This document shows positions 1-64,000 of a stretch of DNA of 64,000 bases, one piece after another; the first letter of the stretch is position 1, and each line of letters begins with the position of its first letter. The DNA comes from Acarospora socialis (lineage: Eukaryota > Ascomycota > Lecanoromycetes > Acarosporales > Acarosporaceae), in assembly GCA_025617375.2 (NCBI GenBank), contig JAMYGW020000004.1:558001-622000 (forward strand). The letters run 5' to 3'. The translations under genes and the position numbers were made by a program. A model generated the notes under the pieces. The model was not told the origin of the DNA. It saw only the letters and a program-made list of their open reading frames with translations, and made no database searches.

Positions 1-2252
1 CTTGGCTGGGCTACCGCTCTCGTCCGCAGTCTCGTTGCCAGTGAACTTTCTCTTATTGCCGTGGGCCTCCTCGAGATGTAACCCTCCCGCAGCAATGATC
101 TTCTCGTGTGTCTCAGTATAGAAGCGAACAGCATTCTCCACATCTCCAGGCTTTAGCTCCGTCATGCTGGTAATATGCTTCTGAAAGCTTAAGTCGAGCG
201 AGTGGATGCGATAAAGAGTAATGTATTCTTTCTTCTGATCTTCTGTAAAGTGGGCAGGTGCAGGAGGTGGCATTTCCAGAAACTTGTCGTCTTTGTCTAA
301 GTTTGGAGCTTGGACTTGCAGTGGAGTGTATCCAAACATGCTGGATGCCTGAGACGTCTGATTGATTTGTGAAACGGGGCTTGTTCCGTTGACTCCGTTC
401 GTCAACTTCGCCTTTTCTTTTTCCACAGCCGGAGACTTGGAGTCGCTCAGGATATCTCGGAAAATATTCGAGGTTTGCGATCCTCCTGCCTGCGCAAACG
501 GTATGGTTTTGCTGACGCCGTTCGTCAACTTTTCCTTCTGGATCGCAGTTTCGGCTGTCGACGGAGGCGGCTGAGTAGAAGTCGTCGGTTTCGTTGAGTT
601 CAAGCTCCCAGGAAAGGGAACTTTTGCCGTGGTACTCGGCTGCTGTTTGCTCGCAAGGGGTGATGGAGTAGAAGGGGGCATAAGCAGGCCGGAAAATAAA
701 CCCTTAGTATTACCAAGTTTAGGAGCTGCAGATGCTGACTTGAGGGTAGCAATAGGGCGCGAGTTCCCGGAGAACAGGGTTTTGTTCACGGTTGCCGCGC
801 CCGTGGTCGTAGGAGTTGGGTCGGGCGTCGAGGGCGGTTGAGATAGTTTTGAGAACAGATTGGCCGTAACTGATTGTGTATTAACTTCTGTCGAAGTATC
901 GTTTTGTGGCTGGGACAGGAAAGAGAAAGCTCCCGTCTTCGGGGCATCACCCTTGGCTGGCGTAGTATCAGGTGATATTTGCATCTTTTCCGCGCTTTGT
1001 ACGGATACATTGCTCGGTGACTTGTGTTGTAAGGTGGAATTAATGCTTTGCCCAAAGATATTAGTTGTGGCTGGGGTGGTTTTGTCTTGCTGCACAGACG
1101 TTTGACCGAAGATGTTGGTCGTGGCTAGACTGGTTTTGGCTGGCTGCATAGACGTTTGTCCGAAGATATTGGTTGTGGCTGGAGTGGCTTTCTCTGGCTG
1201 CGCAGCCGATTGCCCGAAGGTAATGGTCGTGGCCGGGGTGGTTTTGTTTTGCTGCACCGCCGTTTGTCCAAAGATATTGGTTGTCAACGGTGTCTGAGCA
1301 ATGTTGCTTGGCTTAGCAGGCGTCTCGCTTGTCGTTTCAGGCTGTGTGCTTTTATCGGCCTCGTCAGACGGATTGTTCAAGGGGTCAGGAGGAATAGGCG
1401 CGAAAAGAGGTATGGAATCCCTTCCAGCAGGCATGTTGAAGATGGAGCCTCTGAAACCTAGGTGGCCACCACCGATACTGCCCTCTGTACCCGAAAAGGA
1501 TGTGGGATGTTGAATCGGTATATTTCCGGGCGTGAAGGGATTGTTGACCTTGGTCGAGAGGGAGAAATTGAACGCTGAGCCATTGGGTGCCGACGGATTT
1601 GTGCTAGTCGCCTTGCCAGATTGAAATCCGGAGAACGACGCAGATAGACTGCCTGCCTGCGTGCCAGATGGGTTATCTGGCGGGAAACTCTGCGAAGCTC
1701 CGAAGAGGTTTCCCCCATGTACGCCGTTTTGTAGCGCCGAGGACGTGTCTGATGGCTGAGATTGTTGGTCCGTGTTGCTCGGCGCACTATTACTGAGTAT
1801 GTTCGGATTTATATTTGTAAACGGACTCGCCATTTGCTGCTGATGCTCGGGTGGGTCGTAGATTGGCGATGCTCCGATATTCTGAGGGCGACGTGCCAAT
1901 CTACCGCGTACGATCCTGATGGTGAGACCGTTAGCTCTCAAGCACTCAGAGGTTGTGTAACTAAGCAACCACCATAAGATCTCAATAGCGACCACAGGGT
2001 GATACAGGACGTCTTTCTGTAGGGTTGTTTTGATGATAAAGGTTACGTGTCGCGGGAGGTTTTGACAAGGTGGACGTTGAGTGCGGACAAGAATAAGGAC
2101 GAAAATCGTGATAGATGAAGGACTTACTTCCGTTGTGCCATCTGAGCAGCCGTTGCTCGCCTGGGCGTATCCATGCCGGCTCCGGCATTGCCAGCGGGAT
2201 TGTTGAACCAGCCGTCGCGCCCACCCTGCACCTCGGCGCCTCTTTTCGACAT
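1..2252 (-). CDS. NUP2: Nup2/Nup50-like FG nucleoporin, C-terminus outside window
   Basis: Likely a mobile nuclear-basket nucleoporin that binds importin-alpha and Ran. Exon 1 is 2252-2128 and begins MSKRGAEVQGGRDGW. A 212-nt intron (2127-1916, branch-like CTAAC near the acceptor) leads to exon 2, which starts at 1915 and stays open to the window edge. The junction reads QMAQRKIVRGRLARRPQ, a basic importin-alpha-binding-type segment like the start of yeast Nup2. Around 1040-1290 five FG units in imperfect repeats of about 20 residues occur, most with the core NIFGQ. Near 80-290 a conserved stretch (FTEDQKKEYITLYRIHSLDL) precedes an acidic/basic linker. About 680 residues lie in the window. 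The Ran-binding domain expected at the C-terminus lies outside and is not seen. Family assignment rests on the N-terminus, the FG repeats and the mid-region. Another FG nucleoporin is possible but less likely. Confidence 0.8.
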
Positions 2253-3359
2253 GATGCGCTGTGCCAATTCGTGTCGACTGAGTGAACTGGCTGTATGTTG
2301 TGAGAATTGAAAGACTCGACTTTTCGAGACAGAGAGAGATTGCAAAGTTGGAGTCTAAGAACAAGTACTGAAGTGGAAAGAGAAGTGTTGAATTTCTGAA
2401 GATGTTTCGTGGTGCATCTGTGAAGGTCGTGTGTAGTGTGAATGTTTTGGAGGGTGTGAAGGCTCGAAAGTTGTTATTGTTGTGGTAAGTCGGAGGACGA
2501 ACTTTCCTCACAGTTCGCGCGCAACCTCAGTTGTTGCTTCCGGAAGGAACGAAGCGCAATAAGGGATCGGAAGAGTTTACGTCAACAACACCCGGACCCA
2601 GACACTACCACAGACGAGGACCACCACCATCGAAGTCGAGTTTGTTATAAAAGGGATTGTGAGGTTGAGGAACTCGGGATAGGCGCGAAACTGAGACAGC
2701 GGGGCCGGCTGTTGTCCGTCAGGCAAATACAAAATGTTTGGGAGGAGGGCCTCTCACTCAGAAAGGTTGCCAAGGCATGAGTTCGCTAGCCGATCACGTG
2801 CTGGAAGCCTCACCTCTCTATTAAAGACGTTTTACGGAGTACACGATGGCGCATAAAGGACTGTTTGCGCCGCTTGGCTGTACAAGGACAACAAGGATCG
2901 TAAAGTAGTAAACTCAATACCATCACGGGAATCGAGCTGATGATATGTATTTCTCCACAGGTCGCCGTCATGTTTCCCCCAACAAGGTGTTCAGATTTGC
3001 ATTCAGCCAACCTTGTCATATAACACCCTTTTCTCTAATTTACAAACAGAGTCCTCGGCAGTTGACAACAGTATAGTTAAAACTACAGCCGCCGCCTTTC
3101 TGTGATATAAAATGTTCAACGATGGATACGAATCGGAGAATATATTGAAGGAGCAAGCCCTAAGCACCACTTCTGCTCCCCCAGAAACCCACCGCGCCCT
3201 TCCAAAAGGCCCTAAAAGCGCGTGTCAGTTGGAGCCGGGTCGTAGGATACACCAAACGACCCATAACAAGGCCATCGGTCGCACGACTGAGGGAAGTAGA
3301 TCTTGCATATGTTGTATTACCACTATCGAATCCTCCACAACCCAAGTAACACTTATGCC
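2253..3359. other. Intergenic: NUP2 promoter side and SCP2 3' side
   Basis: About 1.1 kb without a supported gene. It must hold the NUP2 promoter (minus strand) and the SCP2 3' end. A TATAAAAGG-like box on the plus strand near 2645 has no convincing plus-strand gene after it. An ACGGAGTAC motif near 2833 recurs in other spacers of this window. Confidence 0.6.
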
Positions 3360-3912
3360 CTACAGTTTCGCCTTCGTCTGCGCCCTCTTCAATATCGGCT
3401 CCATCTTCGTAGCCTTCATAACGTCCCCTTTGACCTTCAGCTTGCCCGCCATGAACAGCCTCTGCGCGTTTGCCTTGCCGCTGATCAGTTTGCCAAAGTC
3501 CTCGTCCGATAGAGATAACGTGACTGTAGACAAGTTTGATTAGTGCCTGCTCTCATCCCTCCGATCCCTCGTGCTCGACATGAGCTGAGAGCAGAGGCGA
3601 ACGAGCCGGTGAGGGAAGCAGCTGCGATGAACATACCATTAGTCTTCTGCCCCTCGGGCCCCGTGCCCCTCGCCACCTCTCCCTTCTCCTTCAGATCTAT
3701 GTACCAGCTTTCGACCTGCCCCTCCTTGTTTTGGAGTGTGAATGCGAATATCGCGTTGCCTTTCTTGATGGCGTCTTTGCGCTCGGCCTCGTCGGATTGG
3801 AGGGAATTGTTGATGAGATCGAATGCTTCCGATGACGGGAAGGCATCTGAATGTAGGACTCAGCGCATATCATCTCGAAGGTAAGATTATACATACCGTT
3901 TTTAAGTGACAT
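3360..3912 (-). CDS. SCP2 sterol-carrier domain protein, peroxisomal
   Basis: Single-domain SCP2 protein of 129 residues, a lipid/acyl-CoA carrier linked to peroxisomal beta-oxidation. Exons are 3912-3897 (16 nt), 3846-3637 and 3523-3360, with GTATGT donors on both introns. The product begins MSLKNDAFPSSEAFDLIN. It contains the SCP2 core (KKGNAIFAFTLQNKEG, then WYIDLKEKGEV) and the late helix NAQRLFMAGKLKVKGDVMKA. It ends in AKL, a PTS1 peroxisome-import tripeptide. Length is typical of stand-alone fungal SCP2 proteins. The open frame on the opposite strand (3112-3543) is a shadow. The very short first exon is unusual, but reading frame and family sequence support it. Confidence 0.93.
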
Positions 3913-4341
3913 GGCGGATGCGATGGAGATACAACCGGTTCTAGAGTGCTGAAGGAACGTCGGAGGTACGAGTTTTGATTTAGTCGCACAGAGGAAGGGT
4001 CGGATTGGAGATGCGGCTTCTGAGATGTAAGATGTTGTTTAAATGGAAGATTTAGCCATACTTTTACATGTATCTGTATCACGAGTGCTTACAATGGATT
4101 ATCTACAGGGCTTGAATTGCATGTGAAGGAGGCCTTGGCGGAACCATTGCCGAGGCCGACTTGCTTGTCACGCGCAATTATTCTCATCACCACCGGCGAG
4201 ATCAAAGTGTTTGCAACATGAGTTCGTGGTCATGTTACCAGGATCTCTAATGCACCTTCTCCCATACATATAATAGCACCAACTGGATGCGATATTAACG
4301 AATCTCCGTCCAAGCCTCAGACTCCTAACACCCTACCAGGC
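3913..4341. other. Intergenic: SCP2 promoter and F-box gene 3' end
   Basis: About 430 bases between two minus-strand genes. No RNA gene or repeat was recognised. Confidence 0.6.
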
Positions 4342-5721
4342 CTATCGCCAGCTGAATATGGAACTCCTAAGGAATTTCTTCATGTGTTCGGGACCTCCCC
4401 AAAAGAATTCTCTGCCCCTCGATCCTGCTTTGTGTAGTCCTCCGAACAACCTCCTCTCCTTGAACTTACTGCGCTCCTTCTCTGCCTCCCACATTACTTG
4501 CTCCATCTCTCCTTTGCCTAGGCCGTCCGCGCTAAGGATGATGGGGACATCCATCACTTCCTCGGCCTTCTGCTTCCACTTCTCGCTGCCACTGATTCGT
4601 GTCAACGGGGCCAAAGCTTCTTCCCAAGTTCCGGTGCGGAGGACGACGTCTTCAAAATTGAATTCGTAGAGCGTGCGCCGGTGGGAGGTGATGAAGCTAG
4701 ATATCTGGGTTGCGTCCAAGACAGCGTTTTCGAGCTCCATGTACCTCAATTTCGGGAATCTGAGAGGCTTTGGAGGACGGGTCGAACGTGTTGGACACGC
4801 GGCAGATGATGTATTGTGAGAAGGTGATGGTAAGAAACAGGGTTCAGTGCAGAAGGACAGCGGCGAGGGGCCTTTGTTTCCCCTCCAGCGGAATAAGAAT
4901 CTTTTCAAAGACCGCTTGAACAATTGAAGGTAAGAGTGTAAGAGCCTAAGTTGATCGACCGGAGTCTGAGAGTCGAAAGGGCAGCTATCCATATGGATAG
5001 CAAGTCGGTCGATCTGGGTCCAGCGCTTCACCGAGTTAGGCAGGGTACCAAGGCCCATGGTCGGACGTAGATAGAATACACCAGCAGGATGTATCGGGAG
5101 GAGTGAGAGTGTGTTGAGAGACGGGAGTGAAGCTCGCTCGGCGGCAATCCGAACGGATATTAGGGCATAGTCGACAATGCTTCGCCGGTACCGTAGGGCT
5201 GAGTCTTGGCCTGGACAGGAGATTACGAGGTGGGTCATGCAAGGCATGGCAGAGAAGGCTCGGATGAATGAAGGTACATCGGTGGCGGCGTGGAACAGTG
5301 GCGGGTACTGTTTCACCAACAAATCCGTCATCTCCCAGCTCCCATACTTAGGGATGCTGAGCCGCGAAGCCGAAGCTCTGGATGACTGGATGTGCGGCGT
5401 ATAAACGAAGGTCTGCTCCTCTCCAGTCACGGAATCCAGGAGGGGCGGCAGAAACGTCTCCGGTCCGTGTGACATGTTGAATTGAAATGTTTCCACATGG
5501 TGGCCTATTCGTTGCAGTGCGGCCATCCGTGCTGGTTTGGTGAAGGAACCCGGGCGAAAGGTGACGGCGACCTCTCTGAAAAGCAAAGGGGCGGCGCGAA
5601 CGCTGAAATCATGGCAGGCGAGGCGAAGAGAGTGAAGATCTTCTTTCTCGACGTGTGAGAGAAACGAATTGCGGGTATTGTCGGTCCACCAAAATCGTAG
5701 GAAGGCGGAGCCGGACGACAT
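4342..5721 (-). CDS. F-box-like fungal protein
   Basis: Intronless frame of 459 residues. Residues about 18-50 (FLSHVEKEDLHSLRLACHDF, then PLLFREVAVTF) match the degenerate F-box of large fungal families, which bind Skp1 and recruit substrates to SCF ubiquitin ligases. The rest has weak leucine-rich spacing (TLSLLPI, LRLLHSYLQLFKRSLKRFLF) without a clear repeat register. A short lysine/arginine-rich tail follows. The minus-strand TATAAAAG about 40 bp upstream supports the chosen ATG. The substrate cannot be inferred. An F-box-fold protein acting outside SCF is possible. Confidence 0.75.
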   Translation of the reverse strand: MSSGSAFLRFWWTDNTRNSFLSHVEKEDLHSLRLACHDFSVRAAPLLFREVAVTFRPGSFTKPARMAALQRIGHHVETFQFNMSHGPETFLPPLLDSVTGEEQTFVYTPHIQSSRASASRLSIPKYGSWEMTDLLVKQYPPLFHAATDVPSFIRAFSAMPCMTHLVISCPGQDSALRYRRSIVDYALISVRIAAERASLPSLNTLSLLPIHPAGVFYLRPTMGLGTLPNSVKRWTQIDRLAIHMDSCPFDSQTPVDQLRLLHSYLQLFKRSLKRFLFRWRGNKGPSPLSFCTEPCFLPSPSHNTSSAACPTRSTRPPKPLRFPKLRYMELENAVLDATQISSFITSHRRTLYEFNFEDVVLRTGTWEEALAPLTRISGSEKWKQKAEEVMDVPIILSADGLGKGEMEQVMWEAEKERSKFKERRLFGGLHKAGSRGREFFWGGPEHMKKFLRSSIFSWR

Positions 5722-7734
5722 GGGCGATAAGCATATCGGTACTGGCTGTTTGCCTCTTTTATAAGGTGTCAGATAAGTACATGATGACTGCCCGAAGAGA
5801 CTTCCATACAGATGTACCCGGATGCTTCCAGCAATTGCGCCCTAACCGAGCGTCTGCCTTTGAAGCTTCTATAAGGTGTAAATGATGTGGAATTGCTCTG
5901 TAGTATACGGAATTCTGTAACTCGAAACAACCTTGAGAAATGCGCTTGAATTCCTTCTAGGATAGCTTGTGGGCAAGCATCATCGCAAAAACCAAAGTCA
6001 AGGACACCTCAGGAAAGAACGAGGCATCCTTCAAACATAAAACCACTTGATCATCTAGCCCAAAGATTCGAAAAGCGCGCGACCGCATCTATGAGTCAGA
6101 GGCAGGTGTTTCAAAAGCGGGCAAGATTCGCATCTTGTCGCTGATCTAGAAAGAAATCGATGCAGAAACGCGGGCATTACACCAGAATCTCACGACTATT
6201 GCGCGCTCGTGGTTGACCGCCATGACGTGAAGAAGGTCATGGTTGGCCTTATGGCGGGAAGAGGTTGGGGAACATTGGCCTGGAAGCCTGTGCGCCTGCG
6301 GGCCTGGCGCGATACTCCTCTTTCCTTCATCGGTTTTCACCAATCAGATGGCGAGGAGGGCAAAAGTTTAAGTGCTGCAGGGCTCCGCGTTATCGATAAG
6401 GACGCGCTTGACGCCAGTGCAAAAACGTGTTTCTGTATGGAAGCAGAACTTGTGCAAGGGTCCCCGTGTGGTGAACGCGGGAATGGCTGGCGATCCCAGT
6501 GAATTGCACGACTTTGTACGTTGATCCGATACCTATTCAGTAAGGTAAAGCGCTCCCAGACAGGGAGAACTGACCATACACATAAGTGAGAGTAAATAAT
6601 GCTACCTAAGGCAGGTAACTTCGTACGCGACTGGGACGACAGACCTTACCTTATCATCATACCTTACGCGAACCGTTCCCGCTAGACTTGACCCCAGCCG
6701 AGTCGGGAAGATCGTGGAGGCCTGGGTGGCTCAAGCGTACCTCCTCAAGACGAGATTTTGATGATAATAGGCGCTCGAGATACACCCTCGACCATGTTTG
6801 TGCGAGTCACTCTGAGTACTTGTATGGGCAAATACTGTGTTTACCATGGAACACGCTCTAAAACATCCAAGTTGACATCAGCCCTGTACGTACATGCGGG
6901 AGTCACCAGCTATTATTTGTCAAAGCCCAAATACGGCAGGATGCGGGCAGATGCTGACCTTACAAAACGGACAGATGTATGAGGTTAGCATAGTTTCTGT
7001 ACAGAGGTCTTAACTCAACCTGATTATTTAATTAAGCAAACTCGGTGAGGCTTCAAAGCACTGATGTGTCGTTGTTGAGTGCACAAGAGCATAGAAGTTA
7101 TCCCAAGTCCGGGTACCACTGAGATCTATCTCGGCGGCACATATCGATGCAGCGAACAGGATTAGCTTCACAGATATGAAAACTCCGTTCGATTTATCGT
7201 TGACTGTGTAGTGCATAAGGTAAGGTAGGTAGGTAGGTCAGTGATGCCAGTCGCTAAATGTAGAATGTCTGAGCAAGGGTTCCGGAGCGGTCGGTAGCAT
7301 GTACGCTAACCTCTTTGCAGCAGGACTACAAGAGTTCGAAAGGAAAGCTGATCACTTACACTCATCCCTAGGTAGCGATATAGTACACACCTGCTAAGCT
7401 GGGCCCTGCATAGTAATAGCTGTACGGAGGTAGCGCACGCCGCAAGATCACAGCCATGTGTTAGGCTCAAGCTCCTTCGCTCAAGCTTGTCAGCTCACGC
7501 CCCAAATCGGTACGGTTCTTCCATCGGCCGTGGAGGGATCGAGAGGCGTGGGTGGGTGCAGCGAAGCATGGGAAGGTAATGATCACCCAGAAACGTCGGG
7601 AGACCTACGGTATCAGCGGTCCCCGGATCGACGTTTGGGGTTGGTGGGGAGGTGTGGAAGTGGCAGGGTCGTGCATCTCCACAGGGCTTTCTCCGGATCA
7701 AGGTCTCTCAGCATAAGGACTTCAGCCTCAAAAC
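5722..7734. other. Gene-poor spacer before SLN1
   Basis: Two kilobases without a supported gene. Open frames are short, overlap on both strands and show no domain. A (GGTA)n-type tract lies near 7219-7236, and other ACCTTACC/ACCTAAGG words occur near 6600-6660. The right end must carry the SLN1 promoter. Confidence 0.6.
5757..5764 (-). promoter_or_regulatory. TATA-like box of the F-box gene
   Basis: TATAAAAG on the minus strand, about 36-43 bases before the ATG at 5721. The distance leaves room for only a short 5' UTR. Read from sequence only. Confidence 0.45.
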
Positions 7735-10700
7735 ATGCGAATTCCAATACGGGTGCAACTCGCGCTCCTGGTACTAGTGACCTCCCTTGTGGCGCTGGCC
7801 GTGGTAGCGATTGCAACAGTGAGTATCACCCAGTTTAAGAAGCACTCCCTCTCAGCTACTGATGCACTGTGCAGTGGGTCAACAATTATTCCTTTGTGGT
7901 CAACATAAGGTTGGTCGCCTTCTGATCCAGCTTCTGCGATAGCCTAGCCCTGCTGATCCGATGAAAAGGCTCTCCGGTCTCTCTCTTACTGCATCTCTCA
8001 AGGCCGCCCAGCTATCCTCCAATCTGCTACTCCTAGAATCCAGTGTTCAAGCGATTTCGACGCGAGTACTAGTGCAGACCGTTCTCTTGCGCTACAATCA
8101 AGGCAACAACACCAATGAGAACTGGTCCAGGGCCGCTGCCGATTTGCAGACTGCCATTGCAGGTGGGGGCACCTCTGCTCTACTCCTCCAAGCTGTATTG
8201 TATTCCAAAAACGGCACTGGTATCGGAGACTCTCACGGTCTGCTCAACGTCACAGGCGATGCTCTTCGAGGCAAAATACCACTACCCTATGCGTATCCGA
8301 ATGGCACAGCTGTATTTCTGGGAGACGATGGTCTAGGGTATCCTCCATCACTGTATCCGAACCTCACGTACACCACCTCGGTCATTAACAGTACTTATAA
8401 CTCTTCGAACGCCTTCTTTAATGGCGACCCGCTCTACTCAAACTCGACGCTGTTGCTGGGGCCGTGGCAGGTAAACGCTACGCTCTCGCTGCTTTCTATT
8501 ACTCTGCCGATCATCAACAACACCTCTGCTGCAGACACGCTCGGATGGATTACTGTGGTGGCGAACGCACGGATGGTGTACGATGTTGTCAAGTCACTAG
8601 AGGGCCTTGATGATACGGGTACTGTGTTGCTAGTTGGACCTACACGACCAGACAACAAACTTCCTCCGGGCGTGATCTACACTAGCAAGTCTGAAGCGAA
8701 CGTAACGGCAGCACGCAAACGAGAGGTTCACTTCGTAATGGCACCTTTGCAAAACGAATCTCGAGGTATCAGGCATTCTGAACATGCTTATGGTGAGCCG
8801 AACAAGCCTTTCACAATGCAGGACTACCCGGCGGTGCTTGATGCTTTCACCTCGACGAAGTCGGGAAGCTTGATATCCACGAAGAATGAAGAGAATCGAA
8901 GCGTCTCCGTGGGTTATTCATCGCCCTTAACAGACCTTGTTGACTGGGTACTCCTGGTCGAACAAGATCATGGTGAGGTCATCGCGCCAATAAACCATCT
9001 CCGGAACGTTCTTCTGGCCTGCGTGTTTGGCACCGCTGGTGTTTTATTCCTCCTTGTGTTGCCTATCGCGCATTTCTCGGTGCGGCCGATCAGGCGGCTG
9101 CGGGAAGCTACGAAGAAAACCGTGGACCCGTATGGTTTCAGCTCGGACGGTGCCAGTTCGCCATCCTTTGACTCGAGAGCCAACCACGATGATGACATAT
9201 CCGCCAATGACGAGGATGCTGCTCAGGCTGCTAAGAAAGAAGGGTTCATTGGCAGTCTATCGAGTTGGGGCCGGAACAGACGTAAACGTAAAGCTAAGCT
9301 CCGAGACGAGCACGACAGGCAAACATTCCGTATTCCCGGGAAAGTGCACGATGGGAAACACATCGTACACGATGAGCTTACCGATCTTACAAGGACCTTC
9401 AATGAGATGTCTGAGGAGCTCATGATGCAGTATGAGAGGCTGGAGGAAAGAGTAAAGGAGCGGACAAAGGAGCTAGAACAGAGCAAAAAAGCCGCAGAGG
9501 CCGCCGACAAGAGCAAAACCTTGTTTATCGCAAACATCAGGTACGTTCCGATTCCAACAGGTTCTGTCACGGCGGATCATTGTATGTTGCAACAGATCCG
9601 TACTCTTCTACGTCTGCACTAATGCTCTGAAGAGGTACTCAAGCTGATGTACTTTAGCCATGAACTCAAAACTCCGTTGAACGGTATCCTTGGCATGTGT
9701 ACGGTCTGTATGCAAGAAGAGGACCAGACAAGAATCAAAAGATCACTTGGCATTATTTACAAATCAGGCGACCTTCTCTTACATCTGCTCACAGACCTTT
9801 TGACCTTCAGCAAGAACGAAATTGGTCAGCAGCTTACTTTGGATGAAAAGGAATTTCGCCTGGCGGACGTCAGTTCTCAAATTTTATCAATCTTTGACAA
9901 CCAGGCGAGAGAAGGGGGTATCAACCTTGCAGTAACATTCCATGCTCCGGCAGACTCACTTGAAACCGCCTCTAGTGTACCTTCTCAGCACAGCTACGGC
10001 CCCTTTGGCATCGGAAATGTGAAGGACATGTGCCTCTGGGGTGATCAGCATAGGATATTGCAGGTAATCATCAATTTGGTCAGCAACGCTTTGAAATTTA
10101 CTCCAGCTGGAGGTTCCGTTGAAGTAAGGATCAAATGCCTTGGTAGCGTGGAAGACAAGCCGGTCAGTCGTAAGGAATCCTCACGATTGAAGCTCTCCAA
10201 GCAGTATTCGTCCTCAAGAAATTCCAGAACCCGACATGGCCACGCTTCAGAATCTTCCGCCGCCTCATCAGTACCTGCTGAAGGGAGTGCGGAGAGGGCC
10301 AATTCTCCGGACGCCGGCTCAGATCTGAATGTCATAAGCATAAGCAAAGCTCAGCCGCAATTCGCTCTTCGCGAGCGATCTACATCTCCTCCCCCCCTCA
10401 ATGCAAGGAAACTTTGGTTCGAATTCGAAGTTGAAGATACTGGGCCAGGCATACCCGAATCTCAACAGCGGCTCGTTTTTGAGCCATTTATTCAAGGCGA
10501 TCTGGGTCTCAGCAAAAAGTACGCGGGTACGGGACTGGGGCTGAGTATCTGCTCCCAGCTAGCACGGTTAATGGGCGGCACCATAAGTCTTAAGAGCCAA
10601 GAAGGCGTTGGGAGTACCTTCACCCTCCGGATACCTCTGAAGTTCACCAAGGAACGTACCGGCAGCATTACGAGTTCTGTGGTCAACCTCCCTACTCGCA

Positions 10701-11514
10701 ACGATACAGAGCCTAAGCCACTGGATGCCGGCCGAGTACTGCAACGGGCCGGCTCGTGTTCCGATCTTTCGATCAAGTCCGCACCTACCGGTGGCAAAGA
10801 AATCAACGGCTTCAATGTTCCAGTCAATCCACGCCTGGTTGGATTCAGCCAGCCATTCTTTGCGACAAGCCCTCCACTAGAGACACCTAAGCAGCAGCTG
10901 GAAGCAATGGAAAGAGCTGCAGTGGAGGCTTCGCGTAGTGGCAATAAGGTCCGGGTGTTGGTGGCGGAGGATAACAAAGTCAATCAAGAGGTAGTCCTTC
11001 GGATGCTGAAGCTGGAGGATATATATGGTAGGCTGTTGACAAACCGCGTGCGAGAGTTACGGCTGACAATACGTCTTAGATGTGACACTCGCCAAGGATG
11101 GTCAAGAGGCTTTTGATCTGGTCAAGGAGAGCATGGTGCAGCAGAAGCTCTACGACTTGATCTTCATGGACATTCAAGTAAGCCCTGAGTAAGCCCTGAT
11201 AAGTAACATACCTACACTTGCTAACGCGTTCCTGTTAGATGCCAAACCTTGACGGTCTACAAAGCACGCGGCTCATCCGCGAATTGGGCTTCTCCGCCCC
11301 AATCGTGGCACTGACGGCGTTCGCAGAGGAGAACAACGTCAAAGAGTGCATCGCTTCTGGCATGAACTTCTTCCTACCTAAGCCAATCCGTCGGCCGGCG
11401 CTCAAGCAAGTGCTGAATCGATATTGTCCTACAATTCCTGAAACGGCCGAGGAGGTGGAAGTCATACCATCCGCCAAAAAAGAAGATGATGTCGACAAGA
11501 TATCGCACGCATAA
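7735..11514 (+). CDS. SLN1: SLN1-type hybrid histidine kinase osmosensor
   Basis: Membrane sensor kinase feeding the Ypd1-Ssk1-HOG MAP-kinase phosphorelay. Exons: 7735-7818, 7875-7909, 7969-9540, 9658-11027, 11080-11177, 11239-11514 (1144 residues). TM1 is at residues about 8-28. A large extracellular sensor with many N-x-S/T sites follows, then TM2 at about 386-410 ([19 protein letters not shown]) and a HAMP/coiled-coil linker. The dimerisation box [15 protein letters not shown] puts the phospho-histidine near 565; intron 3 splits the Ser codon just before it. The HATPase domain has N-box [13 protein letters not shown] and G-boxes DTGPGIP and GTGLGLSI. The receiver domain has VAEDNKVN and phospho-acceptor Asp about 1051 in FMDIQMP, with the final Lys in LPKPI. 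Complete, with all catalytic motifs present; architecture matches fungal Sln1/TcsB. Confidence 0.95.
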
Positions 11515-12790
11515 TGACCATTTTGTATTTAGACGCGCAACTTTTTAACTCGCCGCTTATTTACTTGCGGCGTCCTTATTCACCATATTTCGAGTTCAGC
11601 TTCAACCGGTACAATCAGTGAAAGCGCATACTTTCAATCCCCGCCACCTCAGTTCCTTCACATGGGCTTTGTTGGCCCTCGGCGCAGTGGTTTATTTAGG
11701 ACGACCATGCTTGTGGATGTGGCAGGGCACGAATATCCAGTGTTCTTGGCGTTTGCAGAAACGCATGGACTCAGACTTTCTATATACTCGACCTTTACTG
11801 AGCGATCATCAAGCATTGGGCTGGCGTTCCCAGCTGATTATATATGGTGCAGCAATTTCCGTACTGGTATTTCTCCGGTCCTGGTGGTCAAGGGGTACTT
11901 TTATCGTCATAACTAGCTCTCAGACGCGCTGTCTTAATCCGCTTAACGCATTGCACATATAAGTACGATTCAAACACATAGAAGCATACACTTCCTCTCA
12001 ACCTTCAGTTATTTACAAAGATTCGCGTGACCTTGCTCTGTTGTCGCCTGTATCAATAGGACCAGTTGGCTACCCAGGCCTCTGCCGGTGATTACTGGCC
12101 CGGCCCGACCGGCACGCAGTCACAGCTGACGGTCAACAATCTAAAGTTATCCGATAATGCGGGCTTCCTCGATTAGTATGTTACAAGCGAAGCCATCTGC
12201 CTCACCTACTATTACCTCACATTACCTCACTTCACACCGATCTATATTGCGTAGATGTTACGGCTTATGGTACTGCTGGTTGCATTTGCTGACAATGACT
12301 AATGTAATCCCTGAAATCTGGGGTTCATCCATCAACGCAACCAGCAGTCCGCTGTGTCGTATGTCTCAATTGCAACCGCCTCTCTTGTTCTCAATCCATG
12401 GACTTTGTCAGGCTGTCATAATATCCGGGCAGCGAAACATGGTGGCTATACGCCAGCTTACAGTGGGAGACTCTCCAAACATGCCGCAGTGACGATGAAT
12501 TGTTCCGGGGGGGGGGACGTTGGCGTTGTGGATCCCCTAATGGGCTGCTAAAACGATGCCGGGAAAGCTAGAGAGGCCTAGCATGAATGACACCACTACT
12601 CCGCAGTTTACCTAAGGCGAAAGGCAAATCTTTTGAAAAATGCCCAGGCTCGCCTACAAAGTACAGCATTCTCTGAAATCTCATCGGTTCAAACCGTCTT
12701 GGGAATTGAACATGGTCTGCGACGTTGGGAGATCTTGAGAGAAGAGTAGCCTGGCTTGGACTGCGTCGCTACCGGAACCGCAACAAATTG
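11515..12790. other. Intergenic: SLN1 3' end to permease promoter
   Basis: About 1.3 kb with no supported gene. A frame at 11618-11962 overlaps another and shows no domain. A run of nine or more G lies near 12507. The right part must hold the permease promoter. Confidence 0.55.
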
Positions 12791-14365
12791 ATGAAGCACA
12801 CGAGCGCCGGATATGGAGTGCACTCCGAGGATGGGGCGACTACGTCTGTCGGGGTGGATGCACCACAGATACCAGATCCAGACGAGATAGGCAGAAGGAA
12901 GCCGGACGTCGAGAAGGAGAGCTATGTTGCGGAGGAACAGCCCTCCGCAATCCACGGGAGCAAGGAGGCGCTGGGTGATCCGGCCTCGGTCAAGACGGAG
13001 GAAGAGGTCACGTACCCGGAAGGTGGTCTGCGCGCATGGCTCGTCGTCTTCGGCTCCTTCAGTGGCATGCTGGCTTGTTTCGGGATGATGAACACGATCG
13101 GCGTCTTTCAAGCCTACCTCAGCACGCATCAGTTGAGCCACTACAGCGAGGGCACCATCGGCTGGATCTTCAGTCTCTTCGTTTTCCTTGCCTTCTTCTG
13201 CGGCATTCAGATCGGACCGGTCTTCGACGCCAAAGGGCCCAGGCTGTTGGTTCTGGCGGGATCGGTGTTTCTGTTGGCGAGCGCCTTTCTTTTGGGCATC
13301 TGCACTGGTAACTACCGTCTATCTCTCCCCCATGGCTCGACGACAGCATAGCTCACACCCTGCCCTAGCATACTGGCATTTCATCCTCGTCTTCGGCGTC
13401 CTCGGCGGCTTCGGCACCTCCCTAATCTTCACTCCCGCCGTCTCCGCCACCGGGCACTTCTTCATGCGCAAACGCGGCCAGGCCACGGGACTCGCCGCCA
13501 CGGGCGGTTCCATCGGCGGCGTCGTCTTCCCGCTCATGCTGCAGGCCCTCTTCCCGCGCATCGGCTTCGCCTGGACGACGCGCGTCATGGGCCTGATCAT
13601 GATCGTGCTGCTCCTGCTCGCCAACCTGCTGATCCGCTCGCGCCTGCCGCCCATCACCGGCACCAGCGTGCTGCCGGACTTCACCATCTTCCGCGACCCC
13701 ACCTTCGCCCTGACCACGGCGGGCGTCTTCTTCGTCGAATGGGGCCTCTTCGTCCCCCTCTCCTACGTCTCCTCCTACGCCCTCGCCCACGACGTCAACC
13801 CCGCCTTCGCCTACCAGCTCCTCGCCGTCGTCAACGCCGGCTCGTTCTTCGGCCGCTGGGTCCCTGGATATATCGCCGACCGCGTCGGCCGCTTCAACAC
13901 CATGATCCTGTCCGTCGCCCTGTGCCTGCTCACCACGCTCGCGCTGTGGCTGCCCGCCGGCGACAGCGTCGCCCTCATGTGCGTCTACGCGGTTCTGTTC
14001 GGCTTCGCGAGCGGGAGCAATATTTCCCTGACGCCCGTGTGTGTCGGACAGCTGTGTCGGACGGAGAATTACGGGAGGTATTACGCGACTTGCTATACGG
14101 TTGTCAGCTTCGGGTATGTCATGTTCGAGCCTCACGCTCCTTATCTGTACCTTGCGTCGACTGAAAGGAAAGGCCGTCCTTGCTGATCGGAGTGTTTTGC
14201 AGGACCTTGACGGGCATCCCGATCGCGGGCCAGATCCTGACGGCGAACGGCGGCCGTTACTGGGGTCTTATCGTCTTCACGGCCATGTGCTATGTCGGCG
14301 GCCTTGTGTCGTTCGTGGCGGCGAGGGTGCTGCAGGTGGGGTGGAAGGTTACGGCTGTTTACTGA
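12791..14365 (+). CDS. MFS transporter, fungal monocarboxylate-permease-like
   Basis: Twelve-helix major facilitator of the fungal MCT-like (SLC16-related) group. Exons 12791-13307, 13369-14113, 14203-14365 give 474 residues. A hydrophilic N-terminus of about 80 residues leads to [20 protein letters not shown], the usual first helix, then [20 protein letters not shown]. Exon 2 carries the mid helices and [13 protein letters not shown], the family's inter-domain-type loop. The protein ends [22 protein letters not shown]. The ATG is the first in frame; upstream frame is open only from non-ATG codons. Transported substrate unknown: this group includes monocarboxylate, nicotinate/riboflavin-type and uncharacterised carriers. 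Exon 2 is strongly C-rich at third positions, which opens a 237-codon shadow frame on the other strand (13422-14135). Confidence 0.9.
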
Positions 14366-14985
14366 GGTCTTGCTCCCGTTGGCACGGGTTGGGTTATAGA
14401 AGCATTCCCTAGAGAGTTTGGATGGGCGTTATGGTGGGAAGGAGGGCAGGCAGAGAAAAAGCGATCGGTCAGAAAGGGAGTGTACGTGAGGGTGGGTGTG
14501 GATGTTGTAGATATGATTAGAGTTTTAGGGGGGAAGGATGAGATTCTCCAGGACAAACGATGAGAAGTCCACCAAGAAATGGGCTGTTCTCGCAGACGTC
14601 AAGACGGAACAAGTTCAGGAAATACGGTTCAGTAATCATTCACACTTGGTGTGAGAACCGCGCGTATTGGTCAAGTTTAATTTCATCTCTTGCGTATTAT
14701 ATTTCTTGTATCTCAACGAACTAGCAGCGTATATTAGACAGCCAACGATATAGAAACCGATCCACAAGATATTAACATAATGTACTCGCAAGGAAAGTCG
14801 TGATGTTAACGTAACAGATCGTAAGGAGCGTAATTCTCTTCTCTTTGCTTTTTCCACGCCTAAAGACCAAAAAACCAGACAAACCAAGACGGGCAACTCG
14901 GCGCGTTTTATGAAGTTATCGGTATACCTTTCCCCCTTGTCTTCCACTTGTTCCCATTCTCTTGTCAGTCACTCGCACGACGCGC
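14366..14985. other. Convergent intergenic spacer
   Basis: About 620 bases between the 3' ends of the permease and the wall-protein gene. No gene seen; both terminators are expected here. Confidence 0.55.
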
Positions 14986-16938
14986 TCAGTAGCCCCATGT
15001 CGAGGTGTAGTACGCGGAGTTGCCCTTTGGCGGCGAGACGGTCGCGGTCTCAGTGGTTTTGACGGTGGTCTCGATGGGTTTGGTGCTGGTCTCGGTGGTC
15101 TTGACGGTGGTCTCAATGGGTTTGGTGCTGGTCTCAGTGGTCTTGACGGTGGTCTCAATGGGTTTGGTGCTGGTCTCGGTGGTTTTGACAGTGGTCTCAG
15201 CAGGCTTGGAGCTGCTGGGAGTGGCAGTGGCAGTAGCAGTGGCAGTATTCGGCCCCTTGACGGTCTTGGTGTTGACATGGGTCTTGGTCACGGTGACGGT
15301 AGTGACGGAGCCACCGGCCATAGTCGACTTGGACGTGATGGTCTCAGTCGATGTGACGGTCACGTACTCGGAGACGGTGCTGCCTTGAACGGGTTGTGCT
15401 GGTTGACTTGGCTGAGCTGGTTGACTTGGCTGAGCTGGTTGACTTGGCTGGCTTGCCTGGCCGGGACAGCTGGGACAGTTGGGAGCAGCAGCGGTGACGG
15501 TCATGACGATGGTGGAGTAGATGGTCTGTGCCGGCGGGCAGGTTCCTGGTGCTGGGCCGTAGGTGGTTTGCGGTGGGAAGCTGACTGGCGCGGCGGGAGC
15601 TGAGGTGATCGGACTGGGTGAAGATGGGCTGCTTGGTTGAACTGGCTGCGCTGGCTGACTTGGAGCAGGTTGACTTGGCTGAGCTGGCTGACTAGGCTGA
15701 GCAGGTTGACTTGGCTGAGCAGGTTGACTTGGCTGAGCAGGCTGACTTGTTTGAGGTGAGGCAGCAGGCGTGCTAGGATAGATGATCACTGTTGCTGTCG
15801 TGGCAGTGGTGATGCGGGTGGTATAGACTGTGGGGGTGAGGTAGGTGGAGTAGTATGTTGTACCACTTGTGCTGGCAACTGGAGTAGAACAGGGCACAAA
15901 GGACGTGACTGTGACGACTGACGTGATTGTACCCACAGACTGGACGGTGGTAACAGACGTCACGGGTCCCATCTTGGTGGTTGGTGGTGCAGGAGCTTGG
16001 CTAGTAGGCTGTGGTGAAGCCGGGGCAGTTGGTATACTCGAGCTAGGAGAGATTGGTTTCGGGGTGGAAGTTGGGATGGGAGTCGGCGTCGAAGTCGATT
16101 GATATTGGCATCCACCCATGCAGCTAGTGACAGTAACTGTGGAGGTTGTGGAGGTGGTCACGATTTTGGTAGTTGAACCGCTGGTCATTGTCGAAGTAAT
16201 AGGGCAGACAGTGGTGGTTGTGAAGGTGGTGAGGGTCACGGTACCTTCGGGTGACTTGGTCTCGGACTTCGTAACTGTCGGCGTGGTCTTGGACCCAGTC
16301 TCAGTCTTTGTCACCGTCGGCGTGGTCTTGGACTCGGTCTCGGTCTTCGTCACTGTTGGTGTGGTCTTGGATTCAGTCTCTGACTTTGTAACTGTTGGCG
16401 TAGTCTTGGACTCAGTTTCAGTCTTCGTCACTGTTGGCGTGGTCTTGGACTCGGTCTCGGTCTTCGTCACTGTTGGTGTGGTCTTGGACTCAGTTTCAGT
16501 CTTCGTCACTGTTGGCGTAGTCTTGGACTCGGTCTCGGTCTTCGTCACTGTTGGCGTGGTCTTAGACTCAGTCTCGGTCTTCGTAACGGTTGGCGTAGTC
16601 TTGGACTCAGTTTCAGACTTCGTCACTATTGGCGTGGTCGTCATAGTGGGGCCAGCAGGGCCCGAAGGTGTCGAAGTTAGCATCGAAGTCGACTGTGAGC
16701 AACCAGCTTGACAGCTGGTAATAGTGACCGTCGAGGTTGTCAAGGTGGTCATGATGCTGGTAGTCGAGCCGCTGGTGATGGTCGACGTCACGGGACAAAT
16801 GGTGGTGGTCGTGTAGGTCGTCATCGTCTTGGGCCCATTCTCCTTCTCCTTTTCTTTATTATCTTTCTCCTGGTTCGTGGGCAAAGCGGCAGCGAAGCCG
16901 ACGAGGGCTGCTGCGAGGATACTCCATGAGGCACGCAT
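14986..16938 (-). CDS. Secreted Ser/Thr/Pro-rich repeat wall protein (mucin-like)
   Basis: Single frame of 650 residues. It starts with a signal peptide (MRASWSILAAALVGFAAALP), probably cut after the alanines, and then consists almost wholly of O-glycosylation-type sequence. Two copies of a roughly 50-residue module share CPxTST, SGSTT and TSCxxGC cysteine positions. Between them lie about ten copies of a 13-residue unit TPTVTKTETESKT (about 16255-16640). Later come SQPAQP hexapeptides (about 15395-15450 and 15640-15750). Four TTVKTTETSTKPIE-like 14-mers lie at about 15050-15205. It ends NSAYYTSTWGY with no hydrophobic GPI tail, so it is probably secreted or wall-bound without a GPI anchor. 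Most likely a wall or adhesin-type surface protein. Repeat copy number probably varies between strains. Long plus-strand frames here are shadows of the repeats. Confidence 0.8.
   Translation of the reverse strand: MRASWSILAAALVGFAAALPTNQEKDNKEKEKENGPKTMTTYTTTTICPVTSTITSGSTTSIMTTLTTSTVTITSCQAGCSQSTSMLTSTPSGPAGPTMTTTPIVTKSETESKTTPTVTKTETESKTTPTVTKTETESKTTPTVTKTETESKTTPTVTKTETESKTTPTVTKTETESKTTPTVTKSETESKTTPTVTKTETESKTTPTVTKTETGSKTTPTVTKSETKSPEGTVTLTTFTTTTVCPITSTMTSGSTTKIVTTSTTSTVTVTSCMGGCQYQSTSTPTPIPTSTPKPISPSSSIPTAPASPQPTSQAPAPPTTKMGPVTSVTTVQSVGTITSVVTVTSFVPCSTPVASTSGTTYYSTYLTPTVYTTRITTATTATVIIYPSTPAASPQTSQPAQPSQPAQPSQPAQPSQPAQPSQPAPSQPAQPVQPSSPSSPSPITSAPAAPVSFPPQTTYGPAPGTCPPAQTIYSTIVMTVTAAAPNCPSCPGQASQPSQPAQPSQPAQPSQPAQPVQGSTVSEYVTVTSTETITSKSTMAGGSVTTVTVTKTHVNTKTVKGPNTATATATATPSSSKPAETTVKTTETSTKPIETTVKTTETSTKPIETTVKTTETSTKPIETTVKTTETATVSPPKGNSAYYTSTWGY
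15051..15205 (-). repeat. 42-bp coding tandem repeat, about 3.7 copies
   Basis: Second in-frame repeat of the same gene encoding TTVKTTETSTKPIE. The last copy diverges into TETATVSPP. Confidence 0.85.
16255..16640 (-). repeat. 39-bp coding tandem repeat, about 10 copies
   Basis: In-frame minisatellite inside the wall-protein gene encoding TPTVTKTETESKT. Most copies are near-identical at protein level. The outer copies vary most (TKSETESKT, TKTETGSKT, TKSETKSPEG). Nucleotide differences between copies are mainly synonymous. Confidence 0.9.
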
Positions 16939-17003
16939 GGTGAAGCCGGTGGAGCTTGGTTTGGCGTGGAATGGATAACGAATGCAGTGCAGATAATGCT
17001 TTG

Positions 17004-17011
17004 CTTATATA
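17004..17011 (-). promoter_or_regulatory. TATA-like box of the wall-protein gene
   Basis: TATATAAG on the minus strand, about 66-73 bases before the ATG at 16938. A strong TATA box would fit an abundantly made surface protein. Confidence 0.5.
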
Positions 17012-17840
17012 CAGAGCGAACGATTTGAATGAATATAAGACAGCCTCAAAGCGAGTGTGACTGCTTTGCCCGGAGCAGAGTGATTGACTGATCGGAATGG
17101 AATCGAGACAAGTACTGACAATAAAAGGAAACCATGAGGATGGAAAGGCCTCCTCATATAGTCTCTGGAGACCCTCCTCTTCCCCTCGTATCCGACGTAA
17201 TGGCATTATGGCATGATGCTCCTCCGAATGCAACCTTTGTTTGCCCAACATGCTAGCGTTGGCAAAGGTCACTAGAGCCATCGTTGATGGGAGTCAGTCC
17301 GCCAGTCTGGGTGGATCCCGTTTGCCGGGTGTTCGCCTCTCGATGAGGTGAGGAGATGCGCTGGAAGGCTGTAGCTGCAGACATTGGATGAATGGGCCTA
17401 GTGGCATCTGACGGAGCATATGCCCTCGTATCAACGGCGTTGTTGACATCCGCATCCCAGTTAGTAGTCCGGCAGTTGGACTGCACATCCCGTTTTAGAG
17501 AGGGAGAGCGAAAGAGACTCTCGTTTCGGGTCTCAGTCAAGTCCGATAGTGTCAATGATCGGCTGTTAGGACATTCCATTCAGGGCCAAGCCTCGCATGG
17601 TTGACACTAATAACGTTAGTTAAGGTATGACGCCACTCTGCCGTCAAAGGCAACGAGCCTGTACCGTATCTAAGGTAGGTAGAGTACTCGTACCTACCTC
17701 GTACGACCCACCTAAGTTAACGTTGCATGGGCGGCGATGTGTCCAACCTTAACCTAATCTTTGCCGAGCATTTATTTTTGGAGTCGAATCCCAAGCCTCA
17801 TGCTCACTTCGCTCTTTCTTTTTGCCCCCAGGCTTACTTA

Positions 17841-17876
17841 GTAACCGTTAGTAACCTTTAGTAACCTTTAGTAACC
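17841..17876. repeat. 10-bp tandem repeat, 4 units
   Basis: Four successive units of GTAACCTTTA type, the first with a G variant. Short, and without telomere-repeat identity. Confidence 0.6.
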
Positions 17877-20220
17877 AATGAGACTAGATGGAGATCAGAC
17901 GAAGATCAGCCTGTATTTCGCCATCGACGAACGACGAGTAACATCGTCGTTCACGTCCGAGTACGAGGGTACGAGACGTTGGATTGGTCATGGCGAGTCA
18001 ATGCACTGTTCCTTCGAACATGGCGGTAAATATCTCCCGAACCTGAATCCAGATAGCCAATGGTTGCTGGCTACGAGCCCACTGCTCAATCTGTTTCTGA
18101 GTCTCGATTAGGGAAGCTTTGCGGCTCAAGAAATCTAATCCTGAATCTGGTCTGTTGTCAATAATCACGAAGCGGAGTACGAAAGGTATCATCAATGCAG
18201 ACCACGGTACGGTGAGTACGAGTACGAAGGGACGACGAAGAGTACTATGATACGAGTAGCAGAGTACAGCCACGTGACAATTGTTGATCAAACAGCACAG
18301 ACCAGAGCAGGCTTTCTAACCAATAGCATCCATTTCCGAAGAGCATCTACACATATTGCGTGTTTTTCTTAGCGCTCCTTACTTTGCCAGCATAGCAGGT
18401 TTTCCCTTGTTTATACGGCTTCTCCACGCTTGCCGGCTCATATGTGTACGAACTTCTACGAAGTCACCCAAGCACTACCTTACCTTGCCGTATTTTACAA
18501 CTCCGCACCTATACGAGACGCTGGCCCAGTCAGCATGCTTGGGAACAATGCTGGCTACCTTATGTACCTACTTTACAAGAGTCGCTGTTGATTCGTTTGT
18601 CGTGCTTTCATCGTCATGCTCACTATACTTTCTTTTTGCCTCAGGATCCGCATGTTGCATGAGATAGTATTTCACTGGCTTGAAATGGTTGGTTGCGGAA
18701 CAGTCGAGGTCAAAAGAAACCTTAGTCCCTATCGCTTTTCTATTTCTATCTTCCGCCATCATTGTGGCAACAGGACCTTGACTAGAGTCTTTGCTAAAAC
18801 TTCACCCGGAGAATGTTTCAAGAGGAGATGGTGCCAGCCACTTGGCTCACGGTCCTTGGGTTTGTTAGTTCGAAAAGTTCCGACAGACAGACCGTACCTC
18901 TCGTTCCGGCCTCGTAACCCGCAAGCCTGGCTTAGACAGCGACGTCCAAAAAGACGTTAGGGCGCCTCATGACAACTCAGTCCGCTGTACTGGCTGGATG
19001 TCGTTTGCCTGTTTACGGTGCGGTCAACTGGGACTGAGTTTTGAAGCGGGATGTCGAAGTTACGCAGGGTCCCTTCTCACGATTTACCATCATGAAGTTT
19101 CTTTTCTCTGGCCACGTCGATTCCTGTTCCCTCATTGCTCTTGCCGTGCCATCCGGGAGAGGTTTATCGAGCATTTGGTCTGTATCGTCCGAGGCTTCTC
19201 GCATCGTTAGCCAGGATTCCACAATCGCAACCATCCCTTGCCTCTCCGATGGTTTGGCTCGTCCCTCTTGGACAGTGCGATGGGAAATGTGGTCATACCA
19301 TTGCCAATCAGACTGGCGCATGGGAGCTCGTGCCTACCTAGGTATTTGCGGTTGGGGGGAGAGGTACGTTACAGGGCTGTTCGTTAGGAGAGTTAGGACC
19401 ATATTGCTGAAGGAAAGAATGACGATCGTGGCAACCAGGTGATATTGAAAGCAATGGTTCGAGTGACAGTAATTGCCTGAAATGCTCCTTTCAATCCCCC
19501 TTGAATGCCTTAGCCTGCTGGAAAACCTCTAGACGAAATGCTCCACTAATACAGACGGCATCCGCAGAGGTGATGATTGGATCTCAACCTCTGCTCCCAT
19601 CGTGCTCGTCCCGAGCATTGTTCATCCTTATAAACACTTCTTTGTGACATGAAGCCATAGAAGAAAGACTTTGTCAATGGCGGAGCATCGTGGCCCAGAA
19701 TCAGGGCATAATCCTCAGAACAGAACCAACACCACTACATATCTCAACGGCGACCGTGTAACCAGCACGGCTGAAATGACACATGGATCTCGGAGCAATA
19801 GCTGCTGCTTATCGTAATCTACCTTAATGAATAGGATGCTGCCACACATTCATGCGAGATATGATTCGCCAGAACCGAGCTCCCCTCTGGCGGCATTGCC
19901 GCTCGAAATACTTCGGAGGAATCTCTAGGAGTCTTTCTTCTTGAACACCGTTACTTGTGATACTCAGCACTAGTGATCGACTGTTGATTGCTTCGAGGCA
20001 CTGGTGCCGATTACGCTCGTTTGGGATCTTTTTTGTTTCGACGTGATTCATTAGAAGCCTCGCGTTCAACTGTCCGGCGTGATCCGGGTGAGCATTACGA
20101 CAGCCTGTGTAACGCTGACAGACAATCTGTTGGGTGAGATTTGAGCTAACAGGAAAAGAGTGCAACGCCAGCTCGGGAGTCCAACTCAGCGTTGGATGCT
20201 TTAAGATCGATGAGCTCAAG

Positions 20221-22596
20221 ATGTACGCTGGTTTCCGGATCGGCGTGAAGCATCTGGCAACGTGGATAGCTCTCATACATTCCATAGGAGCTTTCTATAT
20301 CCCCGGTTAGCTTATGGGAACAGCTGGTGAGGCAGTCTCTTCTGCTGACATCTTTCGCGTACAGGCTGGTCAATTCGGAGTTATAAGGACGACGAGTCTA
20401 TACCGCTCCTCGTCAACAAAGTCTACTCCGACAACACGCAACTACAATATGCCTACTATGATCTTCCCTTCGTTTGCCCTCCGACGGGCAAGAAGCACGG
20501 CGGCTCTGCCTTCAGCAGTGGGCATAGCATTTCCCTCAACTTGGGGGAAGTCCTGCGTGGTGATCGTATCATGACTTCGGACTACGAGCTAGCGATGGGA
20601 CAAGATAAGGAGTGTCAATATCTTTGCAGTAAGGATGTCGACCGAAAGGGGATCAAGCGTGCCAGAGAGCTGGTGGCTGGTGGCTATGTTGCCGAATGGA
20701 TCGTCGATAACCTTCCTGGGGCAACAAGTTTCGTGACGGTTGATAAGACCAGCAAATACTACGCTGCAGGATTCAAGATGGGGTTCATGGACTTCTTCTC
20801 AGACACCGGTAAGCCCAGGTACTTCATCAACAATCACCTCATCCTGGTGTTGCGATGGCGAAAAGCCCCGGGCAAGGCTGGGCGGCAAGGGGGAAAGGTG
20901 ATTGTTGGATTCGAGGTGTTCACTAAGAGCATCGGCGCCGCAGATCGCATAAAAAGCGGCTGTCCAAGGGATCTTCACGGTTCCAACGACGGGATGGAAC
21001 TTTACATTGCCCCCAACAACACAGATGTTGTCTCCAAGTATCCGTACTCCTCTTACTCACCTGAAGTAGACGACGCGGACGACGGCGCCAGACTTACGAT
21101 TCCATACTCGTATTCCGTGTACTTCAGGGAAGACAACTCAATTGAGTGGGCGAATCGCTGGAGCCTCTACTTCGTGAGCCAAGAACAAAGCTCCAACGTT
21201 CATTGGCTGTCTATTTTAAATTCGCTCGTCCTTGCCGGATTTCTAACGGCCGTTGTGGCAGTCATCCTGGCCAGGACGGTTCGCGCAGATATGAATGGAC
21301 ACGCTAGAGACGGTGTGGCTGAGGAAGGGAAGATCAAGCTGAAAAGAAAGAGACAGGTCACTGGAACCAGATCACCCAGGGTAGACGAGAAGGGCCCGTA
21401 TGGGCTCCTGGAGCAGAATGGAGACGCAGATAATGACGCTGATATATCGTCCGACGAAGATGCCACGGAGGATCTTACAGGCTGGAAACTTCTACATGGC
21501 GACGTCTTTCGAAATCCGCCTTATGGTGGTTTGCTCGCCCCTCTCGTCGGGTCAGGCATGCAGCTCGTTTTCATGACGACTGGATTGTTGCTGTTGAGTT
21601 GTATCGGCATACTCAACCCTAGCTTCAGGGGCGGCTTTGTCAGTGTTGGTATGGGGCTTTTTGTTTTCGCAGGAGTCTTTTCGGGCTACTTTTCCGGCAG
21701 GGTCTACAAGACCTTTGGGGGTGTGAATTGGAGAGAAAATACTCTGAGGGTAAGCTAATCAAGGATGTTTGACGGTTGAGGTCAACTGACTCGTCTCAGA
21801 CTGCTCTGCTTTTCCCAGGCCTGCTCTTCACCACCATTTTCGTCCTCAATCTCTTTATATGGGCTCAGGCGTCCAGCACAGCCCTGCCTTTTGGCACGCT
21901 TATTGCATTGGCCGCCCTATGGCTCCTTATCCAGCTGCCACTTGTTTACGCCGGCAGCTGGTATGGTTACCATCAAGCTTCGGTCTGGGAGCATCCTACC
22001 AAAACCAACCTCATTTCCCGCCAGATCCCGGCGCAATCTTGGTATATGAGAAACGTCTTCACCGTTCTGCTCGCGGGTTTGGTCCCGTTCATGGTCATCT
22101 TCGTGGAGTTACTTTTCGTGTTCAGGAGTTTATGGCAAGACAAAAGCGGGTACTACTACGTCTTCGGCTTCCTCAGCGTTGTTTGCATCGTGCATATGGT
22201 CACTGTCGCCGAAGTCACCGTTGTGGCTACCTACGTTTATCTTTGCGCCGAGGTAAGTCTACCCCCAATGATACTCTGTGGTCTCGTACTCATCCTAATC
22301 AGGACTACCATTGGTGGTGGCGGTCTTTCTTCGTCGGCGGTGGAAGTGCAGTATGGGTCTTCCTGTACTGCATATGGTATTATCACATGGAACTCCACAT
22401 CCAGGGCTTCATCTCGAATGTGCTCTTTTTCAGCTACAATTTATTAGCATGTACGGTGTATGGGCTCTTGACTGGAACCGTGGGGTTCCTGACGGCGTAT
22501 GCATTTGTGCGGCGGATATACGGGTAAGCCAACGGTATACCAGCCATATTCCTGTCGCTAACTCAACGTTCCGGCAGTGCGATCAAAGCTGATTAG
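20221..22596 (+). CDS. TM9SF / EMP70 nonaspanin
   Basis: Nine-helix endosome/Golgi protein of the EMP70 (TM9SF) family. Exons 20221-20305, 20365-21749, 21800-22252, 22303-22523, 22578-22596 give 720 residues. Exon 1 supplies a signal peptide running into AFYIPGWSIRSYKDDE, the family's conserved mature start; the codon for Gly spans intron 1 (GTTAGC donor). The luminal domain includes LPFVCPPTG, LNLGEVLRGDRI and SIEWANRWSLYF. Helices start at about 21205, with the family block WWWRSFFVGGGSAVWVFLYC late in the chain. The protein ends AIKAD, a KxD-type tail of the sort that binds COPI for Golgi retention. Known roles of the family are in sorting and surface delivery of membrane proteins and in adhesion. 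Intact. Confidence 0.95.
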
Positions 22597-24524
22597 CGGC
22601 CTCGATGGTGTTTCCTGGCCTTTCGGGTTCCGTCAATGGACTTCTGGTCGGACGTTGGGGCTAATACAAGGGACAATGTCGTGGAGCGATTGGCGTTGAC
22701 TAGGGGTGCTGCGTGCATCTGTCCGGCGAGGAATGGAAGCCCTGCTCTACAACGACAACTTCTTTATTTTCAGACCTCCCCAACATAGCTTCGATGTCGA
22801 GTACAGGTGCAGTAAGGTAGATGGCGAAGATGGATATCCTCGATTAGGGTACAGTGTAGCAGCCAAGTCGACTCGTTGCAAACGCCCAATGCTATCCAAT
22901 CCGGCGGGAAAGAGTCAAGTCTCTACAAGTCGCATCGAGAGTATACGGCTCACATTGAGTTGACTGCAGGATCAAGCGGCACAGCACGGCTCTCGCTATC
23001 TCTACGCAGTATTGTATTTCTCTCTGTCCCAGAGTGGGCAGGTTAGGTAAGGTATATGGCTCGAATTGATCACTCCCTTCGAAAGGCGTGTTCACATGCC
23101 AGAAGTGCCCCACGGGGATGTAAAGTACCTCTACAAAATCACGGTCAGTTCTCCATGGCGGGTATACCCAAAGTACCTAACTTTAACCCACCACCGCTGT
23201 TCGCTACCGATGTCGGCGGCCACTAGGGAGGGTACTGTACAAGTACCACAACCTTACCTAAGGTAATGTTCTCAAGCTTGATAAGCAACGTGCTTGACTA
23301 TGCGGAAGGGCGGAAAGGTGGAAGGGCGTGGTTGCAAGGTAGGTACTTGACTAAGGTAGGTGGCTTGTTTAGAACAACGCCCTTTGATTATTGATTGCGA
23401 TTGCACTTCGCCTTTGACTCACGTCGATTACATAGTACATGCAGTCAGTAAGGTACGGTAACTTAGTAACTTATTCAGCAGAATTGCAGGATACATTGCT
23501 GCGCTGGCCTAGACAACTTCCAAGGTTGTTTGCTACTTTCCTACCGATCACCGCAAAGGAAGGTTCTTTCAGAGTGTAATCGAAGTCCGTAGTCATGATT
23601 CACATGCGCCCATGCTTCAAGACTAGAGAAAATTTCCATCGTTCTGGATCCACTTACAATGCGGCTCTCGTCTCCCCCTTCTCATAGGGATCAAATATGT
23701 GTCAAGTCACGGGCTCCACCTGACGTTAGGAGAAGGTTGGGTGCGCCAAGGCCAGCGCTGCCGGCTACTGGGACATTGACTTTGGCTAGTCGATGGGGGG
23801 GGCACATGGACTGGAGGTCAGACCAAGCAAGTTTTCATAAACAAAGAAACCTGGTGATAGTTGGGGCATGCTCTGTGCTTTTCGACTCATGACTGAAGAA
23901 GCACAGCGTTATAGAAGACATTCCAGAGGGGAGGGTAAGCCAGAGCGACTCTTGAGAAACTGACCGGAAAGAGGGGATGATACCTGACCGCGAGAGAACA
24001 GGGTTGCTAAGCTCTACAACAAAGGTCGTCTCCACGTTCAACGCGCCTTGTGAAAGTACAAGTACAACCCGTAGGGCGTTCGTCACTAAAATGGGCATGA
24101 ACAGGGATTCATACATTAGGTATGCCATCAGAATGCTTGATTAATAGTAATCGGGCAGTGACTCAGTCAGGGACATACATATAAGACTATCATTATTCCG
24201 CCTTTGCTTGCTTTCATTGAATCCATCCATCATTCAGAACAATCGTAACAGTGTGCAATGCAATCACCTGCGGTTCGCTGATCTGAACTGCTTGTTTCTT
24301 CCCCACGGCAAGTGCCCACATCTCCGGATCCTGTCGATCTCGAAACGCCCGCATTGGGTCATTGGGTCTGTCAAGGAAACATCTATAACTCCACACCGCT
24401 GGGAATCATTTTCGAGCTCTTGATTATTTCTACCTCTCGATTGGAGGTGAGAACAATCATCCACACCTCTTCTTCCAAAGTCTCTCAACTGATATCTACT
24501 TGACTTTGTAGAGAAAGTTTCGCG
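22597..24524. other. Spacer without a supported gene
   Basis: About 1.9 kb. It contains ACCTTACCTAAGGTA at about 23251-23265 and many GGTA words near 23330-23460. A possible 5'-UTR intron of the next gene (GTGAGA...TTTGTAG, about 24448-24511) lies at the right end. Open frames are short and not conserved-looking. Confidence 0.5.
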
Positions 24525-26213
24525 ATGCGGTCTCAAATCCGAAGCCCGATGGCAGCCTTGGCGCCAAGATCGAAGATAGCTGTCGGTATCACTTTGAACG
24601 ATGACCAACAAGACGCCTACGTGAGTTCGTATACCACATTAGACAAAATCGAAGGAGAAGTCTCGATCACGGCGCCTTGTGATACAAGCTTCGATGACAT
24701 TCTCATCACTTTCGAAGGTATGCAATTACTTTCCCGCCTCTATTTGATTGTTACCGCTTATCGGCCTACTTCAACTCGACACGAGGATGCACAACGCTAA
24801 CAGCACGCAGGATCTGCGAAAACTTATGTGGAGAGGATTGCGAGTGCGGCGGCTACTAACACTAGAACGAACGCCTTCCACAACTTCTTGAGACTGACCC
24901 AGCCGATCGATGATGAATCGCTACCACGCTCACGCGTCGCTGAGGCCGGACGAACGTACAGACTCCCGTTTCACTTCGTAGTTCCAGAACGACTTCTTCC
25001 ACAATCATGCGTCCACCCCCGGGAAAGCGAGCGGGTGCACGAGGCTCACTTGGAGCTCCCTCCGAGTCTTGGGGATCCCATGCTAGCTAGCGACGGCCAC
25101 TCTTTGCTGGATGATCTTGCACCAGATATGACCACCATCTCATACGCCATCAAAGTTCGGGTTGTTCGGAGACGAGAAGATGGCGGCAAGCCACTCATTC
25201 TCGTCGATAGCGCGAAGAAGCTTCGCATCATTCCATCCACCGACGAACAGCCACCATTGAACGTCACTGACGGTGAAGACGGAGACTACGTTCTTCGGAA
25301 GGAGAAAGTATTGAAGAAGGGCATGTTCAAAGGGAAACTGGGACGGTTGACGATGGAAACCACGCAGCCGAAAAGTCTAAATCTCCCGCCACCGAGATCA
25401 GAGCCATCGTGCCCTCCTACCACTATGGCGACGGTGAACTTACGGTTCGACCCGGCAGAGGAGAGGTCACAACCGCCTCGGTTAGGCCAACTATGGAACA
25501 GAATCAAAGTCGCGACCTTTTTCGCAACGCTTCCGTTGAGTGATTTCCCTACCAAGGCCGGGTTGAGCATCCATGAGAGCCAACGGGGATTGTTTGTCGA
25601 AACTCTAAACCTTTCCTCTCGTTGTGTGGAGTCCGCTCAATGGGAACAACACATCTCGTCTCACCCTCCGAGCCCTATCCGCAGAGATTCCGGCTGGTCG
25701 ACATCCTCCTCTGCCAGCACCCCTGAACGTGCATCCGCATACACAGGCAGGATCTTCTACACCGCCAAACTTCTGGTTCCCATAACGCTACCAAAACACA
25801 AGACATTCCCCCCAACCTTCCATAGCTGCCTCGCGTCCCGCATCTACGCCCTCGAGTTCTCCCTCAGCGTCCATACACCAGGTGCGACCGTCTCGGCGCA
25901 GACGATGCACCTCAAGGTCCCTCTACAGATCTCGTCAGCCCGTAACCTCCACGCCCACCCAGAGATATCCGCAGCCGAAGCGGAAGCCATTGCGGCCAGG
26001 GAAGCGGATGATTTCTTCAATCCAAGGTCCCTCGCTCCACCGAGTCCAGAGTATACAGAAAGGGCAGGGTTCGCACAGCCGCTGTCACCGTTGATAAGAC
26101 AGACGCCGTCGAACGCTGCACCGCCGCCGGGGTATTCTTTCATCGCGAGAGCAAGCCATGGCGTGCAGGTACCGATGCCGATACCACTTGGCATCTCATC
26201 CGCTTGTGGGTAG
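24525..26213 (+). CDS. Arrestin-like fold protein
   Basis: Exons 24525-24717 and 24811-26213 give 531 residues. The N-terminal part resembles arrestin-like N domains: SYTTLDKIEGEVSITAP, then FDDILITFEG|SAKTYVERI across the intron. A linker follows (PFHFVVPERLLPQSC) and then HLELPPSLGDP and LLDDLAPDMTTISYAIKVRV. LRKEKVLKKGMFKGKLGRL and a Ser/Pro-rich tail follow. No PPxY ubiquitin-ligase motif was noticed. Related fungal arrestins adapt Rsp5-type ligases to transporters or act in pH signalling; whether this one does is unknown. The start ATG is the first in frame, and an upstream non-coding exon is possible. Confidence 0.75.
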
Positions 26214-26848
26214 GGTATAGTCGTGCTCAAAGGTTCTCTTCAATTTGTTGTTTTTGGGGCGGAAGGGCAGGAGCGGCGTTTGTGGCACGATACGCGCTAC
26301 ATGACTGCTTCATCTCAACATGAAATGACTGGTAAGGTGGCGTACTCGAAAAGTGTTTCGTGATAATTTGATTTCTGGCGAGGTTTTGGCGAAGGACAAG
26401 TATATACCCTTCTATAGCGCAGCGAGGCTTTGATAGATAATGAATGCTCTATCGTAGCAAAGGACGTCCGCAGACAAGCAGATCTCTGGTCCCAGCTAGG
26501 CATCGGTGATACAAGCATGGCGATGTAGCCCTAAGTAGCCTTGCAGCAGTGATACACGGGTCAATACTATTCGAGTACGGTAGTTGCTCACTTTCGCATT
26601 GGTGAAGTAAATGGCAAAAACAGGGATAGTCCATGTCTCAAACGGCATTGATAAAGCCAGTTTGTCTACCCTACCTAGTAGCTTGTAAGGGCTCCCTTTT
26701 CGGCTAGGCCCGGTCGGAGCTCGAGCTCGCGATTCCGTCTCTTTGCTTCAAGATCGTCGTAGCTAAAACCATAACGTGTACCAGAACAGTAACAGCGAAA
26801 TCTCAAGTGCAAAGGACTGATACCATTCATAGCATCCGTCTGATCAAG
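26214..26848. other. Intergenic spacer
   Basis: About 630 bases. Nothing recognised beyond the expected terminator of the arrestin gene and promoter of the glycosylase gene. Confidence 0.5.
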
Positions 26849-27976
26849 ATGGGACGACGTCCAAGTATGAAAACGGACCAAGACTCGCCGGAGAACATCC
26901 TGCGGCCGACCACGTTCAATGGCAAATTAGAGCAATACAGCTACAGCAGCACGACGACAGCAACAGGGAGGACGGCAGGGAGGACGATGATCTCGCCCAC
27001 GAAGCGCATCACACGAAGCCACAGCAGAGCCCTCACACCCTGCACACCACCCACCTCCGCTCTCCCACTCAAAACTAAAACCCACCTCGTCCCCACCCCT
27101 CCCTCTTCCACCACCTCCACCACCACGTCCACGTCCACGTTCACATCGACCCCCACCAGCAAAAAGCGCAAACGCCCCACTTCCACCCCCACATCCACAT
27201 CCACATCCACCACCGCAACCAAATACGACCACATTCCCAACAACCTAACCGACGCCCTCAGCCCCAACCTCATCCTCCTCTTCATCGGCGTCAACCCCGG
27301 CCTCACGACCGCCCTCACCGGCCACGCCTACGCGCACCCCTCCAACCTCTTCTGGAAGCTCCTCCACAGCTCCCACATCACGCCTCGCCGCTGCCTCCCC
27401 TCCGAAACGCACGCCCTGCCGCGCCTGTACGGCCTCGGCAACACGAACATCGTGACGCGCCCCACGCGCGACGCGTCGGAGCTCTCGCGCGCCGAGATGG
27501 ATGCTGGCGTCGGGGTGCTGGAGGAGAAGGTGAGGCGGTGGAGGCCGGAGGCGGTGTGTGTGGTGGGGAAGGGGATTTGGGAGGCGATTTGGAGGGTCCG
27601 GAGGGGGAGGGGGTTGCGGAGGGAGGAGTTTCGGTATGGGTGGCAGGATGTGGGGGAGAAGATGGGGAGGGATGAAGAAGGGGGGTGGGAGGGGGCTCGG
27701 GTTTTCGTGGCGACGACGACGAGCGGGTTGGCGGCGGGGATGAGGCCGTGGGAGAAGGAGGAGGTGTGGAGGCCGTTGGGGGAGTGGGTTTGTGGGAGGA
27801 GGAGGGAGAGGGGGTGGGTTGTTGAGGGGGAGGGAGGAGGAGACGTGGGTGGGAAGGAGGGAGGGACGGTTGGAGGGTTGGAAGAGGAGGAGAAGGAAGA
27901 GGTCGAGGAGGCCGAACGGAAGAGGAAGATGCAGGTTGGGGCGAGGGTGGAGGATGGACCGGAAGTAGAAGGATGA
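26849..27976 (+). CDS. TDG/MUG-type G:T/U mismatch DNA glycosylase
   Basis: Uracil-DNA glycosylase superfamily, TDG/MUG branch, which removes U or T opposite G in base-excision repair. Single frame of 375 residues from ATG 26849; the frame is open further upstream only from non-ATG codons. The first 125 residues are basic and Ser/Thr/Pro-rich (low complexity). The catalytic domain starts at LLFIGVNPGLTTALTGHAYA (about residues 144-165), where the Asn of GVNPG is the family's water-activating residue. It continues HPSNLFWKLLHSS and GLGNTNIVTRPT, then the late substrate-clamp region TTSGLAAGM (about 288-297). The acidic and basic tail is low complexity. Composition flips from C-rich (27050-27480) to G-rich (27500-27960) on one strand. 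Confidence 0.88.
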   Translation: MGRRPSMKTDQDSPENILRPTTFNGKLEQYSYSSTTTATGRTAGRTMISPTKRITRSHSRALTPCTPPTSALPLKTKTHLVPTPPSSTTSTTTSTSTFTSTPTSKKRKRPTSTPTSTSTSTTATKYDHIPNNLTDALSPNLILLFIGVNPGLTTALTGHAYAHPSNLFWKLLHSSHITPRRCLPSETHALPRLYGLGNTNIVTRPTRDASELSRAEMDAGVGVLEEKVRRWRPEAVCVVGKGIWEAIWRVRRGRGLRREEFRYGWQDVGEKMGRDEEGGWEGARVFVATTTSGLAAGMRPWEKEEVWRPLGEWVCGRRRERGWVVEGEGGGDVGGKEGGTVGGLEEEEKEEVEEAERKRKMQVGARVEDGPEVEG

Positions 27977-28930
27977 TGATGATCGCTAAAGATAATGGGA
28001 AAGCGAGATATAAAAGGATAGGCTGACGCTCTTCTCTGGTTCATCCGTCGCCATCTCTACACAAGCTACCTTCTACACTTTGTATTTACCAACCTGCAAT
28101 CTACTCAAGCATCACCTTTTGAATCGATCGCGGTTATGCAGGAGAAACGAGCCAGGGAAACGGACCTAGAGGCAGCCGGACAGGCAGCCGGACAGATAGC
28201 AGAGAGCCATGAAGGAATTGTTCATCAACAAATCTGAGCGGGAGGATCCACCAGCGGCTACTGAATATTTGTTGAGTAGATTGGCGGTAGAAGAAGGAGA
28301 AAATTGGGGGCCGGTCGGGCTAACTGCTGTATTTGACAGGGATGACGGGGAGATGAAAAGGGAAGGGACAGAGTGGGAAGGAGTTCCTCGGGACTGAACC
28401 CTGGGGCTGAGGTTGGAAAAGAAGGGGTGGGTGGTGGTGAGTAAGTCGAGTTTGTGATTGAGGACAAGGACGAGGGCGGGAGATGGAGGAAGGAGAGGAC
28501 GTGCCGAATAGAGGTTGTAATCAGTAGACAGAGTATGATGTGCGGCAGGCGACAAGATCATTATTGAAAGTAGTAATGTGAATACCCTCCGCTATACCGC
28601 CTGCATAGGAATTGAACCTTATCAAGTCTTGCATGGTTGTCATTCCGGCGACACTTCCGTAAAGGCCGTTGGCCAAACGGTGCAAGGCAAACGACACATG
28701 TCTCGAATGCTTGCAGTTGGACCTCACCGCTGCGTGTGTAGACCTCACACTGTAGTTTGCAGAGACTTACTTCACAACGAATCTCAGCCTTCTGTGGTTG
28801 TGTTACTTGCTACGTTCACTAACAGCCTCCTCCACTAATCTCATCCAGCAATATCAGACAGACCGTCCCACTCACCACCTTCTCGCACACAAGTACCACC
28901 ACCAACTCACCCGCAACCAACATCTCAATC
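27977..28930. other. Spacer with promoter-like start and no supported gene
   Basis: About 950 bases. A TATAAAAG box near 28011 is followed by a CT-rich stretch and an ATG at 28136. That ATG opens only a 33-codon frame containing a 12-bp duplication (GGCAGCCGGACA, 28171-28194). A 62-codon frame at 28209-28397 has no domain. It may be a long 5' leader of the dsRBD gene, or a short gene I cannot support. Confidence 0.4.
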
Positions 28931-30610
28931 ATGGCAGATCTCCTCCAATACCTCGTCCCCCAAAGCTCCCAAGAAAGCTTCCACTCCTCCCCCGAAACGT
29001 TCCAAGACGCCACACACAAGCAGGACCGATCCCCAACACCAGACCGCCAACCCGCATCCCCAGCCCCAGCCCCAGCCCCAACAACCAAGCCCAAGCAATC
29101 CGACACCACAATCGCCGCCCTCCAAGCCGCCGGCCTAAGCGTGCAAGACGTCAACACCTACCTCAACGACCCATCGAACATGACCCTGCTCGCCTCGACC
29201 AAGAAGCGCAAGGGCACCACCCACTCCAGCACCACCACGATCTCCTCCAGCACCACTTCTCACCTCAACCCCAGCACCTCCACGTCCACCGCCCCTCCAA
29301 CCCCCGAACCCATCCAGCTCGGCGCCCCCAAATCCTCCCACCACGTCACGCAGCTCATGCACCTCGCTCAAGAGCGCGGCCTGCGGCCGATCTTCGATTT
29401 CGCGGAGCCGGTGCCGATGCGCTTCAGCGTTGTGTTGCGGGTCGGGGAGTCGGTCGTGTCACTGGGCGGAGATGGAGATGGAGAGGGAGAGGGAGAGGGA
29501 GAGGGAGAAAGGGATGTGACGTTCGGGTCGAAGCGGGAAGCCAAGGAGGCCGTTGCCGCGAAGGGAGTCGAGGTGCTGAAGGAGACGCCGGTGCCTGGGT
29601 CTGGGCCTGCGGGCACAGGGGCGGGGGCGGAGGAGAATTGGGTGGGGAAACTGGCCGGTAGGGGATACCAGTCTCTTCTATCCCTTCTTTGAGGCCGTGT
29701 GGTGCAAATCGGGGTGGGTTAGCTGGCTAGCTAGATATCACCGCACCCCTCCCCGCCTTTTTGACTAAAGAACGCACTTCACCTTCCATACTGACGCCCT
29801 GCCCTCCCGGCCTACGCAGAAGTCTACACCACCGCAGCCGCCGCGGAAGGACCCATCTACACCGAATACGCCCTCGGCACCAACTACGCCTGCGAATGCG
29901 TGATCCCCGCGCGACCCGACGTCCCCTTCGGCGCCCGCACGCGGCCCTTTCCGAACAAGAAAGCGGCCAAGGCGAACGCGGCGCGGGAGGCGGTGCTGTG
30001 GTTGGTTGAGAGGGGGGACATGGTCCGCACGGCGGAGGGGACGTATGTCGTGAACAACGTCGGCAGCGGGAAGAAGAGGAAGGGGAAGAGCGGCGCGGGG
30101 GTGACGGCCATCGTGGCGGCGGAAAAAAGCGAGAGGAACGATACCGGTACCGGTACCGGTGACGGTGTTGCCAGTGCCGGTGGGGGCGCGGAGAGGAAGG
30201 AAGCCAGTTTCGCGGCGAGGGTCAACGGTATCCCTTCCCTTCCCTTCCCTTCCCCTCTCTTACCCTTTTCCTTTCCCTCCCACAAACCCCGCTTGTGCCC
30301 CCCCCCCTCCCCACCCGCTTCTCTTCCTGAACGCGCCCGCTAAGAACTGGAAACAGAACTCTGCCCCATCCTCGGCCTCTCCCCGCCCGAATACCGCCTC
30401 GTCCAATCGCCGCAAGCGCCGAGCATGTACAGCGGCGCCGCGCACTTCGTCCACAACCCGCTGCTGAACGGCAACGCGCCCGTCGGCGAGGTCCGGCTCG
30501 TGTTTGGGCGCAAGAACGCCAAGGAGGCGTGTGCGGAGAAGGTGTTGGGTTTCTTGGGAGGGGTGCTGAGGAAGAGAAGAGGCGGGGCGGGTGGGGGTGG
30601 GGAGTTGTGA
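28931..30610 (+). CDS. Protein with three dsRNA-binding-like domains
   Basis: Exons 28931-29657, 29820-30227, 30345-30610 give 466 residues. A proline-rich N-terminus precedes three segments that each look like a dsRBD. The first (about 137-217) is VTQLMHLAQERGLRPIFDF, a beta hairpin, then FGSKREAKEAVAAKGVEVL. The second (about 250-306) is PIYTEYALGTNYACECVI, then FPNKKAAKANAAREAVLWL. The third (about 380-451) is LCPILGLSPPEYRLVQSP, then GRKNAKEACAEKVLGFL. Each ends with the KKxAKxxAA-type helix that contacts the RNA groove. No RNase III, helicase or other catalytic domain is present, so it is an accessory RNA-binding protein. A link to RNA silencing would be a guess. A (GAGGGA)n tract codes an acidic GDGEGEGE loop in domain 1. 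Confidence 0.72.
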
Positions 30611-31660
30611 GGAGGAGGCGGGTATAGGTCTGGGTGGTGGGTGCTTGCTTTCCTTCCTTCTCGTTGGATTTGCGGCGTGATGGGTGGGGGATGTGCTTGT
30701 TGCAATGACAACAGTACCGCTGGGATGAGATCTACGAGCTACGAGCTACGACGACACGCTCTCACTTCTCTCTTCGCTAGTTCGTGTGAGCTTAGGATAA
30801 AGGGGCTGGTGATAGGAAAGAACATGGGTTGACTCGAATGGAGACTGGATCATAGATACGTAGCGCAGCGTAGCGTATGGACGGACTGATGGATGGATGG
30901 TAAATACATGCATTGCGTAACGTCAACGGACCGGATAAGGATATGACATGACCGCACCATGGGAAGGAAAAACAAACTGCAAAACAACCACAACGAGGAT
31001 ATTGAGATGAGGAACAGAAATTGACAACCCCACCGACCGATTTCTGTCTGCCTTACTCCGCGCTCCGCTTTTTGGGGGGGGTTTCCGTCCTGCTCATGCT
31101 CATGCTCCTGCTCATGCTCCTGTCCGACTGTTCGACCGCCCACCTTGCGTGTAACTCTCTTCATCGTTGACGGTATGTGTGTGTATTTTGTAGAAGATGG
31201 ACATGGAAGTGCGGGTTCATTAGGTTGTGATATGTGAGTTGGGTAAGGGCTTGGAACAGGAAAGTGAAAAGGGAAATATCTGATGGTGAGCATAACAACA
31301 AGTTGGGCATAATGGGTATGTAGTTCAGTTTAGCTGTAAGGACAGGGAATACGTTCAGCTGGAAAATGAAAGGGAGATTGTGTCCACGAACTCTATATGA
31401 AAAGGGTTGCAAAACAAGCAGGACAATAAAGATATGACACGCAGTGAGGTATAGTCGTGAGGAAGCAGGGATGGTACTCAACGCCCAGACAAAGTGACAC
31501 CGGATTAGCAAGAGCCCGCGGATGCCTTCCCAACCGAGCCTTCTCGTCAGGTCCGACGCGAGTTGATAGATGATTGACGGAAGAAGGCCCGGATGCACGC
31601 GTGCTAGCGAAGAAGAGGACAAGGCGCGAGTGGGGAAGGGTCGGACTATGTGAATGCAGT
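30611..31660. other. Convergent spacer (3' ends of dsRBD gene and somA)
   Basis: About 1 kb without a gene. It holds the terminators of two converging genes. A CTCATG/CTCCTG hexamer cluster lies near 31092-31122. Confidence 0.5.
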
Positions 31661-34600
31661 CTAAATGTCTCCTGCACCCGCCTCGACCCCGTCGGCGTTT
31701 CCGAAGTTGAGGGAGGCATCGAAAGTGTAAGCCACTTGCGGGTCCTCCTCGTTCAGGAAAGAGTCGAAATCGAAGTTATGCAAGACATCTTCGCCATCCA
31801 GCGAGCCGTATTGTAGATTGAACTGATCGACCTGATGCGTGATGCCGTCAGTTAAAATATCCTTTGGGTATGTAAAGAAAGTCTTCGGGCCGGTCGAAGA
31901 AAAAGGAAGGCGATAAGGAAAGATGGGTGGAATCCTGCATTTGCGAGGACATAGTCCCATCGAGGGGAGTCTGGGCCTCTCCAAACGAGGGAGTTTCGAC
32001 CACAGAAGGACAGTCTGGATCTGGGTTGGTCAAGCCACCCTGCGACGCAGCTTCACTGTACGGAGCAAAGATTCCGCTAGTGAAAGCCACCTCCTGAGAT
32101 CCCAGCGCTTCCGAGATGGGATAGTCTTCATAAGCGGTCTCTTCTAGCCAAGGCGAGAATATGTCCTCGAAGGTGTTTGTGCTTCGAGACATATCGCCAT
32201 ACGAGCTAGAAGATGCCTTGTTGTGGGGCTGGGTAATCTCATAACAAGGGTTGACATTGGTGTCGAAGGAAGTTGTGTCAAATAAAAATTCAGTGAAAGT
32301 GTGGAGCCCTACATCAGGTTCATCAATTGAGCCGAACGGCGGGACCGAATTTGGATCTGCCTGTAGCGGTGCGGAAGACGCTGGTACGGATGTGGATGCT
32401 TGAGCAGGATTCGCTCCGTTCGTAGTCTTCTGATTATTGAACGAGTTGGGATGCATGGGGATGATCGGTGTGGACGGCGTTGGCGTTGGGGGTGGTTCCG
32501 CTTCGGATGGCGTCGCAGCGGCGTTGAGCGTCGCGGTTGATCCCTTCTTCGTAGGCCGCTAAGAAACAGTGGCACATTAGTCATTATGTCAATAGCCAAT
32601 TCGGTTCTAACAGTTACCTTGCGAGGTTCTTTTGAATCCTTTTTGCCTTTAGGGTTGGCCTTATTGGACTGTTGCGGAGTTGGAGGTGCGGCAGGCTGTT
32701 GAGGCGAGGACGGTTGAGTCCGACCATTGCTGACTCCTCCGACCGGAGGTGGCTGTGGCGGTGGCATGGCATTTCTCTGTTGAGGCGTGCCCAGCTGTTG
32801 AGGTTGCTGTGGTTGAGAGATTTGCTGCATTATTGGCGCTTGACCTTGTGGACCTTGCCAATTTCCGTTCTGCATACGGCCACTGGCTTGCATTCGTGCC
32901 ATCGCCTCGAGTTGTGGATTGCCGGGTTGACCGTTGAAGCCTGGATGTGAGCTTGGAGGTCTCATCATTACACCATTCGGCCCAACGCCACCCATGCCGT
33001 CGGCCATCGCCTTCATTTGAGCATTAAAGAACTGCGGCTGCATATCAGGCGGCATCTGACCCCCAAAGTTCATGGCGGCGGGTGAACCCCGCCCCTGCGG
33101 CATGCTACCATCAGGGAGTGGCGATCCAGGAAGTCCGGATGGGCCCATCTTTGGGGTTCCACGTTTCATCTGGTCATTCGGGTTCGGGGAAGGACCAGAT
33201 CTGCTTCCCTGAGGCGACATGCCTTGAGGCAAACCTGGCTGTCCCGGCACCCCTGGTTGACCGTCTGTTCGAGTCATGCTGTCTTGTTCCTGGCGCGCCA
33301 TCAACAGCCGTTTCTTGTTCTGTTGTTCAAGCAGCATGAGCTGCATCTGATAATCTTGAAGGGCATGATTGCCACTCTGGCCATTGGCAGCTGGCATGCC
33401 TCGGATCGGTCCTTGATTGCCAGCGTAATATTCGGTCATGGCGCCGAGTTGCTGCGGGTCGGTGCCTTGCTGCATCATCGGCGACCCCTGGCCCGGCATC
33501 CCGGTAGGGTTTGGCATACCCTTTGGCACCTGGTTATTCAAGGCTGAGCGTTGATGCTGTGCCAGGTTTTGAGCATATACCTGAATAGATTTATTTTGCA
33601 CTTGAGGATTTTGTTGCTGGAATGAGTTGAGCTGCGTCTCCGACAGAACGTTTGGGTTAATGCCGTGCTGAATCAGTAGCGCATTCGCTTGCCGGGCGGG
33701 ATCATGGCCGCCTTGCTGGCCTTGCATGCCCTGAGGCTGCCCTCTGCCGTTTGGTCCCATGCCGTTGGGCCCGATCCCATTCGGACCCATCTGTTGACCG
33801 TTGAACTGTCCGCCCTCGAGACGGGGTCGCTTCGATGGCGACGGTGCGTTCTCCGCCGAAGAGGGTGACTGCGGCCGTTGACCGTTGATATCGATGTCCG
33901 AACCGTTCCTCTGCATCTGTTGTTGCATCATTTGCTGATTCTTGGCCATTTGCGCCATTTGCTGTGGAGTCCTATTGCGCACGTGGTCAGTCTCCCTCCA
34001 GTAAACTCTACATGAGTGATCCGGTGATCGAATGGTCAGTGTAGACAATCAAGGCCGGCTTACGGTTGCACATACGCGTTACGGCTGTTCTGCAGCGCTT
34101 TATGCCTCATGTCGTTCTGGTTCATGTTCATCCCGTTCGCCTGCATGTTTCTCATGAGCGTTTGATATTGACTCATCTGTCCAGGCATCATTTGGGGGTT
34201 CATATGTCGAAGTAGTTGCTGTTGTTGATCCTGGCGCAGGCGCGATTGATGCTGCAGGCAAAACTGTTAGAATTGCGAGAACAACACAACACAGCCGACA
34301 ATACCTGAGTATGTTGCACATATTGCAAAGCGGGTCCGGCATCGCCTGGCTTAGGTTTCTTGCTGCGTTGTGCGCTGTAGATATCCCAGAACAGACACCA
34401 CCAATCGAATAGAAACGAGTTGTCCGGGCAGTCAGATGGCACGTTGGGTATCGGCAGTTTATCTGCGGCTTTCGAGTGCAGGTCGTCTTTCGAATCTGTA
34501 TCCATCGAGTTTTCATCGACACCGTTTACATCGCCGTCCCGACGCCGACCGGGACTGAGCTTGGTCTGTGGGGTATGGCTAATGGGAACATTGCTCTTCA

Positions 34601-34796
34601 GGAAAGTTTCGGCACAGGTGTAGAGCTCGTTTTTGATAAAGTAGTCGTATATGTAGGTGTTGAGAGACATTCGCGAGCTGTCTGGTGGATTGCCGTTCGT
34701 TCGTGACGGGCCTGGGCCGACCGTATTGTTCATCATCGGCATGCCGCCAACAGGACCGCCCATAGCGTTCATGCCCGCCATACCCATCTGATTCAT
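31661..34796 (-). CDS. somA: SomA/Flo8/Som1-type LisH transcriptional regulator
   Basis: Regulator of adhesion, development and virulence acting with the cAMP-PKA pathway in filamentous fungi (SomA in Aspergillus, Som1 in Magnaporthe, Flo8 in yeasts). Exons supported: 34796-34305, 34251-34064, 33971-32618, then 32558 onward. The N-terminus MNQMGMAGMNAMGG is typical of SomA. The LisH/LUFS motif (SLNTYIYDYFIKNELYTCAE) lies at about residues 44-66. FLFDWWCLFWDIYSAQRSKK follows. The middle is Gln/Met/Pro/Gly-rich, with a basic KGKKDSKEPRK patch at the end of exon 3. Exon 4 begins RPTKKGSTATLNAAATPSE. The last part ends NFDFDSFLNEEDPQ...GVEAGAGDI, a conserved acidic tail. It lies in another frame, so one more intron exists between about 32050 and 31827; its exact ends are unresolved. 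Stop at 31661-31663. Confidence 0.88.
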
Positions 34797-36905
34797 GGTT
34801 GCGACCGGGAAAGACAGGCCACTCTGGGTGATTGCGGACTTTTCGGGCGTGATAACGACAAGCTGCTCACTATCGGGCTGGTCTCGTATGGAAAGCGCTC
34901 AGCCCATGTATGGGCGAACGGGCTCGGCAACAGAGAAGTGAAAGACCGATGGCGACAGCTCCGGTCGCGACCGCAAATGGGTCTGAATCACCGTCGACGA
35001 GCCACTTGGATGCAGTGTATTTGACGTTGGTGATGCGTATGCAACGTGAGTCGTACCGGAGTAGTGATGACCAGCAGCGGAGTGTGGCCTTGTAGGAAAG
35101 GGGACCTCCGAACCTAATCGCGCCCGCAGGTGTGAGTAACACAAGCCAGGCCAAGAAGCGATGGTGGCAACAGCGAAGAGCGAATGTAGAAGTGAAAGTC
35201 AAGAATCGAGTGGGGAGAACACCCGGTTCGGTGGGCGACAACAAGGACTGATAGCGACAACAACGGCGAGCTGAACTGGCTAACAGGGTTTCGGTGTCTT
35301 GGGGGGAATGGGATGTGCTGTTCGGGTGATCTGCGAGATGAACGGAAGGTTTGGTATGGTATGGTATGGTACCTTCGTCTGGTTTGGTAAAGTGAGGTCA
35401 AGTATGGTAAAGTTAGTCCGCGGTCAGGGAAAGCGTCCTCGCTACCTAAGGTGGTCGTACTCCGGATGTGGGGAGAGATGGAAAAGCCCAGCGGGAGGAA
35501 ATAGTAGATTGAAGCGAAGAAGACTGTGAAGTGGTGGAATTGGGGCGTCCGTCAGGCTGCCGGGCGTACTTATGATCACGTTCCAATAGATTACGGTAAA
35601 GTACTCGTACTGCTATAGCCCTCCCCCGCTGAATTGAAATGCGGTACGGAGTATTCCGTATTGGTTGTAGGACATCCACTAGGTGTCGTGATGGGGACTG
35701 TGAATATTCTCTTGCGGACGTGTGAAGAGGAAGAAGAACGATTATGATATGTGGCTCGGATCCGGCGGTATCTGCAGTAGTGACACTGAGGAGTTAGGGC
35801 CTCATCCAGAGGGAAATATTATGTTGTTGGATGAGGGTTAGAATTTTGACAGAATATCCAGAACGGGACTGTGTCAGGTAGAGTAGAGTACGGAGTACAG
35901 TAGGTACGGTAGTAGACGTTATAAGGTATTCGAATTTGGACAGTAAAGGTACTCTGTACTGTGAAGGACCTACCTAGGTAGATGAGGTACGAGTACCTAT
36001 TGTGTACCGGGTGGCCCGGTGCCGCTTATTGAAAAATGGGCGCGCCTGCTCTGCGCCTGCTCACTGCGCGCGAAACACCATTTGGGTATCATTTGCAGGG
36101 TCCCAAACGGACTTTGGCTTCCCATCCCATGTCACCATACTCATCGAGCGATCTATGGGGCTCGTCGCCTCTGGGGTCATGATGTCACGCGATTGTTGTT
36201 TCTGACATCCGAGGCTCAGCGTGACTGCCTTTCTCCTTCGTCAGAGAGTATATGGGCTTTGATTGGCCATTAGGGCGGCGGAAGAATGAGCGTTAGCGCC
36301 GGTATTGACTCCAACGACCCTAACTGATATTGAAGCATTTCTGCTCCTCACCGTTCCAGGAACATCAGACACTGGGCATACAGGACGGTATCAAACGCTG
36401 TCCTGGCCCCGCGCTGCTCGCGATCATTGAAAGATACCTTAGTCTATCTCTGCGCCTCGCGATTCCGGGGAAGGTAGACCAAACGGTGTATAAAGTACGT
36501 CGGAGCACCGCCATCGGTGCCTGTATCGTGACGTCTCACTGCTGTACTTCGCTGGATTGGAAGACTTTGCTGCAGAGCCAGGTAGGAATGGATCGAGGGT
36601 GAGAAAGACTGTTGGACGATGAAACAGTTCACCAATCCAGGAGCCCAGGGTCCATGTGATGCTAATTCCGAACCCATGCATTTCCCGTATAGGCGAGCCA
36701 TTGACGTTCGCTCAAGTCTAAAAATTTTTCTCCACCCTGAAACTCCCCAAGATTGTCGACCACGCCATGATCGAAGTGTGCGTCAAGTGCACCAAAGTTG
36801 CAGATTACCCCAGATTTTGCGAACCCGCTTATGCACCAGCACCCCAGACTACCGAGCACCTCGAAGACTCGACTCACCGTCGTTGAGACAGCCCATCTTC
36901 AATAC
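34797..36905. other. Promoter region of somA and spacer to BET3
   Basis: About 2.1 kb without a supported gene; long upstream regions are usual for somA-like regulators. It contains TACCTAGGTA (35971-35980), GTACGGAGTA-type words (about 35642, 35888), a small inverted TACGGAGTATTCCGTA (35644-35659) and a (GGTAT)n tract near 35356-35371. Confidence 0.5.
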
Positions 36906-37979
36906 TTATTCATCGTCGGGCGGCATTTCATCGTCAATATATCGGATCAGAGAAATTCGCATCTCGGTGCTGTCGTTGCCGCGAAGCACATCGCTGATGA
37001 AGTGGGCGTCGACCTGCATCTGTATCTACAATTGCCGACCCTTGTCAGCGTGAGTGCCGCATACAGATTACCTACCTGTATGCAAGGGGACTGGTTTGGG
37101 TGAGCTGCAGCGACATGACCGCCGCGCATGAGACACGGGGAAAGGAAGTAGATGTTTGTCACAGGTCGTGCTAGCAACGGCGGTACGAAAGATCGAAAGG
37201 GGCTACTCTCGACGCACGTTACGTGAAGCGCATAATAAACGTCCGGCTCCAATTCGTAGGAAAACAGAGTGATGCTTACCATCTCCAGAGCACCTCGCAG
37301 TATTCCACAAAGGATGTTGGAATACCAGAGTTCATCCTGCGCCCGCCCATCATCGGGTAACTCTACAAAGTCTGCGAGGGGATTTTCTTCGAAGATGAGG
37401 GAGAATTGCTTGTTGTCGCTCGTCCAATTCGTAATGGTCGGCGTGATGTTGAGGAATATCTTGAATCCAACCTATGCACGCCTTAGCCGCAACCGGGCCA
37501 CATGGGCATCATAACGACTGCGCAGACGGAGGCCGCTGCAATCTTAGTGGGCCAAAGTACCTTTGATATCGTCTCCGCGGTCTCCCGGAAGCTCGTACAC
37601 CTACCAGACCCGGACTTTGCAAGGAAATCTTCGATCAACCGCAAGCCAATGTTGTAGCCCATCTTGTCCAGCTGCTTGTTGACCTCCACGTAGTCGCTGT
37701 CATAATCGGTGCATAGCTGGGCGACAATTGTACCGTAAGTCAACGTCACGAGTTCTGCATTGACCTTGTCGACGCGTGTTCTATCGTAAGGTTAGGCTTC
37801 ATGAAGTTGACCATCCATGGCAGAGGTAAGGATGGGCTTGGACGATTCTGAGTGAGTGAGTCAAGGAGACTGGCTGACTGACTTCCAGGTTCTATGCAAG
37901 TATCAGCATAGCATCATGTGGTCAGTATAACGCATATTTCTCACTCTTCGCCGAGTCTTGCGAGCTTTGTTGATGCCAT
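36906..37979 (-). CDS. BET3: TRAPP subunit Bet3 (TRAPPC3)
   Basis: Core subunit of the TRAPP tethering complex, acting in ER-Golgi vesicle tethering and Rab/Ypt1 activation. Exons: 37979-37945, 37891-37883 (a 9-nt microexon), 37780-37561, 37471-37280, 37025-36906, giving 191 residues. It starts [21 protein letters not shown], where ETWK comes from the microexon and its flanks. It continues [13 protein letters not shown], holding the conserved, usually acylated cysteine, then [51 protein letters not shown] follows. It ends [21 protein letters not shown] and [10 protein letters not shown]. Length equals the family norm. Head to head with the U5-40K gene, 451 bp apart. Confidence 0.95.
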
Positions 37980-38430
37980 GCCTCGTTAGAGTTCTTCTGC
38001 ACTGGACGAGTGGTATGAATTGTGAAAGATAAAACCCCTGTAATCGTACGGCGAGTTGAATCTACCGTCGTCGGTTGGTCTTCAATGGGACCACTAAATA
38101 TCGGCTTTGCAAAGCAGAATGGTTGGGAGATATGAAGACCTATTTAACGGAGCCAAGGCTCCCGCACGTGCGTGTGAACCGTTAGAGATCTAAAGTCGAT
38201 AGATGACGCTAGTGCTCGGGCGGCTCGGCTAGCCTTTCCAACTAAGGTAGGTAAGGTAAGGTAAGTACTGTACCAAGTAAGAGGCTCCCGCAAACTTCGA
38301 TAGCTGCACATGTTTCCGCTAATCAATCTCAAGCAAGATACTAAAGCCGATGCTAGCAGCGCATTTGACGAAGCTCTGTATCTTGTCATAGTGGCCTCAT
38401 TGTCGGCAGAAGCCACCTCGTCGTCTCATC
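37980..38430. promoter_or_regulatory. Shared divergent promoter, BET3 / U5-40K
   Basis: The 451-bp gap between two head-to-head start codons must carry both promoters. A GGTAGGTAAGGTAAGG-type tract lies at about 38247-38264. No clear TATA box was seen, which fits housekeeping genes. Confidence 0.5.
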
Positions 38431-39759
38431 ATGTCTGCCGAAAAGCGCCCTGCATCTGATGCCTTCGGGTCATCCCAGTTGGTGGTCAAAAGGCAGAAGT
38501 CTGACGCAAGTATTGGGAGCGGTGGGGCAATTGCGTTGGTCAATGGGTCGACAGCGAGCGGCGCTCTTATCCAAGCGGTATGATCAAGCCCTGTGACTCT
38601 ATAAAAAATCCCAGGACTGAATGAAGCTCGAAGAAGGTCGGCTGATATCCAGCGATGGAAATAGGTGCCTCGTACGAGTGGGCTGCAAGCTCCTATCATG
38701 GAGCTTACAGGTATGTTTGGATATCCAGCTCTCGGATTATCAGCTGCTGAATGTATCTGCTTAGGTCACTCCGGGGAAGTCTTTGCCACAAGGTTCGACC
38801 CGACCGGACAGCATATAGCGTCAGGGTCCATGGATAGATCAATAAGTGCGCAACACCATGTTGCCCGTGGAACTTCTGGATAGCAATTGACCTAGACTTT
38901 GATAGTGCTCTGGCGTACATATGGCCAGTGTGACAACTATGGCGTTTTGACCGGTCACAAAGGCGCAGTGTTGGATTTACATTGGTCGCGAGACTCTCGG
39001 GTCATTTTCTCAACATCGGCAGATATGATGTTAGCAAGCTGGGATTTAGAGACTGGGCTCAGGATACGGCGTCATCTGGGGCATGAAGAAGTCATCAATA
39101 CTCTGGACGTCAGCCGGCGGGGAGAGGAGCTGCTCGTGAGCGGCAGCGATGATGGGTACATTGGATTATGGGATCCCCGACAAAAGCACGCAGTCGACTT
39201 CATCGAGACCGGGTTTCCCGTCACCGCCGTAGCGCTGGCAGAGGCTGGTAACGAGCTCTACTCTGGAGGGATAGATAACGACATCAAAGTGTGGGATATG
39301 CGGAAGAAAAGTGTCGTGTACAGTATGCTCGGGCATACGGACACCGTCACGTCACTCCAAGTCTCGCCGGATTCGCAGGCCCTGCTGTCCAATTCACATG
39401 ACTCTACGGTCAGGACGTGGGATATTAGACCGTTCGCACCAACGGATAGACATATCCAGACCTACGACGGCGCGCCTGCCGGGTTGGAGAAGAATCTCAT
39501 TAGGGCAAGCTGGGATAGCAAAGGGGAGAAGATCATCGCCGGAAGTGGGGATAGGAGCGTAGTCATTTGGGAAACCAGGTCTGGAAAGCTGTTGTACAAG
39601 TTACCGGGCCACAAGGGAACGGTGAACGATGCACGCTTCGCCCCAGGGGACGAACCTATAAGTAAGTACCTTTGACCCTGAGCATGGAGTAGGCTGACCC
39701 ATGCAGTTGTATCTGGATCATCGGACCGAAATCTTATGTTGGGTGAGCTGGGCAAGTAG
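38431..39759 (+). CDS. SNRNP40: U5 snRNP 40K-like WD40 protein
   Basis: WD-repeat protein of the U5 snRNP/spliceosome (human SNRNP40, fission yeast Cwf17 group). Exons 38431-38577, 38665-38710, 38765-38845, 38906-39661, 39707-39759 give 360 residues. The N-terminus MSAEKRPASDAFG is followed by the family signature APIMELTGHSGEVFATRFDPTG. Seven blades follow with closing dipeptides MLWR, ASWD, GLWD, KVWD, RTWD and VIWE. The last blade ends SSDRNLMLGELGK. Small introns cut blade 1, and the last coding exon is 53 nt. The strong match to the U5-40K N-terminus separates it from generic WD40 proteins. Confidence 0.9.
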
Positions 39760-41589
39760 AGAGGTCCAGTATTACAGCGTCTTAAATGAATACCATACCT
39801 ACATTCCCTACACATCACTGCGGAGTGTGTCTGCGGATGATAAGAAGGCGAGTTATCGAAGGAACCAAGGCCTGCTGCCCTCAATCTTCTCTTGCGCTGG
39901 ACACGCGTAGAACATAGATCCCCACCAGCAAAGGTCAAGCATGCTGACACTAAAGACGGTGTCGCCAACATAAGCACAAGCCGCGTAGAATGTGTGGTTC
40001 TCTCGTACGTGACCTTCCATACCTTAAGCATGACTCAACATGCCCTTGAGATAATGGAGTGCTCCACGCATGATTGGTGACCCTTTCTTCAGGCTAATAT
40101 CAAGGGCTAAGAGTGATTGGAGAACAAGCGATACCGCTGAAGGGCGCTTGCCCCTAATCAACTCCGAGAACACGGACACGAACGCGAACCCGAAACATCA
40201 ACCCATCAAAATCCACCACAACCTCTAAGAATAACACATCTTGCCGGAGGCCCATGCAAGAACGAACCCCAAAGTACTCCATGTCGGGTCAATATACGAA
40301 TAGTAGTGGACAAATCACCCCAGTCCCGGCAGACACGATTATCGTGAGCGCAATGATAGGCTTCGGCGGCAGAGTGATAAGGTACTCGTACCTGCGTCTA
40401 CTGCCATGGCCCCTCTTTCGTTTTGTTTGAGATGTTGGCTTTGAACCATCATCTCTTTCTCTTCTTTAGCTGTTGGTCTCTGTGTTTACATTGTACTTCC
40501 TTAGCAGTTGATTCTCGATTTCCTTACGTTACTCTCCTTTCGTCGGTCTGGAGGCCGCCATGGCAAGGCACTAAGTTCAATCGCGGTGCTTTGCTTACAC
40601 CTTAGCTGACGAGACACGGCCGCTCATCGACTCGGCCTCTCACCGTTTGAATCAACTACTATACACCAGTCTTTAAATCTCACACCCAGAGGTTGTCGGT
40701 TATTGATTGTTCTAGCGTTTCGTCACACTCGTGGCGCGACTGTCCTTAGCCGTCTTTAGTCTGTCTACAGCACGGGGCCCACCACAACAGGCCAACGGAT
40801 TGACCACCAACACTATCAACACATAAACACTCAACGCGTCTGGACTGGCCAGTAACACCACCTACTTATGTTCTGAGAAACTTCCGACTTTCTGGACGTT
40901 GCGTACTCTCTTCTCCTCCATCGAGTATCACTGTGCGCATCCCGTTATTTCCTTCGACCTCGTCTCGTTATCTGGCTGCATGAAGTTGCAATGTCCTCTC
41001 AAACCACATCGGGCTCTGTGCCGCTGTCTTTCAGCACCCTCGCTAGAATGCATACTCGCATCTCAGCCCTCTTTCACGGAACCTCCATTCATTCCAGCGG
41101 ACCCTTCACTTCATCGTGTCGCGGCCCTAAATCACCATGTGTCAGCGAAGCAATTCCCTCTCAGGGCCGTTCATACATCCCGCAGCCCATGGCTAGGCCA
41201 CCGTTCCTTTCTAGATCGCCAACCTCGACCCGCTCGGTAATAGATCCGGCATCGTCACCAGCGAGCAGTGTGAGGCCAGCAACAGCGCAGAGCTATCTGA
41301 GGCTCATCATGTCTCCAGCCCTTGCACTTCAGTCCGCTCCAGCCTCTCCTACAAGAATTCCAGAGACACGTTGTCAAGGTTTACATCCAGCTGGAGCGCC
41401 CAGTGGCAGAAGACGGAGACATCGTCGGCGACGGAGGCATGGTGCTTGGGAGAGAGTTCAAACAACCTCAACAACCAAGTGTGGCTCGGTCAGGCACAGG
41501 GTATACAGTTGCCTGGTATCAGGTATCTCATTGGTTGTTGTTCTGACAATTTGTGCGTTGCGGCTCCGTCCCACCATACCGAGGACCTG
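39760..41589. other. Spacer; possible upstream exons of the next gene
   Basis: About 1.8 kb. A 200-codon Ser/Pro-rich frame (40991-41590) and a 74-codon frame (41322-41546, KVYIQLERPVAEDGDIVGDG) could be 5' exons of the small membrane-protein gene, but no convincing splice chain was found. The rest shows nothing. Confidence 0.4.
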
Positions 41590-42225
41590 ATGGCTGATGT
41601 ATCTATAGACCTTGCTCTGGCTATCTCAAATACCGTTTCCCACCAAGCCTTCCATGTCCTGATGATTCTCTTGCTTATCGCGTTCACTATACTGTTCTGC
41701 CACTCGATCGTACGTCTCAGCATGGCCATGCTACGTCGTCCGAGAGATGAAGAAAGTGGTGTAAGGATTCGCGGTAGAGCTGGCTCCGAAGAATACGCAC
41801 AACCTGAACAACCAATCCGGGTGGTTCTAGCGAGGGATGAAGAAATTGGCATCAGCGGTACTAGTGACGCCTTTGGGGAGGCCGAGGGACCAACGGTTCC
41901 CCCGCCAGCCTATGGTCTGTGGAGATGCAGTGTGGTGAGTTCATGAGAACCTCCGTGATATTTATGACAGTATTGAGACGTGCAACAGAAAGCCGACCCA
42001 AACCTTCTCCATTGGCAGCATGCAGTGCATCCTGCGTTCCGACAAGGGGCCGTAACAGTGGGAGGGGCAGGAGATCGACCAGGAACAGCAAATTATCCCC
42101 CAAGTTACGATTCGCATGACTCCCTTTACGTCTCCTCTCCAGCCGCGGCAAGATTAACAGGTCCTTTCGAGGAAGCCGTGCTACCGCTGCCCCCATCAGA
42201 GAGGAGTAGGACTTATTTCATATGA
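41590..42225 (+). CDS. Small single-pass membrane protein, function unknown
   Basis: Exons 41590-41934 and 41989-42225 (GTG|GTGAGT donor) give at least 193 residues. One transmembrane helix, VLMILLLIAFTILFCHSIV, is followed by a basic membrane-proximal stretch and a cytosolic tail. The tail contains PIRVVLARDEEIGISG, VPPPAYGLWR, ADPNLLHWQ and PPSYDSHD. The pattern PPPAYG...DPNLLHW...PPSY looks conserved in unnamed fungal proteins. The PPAY and PPSY motifs fit WW-domain partners such as Rsp5-type ubiquitin ligases, suggesting an adaptor or cargo role; this is inference. The start may lie further upstream if extra 5' exons are real. Confidence 0.6.
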
Positions 42226-42850
42226 AACAGTCTGGCTCATTATAAAAGGCGTTTAAGCGTGTCGAGGCATAAGAAATACCCTTCAGTCAAGGGCGTTCTA
42301 CTTTGCGTGGTTTCCCAACGGCGTTCCAGTTAGGTGGTGACTTTTGAATGACGGACTAGATACTCGGGTTATAGAGTAATCCGGCGCTTGTGTACCTCTT
42401 CAAGTGCACGAACTGTGATCTACCAAAGTACGGAGTAGCCTCGTTTTACCTACGATAGAGTTCGTTTTGATCTGTTATAAGGTACCTACCTAGGTAAGGT
42501 AGAAGGCCGTCTCTGGTGGCTTTACGTAAACTTCGATAGAAACCCATCTCGGCTTGGAGAGGGTTGTTCCTGAGCTAAGCCAAACATAGCTTAGTTTCGC
42601 TCTTGAAATAACTTCATGCCATAGTCAGTTATCTACAAGGTCGACGTCTAGGTTCATTTAGATCAGATGAACTAGTGCAGTTAACTATCGAACAAGCTCT
42701 GAGCTTATTGACGTGAATGGGAGTTCGTGGAGCTGTGCCAGCCCCTTGCTAACTCCAGAATTTGGTCCCTCCGTCCGTTCGAAGAGGAGCGCGAAAAGAA
42801 CCACCTGATACCAAATCGAGAGATTGGCGGCCTGTCCTACACACATCACC
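42226..42850. other. Intergenic: RRP7 promoter region
   Basis: About 620 bases. GTACGGAGTA at about 42427 and TACCTAGGTA at 42487-42496. No gene seen. Confidence 0.55.
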
Positions 42851-43871
42851 ATGACCCAAGTACCACTCGAAATATCTGGCTACTTTGTTCTCCCACTCGC
42901 CCTCCCTCCACAGCGTTCTTTCCCGACACCTGCAACCCATTACCTGTACCTCCGCCCTCATGAACCCAAGCTACCGACCGAAGACGCGCCGCGCTCCCTC
43001 TTTCTGGTAAACGTACCGTTTGACGCCACCGAACTGCACATGCGACACCTCTTCGGTACCCAATTGGGTGGAGGTCGGGTCGAGCGTGTAGATTTCGAGG
43101 GTGCTCGGAGTAAATCCAAGCCAACCGCAGCACCGCCTATACAGACTAACAAGGGGAAGAAGAGGAAGAGGGCTGAGATACAGAGCATGGATGAAGTGGA
43201 GGGAGCGGATTTGCCAGAGGTGTGGGACAGAGAACTGCACAATAGTGGCAGCACGGCTGTGGTGGTATTCGTGGATCGCGCGAGCATGGAGGCGAGTCTG
43301 AGGGCGGCGAAGAAGGCCGCTAAAGGAGGGAAAGAGATTGTATGGGGCCAAGGCGTAGAAGAAAAGGTGCCGAGACTAGGTTCAGAGCGTAAGTCTAAGA
43401 AGCAGTGACGTTCCGAGGAGGGAAGACTGAGCGAGTGAACCTCTAGGCTACCTGAACCACCATAAGCTCTGCTATCCAGACAAGTCGACGCTTCTCGAGT
43501 CCATTAATGTATATATGACGGCGTTCGGTGCCCTTGAAGCTTCTCGCGCGCAAGCACTTGCTCGCCAGCGGCAGGAGCCTGATGAAGAGGGCTTCATTAC
43601 CGTCACGAAAGGGGGAAGAAACGCGCCTGTGCGGCAGGAAGAGGCGCAAGGGAGGGCGGAGAAGGAGAAAGAGAAGCGGAAAGGCTTGGATGACTTTTAT
43701 AGATTCCAGACGAGAGAGAAAAGGAAGGAGAGAGCGAGCGAGTTGATGAAGAAATTTGAAGAGGACAAAGAGAAGGTCCGGCAGATGAAGGAAAGACGAG
43801 GGCGGTTCAAGGTAAGCCTTCCTCATTGGGAAGCTGTTGTTGTCGTGCTGACCAAAGTGCAGCCGGAGTGA
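42851..43871 (+). CDS. RRP7: Ribosomal RNA processing protein Rrp7
   Basis: Small-subunit processome factor (UTP-C module) needed for 18S rRNA maturation in the nucleolus. Exons 42851-43388, 43447-43811 and 43863-43871 give 303 residues. An N-terminal RRM-like part contains RSLFLVNVPFDATELHMRHLFG. A basic linker (KGKKRKRAE) and STAVVVFVDRASMEASL follow. After intron 1 comes YLNHHKLCYPDKSTLLESINVYMTAF, then EEGFITVTKGGRNAPV and the charged C-terminal helix ending KERRGRFKPE. The last exon codes only PE and stop. The final 51-nt intron keeps frame and has no stop, so retention would insert 17 residues before the same end. Confidence 0.92.
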
Positions 43872-45635
43872 TGGTCGGGTGGACTAGCATAGCACAATTC
43901 CGACAAGTTCGGGACAAAAAGAGAAGATGTTCAGGTGTGTGTCGGGACTCGAACACACGACCTAACCGTGCGGTTACTTGGCTTAGTGATTAAGGTATCT
44001 CCCACGCCCTGTACGAGAATACAATTTTGTGTGCCTTGTGCGTCTACTTTTTCTGTTTTCAATCCCTTCCTGCGGGAGACTTTGTTAACCACTAAGCCAA
44101 CTGAACTCTTTGTTGATAGAACACCTTCAACAATGATATATAACTTCGACATCACCCGTGTGCTATCTTCACCCAACACCATGGTCTCATCAACACAATC
44201 ACAACATGTAGCACAGTCTCTGGACGAGTGAGGCTCCCAGTCGTTACGATGACAGATCTTCCAAGGCAGCGGATTATAGTGATGGTCGTATGGAATGATG
44301 GGCACTTGACACCTGTTCAAAGGCAAGTCTTACTATCTCATCCTCTATCTCCATGTCCTGATGAGCTCGCTGGGGCCAGAGTAGCATGTTGGATCCGTAT
44401 CTTGACCAATACGCGACATGCAATGCCTACAAACACCAGTGATACCGGCACTTCCGTGCCACCTTCCTCTGATCTTGCATATGTGTCAAGATAAATTCTT
44501 ATTGCGTACATCTTCGATTATCCAAGCTAACTAGAGGTTCTCCAACACCAACAGAGAAGCAGTTGGGCGGCGTATTACCAGGGATCACAAGTTCAGCTAA
44601 ATGGCACAGCAAGGGTACAATTGCTGTGTGGTACACCTCCAAAAACTGATTGAGGTTATACTTGGTTCTTTCAGCGGCTTTCTTACCTGTAGCTGTGTAC
44701 ATGTATATAGTTATACTGTTTATTGTCTCCGATGAAGTCCCGACGCAGTCCGGATACTTTTATAGAGTGAACGGCTGCGGCGAATGACATCCTCCCGCTT
44801 CTACAAGGTAGCCAGCTACCAACCGTTGATTTTCGCTTCGCAACTTCCCATGCCAAATTCGTGCATGGCGTTCCTGAACTGTCGATCTCGAGATTCAGGT
44901 ACCGGCACTAGAGACACGTGCCAGCTGCGCCTCACCTATTTTCCGGCCAACAATCTCGAAACAACGGCACGATGAAACGAGTCAGCTTTCTGAAATCGAT
45001 AACCAACGTCGTTCCTAAATCGAAAAAGGACAAATGGCCTGTTTAGTCCAACGTTCTGGGTTTCAGGAAGAACTGCATGTAGTCAAGGAAATGATCAACC
45101 ATCTCAGTTCCCACATTGACTGTGGAGGCGCAGCGATACAATAGTGAGCTCCATTACATGGGCCCAACATCGCTCCCGTGCCTCTCTGACGAGCACGGAC
45201 ACGATGAAACAACGATAGTTCCTCAGAGAAGACTCAATGTGTGACATTCTCGATGCGGACCCATCAATGGTACAATGTCGTGAGCCAATGAGATCCTATA
45301 TATGTAAGTCACTTCCCTCGATGTTGGATTTCTAGTCTAGATTGCTCTTGGGGTCTGCCGCCAACATCGATCTGCGCCGCTTCCAATTTTCGTCATCACG
45401 GCCCCTCAAATCAAGGGGAAGGAACGTAAGCCGAACGACGTTGTTCCCTCGTGGGCCGCAAATAAAAATCACTGCCTTCCTGCCTTCCCTGGCCGCGCGA
45501 TCCAACATTTGAGAGAAATCTGTCAGTATGCAGCGGCAATCACTTCTCCTCGATTGGGTCCTCTATAGAAGACAGAGCTTCTGCCTTTCGTGCATCCTTC
45601 AGACCATATATCACAGCATTATACAAACTCTTACG
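43872..45635. other. Spacer containing the tRNA-like repeat
   Basis: About 1.8 kb. Apart from the tRNA-derived segment at its left end, it holds overlapping short frames without domains and the upstream region of the secreted-protein gene. Confidence 0.5.
43930..44110. repeat. tRNA-derived inverted repeat (SINE-like)
   Basis: Two RNA-polymerase-III A-box-like segments face each other. TGGCTTAGTGATTAAGG on plus starts near 43978 and TGGCTTAGTGGTTAACA on minus starts near 44099. Each is followed by a CTCCC stretch. A B-box-like GTTCGAGTCC on the minus strand lies near 43942-43951, and a weaker TTTTCAATCCC on plus near 44055-44066. No complete tRNA cloverleaf fits. This is most likely a tRNA-derived SINE or a rearranged tRNA relic with inverted halves. 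Confidence 0.4.
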
Positions 45636-46269
45636 ATGCAACTGAATCGGGCTATACTGGCGCTTTCTGCCCTGCTCGCCTCTACCTCAGCGTAAGTTGC
45701 TTGAATGCCTGGATATCAGTACGCTCCTGCTGACATTCTATCGTTGCAGCCTTCCACATCTAGGGAAACGAGACATCGAGAAAGGGATCGTGGTGATATC
45801 CGTTCCAACCAAGACCGAGCCACTATGTCTACAACCAATCCAACCTCTCCCGTCGGGAATCACAGCGCCCACCGGCATGCCCTGCCCGAGCGGTAGTGTC
45901 TGCCTCCCACCGCTGGGGCCCTGGCCGTTCAACAGACCTTACCACCACAAGCCTCCTTCGAGATACCCCAATGGATTCAAACCCGTCGGACTGGCCGATG
46001 GTCCGTTTCCAGCGGTGGGAGGCCATTCGTGGAATGTACCGTACCAGCAATTCAAGATATGTGGTACTGGCTCCCTACCGATGGCTACCGGGACGAGTGA
46101 GATACCACCGCCTGTAGGGACGGGCGTTGGTGTCATGCCGATGTCCACGGGGACAGCCACCAACAACACGCCAACATCTTCTTGCGTCAGCGGTGTAGCA
46201 TGTCCTTCAGGGACGACGGATACGATTATACCAGCACCAACCGGTGGCGCCATGCCGTTAGATGTTTAG
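45636..46269 (+). CDS. Small secreted cysteine/proline-rich protein
   Basis: Exons 45636-45691 and 45750-46269 give 191 residues. The signal peptide MQLNRAILALSALLASTSA is interrupted by the intron at its cleavage region. HLGKRDIEKG follows, a dibasic KR fitting Kex2-type processing. The mature part is Pro/Gly/Thr-rich with six cysteines (PLCL, MPCPSGSVCLPP, KICG, SSCVSGVACPSG). CPSG occurs twice, near both ends. No known domain and no GPI tail were recognised. It could be a wall-associated protein, or an effector-like or secreted structural protein. Confidence 0.65.
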
Positions 46270-46952
46270 GCTTTAGAGACTACCCGATCACCCTCGTTCG
46301 GAGCTGCGACGACGCCTTTTCCTCTCGAACTCGTCTTCGATCATGGGCACTACGTTATGGAGCAGAAGGAGTTTTAGATTAGCGAGTCACTCGTTTCTGT
46401 TGCCAAGTGCTGGCAGCAGACATTCATCCCCTTCTTTTGTCCTCTTTAGGATTGCATATTATTCTCTGTATATATCTGAGTCGTCTGTTAACAACCAAAA
46501 TGGGATGTGCGGTAAAGAGAACTACTCCCCTAGCTTAGCAGCTAGCACCAACCCCTTCGGGACATCAATCACTCGTTGTACTTGTAGGAAATACAAACTC
46601 CCCAAAAGAAGCCAATGGCACCGGCAACAATGAAGGTGATATCCTCACTAAGGTAGCCAGATTCTTGATCTCATGATCAAACTAGACGAACATAGGTCGG
46701 AGCCACCTCCTGAAGCACACCTGTAGTGATTCGAGGTGGGCACACGATTCTCGTGTATCTGGGGTGCCAAATCAAGGAGCTCATACCCTACAGGTTGAGC
46801 CGAGTTTCTGTGGATCTCTGTGTCTTAAGTCAGGGCCTCTGTATGTTTTTGTCCCTGTCCTGTTTACGTATCATGTTGTAACATCAACCTTAGATTATGT
46901 TCAACACCCTTTCTGGGAAATATGGTGTTCCTGTTGTTTCATCGACATCATC
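46270..46952. other. Spacer left of the decayed island
   Basis: About 680 bases with ordinary CpG content. No gene is supported. The C-terminal end of the HET gene may extend into it. Confidence 0.45.
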
Positions 46953-49244
46953 TCACCATGCACCGTCCTCTGTAAGAAACGTGGACTGAAAGACACCAAT
47001 ATGCTCATGCAGATTATCAGTCTGCCCATGTTCACCATCTGGCATTGTAATTGGTCTGAGGATCAGTCCTTGCGCGCGATGCGTATAGTTGTCCTGCTTC
47101 AAACAGACCATAACCAGAAAATGCATATGAATGAGCCCCGGGTGAATATCCACTATCAAATCCAGCTTTGTTGTTATAGTGTAGGCGAGTTGTTTTGCTC
47201 CTGGCAAGTCTTTAGACATCTTGAATGAAGCTGTATTTCCAGGAGTGTGATGACACAAAAATTTACCACTCATGGTGATAACTCCACCTCTAGGATCTCC
47301 ATTCAAAGATGAATTGACTGCAGTTGCCGCCAGTATAGAACACCTCCAAGCACTATCCTCGTATTCATTGTTATACAGACGCCTTACTGGGCTCTCTACA
47401 CACACCCAGGAGAACAAAGGCACTATATATCTCTTCAGACGCCGTCCAGGTCGTTCCACTTCCCAGAGCAACTCACCGAACAAAAGCTCTTTTCACATCC
47501 CAAAGTAAGGTGTGAGATGATCATCATGAGCCGCAATCAGCTCAATGAGACCCTGCAATGCAATGAGCTTATCTCCATGATCTGTGAAACCCTTGGTGCT
47601 GTAGTTTTCAACAATTTGAGATCAGTCACACTCTAGATTTTCAAACCTTGTTTCCATTGTTTGTATCGGCTGAGGCAAGTCGATTTCTGAAGGCATTGTT
47701 GCTGACGTTCCACCGTTTTTGATATCTAGATTGAATTGCCCCTTTGAGAGACCATCTGCCTTGAATGCTCTTTCAGAATTTGTTTGATCAGAGTTGTAGA
47801 GTGTGAAATCCCTGATCTGAAAGTCACCTTCATGATATTCTTGACGTTGTTGAGCTGAGAGTAGAAGATCAAATAATTCCTTTCCGTTTTTTGGCACCTG
47901 ATCCTGAAATATGCAATGTTCATCATTGATCTTCAAAGTATGACATTCCCAATGAATGTCCTGTGCTCCAAAGTAGATGGTTCTGGGTGGAAGAATCTGT
48001 TCTTGAAATACTCAATCTCTATCAAGTAAAGATGCTTTTGCAACTGTTTCATGTTCCTAATGTCAATAGTCACTAGAGTCATTCAAAAGACTATCAGGTC
48101 CATTCCTCAATTCACTTTTCTTTGGATTTGGTTCAAACCTCACACCATAAAGTCTTCAAGTTACAGGTAGTTCACATGAAAGATAGAAATGAGAATTCCA
48201 CAATGTATAACACCCAGATGCACTATTGACACCATGAAGAGTGACAAGAGAAAAGATGCAATTTGAATAGACACTCACCATAGTTTCAGTCTCATGCTTC
48301 CAGTCATCATTGTCATTCTGAATGATACATAGAAAATCAATTCACAGAAAGCAATATTCTAGTCTGTGGCAGATATGAATAGTGTCTTGAAATGTTTGTG
48401 AAAGAGATTGAAACAACATGGCAGCAATCAGTGAAGTGAGTGTAGCTTTCTCTAATTTCATAATGTTTGCATTATTCTAGCAGTGACTAAGAGTCACATA
48501 TTGTATGTCTCTATTCTTTTGATAGTCACAGATATGTAGGTGTGATTCTTGAATATCACTTGACAAATCAATATTCAAGAGTCATGTTGATAGGTCTCCT
48601 GAAAGCTTCACAAGAAATTACAATGTTTATGCTCTCTAATACACTTGCTCAACTGTTTCTGAATTCAGGCAAGAGTTGCTTCTGAGGAAGTTGACACACT
48701 ATTGTGAGTGAAAATCAAGTTGTGGTCAAATTCAAAATCAGGATTTTTGTCCACTAAAAGCAACTACTCATTAGATATTCTCAAGCTCAGATGAACAAGT
48801 TTCATAGTGGAAGAAGAGAGATCTATGGTCATTCACAAAAATCAAGTTCTCTTCTATTTTTCTTATGTGAATCACACTGAATGTTGCAGTCTTCAATATC
48901 ACAATAAGTTGAATATGTTCAACAGGGTACCAGATACCCAAGACTATTGTGATTTTGATCTTTGAGTTGAGTTGCTTTCATGATGAGTAAGGATGCTGTG
49001 AAGTCAACAAATTGCATAGGTGGCAGTCTTGCAAGATGAACACTTCAAGGTTGTGAAGTGTGATTTGGCACATGAAGAGTCTTTCAAAGAAGATATGCAT
49101 CACTTTTGATTGCAGTTCTGATTCTATTTCATGACTATCATTGTGAGACTGATCACTCATAGATGCATAGCTTTCAGAATCAGTGCTATTGTGCTCTTCA
49201 TCTTGCACATCAAATGTGGTTAGCTGTGCTTCAGGAAGCATCAC
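46953..49244 (-). pseudogene. Decayed HET-domain (heterokaryon incompatibility) gene
   Basis: Fungal HET-domain genes act in self/non-self recognition and can trigger cell death. This copy is broken, with many interruptions in its 5' half. Recognisable HET blocks in order on the minus strand: YVTLSHC near 48,490; FLCIIQNDNDDWKHETE near 48,300-48,345; LPPRTIYFGAQDIHWEC near 47,950-48,000; GFTDHGDKLIALQGLIE near 47,560-47,610; FGELLWEVERPGR near 47,440-47,480. A Cys-containing segment (ILQDCHLCNLLTSQ) near 48,990-49,030 may be its N-terminal region. The half right of about 47,887 has lost every CpG, while the left half is near normal in composition. Decay fits mutation spreading from the neighbouring repeats. 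Confidence 0.85.
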
Positions 49245-49927
49245 CTTGAAGAAATGAGTGAAATATTGTTTGAGAAGTCATTGAATACAATCTTTGTTCT
49301 GAGAAGCATAGAAAGCAATTGTTGACTTGTCAAAGTACAAGATTGTAATATCACATGTACTGACACTGAAACCATTTTCCCAATCTTCATATTGCTCTGA
49401 ACTTCTTTTTCAAGTGAGGGAGTCATTCAGAAGTTTTGAGTTGTGACAAAGATTTTGACAAGTCTCACAAAGCATATGTAACTGAACAGTTTCATTAACA
49501 GACTTCATGTCTGCTTCTCACTTTGAGCAGTCTTGAGAGATTGAGACAGAATGACAATTGTCTCAGATAACAATAGTAAAAGAAATTAAGCTGTCTTCTG
49601 AAAGAGCATGCTACATGACAATCATCATCTTGATGTTAGTAGTTGGTGTAATTGAAATGACAGACTGCAGACAGCAAGATAGAAGAAACTGTTTATCTAA
49701 CTAGCTACATTGTGTGTATCACCTGATTGTTGAAGAAGATTGACTGTGTTCAGGCAGCAGTCTTGACTAGACATACTCTACTTGTACAATGATACTTTTC
49801 TGATGCTCTCTCATGCTCACTCAATGCTTTCTTATAAAGCATCTCTGCTCTCTTTCAAGACCAGAAGCAGTATATCATTGTTAGAAGCTGTACACAATCT
49901 GTTGAGCTATGTCATAACAGTTCAAGG
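49245..49927. other. CpG-free stretch between HET relic and MITE
   Basis: About 680 bases of mutated sequence. A 61-codon minus frame (49241-49426) might be HET gene leader or coding sequence. Otherwise nothing recognised. Confidence 0.4.
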
Positions 49928-50189
49928 TTGAGACTCAGAGTAGAAATTCATTGCAATACACAGACTGTTGCCCTTGAAGATGCTATAATCACACAACAAC
50001 AAACAGTGTTCAGAATTGAAAATTTGAAGTGCTGAGAGACAACATGCTAAGTCACTTGATGTATTGATTTCCTGAAAGTAATAAGGTATCTCAGTGTGAC
50101 TGTAGTTGAGTCTTATACAGCAACAGCTCATAAACATACCTTTAAATGTTGCCTAACTATGTAGAACAAATTTCTACTCTGAGCCTCAA
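49928..50189. mobile_element. MITE-like element with 21-bp terminal inverted repeats
   Basis: The left end TTGAGACTCAGAGTAGAAAT(T) at 49928-49948 is inverted at 50169-50189 with 20 of 21 positions matching; the one difference is a transition. Total length is 262 bp with no credible coding capacity. The target-site duplication is ambiguous because the flanking TCAAG overlaps the repeat. It lies 22 bp from the end of the Fot1-like transposon. Superfamily unknown. Confidence 0.6.
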
Positions 50190-50211
50190 GTCTAGATGAT
50201 ATACATAGATA

Positions 50212-52020
50212 ACACATTTCTCTGTTACTTGAGCAATCCTCTCTGTCAGGTCATCTCACTGTCACTTAATTTGGAATGTCAAAACAGCTAAAATTATTGA
50301 AATATTCACACCACTAGACTAATTACATGAAAACTGAATACTTCATGATCATTTTCTTTCAAATTAACTTCACAAATTCAACTTTACCTCTTAATGCATG
50401 ATATCTAGCTGATTTAGTAGTCAATTTCTTCACTCTATTCTCTTCTTTCTGCATCATGATTCTATTCTCATTGACTGTAAAAATTTGAACACTGTCAGCA
50501 GTCTTTCATGATTACTTTTTTCATCACTGCTGCTGCTTCTCAAGAAGTTCTTAATTAGTCTGCTGTAAAACTGCTCTATCTGTCACAGCTATTAAAACTG
50601 TGTTCTTTAGATCTAAGACATGTGAATGCAACAAAGAAGTCATATCAGCAAGAATTTCATTCACAAACTGATTGATTCAAGTAACTATATGAAATATGAC
50701 AGTAATGTTAATCTGAACTTCATTGAAGTTTGTAAAGAACACAAAGAGAGAAGTTGTTGATCAAAAAAGATTTGAAGTAACAACAGAAAAATCATATGAA
50801 ACAAGTTCAGCAGTTCTTCATGCACTAAGAACATTTTTAGTTGTAATAGCTGTTGATTTAATTTTCTGATAATAATGCAGAAAGTTCATCTTACTGATGA
50901 TGACAGCATCATAATGAAAGTGTTCATGCATTAATTTCTTATAGATCTTAATCAATGAGCTGAAGACTTCAACATTCAGTGACTGTAACAAATGAGTTGA
51001 ATGAGAAGAAAGACACAAAGCAATGATGCTGTAATCACAGCAGTACTGAATAAAATCATTAAAAATATAACTTTCATGACTGTTCAGTATTAACAGTTGA
51101 TGAGTTTCTTGAGTTTGAGTTCTAGTGTGTAGATCAAAGATCTTTAGTTATTGAAGTTTTAATTCATTGATAATTCAGCTGTTTTCACTGACTGATAGAA
51201 CAGTTTTATCATTCTTAATAGAATTTAATCAGACATGCTATATACTCTTGTTCTTAAAAATGAAGTAGAGAGAAAAAACATTGTTATTTGAACATACACA
51301 CTCAATAAAAAATATTCAGTTCTAATTATCAGCTTGAACACTGAAGACTTGTTTTTCTGTGTGTTATATTAGAATTTTGAAGTTGTTAGTAATGTTCATA
51401 GCAAATCTCTTTTCATTCATGTTGTATATATCTGACTTCAAGATATCATGCTGAATTCAAGTGAAGTTGTATAGATCAAATTATTTCTGAATGATTTTGA
51501 GATTTTCAGTATTCTTTTGATTCTGATTGAGATTTCAACTATATTGAGTCTTAAAGTCTGAATGTTGAGACAGAAAATTCAGATATCAGTTGTGTTCTAG
51601 AGATTTTTAATCATTTTTAGTCTTCATAAGCTGTCTGATCATGAATTTCAGCTGTGCAATTTGTGAAGATCATTCTCAGATCATTATAGTATTAATTTAC
51701 TGAATCAGAGCATTTTTCTCATGCACTGACAGTCACTGTTGAATGATGTGAAAGATCTTTGCTGATTGTCTTTCTTTTCATTGAGCTTGTAGAATAGATT
51801 GAGATAGACTGTAGATTCAAGCAATTTTGTGAAGAAAGACTGCTGAATTACTATTCAAATCAGCTAAGACTAGGGTATATTGGGTGTCAATGTCAGAAAT
51901 TAACTTATTCAGTTCATCTGAAGTCATTGTGAATGTGTGATGACAGCAAGATGAGTGGCAGTGTTTGCTGTGACAAGGTGGCCTGATTAGGTGAGTGGCT
52001 CGAATAACAGGGAAACTTGT
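50212..52020 (-). mobile_element. Fot1/pogo (Tc1-mariner) DNA transposon, decayed
   Basis: An 1,809-bp element bounded by TA duplications (50210-50211 and 52021-52022). The ends begin ACA..TTTCyCTGTTAyTyGAGC on both sides, degenerate inverted repeats of about 45 bp whose differences are largely transitions. Inside, on the minus strand, are remains of a DDE transposase: a start MTSDELNKLISDIDTQYT (ATG at 51927), a DIYNMNEKRF segment matching the family's IYNFDETGF, and CLSSHSTHLLQSLNVEVF near 50,960-51,015, the classic HSSHLLQPLDV block. Size and ends are those of Fot1-like elements. The coding region is heavily interrupted and the element has no CpG except one at its right end. Confidence 0.88.
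50330..51927 (-). pseudogene. Fot1/pogo transposase remnant
   Basis: Reading frame of the transposon above, on the minus strand. The longest stop-free piece (50818-51018) covers the third-acidic-residue region of the DDE_1 domain. The C-terminal charged region (EENRVKKLTTKSARYHALRG) is visible near 50,370-50,430. Stops are frequent throughout, consistent with G-to-A and C-to-T mutation, so no active enzyme is expected. Confidence 0.82.
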
Positions 52021-52056
52021 TATTTAGTATCAATAGGAGCAGAAATTGGTATTACA

Positions 52057-52169
52057 AATCTCGTGGCGCAGTGGCTAGTGCGTCGTTCTCCCTTATCAAA
52101 TCATCTGGAATTGGTATGACAATGTCCTGGGTGACGCGGATCTCGCGAGTTCCAATCTCGCCGCGGTTA
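52057..52169 (+). tRNA. tRNA-like sequence, intron-bearing or relic
   Basis: The A-box-like TGGCGCAGTGGCTAGTGC starts at 52064. A good T-arm lies at 52144-52160: stem GCGAG/CTCGC around the loop TTCCAAT. The acceptor halves AATCTCG (52057-52063) and CGCGGTT (52162-52168) pair at six of seven positions, followed by A. The span of 113 nt would need an intron of about 40 nt after the anticodon loop (possible CCC anticodon, glycine), but the variable loop does not fit well. Position 57 of the T loop is C rather than the usual purine. A tRNA pseudogene or SINE head is as likely as a working gene. Confidence 0.35.
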
Positions 52170-52425
52170 TTCATTTCTGTGCCCTTGTGGAGGAGAAGTA
52201 TTTGTGGTGACGAGCCGTTGTCTCCTACTACAGACACTTTGAAGGAACTCTAGGAAAGGGGGAATTTACACCTACCCTACTCTTAGTGGATTGCTGCATA
52301 CCTTAGGTCGAGGGGGTATCGTTCATGACTGCTCTTCGCTTGGTCAACGTCATCGACCACATGCTTTGCTGCTCCTAACAACTCTGCGCAAGAAGCCCTC
52401 ACTAGTCTCCCATACTCTTTGTACA

Positions 52426-53364
52426 ATGAATGCGCTCCTGGACCATCCTCCTGGCGGTTTCATCCCCTCAACTCTCCCGTCTCCACCTCCATCATCCATC
52501 ACCTCACCCAGCCAAAACCCATCAACCCTGCCCCACCCTCGCGCCCATCCTCTCAAGTCTGGCAGCGCCAAAGAATCCGGCTTCATCAGCTTCGTCGATC
52601 AGGGCATACTGAACGTCACGAGACGTTATGCGAAGCGCTTCAGCGCGCAACTCGAAGACCGCCCGGGCGAGAAGAGGGCAGACGCAGACGCGGCAGGGAG
52701 GGGATACGAGGACTTTGGGGAGGTGGCTAGGGATCTCGAGGAGCTGGTGGATGTCGTGTGGGTGTCGGGGACACGTACGTTTCTACATCTCTACCTACAT
52801 TTCTACGTCTCCAACGTCTAGAATGTGTGTGCGATCAGTAGACGGCGTACATTGCAGTATGCGCTGACTCGAGCTGATGAGTTTTCGGGGTCAACAGCCG
52901 CATTACAGATCTCGTACCTGCTGAACCTCGCTTCACTACTGGACGAATATCTCCCTTCATTCGAATTCGCGCCGCGACCGACTTTTCGGCTCTTGCGAAA
53001 GATCGATGTCGCGTTTTCGTCGCTGTTGCAGGGGTGGGATGTGGAGACGGGGGACGTATTGCCTGGCTTTGCGAGAGGGGGAAGAAAGGTCAGTCAGACG
53101 GAGAAGGTCAGGATCAGGGGCGTGGTGGAGAGGACGAGGGTGCATGTTGTCGAGGTTGCGGGGAAGGGTGGCGGGAGTATGAAAGGTATGGCGCAGGAGA
53201 GCGCGGCTGAAGATAGCAACTTGGAAGATGTGGGTATGAGCATGACTGAGGAGGAGGAGGATGTGGATATGGATGGTTCTGGCGAGCATTCGAGTTGGGA
53301 GATGGAGGTTGCGAGGGTCTATGAGAGGACTATTGTCGAGCTCGGAGAAAGTCTAGGTGGGTGA
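52426..53364 (+). CDS. Conserved fungal protein, function unknown
   Basis: Exons 52426-52774 and 52898-53364 give 271 residues. The Pro/Ser-rich N-terminus leads to GFISFVDQGILNVTRRYAKRF, then GYEDFGEVARDLEELVDVVWVSGTP across the intron. LQISYLLNLASLLDEYLPSF, a helical stretch, is followed by FRLLRKIDVAFSSLLQGWDV and VRIRGVVERTRVHVVEVAG. The tail is acidic (MTEEEEDVDMDG). It looks all-helical and conserved in Pezizomycotina, but I know no function. The frame is open upstream to 52291, so the start could be earlier. Confidence 0.7.
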
Positions 53365-54064
53365 TGGGAGGCTCCAAGTATTTTACACAAGATGAACGGT
53401 TTGAACCCTTTACGCCTCACGCGTTCCAGGAGGCCATAGAGGTAAGGCAAGCTTGGCAGTGCGGAAATATCTTGACAATCCGGGAAATAATGGTGATGGC
53501 CTTGGTAAGAAGTGAAGCCGTTGAACGGGAAAGAGACATGCATGGAAACATGTCAACAATGACGAACTAGCAATATTGAGGAGAGCGAAGGAGCTGCTCT
53601 TGGCTCTCCTGGAGAACTGGAGAGTGAACATATGCGTTCTACGAGATTGGCGCGACTTCGAGTATTAACGATGGCCGCTATGTGGTGATTCCACAATCAC
53701 GACGCGTCAGCATCAGATGCGGTCTGTTTTGGTGATCACAACGCTTGCAAGACCACAACAATCTACTTCTTTGGCCAGTGTCTACTTGACCTAATCTCTT
53801 TGACTGGTATATTTCACGCCTATTACACAATCATTACTGCGTGTTTCCTGTATTGTGAGTTGTTTAACCTTGGAGCTGGTGGAAGATTATCGCTTCCGAA
53901 GCCCTAGACGAGAAAGCTTGGCACCGTCAAATTTCCCACATTTGAATGTTGGAGGGAAATCAATTCTGCAAGAAAATCACAAGCTTCAGATACCTTGAAG
54001 CTGTGTTTGAGTATCGAAGACCATCAACTCGCTGCGACGAGGTCAGACTCTTCGATCCAGGAAA
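53365..54064. other. Intergenic spacer
   Basis: Seven hundred bases without a supported gene or repeat. Confidence 0.5.
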
Positions 54065-56854
54065 ATGCCAACTTTCTTCGCTCGATCTACCAGAATTCAG
54101 CTTTCAGCCTCTGATCTTCTACTTTCAACAACCGCTACACCAAGCTCGAGCCTTAGCGCTGTTACGACTAGCAAAATCCAAGCGATTGCTGCGCTGATGG
54201 CCGCTGGAGAACCTCTTACCGAGCAGCCACTTTACTGCGCTGGTTCAGGAAGTCACATCCGCTTCTTGGGCGAGCATCAAGATATGCCATTCTTTATGGT
54301 ACAAGCTGGAAAGCACCTTTTCATGACGAAGGAATCAGACGGAGGGCCCAGATCAAATCGTTTGCTGCCGGCTGTGCCACTGTCGAAGACGGAGCAGTCC
54401 TTTGAGTCGGACGACTCGGACACTAGTCTGAGTACGCTCGCGACGTTCACGACGGCAAACGACGGCGATTCCATGGTAGTAGAGAGTATAGAACAAGAAG
54501 AGAAGCAAACAAAGAATACATATCTTAATTCCACTCCAGCTAAGCGATCATCATCTGGCCAAAGTATCAGACCTCCACCCTCTTCAACGACTCTATCTAG
54601 AGGCCATGCGCCGAGCAGCTTGACGAAAACCGGCAACAAAACGCCGTCTACTCAAAGCTCACGTTCCGCTTCATTGGCAATACCTCGTCCACTGGCCAGA
54701 GGGACCGTGCCTCTTCCTCTTGCTACGACACCACCAGAGCTCGTGCCTCGCGCCCTTACTCTAACCGTCTACCTCTCTAAAGAATCCTTCGCTACTTCTT
54801 GTGGCACCAAGACCAAGCACGCACCGCAGGACGTCAAGATTGACGTCTTCTTCAACGGTGAATTGACAGCATCGACTTACGTCCCTGCACGCTACCGTGG
54901 TGAAGCCAACAACATGATCCAGCTGACACAACGCTTTTCTGGGAGGCGTGTGGATCGGATGGCGGAGCGTCCTTGGGTGATCGTGCCTCCTGGCCAAAAT
55001 GCGGACGGATCACTAAGGACGAGCAAAAGGAATAAAGGAGCATATGTTGGTGCAGAGGAGAGGTGGAGTCGCATTGGCAAGGTACTGGAAAAGGAAGGCG
55101 AGAGATTCGGACGAAACCAGTATGGAGACCAATCGGTAGTGGGCGAGTACCTAACGAGTGTTTCGAAGCTCGAGATGCCAGCAGAGGTGGAAGACATGCA
55201 GAAAGGAAGCGGACCTAAGTTTGGAGTTATCGATGTTGTGCTCACACTCGGCAAAGGACAGAAAGATGAGCCTGAGAAAGGTTACCTAAAAGAGCCGACC
55301 CGATTGAGGCTCCGTGGATTCCACTTCAATAAGCCTGGAAACTCGACGGAGCAGCATATAGACAAGGATGAAACTGAAACGATCCAGAGTCATGTTGAGC
55401 CCGATTCATTAAATCCGTCTGCAACTGCTAGCACGCTATTCACCACTCCTCTTGCTCCATCCGCCGTACCTCCTGCGATCCGAAAGCGGCAGTCCACTGT
55501 TCAGGCTGATCAGAACCCAGCCTTGAGGTTGCCTGCGAGAACAAAACGAACAACTGACTTGCCAGGCATTTGTGATAAGAGCGTCACGGTTATGCAAGTC
55601 AACAGCTCAACGTTACCGGACGTGTCAAGTCGTGATGTCGATGTTTCATTAGTCCCTGTTGGCACTCCGGTGCCAAAGTTTACTGGCCAGCGGAGTTTCG
55701 ATCTGCCTAATCGTCTAGCGAGAAGTTCATCTTCCAGTGTATCTGTCCCTGTTGCGCGCCGTGCACGAGTAGCGAATATGTCCCGTTCGCGGAAGTTCAG
55801 ACCAGCCCTAACAATGGAAGTGGGTAATACAAGAGGTTCTCAGCGAAAGGACTTGCGACCCAGACAGTCTCATACACCAGATATCTCTCAGTCCGGGTTC
55901 ATTTCCGATTCCAGCGTAATGTCATCAACACATTCTTCACCATCCACGACAGCCAAACAGCAGAATCGTGGAGAAGCAGACCCAAAAGGTACGAAAGACG
56001 CATCTGTTTCTACCCAAGGGTCCAGAAATCGTGGGCAGCAGGGCTTTCGCAGTGGACTGGAGTTGCCTCGAGATATAATGCCGGCTACAGGTGGGACCCG
56101 TTCAACTACAGATGAATCGAGACGTGAAGAAAAATTGGGGACTTCCATGGAGAGCATACTCCCGTCGACTCCCAAAGTACCCCAAAAGCGTTACAAGCAC
56201 TCTATCTCAACAACTTCGGAAAACTCCAAACCGCAACGACGTCAATACCCAAGTGGGTGGGCAATATCAGATAAACCTACTCTCGCCGAGGAAATGGCGC
56301 AAATCGAAGCTTCGAGCCGGAAGGAGATAATCATGAGAACCGAAAAGGTCGACGATAAAGCCAGTACAGCGCCTAGTGACGGCAAACAAACCTCGCCTCG
56401 GCAGATCCTAAAGCTCAAGGTCAAGGAACCGGTGCTAGCGCAGAAGACGTATCCCTCGGCGGCCACAAACGCAGGAATCTCCACGCCCCAGCCTTCTACT
56501 TACACCATCCCACGTCGGCCCAGACCCGCATCTTATAGCACCGCTCAAAACAATAGGTCGATTGGACGCACCAGCAAACCAGCACCCTCGCCGACGCCTC
56601 AGGCACCACGACGTAGACGCTCTACGGCATCCACGTCCCTTGCTGCCAACCATCTACCCGTTTTCCCGACTCCGGCCCTCAGCCAAGACTCTGTGCTCAG
56701 CTATGCCGAGGAGGCGGCTTGGGAGACGGGGCTTGGTCATGGTAACGGTGCGGCGGGCGTGAAGAGTGGCGTGTATCGTCAAGTGAGGGCGGAGCGGAAC
56801 GGGTGGTTTGAGGAGAGCGGTGTGTTGGTGGGTGTGAGGTTCCTTGTTGGGTAG
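54065..56854 (+). CDS. Large, mostly disordered protein, function unknown
   Basis: Intronless frame of 929 residues. Two ordered-looking parts exist. The N-terminal part contains PLYCAGSGSHIRFLGEHQDMPFF. The central part (about 230-430) contains LTLTVYLSKESFATSCGTKT, then DVKIDVFFNGELTASTYVPARYR, RFSGRRVDRMAERPWVIVPP and RWSRIGKVLEKEGERFGRN. The rest is Ser/Thr/Pro/Arg-rich low complexity with many SP/TP sites. The C-terminus is ordered again (AEEAAWETGLGHGNG, GVYRQVRAERNGWFEESGVL). No named domain recognised. The clean 2.8-kb frame with fungal codon use supports a real gene. Confidence 0.75.
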   Translation: MPTFFARSTRIQLSASDLLLSTTATPSSSLSAVTTSKIQAIAALMAAGEPLTEQPLYCAGSGSHIRFLGEHQDMPFFMVQAGKHLFMTKESDGGPRSNRLLPAVPLSKTEQSFESDDSDTSLSTLATFTTANDGDSMVVESIEQEEKQTKNTYLNSTPAKRSSSGQSIRPPPSSTTLSRGHAPSSLTKTGNKTPSTQSSRSASLAIPRPLARGTVPLPLATTPPELVPRALTLTVYLSKESFATSCGTKTKHAPQDVKIDVFFNGELTASTYVPARYRGEANNMIQLTQRFSGRRVDRMAERPWVIVPPGQNADGSLRTSKRNKGAYVGAEERWSRIGKVLEKEGERFGRNQYGDQSVVGEYLTSVSKLEMPAEVEDMQKGSGPKFGVIDVVLTLGKGQKDEPEKGYLKEPTRLRLRGFHFNKPGNSTEQHIDKDETETIQSHVEPDSLNPSATASTLFTTPLAPSAVPPAIRKRQSTVQADQNPALRLPARTKRTTDLPGICDKSVTVMQVNSSTLPDVSSRDVDVSLVPVGTPVPKFTGQRSFDLPNRLARSSSSSVSVPVARRARVANMSRSRKFRPALTMEVGNTRGSQRKDLRPRQSHTPDISQSGFISDSSVMSSTHSSPSTTAKQQNRGEADPKGTKDASVSTQGSRNRGQQGFRSGLELPRDIMPATGGTRSTTDESRREEKLGTSMESILPSTPKVPQKRYKHSISTTSENSKPQRRQYPSGWAISDKPTLAEEMAQIEASSRKEIIMRTEKVDDKASTAPSDGKQTSPRQILKLKVKEPVLAQKTYPSAATNAGISTPQPSTYTIPRRPRPASYSTAQNNRSIGRTSKPAPSPTPQAPRRRRSTASTSLAANHLPVFPTPALSQDSVLSYAEEAAWETGLGHGNGAAGVKSGVYRQVRAERNGWFEESGVLVGVRFLVG

Positions 56855-57172
56855 ATGACGACAGACGGCATTGCTTCGCGTTCTTGATGAGTTTGTATTC
56901 ACCACGACGGGACCAGCACCATTACTGAGAATTATTGTACGAACCGTACTGTACGAATGAGTAGAGAGACATGGCTAAGCTTGAACAGTATTCTATCCTG
57001 ATGTGCCCAGAGCACTTCGTAACCGCTCGTGATAAAGTAGCCAACTAGTTAATCCAAGCTCCCGTTCCCCGTCTCCTTCTTAGGCAAACGCCCAGCACTA
57101 CACCCGCATCCAGAGCTCAGCACCCATCCCAGCCAAATGCACCAGACAGAGCACATCAACCAACCATCGACA
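56855..57172. other. Convergent spacer
   Basis: Short gap between the 3' ends of the 929-residue gene and DMC1. Nothing else seen. Confidence 0.5.
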
Positions 57173-59455
57173 TCAAGCCTTATCCGGATCCCGAATGCCC
57201 CCATTCGTAATAACATACGTCGCCTCCGCCTCGGGACAATCTACCATCACCCACGCCACACACATTAGCCTTTCCTTCTCCCCCTCCCCTCCCCTCCCCA
57301 AAAACAGCATCACGCCATACGAAATCCGTGGAAAAACACCTACCAGGCGAGTCCTGAATCTTCGCGACCCTTTCCTCGCCGCGGCCCTTGCGCAACAGGA
57401 CGCGAGTCGTTGACGCGTGCGCCAGGATGTGGCCGCCGATGGGCTTGCGGCCGTCGGCGCCGGCGAAGAGGGAAGAGGCGCCGGGGTCGGATTGGACTTG
57501 ATTTGTCTGCGCTTGTTTGTCAGCGATATGCGGGGTGTGGGCTAAGGTAGGGTAGAGGGGAAAGGGAGAGGATGGATGGGCCGTACCATGAGGACGCAGA
57601 CGTTGAACTCTGCTTTTCCCAAAGTTATGCACACGCAGTCAGTCAGTCAGTCACCGGTAAATCAGCAAATCACTGAAACCAGCGTCGCCTCTGCGCACTC
57701 GTGCGCCTCCAAGCCATCTGCGCCAAGCCATCTTACCCTCCGAGCGTGACCGTGGAGAAAAGACGAGAAGGGGGACTTGTGACGGGACAGGACGTACCCT
57801 CGGCCATATGCGCCAACCTGGACAAGAACTGGTTGAGTTTCTGCTGCCGGTCGGCCAGCTCGCCGCGGCCGCAGTAGTCGACGCGGAAGCAGTTCATGAT
57901 GCTGTCGATGACGAGCAGGCGGAAGGCGTTGCTGGCGAAGGAGTGGGCGAGGGTGTTGAGGAGCTCGAGCTGGTGCTGTTGATCGGTTAGTCTGGGGGCA
58001 GGAGTGAGAAAGATGGGGTGGGTTGAGGCATGGAGGCGAGTGAGGATGGGGGAGGGGATGAGGGAATTGGGGAAAGGGGGAGGGTGGACATACCTCGCTG
58101 TTTAAGGCGCGGGCGTAGAGAATGTTTTCTTGGGTGGCGTCGGGGTCGACTGGGTGGTGTTAGTTTGGTGTTGTGGAGGTGTGCCGGTGCGGGGATGTGG
58201 GGACGGTACGTTCGAAGCGTTCGGCGATTTGGGCAATCCTGGAGTTGTTTAGTGGGTTGTGGTTGGAGTCGAGGTGGGCTGACACGTACCTCTCCGGCCG
58301 GAAGGTTCCCTCGGTGTCTAGGGCTGGTGTTAGAGTTTGGACTTCTGGGACCAGAGTGAGCAAGGTGTAAGGCAGACCAATATACGCCACTTTCCCAGCA
58401 GCTCCTCCCATTTCCTGCTGTTGTCAATACAACTCGTCTCTGTTCTCTCGATATATTGAACCCGCACCTTTGGCAGCTGGTATCGTGTAAGCTCCGATTG
58501 TTAGAGAGTACAAATAAGTTCAAGCATACCTGGGCAATGACAGACATCGTATGCGAAAGTTGCGTCTTTCCACATCCTGCACGTACCTACCTCAGTGCCC
58601 TGCCTCTCACCTTCATATAGCACACAACAGCTTACTGAATTCGCCATACACCTGCCCACACATCATCAGCACCCAGCATACCTTATGCAATGTAACAGTC
58701 ACCTCGCTAATGCTCATGCTCTGAAAGCCACTATCACCAAAGTCAGCGTCCGCCTTCCGTATCGCAGAATCACCAGACCCACCCTCCCAGAATCGCGTCC
58801 AGCTGCTTCGACCCAGTCGAGATCCGCACGACCCGTCGCCTCTGATGGCCCAGCTCCATAGCCGTGACGAAGCCAGACGCCGATGGCTTATATATCCGTC
58901 GGAGTCAGTCCCACTTATCTATTAGACCACGTTTGTGCTGGACAAACAGAAACGGACACAGCAAGTAAAAATCAGAGTTCCGAACCTGGCATTTCTGAAT
59001 CGCCTCCTTGATCTTCTCGACCTTGACCTCGCTGAAGCCTTTAATCTTCAAGAGCGTCTTACGAGTCGCTGCATGAACGGACTGAGGTATTATCGAAGTT
59101 CAAGGTTAGCCATCCGTGCTCGGTGCCAACCTCGACAAAGGACAAAGTCGGACGATAAGGAAGGTCAGGGGAGGGGTGTAGTACAGCAATCGTGTAGAAG
59201 CCGTTGCTTTTGAGCTTCGTGATGTCTGCGGCTCCGACGCCTGCGGACTGTGTTAGTTGGACTGATGCGAGACTAGTTGTCGGTGGGTTACGGCGCGATC
59301 AGGAGTCGGAGAGGTCACCGTGAGACTGGATGCCGTCAATGTCGACGATGAAGCCTTCCTGGAGCCAAGGTTAGTGGCGGTTGCAGACGCTGGCTTGGGG
59401 TTGCAAGGGGGCGGACATCGTCATCGAAGTCGTCGCCTGCGGTAGAGGCCGCCAT
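57173..59455 (-). CDS. DMC1: Meiotic recombinase Dmc1, 17 exons
   Basis: Meiosis-specific RecA/Rad51-family strand-exchange protein. Seventeen exons give 338 residues: 59455-59417, 59358-59319, 59240-59185, 59081-58986, 58886-58783, 58730-58703, 58651-58636, 58576-58530, 58476-58468, 58414-58378, 58317-58290, 58238-58210, 58149-58094, 57975-57798, 57609-57587, 57506-57344, 57240-57173. It starts [20 protein letters not shown]. The HhH region is [20 protein letters not shown]. Walker [16 protein letters not shown] is split by introns, and Walker B is [11 protein letters not shown]. The L1/L2 region carries [20 protein letters not shown], and the end is [15 protein letters not shown]. Every junction restores frame and conserved sequence. 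Dmc1 rather than Rad51 is indicated by [16 protein letters not shown] and [19 protein letters not shown]. Implies a sexual cycle, or a recent one. Confidence 0.95.
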
Positions 59456-60281
59456 TGTGAGCTCACTAGGTTCGCTGCGTCTGGATGGAGAATCGATGCG
59501 TTTGAATGTTCGCTCGTCTGCTTAGGTATACAGGAGAGTTGATTTGAGTTGTCAGAGTTGCAAGATGAGGTCGAAATAACGATGTTTGTGATTTAGGGTA
59601 TCAGCCCACTCTGCGGCTAGGGTTGTCAAGTAGAAAAATTAGGGCTCATGCCATAACTTAATATATGGTAAAGCTGCGATTGAAGTACAGTGCAGAATAT
59701 CCGTCACGCACATATAGTAAACTCATTCTCTGGCAGAACCAAATCCGGTGTGATGAGGCTTAAATTCCGTTCACCTCGGAGTCCACTAAACACATCTCCA
59801 AAATTATCAAGACGAAGTAGCCAAGTGCATTACCACACAATGTTCATCTACACCCACACATGCGCTGAATTGTTCCTTTCAACCCCTCTCATCGCCCGTC
59901 CTTTCTCTCTGTCCACCCTCCTCCCCTCTGTCAGGCCCTCTGTCTTTTTCTTCATTCCCGAAACGGATGAGAAGAGCAAGAGCAAGTCGTATACAGATGA
60001 CGCCATTCGTTAGGTCTTAGGTTTGCCGGGAAGCAAATGCAAAATTGATGAGAATACGTGATCTGCCGGGATCGTAAACGTTAAGATGCGGGTGCCGAAA
60101 AACGTAGGAGGCAAACGCTTGGTATAATGATGGAACGCGACGCTTGAGGAGATGCTGGAATCGACCGGCCGAAGTATTCATATTACACGTAAGGAGATAA
60201 ATGATAGGCTGCACAAATCGCCGAGTGACGGTCATCAGAGCCCCGGTCATATATACAACTAGGGACTCCCCGACAAGGTGT
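59456..60281. other. DMC1 promoter region and GIS2 3' side
   Basis: About 830 bases. No gene supported; a 107-codon frame at 59690-60013 shows no domain. Confidence 0.5.
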
Positions 60282-61332
60282 CTAAGCGACAGCTGTAGTT
60301 GGCGCTACTGGCTGAACCGAAGCGGCTTGAGCGGCACCAGGAGCGGTGGCATCGGCAGCGGAGGTAACAGGTGCGTCAGGAACCGGATGTCCATTGGTTT
60401 CGACCATCGTGCACTCGCGGGAGATATGACCAGCTTGCCCGCACTTGTAGCATACTTTGCCGGCAGAGTTCAACGGGCCTCCATTCGGCGCGGTGCAGTC
60501 GCGCGAGATATGTCCCTGTAATCATGAGCACTCTCTTCGCTCATAAACTCTGTGGCTCAACCTACAAGCTTGCCACAAGCATAACACTTCATCGCCTGAG
60601 CTTGGCAATCGCGAGCGTAATGGTTTGGCCCACCGCACTTGTAGCAGGTAGCCGGACGTGGAGACCCTGCATACCCACCACGGAAACCTCCACCGTAGCC
60701 ACCGCGAGGTGGAACACCTGCTCCACGGCCTGCTCCAGCTTGCAAGCCGGGATTTGGGCAAGAACGCTGTGGGATAGATCAGCCTGGCTCTATACACATA
60801 GATAGTTAGATCCCGTGGCATGAACATGACTTACAGCAAGATGGCCGGGTTGACCACAGGAGTAACAGCGCCCACTGGTACCAGCACCGCTCAAGCGCAA
60901 TGTCGGGCAATCAGCTTGGACATGGCCTAAACCTTGGCAATGATAACATTGCTTTGCTGCACTTCTCAGTCAATGCTTGATTTGTTGGCTGACACAAACA
61001 TGTTTGCGGGTCCTTACTCTCGGTAGTACGTGGATGCGGGCAACCGTTGGATTCATGGCCTGGAACGAATATGAGTTACACGCCCGTGCAAGAAAGCTAT
61101 CGGAGGGGATTTGTATGTGTACCTGGCTGTTTGCCTGGAAACCCAAATTAGCATTATACCTCGGAAGTTGAATGAATCTGTGCCCTACAGTTGTAGCAAA
61201 GGCGCTCTGAGGAGGAGCAGACCTCTGAACTTGTCAGCACGGTTGTTGAGCTATAGTGGTCTCTAGCAACTAACCAGCATAATGGCCCACGTTACCGCAC
61301 TTGTAGCAAGCTCGACGAGACAGGGAAGACAT
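60282..61332 (-). CDS. GIS2: CCHC zinc-knuckle protein, Gis2/Byr3/CNBP family
   Basis: Nucleic-acid-binding protein with seven CCHC knuckles, related to yeast Gis2, fission yeast Byr3 and human CNBP (translation and RNA-granule roles). Exons: 61332-61275, 61224-61189, 61134-61123 (12-nt microexon), 61059-61018, 60956-60835, 60766-60566, 60515-60282, giving 234 residues. Knuckles in order: CYKCGNVGHYAEVC, CYNCKQPGHESNGC, CYHCQGLGHVQADC, CYSCGQPGHLARSC, CYKCGGPNHYARDC, CYACGKLGHISRDC, CYKCGQAGHISREC. An RGG-like box (GAGRGAGVPPRGGYGGGFRG) lies between knuckles 4 and 5. An Ala/Pro tail ends TTAVA. Introns fall inside several knuckles; knuckle 2 needs the microexon to supply its second Cys and KQPG. 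Confidence 0.94.
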
Positions 61333-62167
61333 GATATGTCGCTTTTGCACCGTCCTGCGAACTCTATGTCAGAAGCTCGGGGCGCTGGAAATCCGACTTC
61401 TAAACCGCCAATCTCTAGGCTTGACAGTGGCCGTTTGTCTTACATCTATGCAAGGCGGGACAAACGTCGGTGGATTTGTGAGAGTGTATGCATACCGATT
61501 AGATCCACCTAGATATCAACTGCGATATTCCTTCACCTAAACTGTATCAAAGCACAGACTCAGTCCAATTCCTTGATGGCACGCCCGACGACCAACCATA
61601 TTTCTGTCGGGAAACTCACACTTCAGACCTCCTTCCCTCAACTACACAGCTCTTCCGTCCCTCCAAGCACGTACAGATGCGCGCCTTCAAACCCTTGGAA
61701 ACAGTTTCTTCGCGAGCTGATGATAATACTGTGGAGGGGAGAGGAAACCTTCCAGCTCGCGAGACCGGAGGCATTATTAAGGTAACTAACTACCTAGGTA
61801 TGAAGCTACCGGGACGCCGCAAAATTTATCATAGGTGGAGGAGGCGAGGACGCTAAGACTACGAGGCTAAGGTAATTTAAGCTATTGCGATTCAGGCCTG
61901 CATGGTGCTGATCACCCATGTTTATCTTTTAGCATGTGCTTGAAGCTGAGGTACCTTAGGTAGAGAATTGTTTGCAGAGACATCATAAGTCATGAATTCA
62001 TTTGAAGCCCCTGCCCCTGACTTATAATTCTCTTGCCTGCGTTGCTGCGGTAACCTGACAGCTAGAGCGGGTACCTATGCCGTAGCAATGTGAACTGCCG
62101 TTCCTTTATGAAGATCCCTAATAGCAATCTAAAAGCCATACACCATCCCGAAACGCAACCACTACGC
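61333..62167. other. Intergenic: GIS2 promoter and UAP1 3' side
   Basis: About 830 bases. TACCTAGGTA at 61791-61800 and GTACCTTAGGTA at about 61951-61962. No gene seen. Confidence 0.5.
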
Positions 62168-63817
62168 TTACTCAGGCTTCTCGATCACTGCCGGTGCCTT
62201 GATTGTGCGTCCCTCAAGAAAATCGAGACCTTCCCCCCCCTAATGCACCATCAGTCATGTTTCGAGATTGAGGATTGGCTTGAACACTCACATAGCTCAT
62301 TAGTGGAGACACCTCCACACCGCTAGCATCCGCCTCACCCTCGCTGACTACAGTTGCTCCGGCTGCTTGAATCCATCGCTTTCCCTGGTCCATGATATCT
62401 CGTTTGCTGGTGTCCGGATCATCCTCTCCAGTACCTCTTGCATTTTTCAACGGCGAAAACTCATCCTCCCGCCGAACCTCCATGCAAGCGAATTTGTTGA
62501 GTTCTAACATGGGAAATACATCGAAGACAAACTGCTCAAGTTTGATGCCGTTGGGTTTTTCTGGCTTGACGGTCTCACCGCGCTCTGTGTCGACGTAGGG
62601 TATCTTCTTTCGTGCAACATGATGCGGTAGATGATGCACCCAACCTTCGATAGTCTCTAGATAATCAAACGAGTAATAATGGTTGACGATGTTCGCTGCT
62701 CGGAATTTCAAAACGTCTGGTAGCTTTGGATCTTTGGCTTCAGCCGTGCCCTTGTCGATCTCGGAGTATTCCACGACGTCGGGCTTTCCGTTCTTGAGCA
62801 AGATTAATCCGACAGACTCATTTGCGCTTCGCTTGCGGACAACCTTGGTGGCGACATCGACTTTTTTGTGTGCTGAGAAGCCAATGAAGACCGGGTCCGC
62901 CACCTTGACCAGGCAATTGTCAACACAGTACGCATGGATATGCTTTATTCCTCGCTTTCTCATATCCGTCCGAACGTTCGAAGTGATAAGAGCCTGATAT
63001 ATGCCTCCATTGCCATCAGGGGCCACGGCAACCTGATGTTTCGTTAGCTGATCTGTCAGCGCTGATGGGGATTGGAGGCCGCGAGTGCCTTTGACTTGCT
63101 CTCCAGCAGTATCTTCCCCTCGTTGGAGACACACGGTAAGACGCCCTGCTCGAAGATCATAACGTTGTCCTTCTGCAGCCCAAAGTAGTCGTGTTCTTCA
63201 AAGAACTTCTGCGTCGGCACCCGTGTAGGTCCACTTGTCATCACGTACCAAGGTACCACGACGTCCTTCCGGCCATACTTCTTCGACGCTAACTGCTGGA
63301 TTTTGTGAATTCTCTCACCCTGGATCCGGAACAATGACTTCTCGCTTGGTAGTCCAATGTTGAAGCAGCCCTTCGGCGCCGAGCTTCCCAATCGTGTGCC
63401 TTGTCCGCCAGCCATGAGTACAACAGCGACCGAGTTCTCTGCGATTAGCTCAAGCCCCAGAGATGACCATGTATCTATGTCCTCTGACTTCGAATCGAGG
63501 AGTGAGGCGGTCGCTGACTCTGGTAATGGCTCGAGCTTGGGTTCATTTTCATCTTGGGAAGGGCTTGGAGGGTGGAGAGCTTTGCGTGCGAGCTCATTGA
63601 TGCGAGCTGGATCGATCAAACGGAGCTGCTGGTAAAGCAGGGCCTTCTCAGTCTTGGGAAGGTCGTCGTAGAACGCGAAGACTTGGTTTTGTCCCTCCTT
63701 GCTATACTTTTCTCGTAGTTCATGCAGTTCGTCATCTGACGGCTCCTTTAGCGGAACACCATCCTGCTTCGAGGACAAATTGAGCTTATCAAGGAGACTG
63801 TTGACAATGGCAGTCAT
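62168..63817 (-). CDS. UAP1: UDP-N-acetylglucosamine pyrophosphorylase
   Basis: Makes UDP-GlcNAc from UTP and GlcNAc-1-phosphate, the last step of precursor supply for chitin, N-glycans and GPI anchors; cytosolic (yeast Qri1/Uap1). Exons 63817-63089, 63032-62292 and 62239-62168 give 513 residues. The nucleotide-binding signature [20 protein letters not shown] lies at about residues 133-152. Other family blocks are [58 protein letters not shown] and [12 protein letters not shown]. The C-terminus is [21 protein letters not shown]. Intron 1 appears to be GC-AG (AAG|GCACTC). The third exon begins directly in an eight-G run that also provides the acceptor AG. Intact. Confidence 0.96.
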
Positions 63818-64000
63818 GTTATTATGGTGTCAGGAATGCGACTAGGTATGGGACCAGTAGTGTCAAGCGTATTGTCCAATGCGGGATACAGTAGATTGAT
63901 GATGACTGCCAAGGTTAAGTGATGTTGTTTGCACTGTAGTCCTTTGTTGTTCTTTTCCAAACCACACACCTTGGTCGTATACGCAGCGATCGCTTACATA
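63818..64000. other. UAP1 upstream region
   Basis: Last 183 bases. They hold the start of the UAP1 promoter; nothing else recognised. Confidence 0.5.

Follow-up and report, generated by a model that had tools for sequence, protein, structure and literature searches.

The question and the block

Why is a 4.1-kb block of the Acarospora socialis genome devoid of CpG? The block lies on contig C4, inside the 64,000-nucleotide stretch that we analyzed as a whole (hereafter called the window), and a first-pass annotation of the letters had read it as a Fot1 copy, flanked by DNA with normal CpG and mutated by a RIP-like process aimed at CpG. RIP acts premeiotically on duplications and requires RID; a preference for CpA is usual, but varies by species.

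In a dinucleotide scan of the window, CG occurs at 47885 and 52001 and nowhere between them, and this gap of 4116 compares with 152 for the next longest CG-free gap. The base composition of the block predicts 118.1 CpG (Poisson P ~5e-52), and 1000 mononucleotide shuffles yielded 93–147 CpG each, so the absence first noticed by eye is real. The reported abundance of TG and CA is likewise evident (o/e 1.53 and 1.62), and TA is not raised (0.56). CC and GG are also low, with an o/e of 0.35 each, and are absent from 50501–51750. The standard RIP indices score the block negative (composite −0.98). The normal CpG ascribed to both flanks holds on the right, where 52023–53000 contains 68 CpG against 68.8 expected, but not on the left, where the edge is graded (Table 1).

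Table 1. Features in and beside the CpG-free block (window coordinates)
Feature	Position	Strand	Details
CpG-free block	47887..52000		CC+GG 83 vs 237 expected; GC 34%
Graded left edge	46501..47884		CpG 33 vs 68.4 expected
CpG-free DNA left of repeats	47887..49927		0 CpG vs 66.5 expected; CC+GG 61 vs 133
HET-domain gene remnant	46953..48500	-	HET match 48162-48500 (C4:606162-606500), 2 stops inside; may extend further upstream
MITE-like repeat, 262 bp	49928..50189		21-nt inverted ends, 95% complementary
Fot1/pogo-like DNA transposon (window copy, L008)	50210..52022	-	1813 bp; DDE_1 match; alignment to L002
tRNA-like sequence, insertion in anticodon region	52057..52169	+	RF00005, 25.5 bits, below gathering score 29

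What does the block consist of? A single 4.1-kb element is ruled out: the block comprises a Fot1/pogo element, a MITE-like repeat, and about 2 kb of neighboring DNA with a decayed HET-domain gene. The annotation was thus right that Fot1 is present, although the element accounts for only 1813 bases. Comparison of the ends of this copy revealed imperfect terminal inverted repeats with TA at each end, and its transposase is broken by stops, four of them inside the DDE_1 match (C4:608830-609309, window 50830-51309). The CpG at 52001 is the only one it retains. Another genomic copy, L002, has an open frame with DDE_1 and two HTH domains; these domains, the DDE_1 match of the window copy, the inverted repeats, and the TA ends place the element in the Fot1/pogo group. 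The MITE-like repeat has two more genomic matches (78% and 81%), and the HET remnant retains an open 176-aa C-terminal piece (46953-47483). On the right, a tRNA-like sequence starts 34 bp past the Fot1 end, where CpG is ordinary. Neither ARAGORN nor a gathering-threshold scan reports a tRNA at this position, and, as a single case, we do not claim it as a right-hand barrier.

Target dinucleotides in Fot1 and LINE copies

Which cytosines were changed? We used the open-frame L002 as the reference and compared L004, L005, L008 (the window copy), and L012 with it, while L006, L007, L009–L011, L013, L014, and L016–L018 were profiled and left out of the context counts. L002 and L008 differ at 308 of 1813 sites, comprising 305 C>T/G>A changes, three T>C changes, and no transversions, which bears out a RIP-like C>T process. 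By context, the changes affect 176/218 CpC, 60/114 CpG, 38/260 CpT, and 30/273 CpA.

The preference is sharper in the lightly hit copy L005, where C>T changes are found at 41/114 CpG and 60/218 CpC, as compared to 3/273 CpA and 1/260 CpT. The per-cytosine rates for CpG and CpC, 0.36 and 0.28, differ by a factor of ~1.3. Within CC, the first C is the changed one: among the ACCA sites of L005, six became ATCA, ten are unchanged, and none became ACTA. In the heavily hit copies, CpA and CpT are also changed (11–15% in L008 and 25–32% in L012). The older copy L004 has only a weak preference (CpC 39/212, CpG 23/110, CpA 26/270, CpT 20/251), and this weaker contrast was kept out of the headline result. 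Strand runs, a sign of processivity, are absent in L005 (z +1.7) and L012 (−1.7), and weak in L008 (z −3.3; CpG only −2.3).

A second class of element gives the same picture. Nine LINE pieces are changed at 104/740 CpC, 11/72 CpG, 22/2349 CpA, and 19/1785 CpT, and the rates for CpC and CpG are indistinguishable (Fisher P 0.73). In the copies compared, the change is therefore mainly C:G>T:A on CpG and CpC, neither mainly at CpA nor random in context. These counts rule out classical CpA RIP, as the first-pass annotation had surmised, and confirm CpG as one target. They do not confirm it as the sole target, since CpC is changed about as often.

The annotation had also named CpG-poor intact copies as a finding that would count against it, and these exist in part. 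L002 itself is CpG-poor (o/e 0.38–0.58 across its bins), and the intact LINE is nearly purged of CpG (0.06); part of the family-wide loss is therefore older. Inheritance from an ancestral Fot1 copy is only a partial explanation, because 57 CpG sites are still present where L002 aligns, and L008 is altered at 56 of them and keeps one. The 1329-aa reading frame of the intact LINE contains no TCG, ACG, CCG, or GCG codons, and AGA supplies 42 of its 49 arginine codons. This LINE may be a transposon that escaped by shedding the target dinucleotide. It occupies one island per large contig, and these islands are perhaps the centromeres.

Saturated windows and gene space

The wider survey covered 487 windows, which are the loci picked around Fot1 copies and methyltransferase genes plus the 64-kb window, and hence do not give a genome-wide fraction. 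In 88 of them CpG is zero and CC/GG number at most two; these saturated windows have a CC+GG o/e of 0.02, with GpC at 0.97, TA at 0.68, and a GC content of ~27%. Thus, in saturated stretches CpG is gone and CpC nearly so. A further 17 windows lack CpG yet keep 3 to 30 CC/GG, and none of the 487 has CC/GG at or below two with CpG remaining. The stretches around three methyltransferase genes are ordinary (1841 CpG vs 1949 expected). As for the sparing of single-copy genes, the examined gene space is normal, but no second copy was found of the CpG-free zone to the left of the repeats.

Proposed mechanism

Mutation: We consider it highly probable that the block is repeat DNA, together with neighboring DNA, altered by a RIP-like process acting on CpS, that is, on C before G or C, with CpA and CpT largely spared. 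As in RIP, the process would act on duplicated DNA during the sexual cycle.

Spreading: The part with the HET gene may have been reached by leakage from the adjoining Fot1 and MITE. Less likely is that this part was once a duplicate of the HET region, mutated in its own right, and that its partner segregated away or escaped detection. The CpG loss extends ~2 kb past the MITE on the left and not at all on the right, and L012 is almost leakage-free (its two 300-bp flanks hold 13 and 8 CpG); both observations speak for a former duplicate. In contrast, the graded left edge favors leakage, and genome searches, including those with the DNA of 48500–49700 and 46900–48500, returned only the region itself, although such a miss is no proof.

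Enzyme: The search for RID/Dim-2-type methyltransferases that the annotation had proposed recovered RID-like, DIM-2-like, and DNMT5-like genes. The RID-like gene, on contig C2, has one methyltransferase domain across two frames, a PCQ motif, and no BAH match, and its relatives occur in lichen fungi; by its architecture, it is putatively of the RID class. DIM-2 proteins combine RFD, BAH, and C5 methyltransferase domains. In the DIM-2-like gene the methyltransferase is above the cut-off, and BAH (29.5; cut-off 30.8) and RFD (17.4; cut-off 22) are slightly under; its best PDB match is 9bap (E 5e-200), and its relatives are named Dim-2. The DNMT5-like gene (L041) encodes a C5 methyltransferase followed by a SNF2 ATPase in adjacent frames, and 1162 residues match PDB 7r76, titled Rad8, which is presumably the Cryptococcus Dnmt5.

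The candidate enzyme would be the RID-like protein, whose preference at the 3′ base would have changed. We are evenly divided on the fuller scenario, in which a RID-class enzyme of altered specificity drives RIP at CpS instead of CpW, the mirror of Neurospora, in an arms race with the target-purged LINE and its islands. It is unlikely, though worth weighing, that the CpS mutator is real but DIM-2-like or DNMT5-like: all three genes are present, and PMC12543289, in its accessible part, describes a second RIP pathway in Neurospora that depends on Dim2/Dim5. The same text reports, however, that the RIP k-mer shift disappears from Neurospora crosses when Rid1 is lost, but not when Dim2 is lost.

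We regard as improbable a combination of two processes, with CpG lost by the deamination of 5-methylcytosine that DIM-2 or DNMT5 had made there, while a separate RIP activity removes CpC. An extra route for CpG is possible, because 46% of the expected CC/GG remain left of the repeats (47887–49927) where CpG is zero; the CpG-free windows that keep CC/GG, with none of the converse kind, and the presence of DIM-2-like and DNMT5-like genes also fit it. Nevertheless, the LINE pieces have the same rate for both contexts, L005 is within ~1.3-fold, and the loss of CpG before CpC is partly expected, since a CpG site is a target on each strand. Slow, ordinary deamination of methylated CpG, which the annotation had offered as a cause and which would leave CpG gone and TG/CA raised, is extremely improbable and refuted as the sole cause: CpC is lost equally, and 305 C>T/G>A among 308 changes, with no transversions, are far from a slow clock.

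Relation to known systems

How does CpS mutation compare with RIP elsewhere? As in Neurospora crassa, C:G>T:A changes in repeats and inactivated transposons coexist with RID- and DIM-2-like genes. The reported order there is CpA>CpT>CpG>CpC (PMC5496416, in part), while here CpC and CpG far exceed CpT and CpA, which suggests that the preferred 3′ neighbor of the target C is able to switch from A/T to G/C. Such a system would offer natural enzymes for finding what determines RIP specificity. CpG is also among the targets in Trichoderma reesei (CpA~CpG, then CpT>CpC; PMC5496416), in Aspergillus nidulans MATE (CpG and CpA; PMC2621366), and in Tuber melanosporum (CpG and CpA; PMC4352252). In the accessible parts of these reports, however, CpA is also a main target and CpC is the least or is unmentioned, whereas in our copies CpC is on a par with CpG, and CpA is spared.

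Cladonia rangiformis, a lichen fungus with strong RIP, similarly has a low-GC repeat compartment with sharp edges and RID and DIM-2 homologues, with a RIPped GC peak at ~16%, as compared to ~27% in our saturated windows; the available text (PMC12542154) does not mention CpG, CpA, CpC, or "dinucleotide". In the open-access literature, we found no RIP directed at CpC or at CpC and CpG together, although an earlier report is possible, for example in the Clutterbuck 2011 survey of filamentous ascomycetes, which was outside this scope. As far as their accessible text goes, a survey spanning 1,239 fungal genomes ascribes a shared CpA preference to RIP-like defenses (PMC12543289), and an Ascomycota-wide RIP survey used CpA-based indices (PMC7882544). 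Since our block is saturated and yet index-negative, CpS-type systems may be overlooked by such indices.

Basidiomycetes provide the other parallel. In Microbotryum (TpCpG) and Rhizoctonia solani AG8, CpA is not preferred and TGA stops are expected, but the reported context is CpG, and our host, probably a lichen former, belongs to the ascomycetes and carries a RID-like gene. The SNP spacing in R. solani, which is not normalized, is shorter for CpC (214 bp) than for CpG (370 bp) in the part of PMC4014442 available, and this leans against full novelty of the CpC change. In our genome, the internal stops are 418 TGA, 60 TAA, and 21 TAG in the RVT_1 matches, and 53 TGA, 16 TAA, and 6 TAG in the DDE_1 matches, an excess of TGA that is predicted by CGA>TGA and TGG>TGA.

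Composition of the CpG-free block

The first-pass annotation reported no CpG over about 4.1 kb, which our count confirms: the window carries CG dinucleotides at 47885 and 52001 and none in between, where base composition predicts 118.1 (93 to 147 in 1000 mononucleotide shuffles), and the longest CpG-free gap elsewhere in the 64 kb is 152 bp. The annotation also took CpG as the target of mutation. CpG is indeed wiped out, but the scarcity of CC and GG had been overlooked (83 observed versus 237 expected), and both are absent from 50501-51750. TA is not raised (observed/expected 0.56). The indices TpA/ApT, (CpA+TpG)/(ApC+GpT) and their composite are 0.62, 1.59 and -0.98, while the relevant part of PMC7882544 gives >1.15, <=0.75 and >0 as stringent cut-offs for RIP.

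The Fot1 copy previously placed here is present, but it shares the block with a MITE-like repeat and HET-matching DNA. Left of these repeats, no CpG occurs between 47887 and 49927, and CpG is lost in part over 46501-47884, whereas it is normal at once to the right of the Fot1 end. A tRNA-like sequence lies 34 bp from that end, on the side where the CpG loss stops.

Features of the block, its flanks and the LINE family
Feature	Position	Strand	Remarks
Open C-terminal piece, left DNA	46953-47483		reading frame
HET-domain match, left DNA	48162-48500		domain search
MITE-like repeat, 262 bp	49928-50189		21-nt inverted ends; matches on C1 and C2
Fot1/pogo element	50210-52022	minus	DDE_1 match with four stops
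tRNA-like sequence with insertion	52057-52169		25.5 bits, under the Rfam gathering score of 29
LINE, 1329-aa open frame	L043:1293-5282 (L043 = C1:2765001-2771000)		also at L044-L051

Direction and context of the changes

Fot1 copies were compared with the reference L002 on contig C5, which has a 570-aa open transposase frame. Over 1813 aligned sites, the window's copy, L008, shows 308 differences from it: 165 are C>T, 140 are G>A and three are T>C, with no A>G and not a single transversion. Of the 57 CpG sites of the reference, 56 are altered in L008. The context preference is clearest in L005, a lightly struck copy with 112 differences including one transversion, and is weak in the older copy L004. 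In L005, a 5' T favours change at CpC (TCC 29/70, GCC 13/54, ACC 11/49, CCC 7/45). The first C of ACCA is the one that mutates: L005 has six ATCA, 10 unaltered and no ACTA, and L008 has 10 ATCA, five ATTA and one unaltered.

C>T changes by context, both strands pooled for Fot1
Sequence	CpC	CpG	CpT	CpA
L008 (window)	176/218	60/114	38/260	30/273
L005	60/218	41/114	1/260	3/273
L012	166/216	59/114	82/260	69/272
L015	103/132	31/60	34/167	26/170
L004	39/212	23/110	20/251	26/270
Nine LINE pieces	104/740	11/72	19/1785	22/2349

A second element class was examined through nine 1.5-kb LINE pieces, which come from seven contigs, share 95 to 99.9% identity and were each compared with the per-column majority; 47 of their 58 other changes are T>C or A>G. 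The rate at CpC is indistinguishable from that at CpG (P 0.73), whereas C before G or C (CpS) differs from C before A or T (CpW) with P 6e-59; both P values assume more independence than these related copies have.

Saturation at the loci sampled

Among 487 windows of 500 bp, drawn from 19 loci plus the 64 kb, 88 lack CpG and carry two CC/GG or fewer, 17 lack CpG and carry 3 to 30 CC/GG, and none combines so few CC/GG with remaining CpG. In the 88 saturated windows, which total 44 kb, CC+GG falls to 2% of the expected number, GC content is 27%, GpC 0.97, and TA 0.68 versus 0.73 in normal windows. One locus, L035, lacks CpG over 9991 bp. At 11 of the 17 DDE_1 loci, the 500-bp bin at the match lacks CpG altogether, and in 10 of these 11 bins CC or GG occurs no more than once. 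Change at CpG and GpG is expected to convert CGA and TGG to TGA; internal stops are TGA 418, TAA 60 and TAG 21 for RVT_1 (150 of 435 candidates scored, about 127 rows with stops) and TGA 53, TAA 16 and TAG 6 in the 13 DDE_1 rows with stops. Of 52 HET matches in the genome, 45 lack stops. Further matches with TGA stops only, at C3:1267-1605 (five), C8:454707-455033 (three) and C3:272560-272928 (one), are perhaps other HET genes struck by the same process.

Proposed mechanism

The best reading of the block is RIP with an inverted 3'-base preference. As given in the pertinent part of PMC5496416, the Neurospora order is CpA>CpT>CpG>CpC, and that of T. reesei is CpA~CpG, then CpT>CpC. Neurospora thus puts CpA first and CpC last; in contrast, CpC and CpG far exceed CpA and CpT in L005 and the LINE. 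In the consulted portions of further sources, signatures in ten genomes are at CpA, CpT and CpG, with CpC unmentioned (PMC4352252), a survey of 1,239 genomes reports a shared CpA preference (PMC12543289), and among heterozygous SNPs of R. solani, those at CpC lie closer together than those at CpG, without normalisation (PMC4014442). In mostly open-access papers, we found no report of RIP directed at CpC.

A single CpS enzyme would mutate CpC and CpG alike. It would explain why the two rates are similar, why L008 has no transversions and why the changes stay within repeats and their edge. This enzyme may be the RID-like methyltransferase. Three C5 methyltransferase genes were found, DIM-2-like, RID-like (over two frames) and DNMT5-like, surrounded by DNA of normal CpG; the closest named relatives are Pleopsidium flavum (Acarosporales) proteins (DIM-2 62%, RID 46%), and other relatives reach 85% and 74%, respectively. 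The host is most likely a lichen former close to Acarosporales. An extra CpG-only route is possible besides the CpS enzyme, as CpG is zero left of the repeats, yet 46% of the expected CC/GG is kept there.

That left zone is most simply explained by leakage out of the repeats. Leakage around the Fot1 copy L012 is almost nil, however, so the zone may instead stem from a lost duplicate. In the 31.1-Mb assembly (38 contigs; window at C4:558001-622000), DNA searches with 48500-49700 and 46900-48500 and a protein search with the open C-terminal piece returned only the window itself, a miss being no proof.

A LINE depleted of CpG

The LINE with the open frame has a CpG observed/expected of 0.06. Its Ser, Thr, Pro and Ala are never encoded by NCG codons, 42 of its 49 Arg codons are AGA, and CpC is still being mutated in its copies. 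It looks like an element surviving through loss of its target; past mutation plus selection for the open frame would give the same picture. Among the RVT_1 matches listed, 42 of LINE-like length (660-768 nt), with membership of one family established by alignment for nine pieces, fall in a single span on each of 14 contigs (C1-C12, C14 and C16), the widest being 145 kb (C1). These spans are candidate centromere islands.
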